Virus record (IMG/VR): IMGVR_UViG_3300025168_000236
Location: 1 to 37,491 of that record
Length of the DNA stretch: 37,491 bases
From: a virus
Strand: one strand, 5' to 3'
Shown here: piece after piece, positions 1-37,491 of the stretch
Numbering within the stretch: position 1 is the stretch's first letter
Layout: each line of letters starts with the position of its first letter
Notes under the pieces: generated by a model
Told to the model about the DNA's origin: nothing
Databases searched by the model: none
The model's input: the letters and a program-made list of their open reading frames with translations, nothing else
Program-made: the position numbers and the translations under genes

Positions 1-3000
1 TGTAGCTACTTTTAATTGAGCCTCTGTAAAGCTTTTACCAGCGTCTGTATTTTTGTTATAAGCAACCAAAAAGTCAAACACATCTTTACCTGTATCAAAA
101 GTTATATTTAGTCTTTGTTTATTTGAAGGATCTTTCAAAAAATCCATTATATAATTACCTATTCTTTTATACCAGGCTTCTTGCTCTGGGTTATATTGAA
201 TATCACCACTAGATAAATACTCGCTCATTAATGGTATGACTTCAGACCATGTTTTTTCTGCCGAATAATCAGTATCATTAATATATTGATTAAACTTAGC
301 TATAAATTGTGCACCACCACTTATCTCGGTATTAGTTAAAAACTCATTCATTAAAGCTTTTCCAAAAGATATAGCTAGTTCTGGATTACCTTTTAATGCT
401 TGCTCCCAAAAAGGATGTAATACTTCATGTTGATCGGTTGTATACTTGTTATCTTCTCCAGCTACTTGATCATTTATTAGTATAAAGGTTTTACCATCTT
501 CAGTTGTTATTGCTTCACCATATCCAACAGATTTAACTACCCTGCCGCCTTCACCCATTAATTCTTTTTTTCTAGAATCTACGTCTTCTTGAGTTGTAAA
601 AGTTTCAAAACTAGCCTCTAAAAGTTCTGAATTTTTTCTAGCAGCCTCTCGTTGTTTTGATTTTTCTAATTCTGGTTTTACTACTTCTGACAAAGCTTCT
701 TGTCTTTCTTGTATTCGCAGCTCTATAGTTTCTCGAAAAGCTGGATCTGTATTTTTTAATCTATTTTTTAAATCCGCTATTTCTTGTAGTATTATAGCTG
801 ACTCAAGACTAGCTTCGGGCCCAACAAAGCTCGGTATATTATGAGATTGATTAATAACAGCTTTAGCTTGCTGCATTATTTCACTTGACTGCTGTGTTGT
901 TATTTCGCCTTGTTTAACTAATTCGCTTAAAAATTGATTAGCCAATTCTTGGTTTTGACCTAAAGCATAAAGGCTTTCTATTTTTTTACGCCCGTTTGAT
1001 GCAAATTTAGGCATTTTAGCACTAGATGCTGAGTATGATGCAGCTGAGGATAAAATAACATTATTAACAGCATCTGATACTGTAATTTCTGTGTCCATCA
1101 CATCTCTTCCAACTTCTCTATTTATATAACTGTTTATGCCTAATGTTTCTCCAGCTAGTTGTAAACCTTCTTCAACATTTTCTTCAAGAACACCAATCGC
1201 TTTTTGACCAGGTTTTAATCTTTTTAGCGCATCTTTAAAAAAAGTATTAAAACTTCCTCCTGATTTTTTATACTGTTCAACAGACTTTTTTATAGCATTT
1301 TTAATTTGAGAGTTCTTGCCAAATGCCCCAAGGTACTTTTCAGTAGGACTAAACAGACTAAACACACCGTAAACTGCTGCTCCTTGAAGTCCAGCAGTTT
1401 CTGAAATATCTCTAGCTTTTTCTTTTGAAACTCCGTTAGCTAATAACTCAGAATATGTAGTGCTTTTTGTTTGAACATAACCTAAAGAACTCCAATAAAG
1501 CGCACCATCTAATCTTGCCTTTGGTATTTTAGTTATATTTCTAAGATTTGTAGCTTTACCTAATTTAGTTGTAGCGCCTCCAATACCTTTTGTACCTAAT
1601 AAATCAAAAGCTAATCCGGTGACTGTACTCATAGTACCTATTAAAGTTCCAGATCCACTTACTGATAAACCAGATTCTTCGCTGTTTTCTAAAGCTTTTT
1701 TTAAAGCTAAATATGTTTTTTCATCTCTTTCACCTAAAGGTGTTTTTGTTGTGGTGTTATATATAGCACCATCACTAAGTATGTATTCATTGCCTTTTAC
1801 ACCGTACAATCCTTCTGTGTCAACTATTTTTTTACCGTAAATACCCATATATCTAACATCACCTAAGGTTTGAGCAGCTTGTTCATTTCTAACAGCGTTT
1901 TGTATTGCTCTTTGCCTATCAGCTTCTGTAAACGATGTATCTCCTCCTGAAAAAAGAGCCTCAACATTTGTAAAAAAATTAAGACCACCATCAATAAAAT
2001 CCCCTACTCTTGTAGTAATCGAATCAGCAGAAGCATCGAGACCAACCGCTAAAGCACCATCCCAGTCTCCTTTTTCTTGAAGTTTAGCTATTTCTTGGTT
2101 TTTTTTACTAATTAGTTGATCATTTTGAGCTTTTAGTTTACTAAAAAAACCATTTGTATAATCTTGTATACCTTTGAAATCAGCTATTGGTATTATGTCT
2201 GAGCGATTTTCGTTCCACTCTTGGTTTTTAATTAACTTGCTGGCTTTTTCAATAGCTTTTTCTTTACCAGCAGATGAATTTTCAAATTCCTTAAATTGAT
2301 CTGGATTAGCCATTATATAACCAAGAAGTAGTTTTTCATTAGACCTAGTTTGTTTGTCTGTTAAAAAATTTTCTAATATTTTAGACATGATTCTCTGTCT
2401 ACCAACCTCAAGTTTATTTAATTTTTGACTGTCAGATAAACCGGTCAAGTCCATACCTCCAGGTAAAACGCTATTAGATTTTAAGTCGAAGTTAAAATCT
2501 TTTAATATACGACTAGATGCTCTTTGTGCATCTTCTTCGTTCATGCCATAAACACCAAGCTCACCATTTCTAAATCTTGATTTTAAATCATTAATTAAAT
2601 CTTGCTGATATAAATAACCTATAAAATCATCGTAATTTTCTTCTCCTACTATAGACTTTATATCATTGCCAAACATTAAATTTACAAAACCTGTATCTTC
2701 GTCGCTTGTGCGAAATTTCATATCACGCTTGTAGTATAAAGGATCAAAAAGCGCTTTATTAACTACTTCAGTTTCAACCATACCAACAATATCACCTCCA
2801 CCAAAAGATAAATCTTCAAAAGCCCCTGATTCAGGATTATATGCATTTTCAAATCTTTTATAAACATTATCTATAGAAGTTGTAAAATTTACATACTTAT
2901 CATAAATAGCTTTATTTTTTGCTGCTATAGCATTTTTAGCCTCTATTTTTTTATTTTTTTCTAATCTTTCTTCTTCCTCTTTTACAAGATCATTATATTT

Positions 3001-3669
3001 GTCGTCTTTTAAAAAACCTAATTTGTTTTGAGTTTTGATAAAATTAAGATAATTTGGCTCTGGATTATCTTTCATTTCAACCGTTTGATTGACAAAGTCA
3101 TCTTGACCTTTGGGTTTGTAATAAAAATCAATAAACCCTTTATCATTCACTTCATACTTATATTCAACTTCATCTTCACCTATTATTACTTCACCTTCTA
3201 TTGGATCGCTAAAATTTCTTTTTCTGCTTGCTTTAAACTCTTTCTCAAGTTGTGTAATTGAAGGTATTTCAAAACCTTTATCTCTTACTTCAAAATAAGA
3301 TTGAAAACCAGTTGGTTTGGGTGTAATTAAGTCTTTAGTATCTAATCGTTCTAGATTTTTTAAACTATCTGTTATTCCTGGAAATTCATATCCTAGAAAT
3401 GATAATTTTGAATCCGAAGAGCTTGAAGCATCTGATGCTGGTTTCGTTTCTGTTGCTACAATTGCATCGTCCTCTGTAACAACAGGTGTCTTTCCCTCTT
3501 CAGTAACATTAATTTGCTCGACTACTTCAACCTGCTCTTTAGGTTTTTCCTCAATTTTTTTTGGTGTATGAATTTTTTTCCACTCTTGCACAGAAGCATT
3601 TATTTGCGGCTGTGTAAGACCGAAGTTTTGAAGTTGTGTAATATACTGTAATAACGTAATATGACTCAT
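1..3669 (-). CDS. Giant putative internal/ejected virion protein with HExxH signature (partial, C-terminus off window)
   Basis: An open frame starts at ATG 3667-3669 and I read it through to position 1 without a stop: 1223 codons, with the end missing. The N-terminal third is charged, with a low-complexity Glu/Thr/Ser-rich stretch around residues 40-90. A Lys/Glu-rich probable coiled coil lies near residues 230-260. A Gly/hydrophobic patch (GTLIGTMSTVTGLAF) sits near residue 670, followed by helical Gln/Glu-rich segments. At residues 1081-1085 (bases 415-429) is HEVLH, a zincin HExxH motif. A downstream acidic segment (WSEVIPLMSEYL) could supply the third zinc ligand. Position after the nozzle genes and the size match internal or cargo virion proteins of podoviruses, which are ejected with the genome. 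A protease role is inferred from the motif only. The start follows the upstream gene by 11 bases with no Shine-Dalgarno sequence. Confidence 0.8.
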   Translation of the reverse strand, partial: MSHITLLQYITQLQNFGLTQPQINASVQEWKKIHTPKKIEEKPKEQVEVVEQINVTEEGKTPVVTEDDAIVATETKPASDASSSSDSKLSFLGYEFPGITDSLKNLERLDTKDLITPKPTGFQSYFEVRDKGFEIPSITQLEKEFKASRKRNFSDPIEGEVIIGEDEVEYKYEVNDKGFIDFYYKPKGQDDFVNQTVEMKDNPEPNYLNFIKTQNKLGFLKDDKYNDLVKEEEERLEKNKKIEAKNAIAAKNKAIYDKYVNFTTSIDNVYKRFENAYNPESGAFEDLSFGGGDIVGMVETEVVNKALFDPLYYKRDMKFRTSDEDTGFVNLMFGNDIKSIVGEENYDDFIGYLYQQDLINDLKSRFRNGELGVYGMNEEDAQRASSRILKDFNFDLKSNSVLPGGMDLTGLSDSQKLNKLEVGRQRIMSKILENFLTDKQTRSNEKLLLGYIMANPDQFKEFENSSAGKEKAIEKASKLIKNQEWNENRSDIIPIADFKGIQDYTNGFFSKLKAQNDQLISKKNQEIAKLQEKGDWDGALAVGLDASADSITTRVGDFIDGGLNFFTNVEALFSGGDTSFTEADRQRAIQNAVRNEQAAQTLGDVRYMGIYGKKIVDTEGLYGVKGNEYILSDGAIYNTTTKTPLGERDEKTYLALKKALENSEESGLSVSGSGTLIGTMSTVTGLAFDLLGTKGIGGATTKLGKATNLRNITKIPKARLDGALYWSSLGYVQTKSTTYSELLANGVSKEKARDISETAGLQGAAVYGVFSLFSPTEKYLGAFGKNSQIKNAIKKSVEQYKKSGGSFNTFFKDALKRLKPGQKAIGVLEENVEEGLQLAGETLGINSYINREVGRDVMDTEITVSDAVNNVILSSAASYSASSAKMPKFASNGRKKIESLYALGQNQELANQFLSELVKQGEITTQQSSEIMQQAKAVINQSHNIPSFVGPEASLESAIILQEIADLKNRLKNTDPAFRETIELRIQERQEALSEVVKPELEKSKQREAARKNSELLEASFETFTTQEDVDSRKKELMGEGGRVVKSVGYGEAITTEDGKTFILINDQVAGEDNKYTTDQHEVLHPFWEQALKGNPELAISFGKALMNEFLTNTEISGGAQFIAKFNQYINDTDYSAEKTWSEVIPLMSEYLSSGDIQYNPEQEAWYKRIGNYIMDFLKDPSNKQRLNITFDTGKDVFDFLVAYNKNTDAGKSFTEAQLKVAT

Positions 3670-3680
3670 TTAATTATATT

Positions 3681-4781
3681 TTATAAATTGTTATCGTCAA
3701 TAAATTTTTGTGCTTTAGCAGATCTTGCTTCTTCTAAATCAAACACTCCAGCGTCTTCTTGAACAGTTGGTAATTGATTAGTTATGAACTGCTTTAAATA
3801 ATTGTTCATAAAGTATTCTTTATATTTGCTTTCAAACAATATTTTTTTGTCTTGAGAAAGTGGTAGATCTTCTTTGTAGCTCCAAGCGTCAGATCCTGCG
3901 TTTGCGTTTTGCACCATTTGATCGTCTTCTTCAACGCTAGTACCTTTAGATATATAAACATTCCAAGCCGCTACTGTATCTTGCTCTTGTGACAACAAGC
4001 CAGCTACTTCAGAATTTATAAAAGGATCTACTTTTCTTTGTATTTTATCTAGATCGAACTTCAAAGTATTTCTACCTTTACCATTTCCAACGTCTACAAT
4101 CATATAGTCAAAACCACCATCAACATTTTTAGCAATAAATTCTTCTGATACTCTAGCATTAGGAGACAAAGCGCCATTCTCTAAAATATCACTTTGAGCG
4201 AATAAACCTACTTCTGTTAAAAGTCTTAACATTTCTTTTTCAATATCAGGCGTGCTTACTACTAAAAAAGTGTCGTTATCTAATATTGACTCTAAAGCCG
4301 CGCTGTTTATTATTAAAGAATTATTTTCAAATAAAGGTCCTTCAAACACTATAGTTTGAGTTGCATCTTCGTTTAAATATAAACTTAAATTATAACCATC
4401 TGTTTTAGAAAATCCAGGTGTAGAATTTAGCATGTAATTAGCAACTCTATACCTATAATCATTATTAACATCATAATTAGAAGCCTCAGTTCCCTGCATT
4501 TGACCTATAACCTTTTGAATAAAATCAATAGAAACTTTTGGAGCTTCCTCTAGTTGCTTTATTTTTAAATTTTCATAGTAACAGTTATCTGTAGTGCAGT
4601 TGTTGTTTTTAATATCCATTTTTATAGAAGCATATAATCTAGCTGTTTCTGCGTAAGCAACTTCCATTATTTTAAAATTATAATCAGAGCTTTGTGCTAT
4701 ATAATTTTCATTATAAGCAATAGCATTGCTTTCTTTTATTTGCTTAAGAAGTAAATTTATTGTTATGTTTTTATCTTCCAT
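3681..4781 (-). CDS. Putative internal virion protein (366 aa, unknown function)
   Basis: The protein has 366 residues, is acidic, and has no signal peptide or membrane span. The first 60 residues look helical. Two Cys lie close together near residues 62-67 (NCTTDNCYY). The middle is mixed alpha/beta, and the C-terminal 70 residues are helical and charged (KYKEYFMNNYLKQFITNQL). I do not recognise a catalytic motif. It sits between the 239-aa Ala/Gly-rich protein and the giant zincin-like protein, with gaps of only 6 and 11 bases, so it is almost certainly co-transcribed with them. The context (after the nozzle genes, before a giant protein) suggests an ejected internal virion protein. That assignment is positional, not motif-based. 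Confidence 0.75.
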   Translation of the reverse strand: MEDKNITINLLLKQIKESNAIAYNENYIAQSSDYNFKIMEVAYAETARLYASIKMDIKNNNCTTDNCYYENLKIKQLEEAPKVSIDFIQKVIGQMQGTEASNYDVNNDYRYRVANYMLNSTPGFSKTDGYNLSLYLNEDATQTIVFEGPLFENNSLIINSAALESILDNDTFLVVSTPDIEKEMLRLLTEVGLFAQSDILENGALSPNARVSEEFIAKNVDGGFDYMIVDVGNGKGRNTLKFDLDKIQRKVDPFINSEVAGLLSQEQDTVAAWNVYISKGTSVEEDDQMVQNANAGSDAWSYKEDLPLSQDKKILFESKYKEYFMNNYLKQFITNQLPTVQEDAGVFDLEEARSAKAQKFIDDNNL

Positions 4782-4787
4782 ATTTAT

Positions 4788-5507
4788 CTATTGAGTTGGT
4801 CCAAACGCCGTGCCTGCTATAGAAGCAACACTGCCTATCATTCCAGTTATAGCAGAGGTTTTATCTGCTTTTGCCTGAGCTTCAGATTGAGTCGCAGCGC
4901 CTAGTAGTGCCGCTGTTCTGTCTAATTCTTGCATTTCTCTATTTTCTCTTGTACCAAACATAAATTGTTGACCTGCAGCGTCTAAACCTTGCATACGCTG
5001 ACCTTCGCCTATTTGAACACCTTGTATTCTTCTTAGTTCGTTTACTTTCATTTGCTCTAGAGACTGCTCGCCTTGAGCTTTTAATCTTTCATTATTGGCC
5101 TCTTGCTGTTCTATGTTTGCAGCTACACCACGCTTAGACTGTAAAGCTGCTTGAGCTAAAGCCGTGGCGCCGCCGGCTCCACCACCAGTAGCTCTAATAG
5201 TATCTAAGGTATTAGCTAAAGATATATCAGTTTGTTCTATTTGTATTTCAGCTGCTTTTGTTGCAACTCCTAAATTAGCAAATGGATTAGTCATCATACC
5301 AGTAAGATTCTGTGCTAAACTAGATAAGTTAGAAGCTCCAGCGTAAGGATTTATAATATCTTGTCTGTTTTCTTCTAAAGAATCTAATTTTTTTTGTAAT
5401 CTTTTTCTTTCTCTAGCCGCCGCTGCTGCTGCCCTGGATGCTGATGAAGATCCAAAAAGACCTCCAGCTATTGATCCTGCTATTCCTAAAACTGCTCCAA
5501 GTGCCAT
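4788..5507 (-). CDS. Ala/Gly/Gln-rich putative internal virion protein (T7 gp14-like character)
   Basis: The protein has 239 residues. The N-terminus is a Gly/Ala-rich hydrophobic segment (GAVLGIAGSIAGGLFG, about residues 4-19) resembling a glycine zipper. An Ala-rich and Arg/Lys-rich helix follows (residues 24-50), then a long Gln/Glu/Ala coiled-coil-like region (about 120-210). A second Gly/Ala/Ile hydrophobic segment closes the protein (ITGMIGSVASIAGTAFG). Amphipathic hydrophobic ends around a helical core are typical of small internal virion proteins such as T7 gp14 that insert into the host envelope during DNA ejection. That comparison is by character and position, not by recognisable homology. 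It could instead be a tail-tip or assembly protein. Confidence 0.75.
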   Translation of the reverse strand: MALGAVLGIAGSIAGGLFGSSSASRAAAAAARERKRLQKKLDSLEENRQDIINPYAGASNLSSLAQNLTGMMTNPFANLGVATKAAEIQIEQTDISLANTLDTIRATGGGAGGATALAQAALQSKRGVAANIEQQEANNERLKAQGEQSLEQMKVNELRRIQGVQIGEGQRMQGLDAAGQQFMFGTRENREMQELDRTAALLGAATQSEAQAKADKTSAITGMIGSVASIAGTAFGPTQ

Positions 5508-5522
5508 ATTTTTATATTATTG

Positions 5523-7505
5523 TTAATATCCATTAGTTCTTGTGTATTCTGTACCAACTGAAAATAATTCTACTTCTTTACCTCTACTATGTCTGTCTTG
5601 TGAAAATATTGCTTTAATAACATGCCCTTTTATACCACTAGTGGCAGCAGTTGGTAAAACAGATTGAGGTCTATATGATCCATTAGGTTTTATAGATGCT
5701 ACATATTTGTTTTCTTTTCTATCAAAACCAGCTCTTTGTACTTGACCTGTAAGAATAGAAGGATACGATGCCCCAGTTGTATAAGCTCCTTCTGTATAAC
5801 TTAAAATTCTTAAGCCATTGTCTACGTAGCTGCTTAGTGTTGTTTGTCCTGAATCTAAATAAACTAAGTCTTCACCAGTAGAATCAGACGTTAAACTATT
5901 TACTTGCCATCCATTGGATCCTTCATACTCTACTGTTTTAAATGTTTTTTGTGTCGTAGGTTGAGGGTTAAAAACAAATGTAATGCTAGAATTATATGGA
6001 GTACCATAGAATTTATTTCTAGTAGAATTTGTATAATGAGAATAAATACTAGAAGAATTTAAACTATAAAAATTACCTTTTAAACTATATAACCATATAG
6101 GTTTATATGAAAAGAAACTAGTCCAACCTCCAGACACTTGGTCAAAGGTAAGAGTGCTATACGGTGTTACAGCTCTTCTTGTATCAGTCCAAACTGGGTT
6201 TGGTTGTAAAGAAAGAGTATAATTTTTTGACCAATAATCATAACCACCAACAGCGTAAGAGTCATAAGGCGTTGTGAAAGTTATTAAAGAATCGAAACCT
6301 ACTGTAACTGGTCTATTTGTTCTTATTTTTGCTCTACCATTTGGCGCTGGCAGTATCTCTTCAATAGTAGCGACAATATTACCTAAAGCATTAGCTACAG
6401 CAACGTTTAAAACTGACATACCTTTAATTAACTTGTCGTAGGAATCTATTATAACACTTATTTCAAACTCAAAAGATGTTACAACCGTATACCCTCCTGT
6501 GTTACAAAAAAGAGCAACATTAGTTGTATATGTTATAGGTGCGCTTAAAACAACAGTGCTAGTTGCATTGTTGTATGAAACAACTGTTATTCCGGCAGCT
6601 AAGCCTTGACCTTTTATTTCTGCGCCAGGAGCTATAAAACCTTGAAGGTTTTGAATTAACAGTGTAGTGCTGTTGGTTACATTTTGTTGTATTTCAAAAA
6701 CCCCTTCTGATTTATTACCAGTATAAGAAGCTTGATAAGTGTTATTATCAATCATAACGCGATATGTATCTCTAAAAAAGTCATACATGCCTACATTAGA
6801 TATTTCAGAAATGCCAGCCTGAGATAACATTAAAACAGCGTTTCTATCTTTATCTGTAAAATACTTATTATTTCCATATACTGCAAAGCTTTCTGGGTTT
6901 TTAGATATACCAAAATTACCGGCATAGGCACTAACGGATCCAATAACATTAGCACCAAGAGTAGTTATTGCTTGGCCTTCAGCGGTGTATATTGCATCTT
7001 TATCTATTAATGCATTTGATACTTTATTTTCTTGAAATATAATTAAATTAGTATCTTCTGCGTAAAGTTTTTGTATTGAAGCGTTTATAGGATCTACACT
7101 TCTAGTTATACTTGTTCCACTTGGAAACTGATTAGTATAATTAACACCTGTTCTAGAATTAAATACACCAGAGTAGATCATAGAGTTAAATCTCCATTGT
7201 TGATTTGGATTATCTTCTACTAAATACGCTTTAGCCCCAAAGTCTACGCTAGTATTATTATAACCGCCTCTAATTCTAGCTTCTTCTACATAATAATCTT
7301 GAGGTCTTGAAGTTCCAGGTGCTGCAATTTGAGATGTTGGAAAAGGACCAACTGCTGCACTTATTTGCGTATCTGTAGTATTATTATACGGATAACCACC
7401 TGGCCAAACAGGTTTGCCATCAGGAAAAGGATTAGCTGTAGTATCATCTACAACCTGTTTTAACCAAAACGAATTAAAATATTTTACTTCTACTACAAAT
7501 GGCAT
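5523..7505 (-). CDS. Tail nozzle / stabilisation protein, second component (P22 gp10-like)
   Basis: The protein has 660 residues and is beta-rich, with many aromatic residues and Asn/Thr/Ser. The segment around residues 140-250 (containing LIIFQENKVSNALIDKDAIY and ESFAVYGNNKYFTDKDRNAV) has the repeating strand-turn pattern of the beta-propeller-like nozzle/stabilisation proteins of P22 gp10, T7 gp12 and crAss-like muzzle type. A small inserted module at about residues 275-333 resembles modules in the 2021-aa and 332-aa virion proteins. The gene starts 29 bases after the 2021-aa gene, which carries the expected N-terminal half of the same kind of protein, so the nozzle may be made from two polypeptides. 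The ATG at 7503-7505 is the first in frame after the upstream stop. Confidence 0.72.
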   Translation of the reverse strand: MPFVVEVKYFNSFWLKQVVDDTTANPFPDGKPVWPGGYPYNNTTDTQISAAVGPFPTSQIAAPGTSRPQDYYVEEARIRGGYNNTSVDFGAKAYLVEDNPNQQWRFNSMIYSGVFNSRTGVNYTNQFPSGTSITRSVDPINASIQKLYAEDTNLIIFQENKVSNALIDKDAIYTAEGQAITTLGANVIGSVSAYAGNFGISKNPESFAVYGNNKYFTDKDRNAVLMLSQAGISEISNVGMYDFFRDTYRVMIDNNTYQASYTGNKSEGVFEIQQNVTNSTTLLIQNLQGFIAPGAEIKGQGLAAGITVVSYNNATSTVVLSAPITYTTNVALFCNTGGYTVVTSFEFEISVIIDSYDKLIKGMSVLNVAVANALGNIVATIEEILPAPNGRAKIRTNRPVTVGFDSLITFTTPYDSYAVGGYDYWSKNYTLSLQPNPVWTDTRRAVTPYSTLTFDQVSGGWTSFFSYKPIWLYSLKGNFYSLNSSSIYSHYTNSTRNKFYGTPYNSSITFVFNPQPTTQKTFKTVEYEGSNGWQVNSLTSDSTGEDLVYLDSGQTTLSSYVDNGLRILSYTEGAYTTGASYPSILTGQVQRAGFDRKENKYVASIKPNGSYRPQSVLPTAATSGIKGHVIKAIFSQDRHSRGKEVELFSVGTEYTRTNGY

Positions 7506-7534
7506 AAAATTATAATTACTTGTTTTTTAATATT

Positions 7535-10500
7535 TTAACTAAAATCTATATCTAAATACATGGCCATGGTCCCGGGGCTACACAATTGAACACCATAATC
7601 AAAACCTGTATAAAAGCCTTGACTACTTATAGGTATTGTTGATAAATTTTTTGCAGACCATTGTAACCCAACAGCTGTAATGTTACCTGGAACAGGTTCA
7701 CCACCATCTTTTTCTCTAAGTTTTAATTGACCTAAAGAAGTTTCTATAGAATATTCTCCGGCGTCTAATAAACCATTAGAGTAATTTAACGTTAAATCAA
7801 ATTTTGATTCAGTGTTATCAGTAGCTGAAGCATCCATAGATCTTATATACGCACCAGCTTGTATTTGAGCTAAAGACTCGTCATTTTCAATATTTGTAGA
7901 TAAACCTTGAGATATAAAAATTATATTAGAACCTACAGTTAAATTATTAAATGATGCGTTTATTCTAACAGTTACGCTTCCAGCTCCTTCTTGTAATATT
8001 TCTTGAACAGTAACACCTGCTCCTACTAGTTCAGATGTAGGTAAATAAACTGGATTGTCAGAGCCTGGAGAACCCATAACTCTCATACCAGGCACTATAG
8101 GATCATTGTCTGACAAAGCAGGATTTGGAACAGTAATATCTCTATTACCGTTTGCTAAGCCTGTTACAACCGTATCAACAGAGCTTGAAGTATTACCCAC
8201 GTTGCTTAGTGTTCTAGTTTTCTGATATGTAACATAAGTATCATTAGGTTTATCAAGATACAAAATTGACCTAGTTGTAATTGTATACTCTACACTCAAT
8301 GTAGGTTTCAATTTATTATCACCCCAAGAGGTGATCCCACCACCACTAGTGCCTTGGTTGTTTTGAAAAGTACCGCCACCTAAATAACTAAGATCAGTAT
8401 TTCTATTACCTACAACTAAAGTAAACTCTGGCCAAGGTGTAGAAAAAGGTGATTTAGATATTATATTAGCTGTAGTTCCCGTATTTACAGCGGTGCTTAT
8501 AGATGGGTTAAAGCCAGGATAAAGATTTGGTATTAATGGATTTTGCGATGCAGCTGTTGTATATTGTCCTTGCCCTATTCCACTATAACCCTGTTTAATA
8601 TTATTCCAAGCATTTGAGCCATATGGATTATAACCTCCTAAATAACCTTTTAACTTTATAGTTGGAGGCGTAGCCATGTTTACTAATTCTTCTGGAAGTT
8701 TAAACTTAACAGGTTCGCCGCCAACATGAATAGATTCACCTACGTCATTCAAAGCTGTTATAGGAGCGTCTTGTTGTTGACCTAAATATAGTATTTCTCC
8801 TCCAAAATCAAAAATAGGACCCGTTGCTACAGAGTCTTTAGTATAAGGACTGGCAGGATAATTTCCATTTCCATTATAAAAAGGAACAGTGTTTGGAAGT
8901 ACTTTTAAATTTCTACCAAATTGATCCACAGAACCTGGTAATCTTAATCCTTCACCAACTTGAGTTGATATTCTATTCTGAATATGCTTATATTGATAAA
9001 AAGCAGGGCCAGGTAAAGTTCCACCGCTTTGCTGAAAGTTATCAACTTGGTTAAACGAAGTATTAAATCCAAATAAATTAGTGTTGTCGCCATAATTACT
9101 TAAGTCACCAATATAAAATGGTTCAGGGTAAATTGTTTCATCAATAACTCCATCTGCATCGTTGTCTACAAGAATTGGAAATTGAGTAGGAGTTTCATAA
9201 CCCATTTGTCCAAGACCATATAAGTAATATCTTGGGTATCGCGTAGAACCAATATTTGTTATATCAGTTCTCATATATTTAGAAGTTATTGTTTGCCAAT
9301 TTATGTTTGGTGAACCTAAAGGCTGATCAGTAAGTTGTACTCTTATTGTGTATATTTTTAATTGCCCATCGCCGCCTTGCGGTCTAAGACCAATCCATTG
9401 ACCATCTATGTTTCTGACTGGGTTGTTAATCTCAGGATCCGAAACAGGTGGTTGTGGTTTTATATTACCCACTTGCTGCACGTCGCCATTATTAGGATAG
9501 AAAATTGGATTTGCTTGCATGAAATCGTTTCCTATAAAATTACCTGCATCATCATAATAAGAAGGATATTCTGATTGTGGAAATTGTGCAGACCAGTAAG
9601 CCATATAGCCTTCCATTGTCGCTTGTTGTGTGGTATTTAATAGCGAACCTAAAGGATCTGTTAAGGGTAAATCATAACCTAGATCAAGAGCATTTTGCAT
9701 TTGTTCATTTTGAGAACTAGAAGGAGCTGGGTTGTATAAAGCTATTCCGTACGGTGAATTAGTAGCTTCTATACTAATATCTTCATCAATATAAAGACCA
9801 TAACCGCCTGTTGTTACGCGCAGCAAAGCATCGCTAGCAATTATATTACCATCATTATCGGTTTGTATTATTCTTACTACATCTCCACTTCTGTAACTGC
9901 CTTCTTCGCCAGAAAATTGTATAGGTCTTCCTGGTTGTAAACCAACAACTTTTCCAAATGTAGGTGAACCTGGAGTTGTATCTACTTCTATGTTAACTCT
10001 AAGTCCACTACCTTCACCTATGGTTCCGGTTTGACCTGGTAAATCATCAGATAGTGTTGCTACATTATATAAATTGTTACTATATATTTGATTAGTAAGT
10101 GTTATCGGAGTACCTGTTTGTGCAGCTGTACTTTCTGTTTGATCATAACTTTGACTAAATGTAACCGAGGTATAACCAGAGCCTCCATTTATTATTTCTA
10201 TTTTTTGAACTTCTTGTGTCAAATCTTTTATAACAAACATTGGCACAGGATTGTTAAACTCAGGATCACTGCTCAATTGAGCATAAACTTGATCATCAGG
10301 ATGTACTCTTAAACTTAAACCTCTTGTTCTTTCTTCTAGCGGCGCGCTACAACATAGACCATTTTCAGGAAAGAACGTATCTATACGAACTTCGTCAAAA
10401 AGCTCATATTCAGGATTAGCAGCTACGTCTGATATAACTGAAGAAACAACACCGCTCGAGGTAAGTGATCCACCAGAAACGTCCCAATAACTATTAGCCC

Positions 10501-13500
10501 CTAAAGCTAAACCATAACCTCTATTTTCATCTTCAGCTATAGTACTTATTTGACCGCCTTGATTTAAACTACCCCAAGCGTTATTTAATTGAAATGTTAT
10601 TAAATCTTGTATTCTAGCAACGCCAGGAGTGGGATTACTAACGTATCTATCTGGAACACTACAGCCGTCTTGTTCCCATCTTTCTTTAAATGAAGGAACT
10701 GCATTTAGTACTTCACCTGTTATAATAACTTCACCATAGTTTCCATCCGAAGTAATTATACCTACATACATGTTAACAATATTGTTTACAGGATTTGTAG
10801 TATCAAAAGGTATAGGTGTTTCTAAAGTAACTTGTACTTGATTATTTACAACGTCTATACTATAATAACCAGTTACAGGAATTCCAGCTATAGTAACTAA
10901 ATTAAGTTGCGCAGAATCTATATTGTCCATTACCTCGCCGTAGTAATTCAACACATCCATAAAAGGAGTTACAGTTGTGCCAGCGCACATACTTTCATTT
11001 TGATCCCATAAATCTTCTATAGGTAGCGGGCCAAAACTTGCAGGCACATCTCCACCTTCATTATTTATTATTGAAGTGTTTAAATCTCTAACTAAACCGG
11101 TTGTACTTGTTTCGTAGTATATGTCTAAATTAGACACAAAAGGCTCTGTTTCTGCAACACCTAAGCCAAAGCTATTTGAAGAAATATTAGCAGCTGTAAC
11201 ACCAAACTGTTGAGATCCATTTAATCTTGCTATCAGTGGATTTGTTTCACTAGCATAAAACTCATCATATATTAACTGAAGAGTTTCTACAGTAGCTGTA
11301 TTTACTTCTGTTATTTCGTTTATAAGAGTGTTAAAGTTTGAATCTAACAAAGAAGATATGTTAACAACATCTATTAAGTTTTCTGCGTTTACGTTAAATT
11401 GTTCACTATACGTTAAGCTTGATGTGCCAGTAGTAGCATCAGAATTATTTATAGGTTGCACTCTAGCATAAAGACCTATTGTACTTCTATACTGTTTTTG
11501 ATCAGGCCCTACTTCATTTAAATCTCTAGGTACTTTATTTATATTGTCATTTGTTAAAACAATATTAGAAGTTACAGTGTCTTCATTTGTTGGAAGCCAA
11601 CTATACGGAGTAGTTGTGCCGTTTTGATTTGGATATCCAGATAAAACACCAGGCATATAAACATTGTAATACTCTTGTTCACTTTGTTTTACTACAATTT
11701 TCCATGAGTGCCATCCAAGAGGATTTGGAGGTCCAACTGTTATTTTAATTTTTGCATCACCATTTCCACCTGTTATTGTAATTGTTTCTCCAGATCTATA
11801 ATTTGTGCCTGGATTATTAACAACAACTCTTTCTATTGTACCTGCGACTGTTGACGATTCTGTTATATCTACTGTTAAGCCTGAGCCTTGAGACTCTGCA
11901 AAATCAGTTGTAGTAGCTACATTAGTAGCATCTACGTAGCCTGTTCCAGCATTAGTAATTTGTTTAACTTCATCAACTCCATAACTGTCATCTTTATAAA
12001 CACCACCATAACCTTCAGTGCTAGACAAGAAAGGTATAATAGTGTTAAACATTGTTAATAAAGAATTACCTGGCCATTCTAGAGTTGTAAACCCAAACGT
12101 AGTATAACCACCATAAATAGTGTCGGCACTAAAGTTTTGAGCGCCAAATGTAGTACCATCTTCATTATTAGATAATATAACAGATGATTCTCTTCCATAT
12201 CTATCTGATAAAACAATTCCAACTTGATAAGTTCTATTTTGTTTTAAAGTGTGATTAGGATATTCTATTTGACTATTACTAGTAGTGTTAACTGTTTGCT
12301 TAAGAGCAATAGCTAGTTGATAATCTAAAAATTCAGGTGGTGATTTTTTATCTCTATAGTTTCCATATACAATCCTATTACTTATAAGTTCTTGAGCTCT
12401 AGCTCTAACAGGAACCATATCATACACTCTAGTCGATTGATCTTGAGGAAGAGTTTTTATAGGCTGCGTAGATATATACTTATAGCTATAAACTTTAGTG
12501 TTAAAGTTACTAGACATGTTCTGCTCTACTGTTGCTATGGGTATTGTTTCTACTACTTTTATAGCTATTTCGTCAGATTCTTTGTAAAGTATTTCTACGT
12601 TTTTAATTTTAAAATCAGCACTAGGATTTGTTGTTTCAAATAAAATATTTAATATTATTTGAGTGACATTGTTTTCCATAAACTGCACAACAGTACTTCT
12701 ATATGCTTGTTGAGAGTCTGTTGACCAGTCATCTATGTTTGTTGTAGGCGGATCAACTAAGGCTTCAGCTAAAAAATAACCATTTTGCTTAGGTATAAAA
12801 GCTATTTGAGTAAACGGAGCCATTAAAGAATATTCACCGTCATCAAATTGAAATCTATAACTAAATCTTACAAATTTATCTTTTAAATAGTTTTTATCTC
12901 CAGCAAAAGTAGGATCAGAGTCTGGATTTGCAGTTCCATCAGGAAGCAAGGCTTGAGCGGGATTGGTCATTGTAGACTTTACACTACCAGCGGCAGATTG
13001 ATCAGCATCTATATTGATTAAACTAATAGGATTAAAAGGCGCATAAGTAGCAACAGATATACTATCCTCGTTTTTATAATAATTAGATAAAACGTTTACT
13101 GAACCAGTTTCATTTGCTATAGCTGTGGTTAGGTTTATTTTTCTAGGCTGATTTCTATCATCAGTCCAAAACAACAATTCTTCTATTCTACTAACGCCTA
13201 TAATATTGCTTCTTTTAGAAAAATTAAGAAAAACCCCCGTTACAAGAACACTAACTTGCCCAGTTACATGATCATATAGATATATAAAATGCTGACTATT
13301 GGGAGGGGCAAAATTATCAACACCGCTAGCCGAACTGTCAACATGATCAGTGGCAAAAACAACAGTTCTGGAAAACTGCTTATCTACATAGTAGCCGATA
13401 GCCGTACACCTATAGTTTCCTAAGGAAGTAGGCTGTATTAAGTTGTTTCCTAAAACATTCTCTAAAGCACCAACTTTGCTACCCTCTGATCTTGTTATAG

Positions 13501-13600
13501 CTAGATTTCTAGCATCTCTATATTCGCCAGGTGGTAAAATGCGATCATCAAGATCTTTATTCATTTTACCTTTAAGAAAATTTTTCTTATCTTTAGCCAT
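7535..13600 (-). CDS. Giant tail nozzle / stabilisation protein (2021 aa)
   Basis: The N-terminus (residues 5-50: FLKGKMNKDLDDRILPPGEY, then DARNLAITRSEG) matches the opening of P22 gp10/T7 gp12-type nozzle proteins, which assemble under the portal and neck as a beta-rich tube. Residues about 100-400 continue with propeller-like strands (HFIYLYDHVTGQ, ELLFWTDDRNQPRKINL). The rest is a very long Gly/Thr/Asn-rich beta region with inserted modules. Two related modules ending in YRSGE/YRSGD lie near residues 550-610 and 1140-1245, and a PG..V.G.GV..T-type module lies near 1815-1895. A Cys cluster, CCSAPLEERTRGLSLRVHPD, lies near residue 1080. At 2021 residues it is more than twice the usual nozzle length. 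It begins 6 bases after the neck gene and is followed by its 660-aa partner. Confidence 0.75.
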   Translation of the reverse strand: MAKDKKNFLKGKMNKDLDDRILPPGEYRDARNLAITRSEGSKVGALENVLGNNLIQPTSLGNYRCTAIGYYVDKQFSRTVVFATDHVDSSASGVDNFAPPNSQHFIYLYDHVTGQVSVLVTGVFLNFSKRSNIIGVSRIEELLFWTDDRNQPRKINLTTAIANETGSVNVLSNYYKNEDSISVATYAPFNPISLINIDADQSAAGSVKSTMTNPAQALLPDGTANPDSDPTFAGDKNYLKDKFVRFSYRFQFDDGEYSLMAPFTQIAFIPKQNGYFLAEALVDPPTTNIDDWSTDSQQAYRSTVVQFMENNVTQIILNILFETTNPSADFKIKNVEILYKESDEIAIKVVETIPIATVEQNMSSNFNTKVYSYKYISTQPIKTLPQDQSTRVYDMVPVRARAQELISNRIVYGNYRDKKSPPEFLDYQLAIALKQTVNTTSNSQIEYPNHTLKQNRTYQVGIVLSDRYGRESSVILSNNEDGTTFGAQNFSADTIYGGYTTFGFTTLEWPGNSLLTMFNTIIPFLSSTEGYGGVYKDDSYGVDEVKQITNAGTGYVDATNVATTTDFAESQGSGLTVDITESSTVAGTIERVVVNNPGTNYRSGETITITGGNGDAKIKITVGPPNPLGWHSWKIVVKQSEQEYYNVYMPGVLSGYPNQNGTTTPYSWLPTNEDTVTSNIVLTNDNINKVPRDLNEVGPDQKQYRSTIGLYARVQPINNSDATTGTSSLTYSEQFNVNAENLIDVVNISSLLDSNFNTLINEITEVNTATVETLQLIYDEFYASETNPLIARLNGSQQFGVTAANISSNSFGLGVAETEPFVSNLDIYYETSTTGLVRDLNTSIINNEGGDVPASFGPLPIEDLWDQNESMCAGTTVTPFMDVLNYYGEVMDNIDSAQLNLVTIAGIPVTGYYSIDVVNNQVQVTLETPIPFDTTNPVNNIVNMYVGIITSDGNYGEVIITGEVLNAVPSFKERWEQDGCSVPDRYVSNPTPGVARIQDLITFQLNNAWGSLNQGGQISTIAEDENRGYGLALGANSYWDVSGGSLTSSGVVSSVISDVAANPEYELFDEVRIDTFFPENGLCCSAPLEERTRGLSLRVHPDDQVYAQLSSDPEFNNPVPMFVIKDLTQEVQKIEIINGGSGYTSVTFSQSYDQTESTAAQTGTPITLTNQIYSNNLYNVATLSDDLPGQTGTIGEGSGLRVNIEVDTTPGSPTFGKVVGLQPGRPIQFSGEEGSYRSGDVVRIIQTDNDGNIIASDALLRVTTGGYGLYIDEDISIEATNSPYGIALYNPAPSSSQNEQMQNALDLGYDLPLTDPLGSLLNTTQQATMEGYMAYWSAQFPQSEYPSYYDDAGNFIGNDFMQANPIFYPNNGDVQQVGNIKPQPPVSDPEINNPVRNIDGQWIGLRPQGGDGQLKIYTIRVQLTDQPLGSPNINWQTITSKYMRTDITNIGSTRYPRYYLYGLGQMGYETPTQFPILVDNDADGVIDETIYPEPFYIGDLSNYGDNTNLFGFNTSFNQVDNFQQSGGTLPGPAFYQYKHIQNRISTQVGEGLRLPGSVDQFGRNLKVLPNTVPFYNGNGNYPASPYTKDSVATGPIFDFGGEILYLGQQQDAPITALNDVGESIHVGGEPVKFKLPEELVNMATPPTIKLKGYLGGYNPYGSNAWNNIKQGYSGIGQGQYTTAASQNPLIPNLYPGFNPSISTAVNTGTTANIISKSPFSTPWPEFTLVVGNRNTDLSYLGGGTFQNNQGTSGGGITSWGDNKLKPTLSVEYTITTRSILYLDKPNDTYVTYQKTRTLSNVGNTSSSVDTVVTGLANGNRDITVPNPALSDNDPIVPGMRVMGSPGSDNPVYLPTSELVGAGVTVQEILQEGAGSVTVRINASFNNLTVGSNIIFISQGLSTNIENDESLAQIQAGAYIRSMDASATDNTESKFDLTLNYSNGLLDAGEYSIETSLGQLKLREKDGGEPVPGNITAVGLQWSAKNLSTIPISSQGFYTGFDYGVQLCSPGTMAMYLDIDFS

Positions 13601-13606
13601 TAAATT

Positions 13607-14854
13607 TTAGTGTTTTATCCATTTAGATTTACCTCTCATAACTTGAACTATTTCATCAAGCTTAATATTAGATAATCTTATTTTAGCATTTCTTAATTTA
13701 GCACTGCGATCTCTTTTTAATCGTTGAACTAGGTATTCTTGTTGACCAGATCTTGTAGAAGCAATGTTATATAATATAGAAGCATATAAAGCGTCTTCTG
13801 CTAGTTTAGGTATTTTCGCATCTACATCATTTGCTAGCCCATCAGATATGTATTCTAATACTATAATTTTGTTAACTAAATCACTTGAAAAAGAAATTTT
13901 ACCTTCTCTGTAATTGCAATTAAACCAACCGTTTCTTTGAGCATATTGAGGCACTAAACCATATTGTTGTCCGTAAAACCCAAAATTATCTAGTCCATAA
14001 TAATTAGCCCAGTATAAATAATCATCAAAGTTTTCAAAAAACTCTTGACTAATTATTTTATCATTAGCGTTTTTCCATCTTTCTTCTGTTATAGAGCTAC
14101 CTTCTATATTAGACCCAAAGTTATCTTGAACTGGTATTCCACTGGCGTCTTGAACAGGGTTTTCGTAAGGACTTGTGGTTAAATTGTTTACAGGATATAT
14201 AGGTCTTTTTACGCCCATATGATCTATATAGCAAACACTAACATAGTTTACGTAGTTTTGAGGTAGTGGCAAACTAAGACTAGCGGGAACAGTTAATTCT
14301 TGAGAGTGTATACTTTTTAAAGTATCATAGCTAAATTCTTGTAAAGATCTTTTGGCAAAAAATAAAACATCTGATTTTTTAGCATGCTGTAATATTTTAC
14401 CATCTCCAACATAACCAACCATGAAGTTGTCTATAGCATCATTTAAACTTATGTACTCATATCCTCCATAGTTATTTTCAACCGCCATGCCAAAAGCATC
14501 TTGATTACCATAATTGCCTCCGCTTAAAGATTTTAGCTGAACAACTATATATTCACTTGCAGGCAATGCAGCCGTTATTTTAATTACATTGTTAGAAACA
14601 GTATAAGCACTAGTATACTCTTGAAAAGTACCAGGTAAACCACTTGGGCTAGTATATAGTTTAAAATTGTTTAAAGCATAGTTGGTTATAGTAGGATCAA
14701 AAGAACCAAAAACTAAACTTGTGTTAAAAGTAGTAGTAAAGCTTTGGCCTGCAGTACCGTTGGCGTCTGCGTTAAAAATCTGAGCTCCTTGATAATACTG
14801 CTGATTTGTTTCATCAACAAGCGCTCCAGTGTTATTTGTTCCTGTATAACTCAT
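13607..14854 (-). CDS. Neck/head-tail connector protein (415 aa)
   Basis: An N-terminal beta-rich domain (residues 1-110, containing FNTSLVFGSFDPTITNYA and LPASEYIVVQLKS) resembles a phage beta-sandwich decoration. A conserved connector-like core follows: YISLNDAIDNFMVGYVGDG (about 134-152), a helix with RSLQEFSYDTLKSI (about 169-182), SLPLPQNYVNYVSVCYID (about 194-211) and a C-terminal helical pair ending in basic residues. The combination of a helix (RxLQExxYDxL) followed by PLPxxYVNYV is what I know from neck or ring proteins of crAss-like and related marine podoviruses. The function proposed is joining the portal vertex to the nozzle. The gene lies between the 332-aa neck-type gene (4-base gap) and the nozzle gene (6-base gap), which agrees. 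Confidence 0.7.
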   Translation of the reverse strand: MSYTGTNNTGALVDETNQQYYQGAQIFNADANGTAGQSFTTTFNTSLVFGSFDPTITNYALNNFKLYTSPSGLPGTFQEYTSAYTVSNNVIKITAALPASEYIVVQLKSLSGGNYGNQDAFGMAVENNYGGYEYISLNDAIDNFMVGYVGDGKILQHAKKSDVLFFAKRSLQEFSYDTLKSIHSQELTVPASLSLPLPQNYVNYVSVCYIDHMGVKRPIYPVNNLTTSPYENPVQDASGIPVQDNFGSNIEGSSITEERWKNANDKIISQEFFENFDDYLYWANYYGLDNFGFYGQQYGLVPQYAQRNGWFNCNYREGKISFSSDLVNKIIVLEYISDGLANDVDAKIPKLAEDALYASILYNIASTRSGQQEYLVQRLKRDRSAKLRNAKIRLSNIKLDEIVQVMRGKSKWIKH

Positions 14855-14858
14855 TTAT

Positions 14859-15857
14859 TTAAGATTTTTCGTTTGCTTCTATTTTTTGAGACTCTTGTTC
14901 TGCAACTTGTATTATAGTAGGATCATTTATTATTATACCACAATATTTTAAAATTCTAGCAATAATATTAGTTTTTTCAGATATATCTAATGAAAAATTT
15001 GCAGATCCTTGTGCTTGATATATATATTGCCCTACGTTTCCAATAACAAAATTCCAAAGTGGTTGAATAGGGTTTGATATTCCATTGGCTATAATACTAT
15101 TAGGAATTGGATCTATTTTTAAAATTAAACTACTATAAGGCGCAGAAATAAGCGTTAAAATATCTCCTTGAGTTAAGGTGTTTAATTTATTAAAAGTAAT
15201 AGTACCCGCGCTTAAATCTCCAGGGTTAGTAGGAATATAAGATGTTACTAATGTATCAGCAGTTACATTGGTACCTATCACCTCAAGTGGTTGAATTGTT
15301 CCCGATGTCACTGTTATAACTGCAGTATTTGAGCTAGTTGTAGATTGATTAACAGTTGCTGTTGCTATAATTTCTTGAACTATACTATTTGTTGTATAAT
15401 ATATTGGATATTGCTTTGTAGGCGCAGTCAATTTAGATCTTTTTATGGTATTAAAATCTTTAACGCTTACACATTGTGCTATAGGTGAAGGATGTGTTCC
15501 ATTTGCGTTATAATTACAAACTACGTTTCCTAACTTATAAAGTCTAGCAGTTCTTTGAGGCACAAAAGCATTTACAGATGTGCTATAGCCTGTATCATAA
15601 TAAAAATTTATCTCATTTTCAAAAGGATATAACTTATAGCTCAAGTCTTTATAAAGATTAAAAAACTCAGTATCGTTTTGCGTGTTGTTTTGGTTTAATC
15701 TGTTTAATTGATTACCGTCAGGAAAGTATGAAGCAAGTATTTCGTCTTGTACTTGCAGCGCTAAACTATTAAACTCAGTAGGAGTTATATATCCTCTTTG
15801 TTCTTTGTTCAATATGTACAAGACTGTAGTATATACTGTATTTATGTTTACCGCCAT
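14859..15857 (-). CDS. Putative neck/ring protein (332 aa)
   Basis: The N-terminal 45 residues are helical (VYTTVLYILNKEQRGYITPT, then EFNSLALQVQDEIL), a pattern seen in head-completion or ring proteins. Residues 55-165 are mixed alpha/beta with RTARLYKLGNVVC. A beta module at about 176-238 (PLEVIGTNVTADTLVTSYIP and TQGDILTL) resembles modules in two nozzle proteins. The C-terminal region returns to a helical domain with RILKYCGIIIND. It directly precedes the 415-aa connector gene and follows a terminator, so its transcript must come from read-through or from an unseen promoter. The assignment as a neck component is by context and general architecture. Confidence 0.62.
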   Translation of the reverse strand: MAVNINTVYTTVLYILNKEQRGYITPTEFNSLALQVQDEILASYFPDGNQLNRLNQNNTQNDTEFFNLYKDLSYKLYPFENEINFYYDTGYSTSVNAFVPQRTARLYKLGNVVCNYNANGTHPSPIAQCVSVKDFNTIKRSKLTAPTKQYPIYYTTNSIVQEIIATATVNQSTTSSNTAVITVTSGTIQPLEVIGTNVTADTLVTSYIPTNPGDLSAGTITFNKLNTLTQGDILTLISAPYSSLILKIDPIPNSIIANGISNPIQPLWNFVIGNVGQYIYQAQGSANFSLDISEKTNIIARILKYCGIIINDPTIIQVAEQESQKIEANEKS

Positions 15858-15876
15858 ATTAATTTTTTTTAATACT

Positions 15877-15898
15877 AAAAAGGCGGCCGAAACCGCCT
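15877..15898 (-). terminator. Rho-independent terminator after the 272-aa gene
   Basis: On the minus strand there is a perfect 6-bp GC-rich stem (AGGCGG / CCGCCT) with a 6-base loop, followed at once by TTTTT (plus-strand AAAAA at 15877-15881) and a second T-rich run. It lies 22 bases past the stop of the 272-aa gene and 19 bases before the start of the 332-aa gene. Confidence 0.85.
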
Positions 15899-15919
15899 AT
15901 ATTATAGTATCACTTGTTT

Positions 15920-16738
15920 TTATAGTTTTTTATCTATAGATTTATAGATCTCAACACCTTCGTCTGTTTTCAAGAAAGCAGCGAATGCTGAGTAAGGGTT
16001 TTCATCAAAAGGTACGTTCATTAATTTTCTACCATTTGATCCCCACATGAATGTTCTTTGATCACTAGACAATCTAATTATACCAGCTTCTTGAGCTCTA
16101 ATAGCTACATTTCTTAATTGAACATTTTCATCATTAGCTAGACTAATAAAAAGCTGAGGATTACTTCTTGCAAATAAAAGTAAATCTCTTTTAAGTTCTT
16201 TAGAACTCATTGTTTTTACTCTTGAGCCTAATTCTACTCTTAATATTGCTTCAGCTTGATCTATGTCTATATTTCTTGCCGCGTTTAAAGCATCTATTTG
16301 AAGATCTAATATTTCTAATTGATCAACTGCTTCTTCTACAGCACTATATTCATCATACATTTTACCTTTTAAAGGGTGATATAATGATAATAGTTTTTGA
16401 AGATTTTGTTTTTCTTTTGGAACAACTAAGTCTCCATCTCTAAATATAATATGCCCCAGAGTAACCTCTCCTTTTTGTTCATCTACAAGTGGTGAGTCTT
16501 GATTTGTTGCATATCTTATTTCTCTTTGTTTACCTGTTTTTTCATCAAAATAAAGTAAGGCATGTTTTCTTGTATGCTTACCAGGTATTGTGAAGGTTAT
16601 AGGTGATTTATTATTTCTTAAATAATAAACTCTATTTTTAATTTCCCACTCAGGTTTAGTAGGTTTAGTTGGTGTTTTTGTAACCACTTCCTGAGGTGCA
16701 ACCTCAACAGTTGTTTCTGCTGTAGCTTTTTTAGCCAT
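15920..16738 (-). CDS. Conserved head-associated protein of unknown function (272 aa)
   Basis: The first 30 residues are low complexity (Ala/Thr/Val/Pro/Lys). A beta-rich domain follows (about 33-115: VYYLRNNKSPITFTI, LLYFDEKTGKQREIRY, HIIFRDGDLVVPKEK), then a long helical region (about 116-200, LLSLYHPLKGKMYDEY). The C-terminal part contains DQRTFMWGSNGRKLMNVPFD. I recognise this layout as a protein commonly found directly after the major capsid gene in uncultured marine phages, but I know of no established function. A terminator on each side makes it a near-monocistronic unit after the capsid gene, which suggests an expression level of its own. Possible roles are capsid vertex or head-completion protein. 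Confidence 0.75.
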   Translation of the reverse strand: MAKKATAETTVEVAPQEVVTKTPTKPTKPEWEIKNRVYYLRNNKSPITFTIPGKHTRKHALLYFDEKTGKQREIRYATNQDSPLVDEQKGEVTLGHIIFRDGDLVVPKEKQNLQKLLSLYHPLKGKMYDEYSAVEEAVDQLEILDLQIDALNAARNIDIDQAEAILRVELGSRVKTMSSKELKRDLLLFARSNPQLFISLANDENVQLRNVAIRAQEAGIIRLSSDQRTFMWGSNGRKLMNVPFDENPYSAFAAFLKTDEGVEIYKSIDKKL

Positions 16739-16762
16739 AATATAATAAAATTAAATAGTTAA

Positions 16763-16804
16763 TAAAAAATCCTAGGGCCACTCTCACGGTGTGACCCCAA
16801 GATT
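16763..16804 (-). terminator. Probable terminator after the major capsid gene
   Basis: On the minus strand, an imperfect long stem (AATCTTGGGGTCAC pairing with GAGTGGCCCTAGGATT, with three mismatches) closes over a short loop and is followed by ATTTTTTATT. It begins 15 bases after the capsid stop codon. The mismatches make it a weaker call than the terminator at 15877-15898. Partial read-through would give the usual step-down from capsid to downstream genes. Confidence 0.68.
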
Positions 16805-16819
16805 TAATTTAAGAAGTAA

Positions 16820-18316
16820 TTACACTCCCTTGAATAATACAAAGTTGTTAGCAGCTTGTACAACTAAACATCTCTCTGATAGGAAGTTTACCTCCATAGC
16901 GTCAAGAGTAGATGTAAATGCGCCACCAGCAGAACCTGTTAACCAAGACTTCATGCGACGATCATCAGCTTGTGAAGCTCTGTATCGTACGTGCAAGAAA
17001 GGTCTACGGATGTTAGTTCCTAGTACTTGATCGTATACTGTTGATGTTCCAGCAGGAATTAAAACTCCTTCAATAGAATTAACACCAACAATACCTCCAC
17101 GAGTTGAAGCGTCGTTCAAGTATTTCCAGTCAGTTTTGTAGAAATCATAAGATCCTCTTCGGAAACCGCTGAACCCTAAGTTCAATGCCATTTCTTCTGA
17201 GTTTTCAAACAAACCAAAAGCAGTTCCTCCAGCGTATCCACCAGAGATGTTAGCTAGCATGTCATCAAAATCAAGAGCAGTTTGTCTTTGTAAGAAAAGC
17301 ATGTTTTCTTCAATAGCACCTTGAGTATCTAAGTTTTTCAAAATAGCGTCAAAGTCATCAATTCCAGCAGCAGCTGTAAATCCTACCTGTACGTTACCGC
17401 GGTCTTCAATAGCAGCAAATAAACCTTCACTACCAGGTAGCTTTGCAGCTCCTAGATTTGCAGCCGTAGCAGTTAAAGCAGATTTTTCAGCTTCCACCAT
17501 AGACATTTCTAAGTAATCTTCAAAACGTAATCTTGTTTCAGACTCGGCTTTTAAGTACCATAAATATCCAGATGTTCCGTCTTCTGTAGCAACTTCCACC
17601 CATCCAATTTGTGCCATATCAGATCCAGAAACCGTGTATTGGCTTCTAAGAATTAATGGTGTATTTGAAAATTGAGTAAAGCTAGGATCTACAGATACGT
17701 ATCCATTTGCAGCAGCACCAGCTGCAGCAGTGTTAGACGTAATTGAAGTTCCTTTGCCATAAGCAGAACCATAAACAAATATTTTAATTCCAGCTCCAGC
17801 TGTAATACCGTTACCAGCAACTAAACCTGTATTATTAAAAGCAGCTACTTTAATGCTAGCACCACCAAAACCGGCAGCACCATCACCTAGAGTACTTTCA
17901 ACAACTAAGGCTTTAGCTTCTGCTCCACTTGTTGGATCTAAAACAACAACAGTGTCGTTTACAGAAATAACGTTAGTTACGCCAGCTCCAAAAGCAATAA
18001 CGTTTGTCGCAGGTGGTCCTGCAACATCTGCTGCTACTTGACAGCCATCGTAAGAAATGTGTAATCTATTTTGTTCAGACCAAATTACTTGATCAGATGT
18101 CATTGGCATTTCAGCGCCAACCATGCGCAAGAAGCCTGATAACGTTCTGTTTCCATAACGCTCTACTTCTTGTTCATAAACTTCAGGTAAGTACTGCTGA
18201 GCGAATGTATCACTATCGCCAACATTAGCACCACCGTTAAATTGTAGGTAGTTAGAATCTAAAATCTCTTGTGTTTGAGATGGGATTATACTACCAAATT
18301 GAGGTTGTAAACTCAT
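16820..18316 (-). CDS. Major capsid protein (HK97-fold type)
   Basis: The protein has 498 residues and no signal or membrane segment. The N-terminal arm contains FAQQYLPEVYEQEVERYGNR. A beta/Gly-rich insertion spans about residues 100-225. A long spine-type helix region follows (WYLKAESETRLRFEDYLEMS). The C-terminal part, with SIEGVLIPAGTSTVYDQVLG, then RRPFLHVRYRASQADDRRMK and VNFLSERCLVVQAANNFVLF, has the capsid pattern I know from crAss-like and related marine podoviruses. Supporting context: it is preceded by portal and scaffold-like genes, followed by a terminator, and its codon choice is less AT-biased than that of its neighbours, as expected for the most highly made protein. The ATG at 18314-18316 has an A/T-rich leader and no Shine-Dalgarno sequence. 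Confidence 0.88.
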   Translation of the reverse strand: MSLQPQFGSIIPSQTQEILDSNYLQFNGGANVGDSDTFAQQYLPEVYEQEVERYGNRTLSGFLRMVGAEMPMTSDQVIWSEQNRLHISYDGCQVAADVAGPPATNVIAFGAGVTNVISVNDTVVVLDPTSGAEAKALVVESTLGDGAAGFGGASIKVAAFNNTGLVAGNGITAGAGIKIFVYGSAYGKGTSITSNTAAAGAAANGYVSVDPSFTQFSNTPLILRSQYTVSGSDMAQIGWVEVATEDGTSGYLWYLKAESETRLRFEDYLEMSMVEAEKSALTATAANLGAAKLPGSEGLFAAIEDRGNVQVGFTAAAGIDDFDAILKNLDTQGAIEENMLFLQRQTALDFDDMLANISGGYAGGTAFGLFENSEEMALNLGFSGFRRGSYDFYKTDWKYLNDASTRGGIVGVNSIEGVLIPAGTSTVYDQVLGTNIRRPFLHVRYRASQADDRRMKSWLTGSAGGAFTSTLDAMEVNFLSERCLVVQAANNFVLFKGV

Positions 18317-18331
18317 AATTTTAAATTTTTA

Positions 18332-19531
18332 TTAGTTAAATTTTCTAGTTTTTATTTTTAATTTTGTAGAATCAGCGCCAGAAATAGATTTAACTTTAAG
18401 TCCGTTTAAATAAACTTCACCTTGTGTTGATCTAGCTTTAGTATCAACTGGGTTTTTTGATTTACTTACTACGTCTTTAATAGCGTCAGCTTTTCCTTGC
18501 TCGTAAAAATGAGCTGCGATTTTATCTACGTTTTCAGCAGCATACATAGCTTTGTGATAACCAGAAGTATCTACAACATTACCTTTATCATCTAAGAACC
18601 TCTTAATTAGATTGTTAATGTTAGACTGGTTTTCTGCAACTTTATCAACATTTTGAATATTATACTTATATTTCTTTTCACCTACATTGATATCAAAACC
18701 TTTGAAATCATCGCTAAAAAGTTTTTGTGTATTATTTTTAAATGATTGATGCTGTTGCTCAGCTTGTTTTTGCTCCTTATTGTATCTATTGAAAAAGTCC
18801 ATAGCTTTTTGTTGATCTTGAGTAACGCCCGGTCTCAACTTGATCTCGTCGTAATATTTACTCTTTGTTTCTTCTAAAAAGTTTTTGGCTTTTGCAACTT
18901 CTTCTTTAAACGCAAGTTTCTTTTTTCTTACGTCTTTTTCCTCATCTAATTCTTCATCATAATCAAATTCTTCTAAAAGAAGATCAAGATCTTCAGAATC
19001 TAAATAAGGTTTATTTTTTTTGTAATACTCTTTAATAAGAGTTTTATCATCTATATTACTGTAATCAGCATTTAAACGAGTATAATCTTCTATTGTTCCA
19101 CCAGTTTCTTCCATGAAAGAAACTAGCTTTTCAATATTTTCAGGTAAAGGTTTACCTAATATTTTTTCATCTCTTATAGCTTCTTTAACTTCAGCTTCAA
19201 CTTTATTAACTTCAGCTTCTGTTACTTCTTGGATCGGAGAAAACCCTTCAGCAGCCTCGTCGGACTCTTGTACAGGTTCTCCCACCTTTGTGCTATCTCC
19301 GGATGGTTCTTCCACAGATACCTTCTTTGTTTCTCCGATTTGAATGGCATCGTCTTTTTCTTTTTTTATTACTACCTTTTTAACCTCTGGTTCTAGTTCG
19401 ATCAAAGGTTCTTTAGGATTAACATTTACCTTTGTAATGTTATCTTTTGTTTCGTTAAATTTTTTAGGTGTTTTCTTTTTTATCTTAAAATCACCCTCTT
19501 GCTTTACAGCTTCTTGTGTTTGTTCTGACAT
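18332..19531 (-). CDS. Putative capsid scaffolding protein
   Basis: The protein has 399 residues, is extremely charged (Lys/Glu/Asp) with almost no aromatic core, and is predicted to be largely helical or disordered. The first 110 residues are low complexity (repeated Lys and Val/Glu-Pro). The middle has an acidic run (EDLDLLLEEFDYDEELDEEK) and coiled-coil-like Lys/Gln/Glu stretches. The C-terminus is basic (LKVKSISGADSTKLKIKTRK), as in scaffolds that use a basic C-terminal helix-turn to bind the capsid protein. Location between portal and major capsid genes is the classical scaffold position. There is no protease motif, so proteolytic removal, if it occurs, would need another protein. The 15-base gap to the capsid gene implies co-transcription. 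Confidence 0.72.
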   Translation of the reverse strand: MSEQTQEAVKQEGDFKIKKKTPKKFNETKDNITKVNVNPKEPLIELEPEVKKVVIKKEKDDAIQIGETKKVSVEEPSGDSTKVGEPVQESDEAAEGFSPIQEVTEAEVNKVEAEVKEAIRDEKILGKPLPENIEKLVSFMEETGGTIEDYTRLNADYSNIDDKTLIKEYYKKNKPYLDSEDLDLLLEEFDYDEELDEEKDVRKKKLAFKEEVAKAKNFLEETKSKYYDEIKLRPGVTQDQQKAMDFFNRYNKEQKQAEQQHQSFKNNTQKLFSDDFKGFDINVGEKKYKYNIQNVDKVAENQSNINNLIKRFLDDKGNVVDTSGYHKAMYAAENVDKIAAHFYEQGKADAIKDVVSKSKNPVDTKARSTQGEVYLNGLKVKSISGADSTKLKIKTRKFN

Positions 19532-19559
19532 AATATAATATAATTAAATAATTAAATAA

Positions 19560-21938
19560 TTAAACCATTGGTAATTGGTTTGGGTTTTCAAAGTCTACAG
19601 GTAAACCGTCAGTTTGTCTTTGGCTTATCATTTTACTTTGCTGCGTACCTTCCATTTTTATACGCTTGTCTTTTCTGTTTTCTTTCTCTTGTTCTTTTTG
19701 ATCCTGAGTTTGTAGTTCTGCTTGTTTTAACTGCATATTAAATTGATGCTGTATTTGCATTTTTTGTTGATCAAGCTGAGACTGTATTTCCATTTTTTTA
19801 ATTTCCATTTCAGTTCTAGCTTGCTCGTATTGAACTTTAGATCCTGATATTGCCTCTTGCTTTTGAACTTCAGCCATAGCTGTTTTTTCAGCTGTTTCAG
19901 CTTGAGCAGCGGCTTGCGCCCGCATATTAGACTGCTGAATTTCCATATCTTTAGCTTGCTTTCTTTTTCGCTTAATTTTAAGCATTTGATTTGCAAGTTT
20001 GATATTTTTTATTTGTCTTAAATCTATAGCATCATCTAAATCAATATTACCGGCTTGTAGCGCTATTTGTATATTTTGTTCTAGCTTTGCTTGCTCTTCT
20101 TCGTCAGGTTCAAGTTCTAAAAATATACCAAAATCATGTAAATTTAAATCTTCTATTTGACTTAAAGTTTCAACGTTAAATACAGATATCGAGTTTTTTA
20201 ACGATTCAGCTGTTAATGGAAAGTCTAAAGCATCTGCTATTTTTAAAGCTATATTTTCAGCTAGTCTAAGAGTTATATATAAGCTAGATTGATTTATATG
20301 CTTTGTCGCTGTGTTAGAAGCGGTTGCAGCTAGTTTTTGCAAACCTACTAATGTATTTCTATCAGGTAAGCTACCGTCTCGTGCTTCGTTCAATCCTGTA
20401 ACATCACGTATCATTTGTAAGTAATATTGATACGTAGTTATTAGACTTTGTATCTTAGCACCACCACTACCAGTTTGCAGCTCTTGAATAGGTACTTTTC
20501 CTCTATTTAATTCACCATCTTGAGTTAAAGATCTACCTACTATAGAACCTGTCTGAAAATACATGTTTAATGCTTCGGCTGGATTATAGTTTGTTCCATT
20601 ACCAAGATCAACTTCAGCTAAACCATCCATGTCTAAATAAACACCATCAGGCACCATACGTGCTAAAACCTGTTGAAGCTTTAAATGAGTTATTTGAATC
20701 ATATCAGCAAATCCAACACACTTACTAACTAAAGAGTCAATACGTCCTTTGTACATGCGAGGAGCGCAAATGGTGTAATTCATTTCTACTTTTGTAGTAT
20801 CAGCATAAGGTCTTGACATGTTTTCAGCTAACTCCCATTTGACAAGTGTATCAGTTCCTAGCACTTTAGCTCCACTGTATAAAACCTCTATTGATCTTGA
20901 TACTCTTTCAAAGTTATCATTTTCAGGTGGATTAAATGTATCTGGCTTCTCTATGGCTTTTAATAAACCTTGATCTGTTTGTTTTATTTTAAATACTTGA
21001 TTGTGGTATGTTTTATAATCAAAATATAAAACCTGAACAGTATTCTCATCGTAACCTCCCCAGCCAGTTATATACTGCCTGTTTCCAGGCATAGTCTGTA
21101 TTCTTTTTAATTCTTCTTCAGGTATATTAGGAAATTCTTTTTTAAGTTCTGGTATTGTAATAGATTTTATTTCACCTACATAATATATATCTTCAAAGTT
21201 AGGATCTTCTGTATAGGAATAAACCATGTAAGCAGGGTCAACATAATCTAAAGTTACACCGTTAGCTGTGTTAAAGTTTGTTTTTGCTGCAGCAATGCCA
21301 CAAACAGTTAAATCCATATTCAATCTACGTCTTATTAGATCGTATTTATTTTGAGCCATTATAGAAGTAATAGCTTCTTCTTCAGCTATTTCTATAGCTT
21401 GCTTATAACTTAATTGCATATGAAGCTCTAACTCCTCTTCTGACTCTGGTATTAAATCCGGGTTTGGAGTCTGATATAAATCAATTCCTAATGTATTCTT
21501 TATAGTATTGATATAGTTTTTAGCTAGCATATCTTCATACATTTTAGAAGCATATGAAGTTCTTTTTTTAATAGAAGAAGGATCTTGCGCGTAAGCTTTT
21601 ATTTCATAAGCTTTTGAAGATATACCATTTACTACAATGTCCACAAATTTAGATAAAATAGGTACTGGTTTCCAGTCTAAATTTAAATAAGACAAATCAC
21701 CATTTATAGATAATTCATCTTTGTATTTTTGAACAGGTTGTTCGCCTCTAGCATATAATCTAAGAGTGTTAAAATTATTCCAATTAGTTAAATATCTATT
21801 GCCATTTAACCTACCAGATTTAAACCATTCATACTCAATAGCCATAGCTACTTGACTGCCGTATTCCCAGCTAGCTTTTTCTTGATCGCTAACTACTTGA
21901 CTTGGAAAAGCGCTATTTGAATTAGTATATATATTCAT
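19560..21938 (-). CDS. Portal protein
   Basis: The protein has 792 residues. The portal core includes YLNLDWKPVPILSKFVDIVV (about residues 84-103), the region NGVTLDYVDPAYMVYSYTED, and the stem/crown signature IRDVTGLNEARDGSLPDRNT preceding a long helix (LVGLQKLAATASNTATKHIN). The last ~170 residues are an extended Gln/Lys/Glu/Met coiled coil, the barrel-type tail seen in long podoviral portals. The portal forms the dodecameric DNA channel at one capsid vertex and docks the terminase. The terminase stop and this start are directly adjacent (TAAATG), consistent with translational coupling. The length is close to that of crAss-like portals. Confidence 0.88.
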   Translation of the reverse strand: MNIYTNSNSAFPSQVVSDQEKASWEYGSQVAMAIEYEWFKSGRLNGNRYLTNWNNFNTLRLYARGEQPVQKYKDELSINGDLSYLNLDWKPVPILSKFVDIVVNGISSKAYEIKAYAQDPSSIKKRTSYASKMYEDMLAKNYINTIKNTLGIDLYQTPNPDLIPESEEELELHMQLSYKQAIEIAEEEAITSIMAQNKYDLIRRRLNMDLTVCGIAAAKTNFNTANGVTLDYVDPAYMVYSYTEDPNFEDIYYVGEIKSITIPELKKEFPNIPEEELKRIQTMPGNRQYITGWGGYDENTVQVLYFDYKTYHNQVFKIKQTDQGLLKAIEKPDTFNPPENDNFERVSRSIEVLYSGAKVLGTDTLVKWELAENMSRPYADTTKVEMNYTICAPRMYKGRIDSLVSKCVGFADMIQITHLKLQQVLARMVPDGVYLDMDGLAEVDLGNGTNYNPAEALNMYFQTGSIVGRSLTQDGELNRGKVPIQELQTGSGGAKIQSLITTYQYYLQMIRDVTGLNEARDGSLPDRNTLVGLQKLAATASNTATKHINQSSLYITLRLAENIALKIADALDFPLTAESLKNSISVFNVETLSQIEDLNLHDFGIFLELEPDEEEQAKLEQNIQIALQAGNIDLDDAIDLRQIKNIKLANQMLKIKRKRKQAKDMEIQQSNMRAQAAAQAETAEKTAMAEVQKQEAISGSKVQYEQARTEMEIKKMEIQSQLDQQKMQIQHQFNMQLKQAELQTQDQKEQEKENRKDKRIKMEGTQQSKMISQRQTDGLPVDFENPNQLPMV

Positions 21939-24149
21939 TTAACTTATTATTTTTGATGTAATTCCTCTATTGTCGTATCTTTTGATACCTAAATCTACAG
22001 GTTTTAAATTTATTTTATTAACAGGAGAATATCTATGTTTATTACAAGCCATAAGAGCTAATCCAGAACTAATAGAAGCATCATGTCTGGTTCTGTTATT
22101 TATATTAAATTTAGACCAATCATCTAGTGTTCTTTGAAAATACATATCACCATACCCAGTTTCTTTTAAACCCACAAATGTCTCTATATAAGTTTCAATA
22201 GCAGAGGCATGAGCTTGCTTTATGTCTTCACTTGAGTTTGGAATACCACCTATTTCTTTTTCTGTTATAGAAAGTTTGGTGTATTTTTTATCTGGTCTAT
22301 TCATAGCGAAACCTCTATAACCTCTTTTTTTAAAATAATACAAAAGTCTAGGTTTGTTATTTTCTGCTAATATAGGCATACCATAAAAAACACAGGCCAT
22401 TAATACATCTTCAAAAAATATTTCGGCTGTTTGTGGCCTAGCTATATATTCTAAGAAGAAATGATTAGATGGAGCTTTTTCCATACTAAACTTAGTTAAA
22501 CCATGTAAAGAACCTTTTGATCCTCTTTTGTCAACTGTTCCAGATATGTCATATGGATCACAACCAAAAGCACCCACGTGTTCATTGCCAGGATACATAG
22601 TATTATATTTATTATATCTTCTGTTTTGAAGCTCTAAATCTGGAACCCATGTAACATAAAATCTTCCATTGCTATTAGGAGAAAAAATAACATTTGTATC
22701 TTTCTCTCCATTTTGCCAACTAAAAGATCCTCTAGTAACATTTATAGAATTTTTTAAATCTTCATTAAAGTCTATTTGCTCGTAAATTCTAGTTAGATTA
22801 AATAACGAGTCTTTTGACTCATCTCTAAATGCGTGTTTAGTAGTTCTTGGAAATTGTCTGTAAAATTCATTTAAAGCATCTTGATCTTGCTTTAAGCCTT
22901 CTACTTCATTTTCCCAATACTCTATAACACCTTGATCGATTGTTTCGCCCTGCGGCCCGCTAATTTTTTTACTTGGGGTGTCGAATACAGGTAAGCCATG
23001 AGAATCGATGTATCCTTCGTAATTCCACTCCATAGGTATAAACAAGCTATATAATCCAGAGCGAGTTTGTCCATTTGCATTTCGTTGAGTGACGTCTGAG
23101 TCATTGTATAGTTTTTTAAAGTTATCTCCTCCTTTATCTAATGAATTACTAGTTGAACCCATCATACACTTACCTATAACTCTACTACCTAATCGTAAAC
23201 ACGTTTTCGTAACGCGCCAGTTGTTGAGGATGTTCGTCGGACGCTCCCATTTACCGCTTTCGTCGTGGACGAGTAATTTGAGTTTCTCACCGTCGTACGA
23301 GTTGTCACCGGTATTCTTCCAGTCGATCGTGGTGTCGAGGCCGTCGAGCTCACGTAATGTCTCGTTGGTTTCGAGTTTCTTACGGGTGAATTTACTGGCT
23401 GGTACACGGTAGGCGAGCTCTGTCTTTGGCCTGTCCATACCGTCCTGTATCGGCTTGAAAAAGAAGGGGTAATTAACCGATATCGGTACCACTTTGTCTG
23501 TAAACATCTTCTTCGCATCAGGTCCACTTTTTGATAAAATGCCAAATCTAGAGTCGCTTGATATGGTTGCCATATTAACGCACTCCCCGGACGCCATAAA
23601 TGAAAATCCAGATCGTCTATTTTTAAGGTAGCACATTCCATATGACCTATGATCGGCCTTGCAAGCTTCCCAGAATATATAGAATAATCTGTTTGATTCC
23701 CTAAAATCTGGTTGCCCAACATCAATCTTGGACCACTGCAGGTACATATAGTGAGTACCAGTAAGGTAAGTAGCCACATTCTTATTATAGAACCAAAAGC
23801 CTTCTTCCCTGCGGACGAACTCATTATCGATGTAATCATACCATTTTTCTTTAAAGTCTAGTGGATATTGTTCCCAATCAAATACAGACTTTATTTTTTT
23901 TAATACTTTAGGATATTCTGTATACTCCCACTTGTTAGTTTCAAACTTATGTAGATTCTTAGCTATTGGTAAAGCTATTTTTAAGTTTTGTATTTCGTAT
24001 ATATCACCTATTGTACCGTCTTTACTTATTATAACAATATCGTGTTCTTTGTTATAACCGTACTCCCATTTTTTATAACGGTTCATACGTTTTAAAACCT
24101 TAGGTTTGATGTGATCTTTTAAGACCTTATATAACGTTTGCTCGTACAT
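21939..24149 (-). CDS. terL: Terminase large subunit (packaging ATPase-nuclease)
   Basis: The protein has 736 residues. A Walker A-like P-loop is visible as LKNRRSGFSF (175-184). Walker B is LKLLVHDE (290-297) with the catalytic Glu last, and a coupling motif GSTSN is at 331-335. The C-terminal RNase H-like nuclease has candidate metal ligands at D531 (GCDPYD), E596 (PILAENN) and D690 (RHDASIS). The enzyme cuts concatemeric DNA and drives it through the portal. The start overlaps the preceding gene as TAATG, and the portal gene follows with no gap. Bases about 23195-23470 (residues about 227-318, including Walker B) are strikingly more GC-rich and use different codons from the rest, yet the frame and motifs are intact. 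Confidence 0.92.
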   Translation of the reverse strand: MYEQTLYKVLKDHIKPKVLKRMNRYKKWEYGYNKEHDIVIISKDGTIGDIYEIQNLKIALPIAKNLHKFETNKWEYTEYPKVLKKIKSVFDWEQYPLDFKEKWYDYIDNEFVRREEGFWFYNKNVATYLTGTHYMYLQWSKIDVGQPDFRESNRLFYIFWEACKADHRSYGMCYLKNRRSGFSFMASGECVNMATISSDSRFGILSKSGPDAKKMFTDKVVPISVNYPFFFKPIQDGMDRPKTELAYRVPASKFTRKKLETNETLRELDGLDTTIDWKNTGDNSYDGEKLKLLVHDESGKWERPTNILNNWRVTKTCLRLGSRVIGKCMMGSTSNSLDKGGDNFKKLYNDSDVTQRNANGQTRSGLYSLFIPMEWNYEGYIDSHGLPVFDTPSKKISGPQGETIDQGVIEYWENEVEGLKQDQDALNEFYRQFPRTTKHAFRDESKDSLFNLTRIYEQIDFNEDLKNSINVTRGSFSWQNGEKDTNVIFSPNSNGRFYVTWVPDLELQNRRYNKYNTMYPGNEHVGAFGCDPYDISGTVDKRGSKGSLHGLTKFSMEKAPSNHFFLEYIARPQTAEIFFEDVLMACVFYGMPILAENNKPRLLYYFKKRGYRGFAMNRPDKKYTKLSITEKEIGGIPNSSEDIKQAHASAIETYIETFVGLKETGYGDMYFQRTLDDWSKFNINNRTRHDASISSGLALMACNKHRYSPVNKINLKPVDLGIKRYDNRGITSKIIS
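23195..23470 (-). other. GC-rich codon-usage island inside the terminase gene
   Basis: Hand counts of the 60-base lines starting at 23221, 23281, 23341 and 23401 give 30, 32, 29 and 33 G+C (48-55%), against about 37% in a terminase line such as 22501. The island is rich in CpG and in C- or G-ending codons (for example CTC, GTC, GAC, ACG, CGT). Flanking terminase codons end mostly in A or T. The boundaries are approximate: the line at 23461 falls to about 40%. The island lies between Walker A and motif III and codes for an intact protein. It is probably a recombination or gene-conversion tract. Confidence 0.75.
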
Positions 24150-24427
24150 TATTTCTTAGATCTTCCTTCAGCAAAACCTTTAAAAGTTCTTTCTTCCTTA
24201 ACTTCTTTAGGTTTTTCGTTTAATAAGTTTTCTTCTTCTTCAATGCGATTAAGTATTTCAAAGGCATCGAATATAGCTAGCTTTTTAGTAGCTGCTGCGT
24301 TCTTGAGTCTGTCAGCTGATATATCATCATCTGAATCAACAATAGCTTCTTTAGCTACCTTGATTAACTCTTCAACTGCTCGCTGCCCAGCTTGGATTAT
24401 ATTCTTCTTCGTTTCCTTGGTGTTCAT
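24149..24427 (-). CDS. Putative terminase small subunit
   Basis: The protein has 92 residues and is highly charged and helical. The central helix contains NAAATKKLAIFDAFEILNRI followed by Glu-rich residues, and the tail is basic (FAEGRSKK). It lies immediately before the large terminase, with which it shares TAATG, the classic small-subunit position. The helix-rich, small and charged character also fits. There is no clear helix-turn-helix, so DNA recognition is inferred. The start at 24425-24427 lies inside the end of the upstream 201-aa gene, giving a 56-base overlap. No later in-frame ATG would shorten that overlap and keep the conserved helices. Confidence 0.55.
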   Translation of the reverse strand: MNTKETKKNIIQAGQRAVEELIKVAKEAIVDSDDDISADRLKNAAATKKLAIFDAFEILNRIEEEENLLNEKPKEVKEERTFKGFAEGRSKK

Positions 24428-24977
24428 ATTTAATTACAATATCATTAGATTTCATACAGTAAAGTCTCTTACCTTCAACTAAAAACTCCCATTCACTATT
24501 AGGTGTATAACCAACTAAGTCTCCTGGGTTTATTTCTAGTGCTTCTAAGAACTTATTGCCATATTTTAATATACCAACAAGCTTACGCTCTTTATCAAGC
24601 GTTAGAGAATCATTACTTTTTATAGGTGTTATAAAACATCTGTCACCAACAGTGTTCCAACCGTTTTTATTTTTATATAAATAAACCTGGTCAAGGTTGC
24701 AGAAATATAGATCATTTTCAAAATAAGATCTGCTTTTCTTTTTCTCACCTTTCATGTCGTAAAAGGTTCTAAACACGTTTTGGTGTATAACTACTATATC
24801 ACCTTTTTTAATACTTGATTTAAAAGCGAGTGGTGTTTCTATAACTTTAGCTAAGCGGTTTACAAACTTCCAGTTTTCAACTTTAGTATTGATAACAACG
24901 TTTTTACCCGCTATTTTAACTGTGTTTTTGTATTTATCACCAACAGGCTTTACGATAAAATCGTATAAGCTTTTCAT
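24372..24977 (-). CDS. Double GroES-like (cpn10-type beta-barrel) protein
   Basis: The protein has 201 residues and reads as two successive GroES-like folds. Half 1 (about 7-102) has FIVKP at 7-11, KKGDIVVIHQNVFR at 57-70 and NDLYFCNLDQVYLYK at 88-102. Half 2 (about 112-185) has CFITP at 114-118, KLVGILKYGN at 132-141, NPGDLVGYTPNSEWEF at 150-165 and GKRLYCMKSNDIVIKYE at 169-185. In GroES the same order is RVIVK, GEVLAVGNG, KVGDIVIFNDGYGV and EVLIMSESDILAIVE. The canonical GGIVL mobile-loop motif is not evident, so chaperonin binding cannot be assumed. It starts with a TAATG overlap on the 75-aa gene and ends 56 bases inside the putative small terminase gene. Possible roles are a capsid-folding co-chaperonin cap or a virion protein that reuses the barrel. 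The fold call is by eye. Confidence 0.6.
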   Translation of the reverse strand: MKSLYDFIVKPVGDKYKNTVKIAGKNVVINTKVENWKFVNRLAKVIETPLAFKSSIKKGDIVVIHQNVFRTFYDMKGEKKKSRSYFENDLYFCNLDQVYLYKNKNGWNTVGDRCFITPIKSNDSLTLDKERKLVGILKYGNKFLEALEINPGDLVGYTPNSEWEFLVEGKRLYCMKSNDIVIKYEHQGNEEEYNPSWAASS

Positions 24978-25204
24978 TAATATTCTAAATCATACTCAAC
25001 AGATATAGCCATGTTAGAATTAAACTTCTTCCATGGCAATACCTCGTTGTTTTTCTTTATGTGAATATTGTAAGATCCATCAGTTTCATTAAACAAAATA
25101 TAAGCTATTTCGTGGCCACCATAAACTTGTTGACCTACAGAGTAATGCATAGCTTCGTTTTTGTAATCAGAACCTATACTGATTTTTCTTATAACTGAAT
25201 CCAC
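24977..25204 (-). CDS. Small conserved phage protein (75 aa), unknown function
   Basis: The protein has 75 residues, is beta-rich and has no Cys. It contains AMHYSVGQQVYGGHEIAYIL and SYNIHIKKNNEVLPWKKF, which suggests a compact beta-barrel or sandwich. The start is GTG (25202-25204), sharing one base with the TAG stop of the upstream gene (TAGTG), and the stop overlaps the next ATG (TAATG). Expression is therefore probably translationally coupled. I recall similar short proteins beside terminase genes in marine phage contigs, without a known role. Confidence 0.72.
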   Translation of the reverse strand: MDSVIRKISIGSDYKNEAMHYSVGQQVYGGHEIAYILFNETDGSYNIHIKKNNEVLPWKKFNSNMAISVEYDLEY

Positions 25205-25443
25205 TATTCTTCTTTTTTATCTTCTATTTCTTTTAACTCTCCAGTCTGTAAATCAATGGTAACTTTACCATATTCTTTTTCTAAATCCACTTTGAATTTT
25301 TCAATTTCTTGATTTACTTCTGCAATCTTATGTAATAAAGAGTGCTTTTGAGTTTCTAATGCTCCTATGTTTTCAACAAGTTGTCTTAATGCTTCTTGCT
25401 GCTCATTTATTTGTTTAAGTTGTTCTTCTGTAATTTTTGCCAT
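25204..25443 (-). CDS. Small coiled-coil protein (79 aa)
   Basis: The protein has 79 residues, nearly all helical, with heptad-like spacing of Leu/Ile/Val through residues 5-55 (KQINEQQEALRQLVENIGAL, HKIAEVNQEIEKFKVDLEK), then a short acidic tail. It probably forms a dimeric or trimeric coiled coil. No catalytic motif is present. It is the first gene of the tightly overlapping run that leads to the terminase. It is preceded by a 60-base gap that contains an AACAATTAAA leader motif. Confidence 0.75.
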   Translation of the reverse strand: MAKITEEQLKQINEQQEALRQLVENIGALETQKHSLLHKIAEVNQEIEKFKVDLEKEYGKVTIDLQTGELKEIEDKKEE

Positions 25444-25462
25444 TTGATTTGATTTAATTGTT
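25444..25462 (-). promoter_or_regulatory. A-rich translation leader with AACAATTAAA motif
   Basis: On the minus strand AACAATTAAA (25453-25462) ends 9 bases before the ATG of the 79-aa gene and is followed by TCAAATCAA. The same decamer occurs 10-12 bases before two other starts in this window (27420 and 32623). There is no Shine-Dalgarno sequence. Confidence 0.45.
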
Positions 25463-25503
25463 TTATAATTATATAGTTACACTTGTTTTTTTAAATCTAC
25501 TTA

Positions 25504-26136
25504 TTACTGAACTAGTATTAAGTCCCCTGATGTTGTTGAGGCTGAGTCTATAGATTTAAAAGCAAATTCTAAAAAACCTGCACTTGCGGCGGTTGGTATT
25601 GTTATAGGTCCAACATCGTTAGCTAATTCGCCTACTATATTTCCAGCAGCACCTCCTACATAAACAGAAACACATTCATTGTTCCAAAATTTAGTAGAAC
25701 CAGGATATGTAACATCAGTAGCGTCTAGTGTTATTGTAACAGATCCTGTTGGTGTACCGCCGCCAGCGCCTACTCCCGCCTCTAAACTTGCTGCGTTAAA
25801 AATTATAGTTTTACCTACCGCTGTTGCATTTAAAAGCGCTGCTTTAGAAAGATTTTTGTATTGCACTGATACCTTTTGTACTGTACCACTTGGGTTTGTT
25901 TGAATAAAAAAATCGTAAACCTCACCAATGTCATCACTAGTAGCAATTATGCCAGCAGTTACTAATGCGGTTTTTAAACTTCCGCTGCTTGGAGTACATA
26001 ATCCAGACGCGCTTACTGCTAGGTTTGCAGATGTATCAGCAGTTTTATTTAATCCTTTACCATTTTGTAGTACACTTGTTGTCCAGATTATTCCTTTTAC
26101 TGCAAAATTATTTAAACTTGATATAAAGCTTCCCAT
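25504..26136 (-). CDS. Putative beta-rich virion protein (210 aa)
   Basis: The protein has 210 residues and is rich in Ala/Gly/Ser/Thr/Val with few charges. The N-terminus (SSLNNFAVKGIIWTTSVLQN) is followed by alternating hydrophobic strands, a Gly-rich turn (GVGAGGGTPTGSVTITLDAT) and a C-terminal strand pair. Composition resembles decoration or minor structural proteins. It lies between the holin gene (5-base gap) and the coiled-coil gene. I know no specific homologue, so the virion role is inferred from composition and neighbourhood. The protein shares its Ala/Thr/Val-rich beta character with the 135-aa protein at 27013-27420. Confidence 0.65.
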   Translation of the reverse strand: MGSFISSLNNFAVKGIIWTTSVLQNGKGLNKTADTSANLAVSASGLCTPSSGSLKTALVTAGIIATSDDIGEVYDFFIQTNPSGTVQKVSVQYKNLSKAALLNATAVGKTIIFNAASLEAGVGAGGGTPTGSVTITLDATDVTYPGSTKFWNNECVSVYVGGAAGNIVGELANDVGPITIPTAASAGFLEFAFKSIDSASTTSGDLILVQ

Positions 26137-26141
26137 TTTTT

Positions 26142-26540
26142 TTATTTATTACTTATTGATTTATATTTTTCAAAACCGCGTGATCCAAAATAAGCCACGT
26201 ATACGGTTGTTAATAGTTGTTTTAATAGTTCTATCCACTCTTGTTCTACAGTAAAAGATATTTCGTGATGACTGTCTACCCAAATAAAGGCTATAGCCAT
26301 AAAAGATAAAAATATCAAAGCCATTGGCCTAGTATTTTTACTAAGCCAAGAGTCTGATGTCATATCGCTTTCCCAGCGCTTTGTTATTTGAATATCTGCT
26401 TCAGCTGTAGCCTTTTCAATTATTACTTGAATCTCTTTTTTAATCTGAAGCTTTTCTTCTTTAGTAGTCGTAAGTTTATCTATAGCATCTCCAACGTCTT
26501 TTATAACGTTACCGCTAAGCCATTCCCAGATTTTTTTCAT
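26142..26540 (-). CDS. Holin, 3TM / GTA-holin type
   Basis: The protein has 132 residues. A charged N-terminal helical region (TTTKEEKLQIKKEIQVIIEK, ending ITKRWESDMTSDSWLSKNTR) leads into a hydrophobic helix at about 72-88 (PMALIFLSFMAIAFIWV). A second hydrophobic segment follows at about 103-119 (IELLKQLLTTVYVAYFG), then a basic tail. The combination of RWxSDMxSDSWLSKNxRP and a hydrophobic span is the hallmark I know from the 3TM phage/GTA holin family (Pfam GTA_holin_3TM). The holin would permeabilise the inner membrane at lysis. No endolysin gene is recognisable nearby, though the neighbouring small HExxH protein is a candidate lysis partner. Only two membrane spans are evident by eye. 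Confidence 0.78.
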   Translation of the reverse strand: MKKIWEWLSGNVIKDVGDAIDKLTTTKEEKLQIKKEIQVIIEKATAEADIQITKRWESDMTSDSWLSKNTRPMALIFLSFMAIAFIWVDSHHEISFTVEQEWIELLKQLLTTVYVAYFGSRGFEKYKSISNK

Positions 26541-26855
26541 TTACGCGTTTCTATAAGCCTCGTCTTCCCAAGGCAAGTTTTTTGCTCCTTCGTTCATCTT
26601 GCTTCTTGGATATGTTTTACCTTTCCAATAAACGTTTTTATCATCGTAGTTTAAATCACCACGCTTCATTTGGTCTATATGTACCATTTCGTGATCAACT
26701 ACTTTATTAAACATAGCGGAATCTACATCTTTATTTATAATAATAGTTCCGTTGTTGTTAGCCTTACCCATGACATCACTTTCCATTTCTACATGATATA
26801 TTGGTGTAGTAAATAATTTTTTATCGTACGGAGGATTGCTTAGTTTAAAGGCCAT
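26541..26855 (-). CDS. Small HExxH metallopeptidase-like protein
   Basis: The protein has 104 residues. It contains HEMVH at residues 55-59 within KVVDHEMVHIDQMKRGDLNY, a zincin active-site helix. The C-terminal LPWEDEAYRN has the spacing and Glu/Ala context of a possible third ligand, as in DUF4157-like minimal peptidases. A hydrophobic beta stretch (GTIIINKDV) precedes the helix, as in zincins. The gene abuts the holin gene (26540/26541), so a lysis or virion-maturation role is plausible. The substrate is unknown. Alternatives are a peptidoglycan peptidase or a head-maturation protease. No signal peptide is seen. Confidence 0.75.
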   Translation of the reverse strand: MAFKLSNPPYDKKLFTTPIYHVEMESDVMGKANNNGTIIINKDVDSAMFNKVVDHEMVHIDQMKRGDLNYDDKNVYWKGKTYPRSKMNEGAKNLPWEDEAYRNA

Positions 26856-26858
26856 ATT

Positions 26859-27011
26859 TTATTTGTATGGAAACATTTTATTTAATGCTCCTTTTCTGGC
26901 CTCACAACCGCAAGGGATTTTTAACCCCTTGCTCATTGTGTCAACCATTTTCTTAATGCCTGTAGCTTTAGTAAATTTTTCTATAGAATCTCCTAAACCT
27001 TTAGACTTCAT
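26859..27011 (-). CDS. Short conserved PCGC-motif protein (50 aa)
   Basis: A complete frame of 50 codons runs from ATG (27009-27011) to TAA (26859-26861). The protein begins MKSKGLGDSIEKFTKATGIK and contains GLKIPCGCEARKGALNKMFP near its end. The CxC pair with an Arg/Lys-rich flank suggests a metal- or nucleic-acid-binding element. I recall proteins ending in PCGC..R...LN..F as recurrent in marine phage genomes. It fits exactly between the stop of the 135-aa gene (1-base gap) and the metallopeptidase gene (3-base gap). An inverted repeat, GCAAGGG / CCCTTGC, lies within the coding sequence (26910-26932). Confidence 0.75.
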   Translation of the reverse strand: MKSKGLGDSIEKFTKATGIKKMVDTMSKGLKIPCGCEARKGALNKMFPYK

Positions 27012-27012
27012 A

Positions 27013-27420
27013 TTATGATACTATAAAACTTCTAATGTATAGTTGTTTAGCAGGATCATACTTAGCAGTAGCGTCGTCTGTATCTTGACCTAAGCTAACT
27101 GTTGATTTTACACCACCTGGATTAGCTGTTATTGCTTTGGTGATAGCGCTTTTTAGTATGTTTAAAATAGTTCCTGTTGCGGGTGTTGAAGCGCTAGGCG
27201 CTCCTGTAGCTGATACAGCAATACCTACTGTTAGTATTTTTGCTGAATTAAGAAAAGTAATAGTAGCAACTGGTACACTGTTGTTAGCTTCTAAGCTACA
27301 TACAACAGTTGCGATGTCTCCAGCTGGTACTAAATTGTCTCCATCTTGAGCAGGAGCTGCAGCGTTTGTGCCTGCTAGTGTATATCCGTTTGTTACCGGA
27401 AAATTAATAAATTGTGCCAT
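27013..27420 (-). CDS. Small beta-rich putative virion protein (135 aa)
   Basis: The protein has 135 residues and is Ala/Thr/Val-rich with few charged residues and one Cys. Alternating strands are visible (ATVVCSLEANNSVPVATITF, SAKILTVGIAVSATG), followed by one helix (GTILNILKSAITKAITANPG) and a closing strand (QLYIRSFIV). Composition suggests a minor structural or decoration protein. The ATG at 27418-27420 is preceded by an A-rich leader with the AACAATTAAA motif and by a 77-base gap, so this may be a separately expressed unit. No specific family is recognised. Confidence 0.7.
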   Translation of the reverse strand: MAQFINFPVTNGYTLAGTNAAAPAQDGDNLVPAGDIATVVCSLEANNSVPVATITFLNSAKILTVGIAVSATGAPSASTPATGTILNILKSAITKAITANPGGVKSTVSLGQDTDDATAKYDPAKQLYIRSFIVS

Positions 27421-27442
27421 TTTGTTTTGTTTTTAATTGTTT
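27421..27442 (-). promoter_or_regulatory. A/C-rich translation leader with AACAATTAAA motif
   Basis: On the minus strand AACAATTAAA (27433-27442) stands 12 bases before the ATG of the 135-aa gene, followed by AACAAAACAAA. It closely matches the leader at 32624-32643. The upstream gap (27443-27497) is a low-complexity A/C-rich stretch with CCAAAACC, and no hairpin is obvious. Confidence 0.45.
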
Positions 27443-27497
27443 GACTTGGTTTTGGTTATGTTGTTTTTTTGGGTTTTACAGATCCCTACTGTTTGTT

Positions 27498-28205
27498 TTA
27501 GTTTCTAGATGTTCCTGGTCCACCTTTTCCAGTCTTGCCTGTTAAGTCTGATACAACTCTTGCTTTTAAAGCTTGAAGCCTAGTTTGCTGTTTTGGTTTT
27601 GGCTTTTTAGCGTCTGCTGCATTTCTGGCTTCACGTTTTGCTTTTACTGCGTTTAATCTAGCTAATTCTGCTTTCTTTTCTCTTTTCAATCTAGCTTGAC
27701 GCTCAGCGTATGTTTCTTCATTTTCATTCAAAGGACTGTGCCCCATTTTATATGGGCTCATTGTAGCTGCTGAAGTATAATCTGCTTTGGAAGCTGATTG
27801 ATCTCCATGAGATGAACCGGAATGACCGTGATAGCCTTTATCGGTACCTTTATAGTTTTTATAGTCTGATCTAGTCTTTGACTGATCACCTTTCATTGCG
27901 CCATATTTTTTAGCTGGTGAGTCATGCCCCATTTCAGCTGGACTATGCCCCATGTGTAATGCAGACTGTGAGTGCTTAGACATCCAAGATCCACCCATTT
28001 TCATAGGTGATTCATGACCCATTTTAGCTGCAGAACCCATGCAGTGTCCTTCTAGCGGACTATGCCCCATCTGCATTGCAGAAGCTCTTTTGTCTACTGG
28101 CATATCTTGCATTAAATCTTTTCTTTCTTGTTTGGCATAACCTTTATTTTGGTTTTCCATTGGGCTGTGTCCCATTTTTGTGGGTGATTTTTTTCCGTAA
28201 GGCAT
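27498..28205 (-). CDS. MGHSP/SPxK repeat protein (235 aa)
   Basis: The protein has 235 residues, is strongly basic and is rich in Met/His/Gly/Ser/Lys. Eight Ser-Pro motifs are visible in residues 1-160: SPTK, SPME, SPLE, SPMK, SPAE, SPAK, SPYK and SPLN. Six of these are within MGHSP or MGH[E/D]SP. The repeats look natively disordered and carry no catalytic motif. The last ~70 residues form a Lys/Arg/Ala helix (EERQ-like start, then KREKKAELARLNAVKAKREA) with a Gly-rich tail. Related SP motifs occur in the next three upstream genes. Possible roles are binding of packaged AT-rich DNA (compare SPKK motifs of histone H1), a capsid-internal linker, or metal binding through His/Met. These are inferences. 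Confidence 0.75.
   Translation of the reverse strand: MPYGKKSPTKMGHSPMENQNKGYAKQERKDLMQDMPVDKRASAMQMGHSPLEGHCMGSAAKMGHESPMKMGGSWMSKHSQSALHMGHSPAEMGHDSPAKKYGAMKGDQSKTRSDYKNYKGTDKGYHGHSGSSHGDQSASKADYTSAATMSPYKMGHSPLNENEETYAERQARLKREKKAELARLNAVKAKREARNAADAKKPKPKQQTRLQALKARVVSDLTGKTGKGGPGTSRN
27733..28175 (-). repeat. Dispersed 14-bp repeats encoding MGHSP
   Basis: The plus-strand consensus GGRCTRTGYCCCAT occurs at 27733-27746, 27940-27953, 28057-28070 and 28162-28175. Related copies with TCATGNCCCAT lie near 27922-27932 and 28012-28022. They are in the coding frame of the 235-aa protein and correspond to its MGHSP motifs. Confidence 0.8.
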
Positions 28206-28241
28206 AATGTTTATTTTTTATTTATGATCTATATTATTTTT

Positions 28242-28715
28242 TTAATGTTTTCCTTTTTTTCTATCTCGATCATGAACTCTTTTATAAATGTTCTCCACAA
28301 TAGATCTAGGTATTTGTTTAGATTCTCTAGCGTTTTTATCTAAAGTAAAACCTTGGTATGTTCCATCTCCATAAAAAGGATTGTCTACCAAATTTTTATT
28401 TTGTTCGATGTCTTTTTGAAATTTATTTTTTTTCTTACCGTCTTCAGAGGTCATTTTAGCTGGACTGTGATGCCTTTTGTCATATTTCATATCGCCTGCT
28501 AATTTTGAAATATGCTTCTCGTCAGCAGTCATTTTTTCGTCGCTGTGCCCGTGATGATCATCATATAATACATCACGCTTTAAGTAATCTATATGAGCCG
28601 CGTCGTCTCGCTCAGTAGCTTTATAATTTTCTTTTGTTACCTTAGTATGCGCGTGATCCATTGACCATTTAGCGTTACCAGTATATTTTCCGTAATGTCC
28701 TTTTTGCATTCCCAT
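28242..28715 (-). CDS. His/Lys/Asp-rich small protein with HSPAK motif (157 aa)
   Basis: The protein has 157 residues, is highly charged and carries many His (YDDHHGHSDEK, RHHSPAKMTSEDGKKKNKF). It has no hydrophobic core segment and is probably disordered or helical with metal-binding potential. HHSPAK near residue 86 matches the SPxK family found in the neighbouring genes. The C-terminus is strongly basic (YKRVHDRDRKKGKH). It starts 3 bases after the stop of the 202-aa gene. Function unknown. A virion-internal or DNA-associated role is plausible from charge and motif. Confidence 0.72.
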   Translation of the reverse strand: MGMQKGHYGKYTGNAKWSMDHAHTKVTKENYKATERDDAAHIDYLKRDVLYDDHHGHSDEKMTADEKHISKLAGDMKYDKRHHSPAKMTSEDGKKKNKFQKDIEQNKNLVDNPFYGDGTYQGFTLDKNARESKQIPRSIVENIYKRVHDRDRKKGKH

Positions 28716-28718
28716 TAT

Positions 28719-29327
28719 TTATTTTTTTAATCGCATAGCTTTAATTACAGCTGCTTCATCATCAGTAAGATCATCAACACCAAACCTTGTGCTTTTATTT
28801 TTTAAACGCTGGTCAATTAAATCTTGCGCTGCATCTGCTTTTCCTTGAAGTTTTTCTGCTCTTTCTAATTTTTGTTTTCCTCTATTAATAACCTTACCAT
28901 CTTTATCCACATAGATTGCATTTCCTTTTTTGTCAGTAACACCATCTTTTATTTTTATACCTTGATCATCAATTTTAGCTTTTCTTTTTTGAGCTCTTTC
29001 TAATTGAGTCTGTGGATCATTTTCTCCTGCTATAGCCGATATAGCGGCGCCAGCTATTCTGTCTTGTAATTGTTGAAAATCTTGTCTATTTGAAACATAA
29101 GTTTGACCACCAGCACCAGAGGTATAAGCTCCCTCAAGAGGTGAATCTTTATGGTCAGCGTCTGCTTTATCTGCTTTATCTAATTCTATATTCACCTTAG
29201 GATCGTCTCTATTGTAATCTCCAGGTGTTCCAGATTTTTCCGAAAGTCTTCTAGCTTTTTCTCTATATTGATCTCCATGTTTTTTTATAGGAGATTTCAT
29301 CATAAAGCTTGATCCAAATTTACCCAT
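28719..29327 (-). CDS. Charged SPxK-motif protein (202 aa)
   Basis: The protein has 202 residues. The N-terminus MGKFGSSFMMKSPIKKHGD carries the family motif KSPIKK. A second SP site (DSPLEGAYTSGAGG) follows near residue 61 and shares SPLEG with the 235-aa protein. The rest is Lys/Asp/Gln-rich helical sequence, with a beta-hairpin-like VTDKKGNAIYVDKDGKVINR near residue 130 and a helical end (DDEAAVIKAMRLKK). It is co-transcribed with its neighbours (2- and 3-base gaps). I recall short MxKSPxK N-termini as recurrent in uncultured marine phage proteins without known function. Confidence 0.72.
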   Translation of the reverse strand: MGKFGSSFMMKSPIKKHGDQYREKARRLSEKSGTPGDYNRDDPKVNIELDKADKADADHKDSPLEGAYTSGAGGQTYVSNRQDFQQLQDRIAGAAISAIAGENDPQTQLERAQKRKAKIDDQGIKIKDGVTDKKGNAIYVDKDGKVINRGKQKLERAEKLQGKADAAQDLIDQRLKNKSTRFGVDDLTDDEAAVIKAMRLKK

Positions 29328-29329
29328 TT

Positions 29330-29554
29330 TTATTTTCTTTTACAACCAAAGTTTTTAGCGTAATTAGCCATTTCAATGACATCGCTACCTTTGTATTTTT
29401 TTCTTTTGTATTTTTCTTTATTGCCCATAACTGCAGATGCACCGCTACAAGCGTCTTTAAAGCCGTTCTCTTTGGCCCAAGCTGTAAACTTACCTTTATT
29501 TTTTTCCTTAATTTCAGGAAATTCTTGTTTTTTTAAAAATGGAGAACTATACAT
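29330..29554 (-). CDS. Small basic protein with N-terminal SSPFLKK motif (74 aa)
   Basis: The protein has 74 residues and is very basic. It starts MYSSPFLKKQ, again a Ser-Pro motif at the extreme N-terminus. The body contains GKFTAWAKENGFKDACSGAS and YKGSDVIEMANYAKNFGCKR, with two Cys. It is probably a small helical bundle. The start overlaps the end of the 73-aa gene by 8 bases, which suggests translational coupling. Function unknown. Confidence 0.7.
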   Translation of the reverse strand: MYSSPFLKKQEFPEIKEKNKGKFTAWAKENGFKDACSGASAVMGNKEKYKRKKYKGSDVIEMANYAKNFGCKRK

Positions 29555-29768
29555 TTTTATAAACTTTAGCTTTACTACTAATTGGTCCGGCTGTGTATTT
29601 ACATGGAAACTTTAACACCTCCATGCCTGTAATTCCAGAGCTAGAACCTACAGCGTGAAGTCTTCCACCTTGATCTAAAGGTCCGTCCCATATTGCGCTT
29701 TCACCTACAACTCCGTGTACGTTTTTAGACGCCATTGTTTTATTATAATTTGGATCTGTTTTATGCAT
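29547..29768 (-). CDS. Small hypothetical protein (73 aa)
   Basis: The protein has 73 residues with no membrane or signal segment. The central part is Gly/Ser-rich (GRLHAVGSSSGITGMEVLKF) and one Cys is near residue 56. It is likely a small beta-structured protein. It lies 13 bases after the 97-aa gene and overlaps the 74-aa gene by 8 bases, so it belongs to the same operon. No family is recognised. Position in the run of small genes argues for a virion or assembly role. Confidence 0.62.
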   Translation of the reverse strand: MHKTDPNYNKTMASKNVHGVVGESAIWDGPLDQGGRLHAVGSSSGITGMEVLKFPCKYTAGPISSKAKVYKNV

Positions 29769-29781
29769 CGTTTTTTTATTT

Positions 29782-30075
29782 TTATATTTCTCTATCGTAT
29801 GTTCCAGGTATCTCTTCTCCTACAATACTAGTTAATACTCCTCCTAATTGTCCTAAAGCGTTAGGATTATTAGGCATTGGTCTAGGCTCTGCCATCATTT
29901 GCTCTTCTGGAGCTTGTGACATAGGTTGACTGACAGCATCGTTTCCTTCTAAAGCACCTAATCTTTGTTCTAGACTTTTCAATTTAGCTCTTACGCCTTC
30001 GCCTTTTCTTCTACCGCCAAAAATACCCGCTGCTCCTGCTATAGCACCTCCAAAATTTACTGGACTATTACTCAT
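29782..30075 (-). CDS. Small hypothetical protein with coiled coil and Gly-rich N-terminus (97 aa)
   Basis: The protein has 97 residues. The N-terminus is Gly/Ala-rich (NFGGAIAGAAGIFGG), followed by a short basic stretch, a coiled coil (RAKLKSLEQRLGALEG, about residues 29-44), a Pro/Met/Gln-rich linker and a Gly/Leu segment near the end. The ATG overlaps the stop of the winged-helix-like gene (ATGA), a sign of translational coupling. Function unknown. Confidence 0.68.
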   Translation of the reverse strand: MSNSPVNFGGAIAGAAGIFGGRRKGEGVRAKLKSLEQRLGALEGNDAVSQPMSQAPEEQMMAEPRPMPNNPNALGQLGGVLTSIVGEEIPGTYDREI

Positions 30076-30512
30076 CTGTTTTTATCTTTATTTACATTAT
30101 AAATAGCTTTTTTCATAACTTTATCAGTGTATGTCTCGCCATTAATTATCTTGTTTCGTCTACCTGTGTTTATATCTTCTTCGCCTAGCATTATTCTGTA
30201 TATTCTACTTATTAATTGCTTGCCTTTGAAAGACACTTTGTATATATGGTATTTCTGAGTGGTTCTGTTTCTATGTCTCCAGACCTTAATCCAGTCCTGC
30301 TTTAGAAGTCTATTCCAGCGCCGGTTATCCCAACTATAAGAATAAACACCCATCTCAAAGTCTTTCTTAGTGAAAAACTCCATACAATCAAGGTATATAA
30401 GAAGTTCTAGATCTGCATCGTTTAAATCATTATTACGACAGGCCCATTTTCTTATAATGCGGTAGTGTTTCAAGAGGTTTAGCTCTCTAATGTCACTAGC
30501 GTCTAATCTCAT
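30072..30512 (-). CDS. Winged-helix-like, putative DNA-binding protein (146 aa)
   Basis: The protein has 146 residues and is basic. Helices about 3-25 and 33-45 (ADLELLIYLDCMEFF) are followed by FTKKDFEMG, a recognition-helix-like DNRRWNRLLKQDW (about 62-74) and a two-stranded wing (IKVWRHRNRTTQKYHIYKVS). More helices follow (KGKQLISRIYRIMLGEED). This order resembles MarR/winged-helix DNA-binding domains. The gene overlaps groES by ATGA and the next gene by ATGA, so it is made together with the chaperonin. It may regulate the block or act in DNA packaging. I recall it as widely conserved in uncultured marine phages with no proven role. Confidence 0.68.
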   Translation of the reverse strand: MRLDASDIRELNLLKHYRIIRKWACRNNDLNDADLELLIYLDCMEFFTKKDFEMGVYSYSWDNRRWNRLLKQDWIKVWRHRNRTTQKYHIYKVSFKGKQLISRIYRIMLGEEDINTGRRNKIINGETYTDKVMKKAIYNVNKDKNR

Positions 30513-30769
30513 AATACAACGACTATGTCACCTGACTTTATAACGTGATAAGATTCTTTATCAACTTCTATTTTGTGGCCAGCGTGACGATCAAAGTATA
30601 TTATATCATTTTGTTTAACACCTGCTACTTCGTCTCCTGCAGAAACTACTGTAGCTTGAACATAACGTATATCGTCTCTTTGGCTTTCAGCAAGTAAAAG
30701 ACCACCAGTTGTTTTAGTAGTCCCTTCTTTTGCTTTGTTTATTATTAAGTTTCTACCTATTGCTTTCAT
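30509..30769 (-). CDS. groES: Phage co-chaperonin GroES
   Basis: The protein has 86 residues from ATG 30767-30769. A TTG three bases upstream is possible but less likely. GroES features in order: KAIGRNLIINKA strand (2-13), a mobile loop with GGLLL at 22-26 (bacterial GGIVL), VQATVVSAGDEV, and the second barrel half NDIIYFDRHAGHKIEVD, then YHVIKSGDIVVVL to the end. It is about ten residues shorter than bacterial GroES (97 aa) between the two halves, consistent with a reduced roof hairpin, as in T4 gp31. It would cap the phage or host GroEL. The start lies within the last codons of groEL (17-base overlap), so the two are translationally coupled, in the reverse of the usual groES-groEL order. 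Confidence 0.88.
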   Translation of the reverse strand: MKAIGRNLIINKAKEGTTKTTGGLLLAESQRDDIRYVQATVVSAGDEVAGVKQNDIIYFDRHAGHKIEVDKESYHVIKSGDIVVVL

Positions 30770-32306
30770 CAATTCTTAAATTATTAATTACACAATCAGT
30801 AGATAATATTGTTGTTGCTACAGAGGCTGCGTTTTGAAGAGCGCTCTTGGTGACGAGTAATGGGTCTATTATACCTGACTCGATCATATTTACCATTTTT
30901 CCTGTAACCACATTATAACCTTGTCCTTTAGTTGTAGGTGTTTTTAAGTTTTCAACACCAGCATTTTCAAGTATAGTTTTAAAAGGTGCTTTGATAGCTT
31001 CTAATAAAACTGTTTCGCCCTTAGACTTAGCTTTTATATTTGTTGCAGCGTTTAATAGAGCAATACCACCACCAGGAACAATCCCTTCTTTAATAGCAGC
31101 TTTAGTAGCACAGATAGCATCTTCTACTCTATCTGTTTTTTCTTTTAATTCTATTTCTGAATTAGCACCTACTTTTACAACAGCTATTTTAGCAGACAGC
31201 ATGGCTAATCTTTTTTCTAATTTTACAAGCTTATTAGGATTTCTTTCTTTTAAAAGTTTCTTTTTTATTTCCTTAATAACACTTTTAATTTCTTTACTTG
31301 AGTCTTCTATTTGTAATATTGTTTCTTGATAAGAAGTAACACTTTTTAAGCACGAACCTAAATAATCTAAAGTTATCATCTCCATGTCATCGCCAAGGTC
31401 TTCATTTACAATAGTAGCACCGGTTAACATTGAAAGATCTTGAAGCATTTGTTGTTTGTTAACACCATATGTTGGAGCATCAATAACATTTACTTTAATA
31501 TTGCCTTTCATTTTATTCATAGCTAGAGCTGATAAAACACCCTGTTCTAAATCGCCTATAACAAGCAAGGGTTTATTGTTTTTTATTACGTGCTCTAGCA
31601 CCGACTGTATTTGTCTTATTGTTTCAACCGGTGACTCAAGTATTAATACTAGAGGATTTTCTAGTTCTGCTGTTTTACTAGCTTTATTTGTTATAAAGTG
31701 CGAATTCTTTAAACCTTTATCGTACTGTACGCCGTCTATAACTTCAACCTTAGTTTCTCCTTCAGATGTTTCAAGCATAACAACACCTGTGTTGTCTACC
31801 GATCTAAAAGCATCTGCTATAATTTTACCAAGCTTTGGCTCGTTGTTTGTAGATATGGTGGCTATGTTATCTATCATATCACCTTTGACATCTACCTTAA
31901 GTAGCTTTAAGTAATTAACTACTTTATCAACTGCTGAGTTAATACCTTCTTTTAACTCTCTTGCATTTGTTTTATCAACTACTTTATAAGCTTCTTTAAG
32001 TATTGCATGAGCAAGTACTGTTGCTGTAGTTGTGCCGTCACCAGCTTCTTGTACTGTTTTACGAGCTGCTTCTTTTAAAAGCGTTGCACCCATATTTTCC
32101 ACTGGATCTCGCAAAATTATTGAATCCGCGACTGTAACGCCGTCTTTTGTAATAACAGGTCTACCTGTATTATCTTCAAGTATAACGCATTTGCCGCTAG
32201 CCCCGAGTGTGGAGCTAACAGCTTGCGTTAGTTTTTCAATTCCTTTAAATACATTATCTCTGGCTTCAATACCAAAGTTAAGGTTCTTGACTATTGCGTC
32301 TGACAT
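30753..32306 (-). CDS. groEL: Phage chaperonin GroEL
   Basis: The protein has 517 residues, against about 548 for E. coli. ATP-site motifs are intact: TLGASGK (33-39), ITKDGVTVA (52-60) and GDGTTTATVL (89-98). Further on are TDRVEDAICATKAA with the catalytic Asp, GIVPGGGIALL, GYNVVTG with the conserved Asn, and IDPLLVTKSALQNAASV with the conserved Asp. The apical domain is complete, but its binding face is altered: the region equivalent to YLSPYF (E. coli 199-204) reads LKNSHF, losing Y199 and Y203 while keeping F204. The C-terminal Gly-Gly-Met tail is absent; the protein ends INNLRIDESNR. The ATG is preceded by an A/T-rich leader without a Shine-Dalgarno sequence. It probably folds phage capsid or tail proteins. 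Confidence 0.95.
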   Translation of the reverse strand: MSDAIVKNLNFGIEARDNVFKGIEKLTQAVSSTLGASGKCVILEDNTGRPVITKDGVTVADSIILRDPVENMGATLLKEAARKTVQEAGDGTTTATVLAHAILKEAYKVVDKTNARELKEGINSAVDKVVNYLKLLKVDVKGDMIDNIATISTNNEPKLGKIIADAFRSVDNTGVVMLETSEGETKVEVIDGVQYDKGLKNSHFITNKASKTAELENPLVLILESPVETIRQIQSVLEHVIKNNKPLLVIGDLEQGVLSALAMNKMKGNIKVNVIDAPTYGVNKQQMLQDLSMLTGATIVNEDLGDDMEMITLDYLGSCLKSVTSYQETILQIEDSSKEIKSVIKEIKKKLLKERNPNKLVKLEKRLAMLSAKIAVVKVGANSEIELKEKTDRVEDAICATKAAIKEGIVPGGGIALLNAATNIKAKSKGETVLLEAIKAPFKTILENAGVENLKTPTTKGQGYNVVTGKMVNMIESGIIDPLLVTKSALQNAASVATTILSTDCVINNLRIDESNR

Positions 32307-32338
32307 ATTTGATTAGATTAAATTTAAGTGTATTGGTT

Positions 32339-32623
32339 TTATTCAAAGGTTTTAACTACCTTAGGTCCTTTCAAGTGATCTAGCTTTTTCGCGTAGTGTT
32401 CTACTGAGCTATCAATTGCTTGTTCTGCACCTTCTATAGTTTCACGTCTTGTAACGTCGGCCCACTCATCTTCTAAAGTGTGGTGTTCGGTTTGATAAAA
32501 GCCATTTGGTAGTTGCACTATACGCCAGTTTTTCTTTTCGGCTACATGCTCCCATAATTTTCTGGTTTCATCGGATACTTGTGGTTGACTAGACCAAGAA
32601 TTAGTCTGGTAATAAATTGTCAT
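32339..32623 (-). CDS. Small hypothetical protein upstream of groEL (94 aa)
   Basis: The protein has 94 residues and is soluble, with many Trp/His/Glu: a Trp-containing N-terminus, NWRIVQLPNGFYQTEHHTLE as a beta-hairpin-like segment, and a C-terminal helix (EQAIDSSVEHYAKKLDHLKG). I recognise no family. It is transcribed 32 bases ahead of groEL, so it may share its transcript. It is the first gene after the 200-base gap behind the tail-fibre gene and has an AACAATTAAA leader, so it may open a new transcription unit. Confidence 0.7.
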   Translation of the reverse strand: MTIYYQTNSWSSQPQVSDETRKLWEHVAEKKNWRIVQLPNGFYQTEHHTLEDEWADVTRRETIEGAEQAIDSSVEHYAKKLDHLKGPKVVKTFE

Positions 32624-32643
32624 TGGTTTTGGTTTTAATTGTT
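32624..32643 (-). promoter_or_regulatory. A/C-rich translation leader with AACAATTAAA motif
   Basis: On the minus strand AACAATTAAA (32634-32643) lies 10 bases before the ATG of the 94-aa gene, followed by ACCAAAACCA. It is nearly the same as the leader of the 135-aa gene. No Shine-Dalgarno sequence is present. Confidence 0.45.
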
Positions 32644-32660
32644 ATTATTGGTTTGCACTC

Positions 32661-32685
32661 ACCCGTGCCGGGTATATTTATATAC
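32661..32685 (-). promoter_or_regulatory. Adjacent small hairpins in the fibre-groEL gap
   Basis: ACCCG/CGGGT with a 3-base loop (32661-32673) is followed directly by GTATA/TATAC with a 4-base loop (32672-32685). There is no T-run after either stem on either strand, so this is not a standard rho-independent terminator. It may be a processing site, a weak terminator or a promoter-proximal element (TATATAAATATA on the minus strand). Confidence 0.3.
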
Positions 32686-32708
32686 TCACTTGGTTTTAGT
32701 GATTTTTA

Positions 32709-32824
32709 CTATGTAAGTCTTATTCTTAGCTCTCCAGCGTTGTGATATAAACCACCCACTGGTATACCGCCTGTTGCTGCAGCTGTATCATCTGCAAAAT
32801 TAAAGCCTACCACCGTTGGCATAA
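32709..32824 (-). pseudogene. Orphaned 3' end of the tail-fibre gene
   Basis: After the fibre stop codon (TAG 32825-32827), the first copy of the 83-bp repeat continues in another frame. It contains MPTVVGFNFADDTAAATGG, then IPVGGLYHNAGELRIRLT, and a TAG at 32709-32711. This is the natural-looking end of the fibre: removing one repeat unit joins it in frame to the 608-aa protein, giving about 619 residues. An ATG at 32820-32822 sits two bases after the fibre stop (TAGTTATG), so a 37-aa peptide could be made by re-initiation. Confidence 0.7.
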
Positions 32825-32919
32825 CTATTCTTGGAAACCCACTGGTATACCGCCTGTTGCTGCAGCTGTATCATCTGCAAAATTAAAGCCTACCACCGTT
32901 GGCATAACTATTCTTGGAA
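32754..32919. repeat. Perfect 83-bp tandem duplication at the 3' end of the tail-fibre gene
   Basis: Copy 1 is 32754-32836 and copy 2 is 32837-32919, identical by eye over the full unit. The unit length, 83, is not a multiple of three, so the second pass of the ribosome is out of frame and meets a stop after GFQE. Confidence 0.95.
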
Positions 32920-34651
32920 CTTGAGCAACACTACCAGTTCCTCTATTAACTCCGCCTTCTGTTATTATAAGTGCATTAGAGTTTGTATTAGTAGTTGTTC
33001 CAACAGATACAACAAATTTAGTTTCACCCAAACCTTGGTTGTAGTTTACTGGAGGATAAGCAGTACCAACTGGGTTATTTCTATAGCCTAACACCATTTG
33101 GCCGTTTTCTAAGTTTAGATTAGTACCTATACCAAATGCGTTTTGAAGATCTAAACTAGAGTCTGTAGTTATTATAACGTTGTTACCTAAAATATAACCA
33201 GTGTCATTAGATTTAGTTCCTGAAATATTGTTAGAATTTCCTAAAATTATTCCTGATCCTCCAGCACTGGTAAAACTGTTACTCCCTCCTAACACAATAC
33301 CACTTCTAACGTTACTAAGCGTGTTACTAAAACCAGCAACTAAGCATCTCTCTGTTCCAGTATTTACACCTGTTATAGTATTAGATAATCCAAATATAGC
33401 ACAAGCAGTGCCTTCTGTCATAGTATTTCCTTGACCTACTGATATTGAGTTATCAGAGTTTGTAAGTATCTGGTTGTTATTACCTACAGCTAAACAGTGA
33501 TCAGCTCCAGACACAACATCATTATTACCAGCACCAATAACCATAGACGTGTTGTCTACCGTCACACCACCTGGGTTATTACTTAATACAATACCGTTTC
33601 TAAATACAGCTTTACCAGTTTGGTTAGTTTCACTAGCTATAGTTACAAGAGAGCCATTGTCTGTTATATTAGAATTTTGTATACCAGCACCACCAGAACT
33701 CCATTTAGTTAGTTTATTAACTGTACCAGTTCCAGTTACAGTACCACCTCCGTCACTAATCCAAGCAACTCCAGTTCCTGTAGAACTTAACACTTGGCCA
33801 GCTGTTCCAGGGGAACTACTATTGTCTTGTAATACGTTTAAAACTTCTAATGGACAGCTAGCTCTAAGATATGGTCCACTAAACTCTCCACGACCATTCA
33901 CGCTTAAATCTCCACTTATTGACAATCTTTTAGAAATTGTAAAAAACTCGTTTGAAGGATTGTATGTCATAAATGAATCACCAAGCGTTCCATTAGGACC
34001 ATTTGTCCAAATTGGTAAAGTGTTAGTAGTACCAGTTCCAGTTACAGTTCCATTATTAGTGGCTTGTATTTGAACTGTATTACCGCCTTGGTCAGCTAAT
34101 GTAATACCAGTTCCAGCTTCAAAACTAACATTATCTACAGTTCCGCCAGATCCTGTTAATACTATTTTATAATCATCCGCACCGCTTACAGCGCCTGTTA
34201 AATCGTAAGTTGTATCAGTGTCACCTGCTACCCAAGCAACTCCAGTTCCTGTAGAACTCAATACTTGACCTGCTGTTCCAGAAATATTACTACCGTCTTG
34301 TAATGGACAACTAATTCTAAGATAGGGTCCACTAAACGCTCCACGACCACTTACACTTAAATCTCCATCTATTGACAGTCTTTTAGAAATATTGAAAAAC
34401 TGGGTCGCAGGGTTATAGGTCATAAATGAATCACCTATATTCTGGCCATCAGGAGTAAACATGGCTATTGTGTTTAAAGTACCACCGCCTGCTATTAAAT
34501 TATTAGAACTTATAATATAATCTCCTAAATCACCTACTGTTAAACTTTTTGTCCGATTTTTATTAGGTGCTGATTGAGACGAATCGGTTATAACAAAACT
34601 GTCTGAATCATTAGGTGTTGTTTGTTTTGGGTAACTATATATTATTGCCAT
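32825..34651 (-). CDS. Tail fibre protein with YadA-like beta-roll repeats, truncated at C-terminus (608 aa)
   Basis: The N-terminal residues 1-45 (MAIIYSYPKQTTPNDSDSFV, then ITDSSQSAP) match the start of the upstream 703-aa fibre and probably anchor it to the virion. Two copies of a ~90-residue module (GDSFMTYNPATQFFNISKRL and GDSFMTYNPSNEFFTISKRL, each ending SSTGTGVAW) lie at about 52-145 and 200-305. Residues about 375-505 hold short Gly/Asn repeats (AVGNNNQ, SVGQGNT, IFGLSNT, VAGFSNT, VLGGSNS, ILGNSNN) typical of YadA-head-type trimeric beta-rolls. The last residues GIPVGFQE arise from the 83-bp duplication; the likely original end, GGLYHNAGELRIRLT, lies downstream out of frame. It probably recognises the host surface. 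Confidence 0.82.
   Translation of the reverse strand: MAIIYSYPKQTTPNDSDSFVITDSSQSAPNKNRTKSLTVGDLGDYIISSNNLIAGGGTLNTIAMFTPDGQNIGDSFMTYNPATQFFNISKRLSIDGDLSVSGRGAFSGPYLRISCPLQDGSNISGTAGQVLSSTGTGVAWVAGDTDTTYDLTGAVSGADDYKIVLTGSGGTVDNVSFEAGTGITLADQGGNTVQIQATNNGTVTGTGTTNTLPIWTNGPNGTLGDSFMTYNPSNEFFTISKRLSISGDLSVNGRGEFSGPYLRASCPLEVLNVLQDNSSSPGTAGQVLSSTGTGVAWISDGGGTVTGTGTVNKLTKWSSGGAGIQNSNITDNGSLVTIASETNQTGKAVFRNGIVLSNNPGGVTVDNTSMVIGAGNNDVVSGADHCLAVGNNNQILTNSDNSISVGQGNTMTEGTACAIFGLSNTITGVNTGTERCLVAGFSNTLSNVRSGIVLGGSNSFTSAGGSGIILGNSNNISGTKSNDTGYILGNNVIITTDSSLDLQNAFGIGTNLNLENGQMVLGYRNNPVGTAYPPVNYNQGLGETKFVVSVGTTTNTNSNALIITEGGVNRGTGSVAQVPRIVMPTVVGFNFADDTAAATGGIPVGFQE
33761..34470 (-). repeat. Internal duplication in the tail-fibre gene
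   Basis: Two similar segments, about 33761-33985 and 34232-34450, share stretches such as CCAAGCAACTCCAGTTCCTG and CATAAATGAATCACC, interspersed with point differences and one short insertion. They encode the two ~90-residue modules of the 608-aa fibre. Divergence is largely synonymous, so both copies look functional. Confidence 0.75.
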
Positions 34652-34654
34652 TTA

Positions 34655-36766
34655 TTATTTATAAATTTGAAAGTTAACAAGCATGTTTGTTCCTCCTGCT
34701 TTACCTGTTAAACCTGCTGGTAATAAAACAAAATCAAAATAGTTAGCGTTTTTATTTTCTACGTAACCTATGGCTGGAACTTCATTACCATTTTGATCTT
34801 CAGTTGAAGATTCAAATATAATATTAACCATGTAACCTGTATCAGTGTCTGTTCTACCAGCAAAGTTTACTCTACACATTATTCGAGCTGATGTTGAGTT
34901 ATTCGCGAATGTCCAATCATTTAATGTTCCACCAAAGTCTTGAGTGTTAGATGTAACATTACCTTGATTTTTAAATAAAGGAGTACCTGTAGCACTTACT
35001 GATATTGAAAAATTAATTGGTACAAGGCTTTTAGCTAATACATCTTGAGTTTCTTGCAACGTAGCTTTATAAACTTTATTTCCTCCTGAAGTGTCATTAA
35101 TTATAATAGTATCTGCAAGATCTAATGAAGGTGCTGGTGTGGCTGCGGATTCTATTATATTTCTATTACCAACATATTCTACCTGTATAGTTGTTTCATA
35201 GGTTGGGGAAATTGTGCTATTTGATATTGCTGCTATACCACTGCCATTAGTCAACTGAGACCATACACCGTTTCCATCACCTCTTAAAAATTTAGTAGCA
35301 TCTGGCGAGCCAATAGCTCTTAGTGAATATTCTAAATTACCTGTTGTTAATATGGGATCAGCGCCTGCTCCACCGGTAACTCCTCCGCTTATAAAGTTAC
35401 TATCACTACTTCCAACGCTTGTGACTGTACCAAGAGAAGAAGGGCCATTTATAGTTAAAGTATTACCTGTTAAAGTAGTTGTTATATTAGTACCACCAGC
35501 TATATCTATAATACCGCCTGAACTTATAGCAGTAGGACCACCTGAATCTCCTTGAAGACTAAATGTGTATGTCCCTGGAATTGTAGATAATGTTTGAAGT
35601 GAACCATTACCTAACACAACATCATTACTTGTACCATTCCATGGTATAGTTAATGTGCCGTTTGCTGTTAAAGCAGGTGAAGGCCCCAATGAAGCCGTAT
35701 TGCTACTTGTTGCTATTATACTAGTTATACCAGAAGCACCAGTGTAGTCTATGGTTAATCTTTTAAGACCATTATCCCAGTCTGTTTCTATAGATGTACC
35801 TCCAGCAAACTCTATAGTATCTCCAGACGCCACTGTTGTAGCCGCACCTGAGTCACCATCAATAAGCCATGAATAAGTACCTGCTATAGAAGAAGTAGCT
35901 TGTAGCGCTCCTGTACCATCTATAAACTGACTTGTTGCACCAGATCCTGCGACAACAAATGTACCTGCTGAGATAATTGGATTAGGCGTAGAAACAGTAA
36001 AAGCAGAAGGCATTGTTAAACCTACGCTTGATACTCCACCTGAACCACCACCGCCGGTATAAACAGGTATATTAAGTTCTGTTCCTGCTGAGTTAAAAGC
36101 AGCTGCACCTGTAGTGCCATTGTTTGTTATTGTAAACGTTGGCATTTTACCGTTAAAAGTATTCCAGTCTGTAGAACTTAAATATCCGTCGGTAGAGGTT
36201 GTAGCTTGAGTAATACCTATATTAGGTGTAGTTGTTCCTGTTACTGTTATAGGTGCTGTCGATGTTATAGAACTTAGTCCTGGTGTTGACCAGTTTCCTA
36301 AATAATCTAAATATTGTCCTGCTGATCCACCGGTAATACCAATTGTTAGAAGCGGAGTGGTAGTGGAGTTAGTAACACTTGTTGTAAAAGCTGCTATTGC
36401 TGTAGAATCTACTGCAAAATTAGTTACAGTTCCAATTGTACCTAAGTTGTTTATAGCATTTGTTATCGATGTGTTAGTAAATGTGAATATATCACCCGTT
36501 GTGGCTAAACTATTACCTCCACTTTGAACAGGTCCTGTATTTAAATCAAGAACTACAACTGGTCCAGTGGAGTTTGTCACTGATAAAAAATTGGAATTAG
36601 TAGAAGTTACACTGGTTATTCCACTGCCACCTCCACCTGTTCCAAGAGCTAAAACGCTATTTATTGTTACTGTTCTGGTAGGATTACCTTCTACAGAGAC
36701 ATCTGATATAAGTAATAAATCTTCTGCCTTAGGCGTTACTGTAGTATAAGAATTAATTATAGCCAT
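34655..36766 (-). CDS. Tail fibre-like virion protein (703 aa)
   Basis: The protein has 703 residues and is Gly/Thr/Ser/Asn-rich throughout, with very few charges. The N-terminal residues 1-40 (MAIINSYTTVTPKAEDLLLI, then SDVSVEGNPTRTVT) are related to the 608-aa fibre. Repeated strand modules include GYLSSTDWNTFNGKMPTF (about 190-210), IPGTYTFSLQGDSGGP and IAGTYSWLIDGDSGAA, which repeat a [I/A]xGTYxxxxxGDSG pattern. The C-terminal ~120 residues form a more compact domain (FSISVSATGTPLFKNQG, DWTFANNSTSARIMCRVNF, YFDFVLLPAGLTGKAGG) that may be the receptor-facing tip. The gene ends 3 bases before the second fibre gene. The receptor is unknown. Confidence 0.8.
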   Translation of the reverse strand: MAIINSYTTVTPKAEDLLLISDVSVEGNPTRTVTINSVLALGTGGGGSGITSVTSTNSNFLSVTNSTGPVVVLDLNTGPVQSGGNSLATTGDIFTFTNTSITNAINNLGTIGTVTNFAVDSTAIAAFTTSVTNSTTTPLLTIGITGGSAGQYLDYLGNWSTPGLSSITSTAPITVTGTTTPNIGITQATTSTDGYLSSTDWNTFNGKMPTFTITNNGTTGAAAFNSAGTELNIPVYTGGGGSGGVSSVGLTMPSAFTVSTPNPIISAGTFVVAGSGATSQFIDGTGALQATSSIAGTYSWLIDGDSGAATTVASGDTIEFAGGTSIETDWDNGLKRLTIDYTGASGITSIIATSSNTASLGPSPALTANGTLTIPWNGTSNDVVLGNGSLQTLSTIPGTYTFSLQGDSGGPTAISSGGIIDIAGGTNITTTLTGNTLTINGPSSLGTVTSVGSSDSNFISGGVTGGAGADPILTTGNLEYSLRAIGSPDATKFLRGDGNGVWSQLTNGSGIAAISNSTISPTYETTIQVEYVGNRNIIESAATPAPSLDLADTIIINDTSGGNKVYKATLQETQDVLAKSLVPINFSISVSATGTPLFKNQGNVTSNTQDFGGTLNDWTFANNSTSARIMCRVNFAGRTDTDTGYMVNIIFESSTEDQNGNEVPAIGYVENKNANYFDFVLLPAGLTGKAGGTNMLVNFQIYK

Positions 36767-36769
36767 TGT

Positions 36770-37015
36770 TTAATTTTTTTTAACCGTGTTAGTTGCACTG
36801 TCATAGGTATGTGTGCTAGGCGTAGTGTCTGCTCTGTCATGCGCGCGTTCACCAGCTGTCATTTTGTTTCTTTTCTGACCTTCAGCTGTAAGTGTGCCAT
36901 CTGGGTTCATATGCCCGCGTTTCTTCAGTAGTGCGTAGGCAAAACCTTTGTCACCTACTTGAGCGATCAGTCTTTTTACTAGCTGATTACGGCCCATATG
37001 CTTCTGTGTTTCCAT
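36770..37015 (-). CDS. Small basic protein with GHMNPDGTLTAEGQKR motif (81 aa)
   Basis: The protein has 81 residues, strongly basic and helical in the first half (KHMGRNQLVKRLIAQVGDKG). It then has RGHMNPDGTLTAEGQKRNKM and TAGERAHDRA, and a Ser/Thr-rich end. I recall the TxEGxKRxxMTAGERAxDRA pattern as recurring in small proteins of marine phages, with no established function. It is the first gene of the leftward block, 3 bases before the fibre gene. Its base composition is less AT-rich than its neighbours (about 48% G+C in the lines at 36841 and 36901), which may reflect transfer or strong codon selection. Confidence 0.72.
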   Translation of the reverse strand: METQKHMGRNQLVKRLIAQVGDKGFAYALLKKRGHMNPDGTLTAEGQKRNKMTAGERAHDRADTTPSTHTYDSATNTVKKN

Positions 37016-37297
37016 ATATCTATATATACTTACAGATAATGGCGAAAACTTACAAAGGGTGACAATAGCCCCTTACTTATATACCTTATAAGGCTAATGT
37101 CATACTAAAAGTATAGCATATATTGGGTTATGGTGCTGTACTTTCCTATTTTTTATTCAACAATTTATGTAAAACACAATGTTTTTAACAGCCCTACCCA
37201 TTATTTTATGATAATTGATCAATTTTTTGGCATTTTTGTTGACAATGTTACAATAAACATTTAGTGTTTTTACTTTACAAACAAAATACAAGTTACA
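37016..37297. other. Non-coding boundary region upstream of the leftward gene block
   Basis: About 280 bases have no credible gene. They hold several inverted repeats: TAGCC(CC)TTA/TAAGGCTA at 37066-37096, including the palindrome CCTTATAAGG at 37084-37093; ATACT/AGTAT near 37102-37114; and the 12-bp palindrome AATTGATCAATT at 37213-37224. On the minus strand TATACT near 37110 could be a -10 element for the leftward operon, but no matching -35 is clear. This is the likely control region between two transcription units. Confidence 0.5.
37239..37267 (+). promoter_or_regulatory. Candidate rightward promoter with internal inverted repeat
   Basis: A perfect TTGACA (37239-37244) is separated by 17 bases from TAGTGT (37262-37267), a weak -10. 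The spacer carries an inverted repeat, AATGTT-6-AACATT (37244-37261), which could be an operator. If the host is a Bacteroidete, this sigma70-type layout would need a phage-specific or atypical sigma factor. Confidence 0.35.
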
Positions 37298-37321
37298 TTG
37301 GATAATAATATAAAACAAACT

Positions 37322-37489
37322 ATGTTACTTATAAATAAATATCAAATACAATTAACTACTAAAATATTAACCAACAATTATATTTCATTACAATTTATAA
37401 ATAATAAACTATTTATACTTCATAATCCTTCAAACATTAATATAAATAAATTACTTACAAAAAATAATATAACTTATAAAATAATATAA
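37322..37489 (+). CDS. Possible small rightward ORF (55 aa), doubtful
   Basis: A frame from ATG 37322-37324 (or TTG 37298) to TAA 37487-37489 stays open through a very AT-rich stretch where stops should be common. However, the predicted peptide contains only Leu/Ile/Asn/Lys/Tyr/Gln/Thr/Ser/Phe/His/Pro and Met. It has no Gly, Ala, Val, Asp, Glu, Arg, Cys or Trp, because the DNA has no G. That composition is abnormal for a real protein. It is the only plus-strand candidate in the window and lies after a possible promoter. Confidence 0.2.
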   Translation: MLLINKYQIQLTTKILTNNYISLQFINNKLFILHNPSNININKLLTKNNITYKII

Positions 37490-37491
37490 TT
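37325..37491 (+). other. 167-base G-free segment
   Basis: From 37325 to the end of the window the plus strand contains no G at all, while C occurs about 22 times. The stretch is otherwise A/T. Equivalently, the minus strand contains no C. It continues to the window edge, so its full extent is unknown. Confidence 0.9.

Follow-up and report, generated by a model that had tools for sequence, protein, structure and literature searches.

The fibre locus and its 83-bp duplication

The window analysed here is the entire IMG/VR virus record IMGVR_UViG_3300025168_000236, a 37,491-bp sequence from an uncultured virus. Its terminase, portal and capsid genes match phage families, and the terminase groups the record with phages of Flavobacteriia, the nearest cultured relatives being Flavobacterium and Cellulophaga phages. 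The minus strand carries a fibre gene (32825-34651) whose product of 608 amino acids ends in ATGGIPVGFQE. It is adjoined by a gene for a phage GroEL-like chaperonin, recognised by family match (30753-32306, minus strand), and by a second, intact fibre-like gene of 703 amino acids (34655-36766, minus strand) with a similar MAII-SY start. The remaining ORFs of the record are long and unbroken. Phage-borne GroES-like and GroEL-like genes together occupy 30509-32306, immediately beside the fibre gene, and GroEL relatives were present in about 300 viral stretches. In the nearest named record, the environmental genome MW202828, no gene in the region around groEL is annotated as tail or fibre.

A first-pass annotation, made from the sequence alone, had called the 608-residue product a tail fibre, and this assignment held. 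The ORF had no match in Pfam or PHROG; relatives of it are encoded by two viral contigs (L002, 66%, and L003, 70%, over the best segment), both of which continue in frame through the C-terminal cap motif described below. Among isolated phages, the fibre found no match at the DNA level and the cap none at the protein level, and a sequence search of solved structures with either one returned nothing meaningful. Repeats in the C-terminal half resemble a YadA-like beta-roll. A structure model of the homologous region at the C-terminus of a relative, L191 (mean pLDDT 71), shows a beta-roll, then a loop of poor prediction quality, and finally a short helix and a hairpin. A Foldseek comparison of this model with the PDB gave weak matches, the best-ranked of which included YadA-like heads and an ice-binding beta-roll; none was at E<=0.001.

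Inside the 3' end of the fibre gene lie two identical 83-bp copies, end to end, as the first-pass annotation had described. Tandem Repeats Finder reports them at 32754-32919 (period 83, 2.0 copies, 100% matches, 0 indels, score 332), and in an exact-repeat comparison the pair exceeds every other exact direct repeat of the record by a wide margin, the runner-up being 27 bp (33761 versus 34232). In gene direction, copy 1 (32837-32919, minus strand) is in frame with the fibre and encodes about PRIVMPTVVGFNFADDTAAATGGIPVG; copy 2 (32754-32836, minus strand) is out of frame with the fibre ORF and in frame with the tip downstream. The junction between the copies reads CTTGGAA and, across the boundary, ACCCACTGG. 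The match length equals the period (83), so that the flanks and the unit ends have 0 bases in common; there is neither microhomology at the breakpoints nor any other array at the site.

Since 83 is 3 x 27 + 2, and not a multiple of 3, the tip is shifted against the main frame and sits in frame -1. The predicted consequences of this shift were confirmed: the ORF (34651-32825) stops at GFQE, and the usual tip, ending in GGIPVGGLYHNAGELRIRLT and a stop codon, survives intact in the -1 frame, whose open stretch runs from 32870 to 32709. The duplication thereby deprives the fibre of its last 14 residues, although the DNA for the whole cap is still present, the rest of it (GLYHNAGELRIRLT and the stop; 32709-32753, minus strand) lying out of frame. 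With the tip read off the second, native copy and the adjoining flank, counting residues gave 619 amino acids for the one-copy fibre, in agreement with the length of about 619 first proposed.

A conserved cap at the end of many phage fibres

In the model of the relative, the cap is made of a short helix, a GIPVGG loop and a beta-hairpin, the latter at residues 170-179 in a block with pLDDT of about 78-85. Because the duplicated unit spans the cap from PRIV to GIPVG, the break is predicted to take away only the hairpin with which the cap ends. A profile built from 14 tips retrieved 80 viral loci. Of 81 instances of the GIPVGG motif, 76 begin exactly 19 residues before the stop. The fibre-end pattern FADDTAAAxGG[IV]PVGGxYHNxGxxRIRxT is absent from the C-terminus of the annotated ORF, its last 14 residues being out of frame. 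Carriers of the cap include proteins matching tail-fibre and collagen-like tail families; the genome collection yielded six weak matches to it.

The cap appears to be portable, in that many different fibre-like proteins of phages end in [FY]ADD.AAA.GG[IV]PVGG.Y....G...IR.[TV] (32709-32836 in the window; loci L163-L260). It is conserved in DNA as well: against L185, L169 and L191, positions 32709-32836 share identical stretches of up to 29 bp and 72-82% identity over 128 bp, while the fibres upstream differ. From these alignments, the cap DNA could act as a homology patch for fibre exchange. The closest contig (L004/L084) has 96% identical DNA downstream, and this similarity ends within the final codons of the fibre gene, at 32714; the gene therefore seems to have been exchanged as a block.

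The distance of the cap from the stop bears on the possibility that the truncation is real, fixed and selected, with loss of the hairpin altering fibre assembly or receptor use and the 703-residue neighbour compensating. The adjoining fibre-like gene, with its similar N-terminal start, and the intact remainder of the fibre ORF would suit such a scenario. Against this, a distance kept across many different fibres points to constraint, the two copies are still identical, and the tip frame downstream has stayed open without signs of decay; we consider a selected truncation very unlikely.

Copy number of the cap segment in relatives

The first-pass annotation had suggested looking for a single copy in related phages, and the cap DNA is indeed single in 80 of the 80 related viral loci, a set that contains near-duplicate contigs and thus fewer independent loci. 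Duplication was scored as a second cap copy within 600 bp, with at most 2 mismatches in 24. The same profile search would have matched a two-copy locus, so the set is not biased toward single-copy loci. L056, L117, L185 and L191 are close DNA relatives of the cap with one copy. As the cap is conserved and single in relatives, one copy is the normal state, and the two-copy state of the window is a derived one that breaks a conserved module. Exact-pattern scans of viral contigs found no near-identical strain, and a sibling strain with two copies may exist. Upstream of the cap-bearing fibre gene of L203, L205 and L208, near 588-750, we also observed arrays with a period of 18 bp. Contigs that are otherwise similar differ in the length of these arrays, which makes them more promising candidates for variation in repeat length than the duplication in the window.

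These counts weigh on the proposal that slippage or recombination between the copies toggles the full fibre, one copy being on and two copies off, and so changes receptor specificity. From what is generally known of tandem repeats, an exact 83-bp pair should readily lose a copy, and tail-fibre tandem duplications with mixed copy number occur in the Enterococcus phage EfV12-phi1, in which in-frame 1.8-kb duplications arose in four replicates, were linked to host resistance and were verified by PCR and long reads (PMC6365445). Such precedents for fibre duplications of benefit to a phage keep the reading frame. The two cases share a tandem duplication within a phage tail-fibre gene. Unlike those of EfV12-phi1, however, the duplication in the window, a single 83-bp copy known from the record sequence alone, breaks the frame, and the ORF ends at 32825. 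Contingency loci likewise resemble the present case in that a change of repeat copy number alters the reading frame, but they consist of many short units whose number varies among relatives; here there are two 83-bp units (2.0 copies) in one record, and copy number is constant in the 80 related loci, among which there is no near-identical strain. Moreover, there is neither an array nor microhomology to seed slippage, and the part that is lost is the conserved cap and not a variable receptor-binding part. The first-pass annotation held that two copies fixed in every related genome would speak against a switch; what we found is one copy everywhere and two copies in none (0 of 80 loci). A literature search for slipped-strand phase variation of phage tail fibres returned no paper matching all terms. 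A reversible switch is without support beyond the repeat itself, and we judge it quite improbable.

The junction also offers a possible route by which the tip could be rescued. The duplication creates there an in-frame heptamer of the XXXYYYZ type (G GGT TTC, 32840-32834, minus strand) in the overlap of the two frames, a candidate site for programmed -1 frameshifting; a slip at this position leads precisely into the frame that terminates in the cap, and would give a fibre with a cap segment of about 27 amino acids doubled. Yet about 6% of random duplications of similar size in the fibre gene create such a heptamer, and the 83-bp unit folds no better than its shuffles (z 0.22). The 70 nt after the heptamer have a predicted fold of -13.0 kcal/mol, a raw value without shuffle control. 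The junction is confined to this record, its relatives being single-copy, and of the readings considered here frameshift rescue is the one that we regard as most improbable. Taken more broadly, a duplication that is real and reversible, so that capped and uncapped fibres alternate, or a slip at the junction that gives some fibres a doubled cap segment, is an unlikely outcome.

Origin of the duplication

An exact tandem copy of 83 bp is far beyond chance, as about 2.25 Mb of related loci contained only one further non-array exact tandem copy of at least 75 bp. This second case, in a related contig (L056:289-440), lies where a small gene starts and has a period of 75 with 2 shared bases. It puts the frequency of such events at about one in every one to two megabases of data of this kind and, with 2 such copies in about 2.3 Mb, the window included, one event in some window is not startling.

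Based on our results, we favour a one-off event, either an artefact or a recent mutation, in a cap segment that is normally single-copy, and we give this reading a probability of about 0.85. The fibre gene of this phage group normally has one copy of the cap-coding segment; the 83-bp segment would have been copied once, head to tail; and the frame then shifts, with translation stopping after GFQE and the final hairpin of the cap lost. The two-copy state would most likely give a fibre without its end, or else be absent from nature; a fibre truncated in this way would presumably be defective and its natural frequency low.

Overall, the odds are close to even that the extra copy comes from assembly or library preparation, for example from two contig ends that overlapped by 83 bp and were joined untrimmed. 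Joining overlapping contig ends can produce an exact tandem copy, and the window resembles such an artefact in having exact copies, two only, with a match length equal to the period; the overlap is a candidate cause. Slippage often leaves some shared bases (2 in L056), whereas a blunt event or an untrimmed overlap leaves none, and the lack of microhomology in the window is therefore easier to reconcile with an untrimmed end overlap or with a blunt event than with slippage between short repeats. An artefact of circle closing was considered and set aside, as direct terminal repeats are absent from the record and the duplication lies in its interior, which holds unless the contig was rotated.

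The other form of the one-off event, a genuine mutation that arose recently in the sampled population and is probably transient, is a serious possibility, if a somewhat less probable one. An exact tandem expansion without flanking homology is an untypical error for a de Bruijn assembler and, to our knowledge, 83 is not a default k of the common assemblers; both points place a real mutation close behind an artefact. The identity of the two copies limits the age of the event only loosely. Small-domain duplications in the tail-fibre adhesin of bacteriophage T4, described by Tetart and colleagues in 1996, reportedly expand host range. Small duplications in a fibre adhesin are common to both cases, but an expanded host range is what is described in T4, whereas here the protein is truncated and the cap lost. 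Of the three readings first offered for the locus, a fresh mutation and an assembly artefact stay likely, and the reversible slippage switch does not.

Implications

The duplication is real in the record and is most likely an artefact or a fresh mutation. It carries a caution, namely that reads are needed before an exact tandem copy in a single metagenome contig is taken for a genetic switch. If the duplication were real and reversible, it would turn a fibre tip on and off by unusually simple means. The more useful result is a by-product of the analysis: a short C-terminal cap, at a fixed distance from the stop, is common to phage fibres that are otherwise different, and its DNA is conserved enough to be a possible exchange point of fibre genes.
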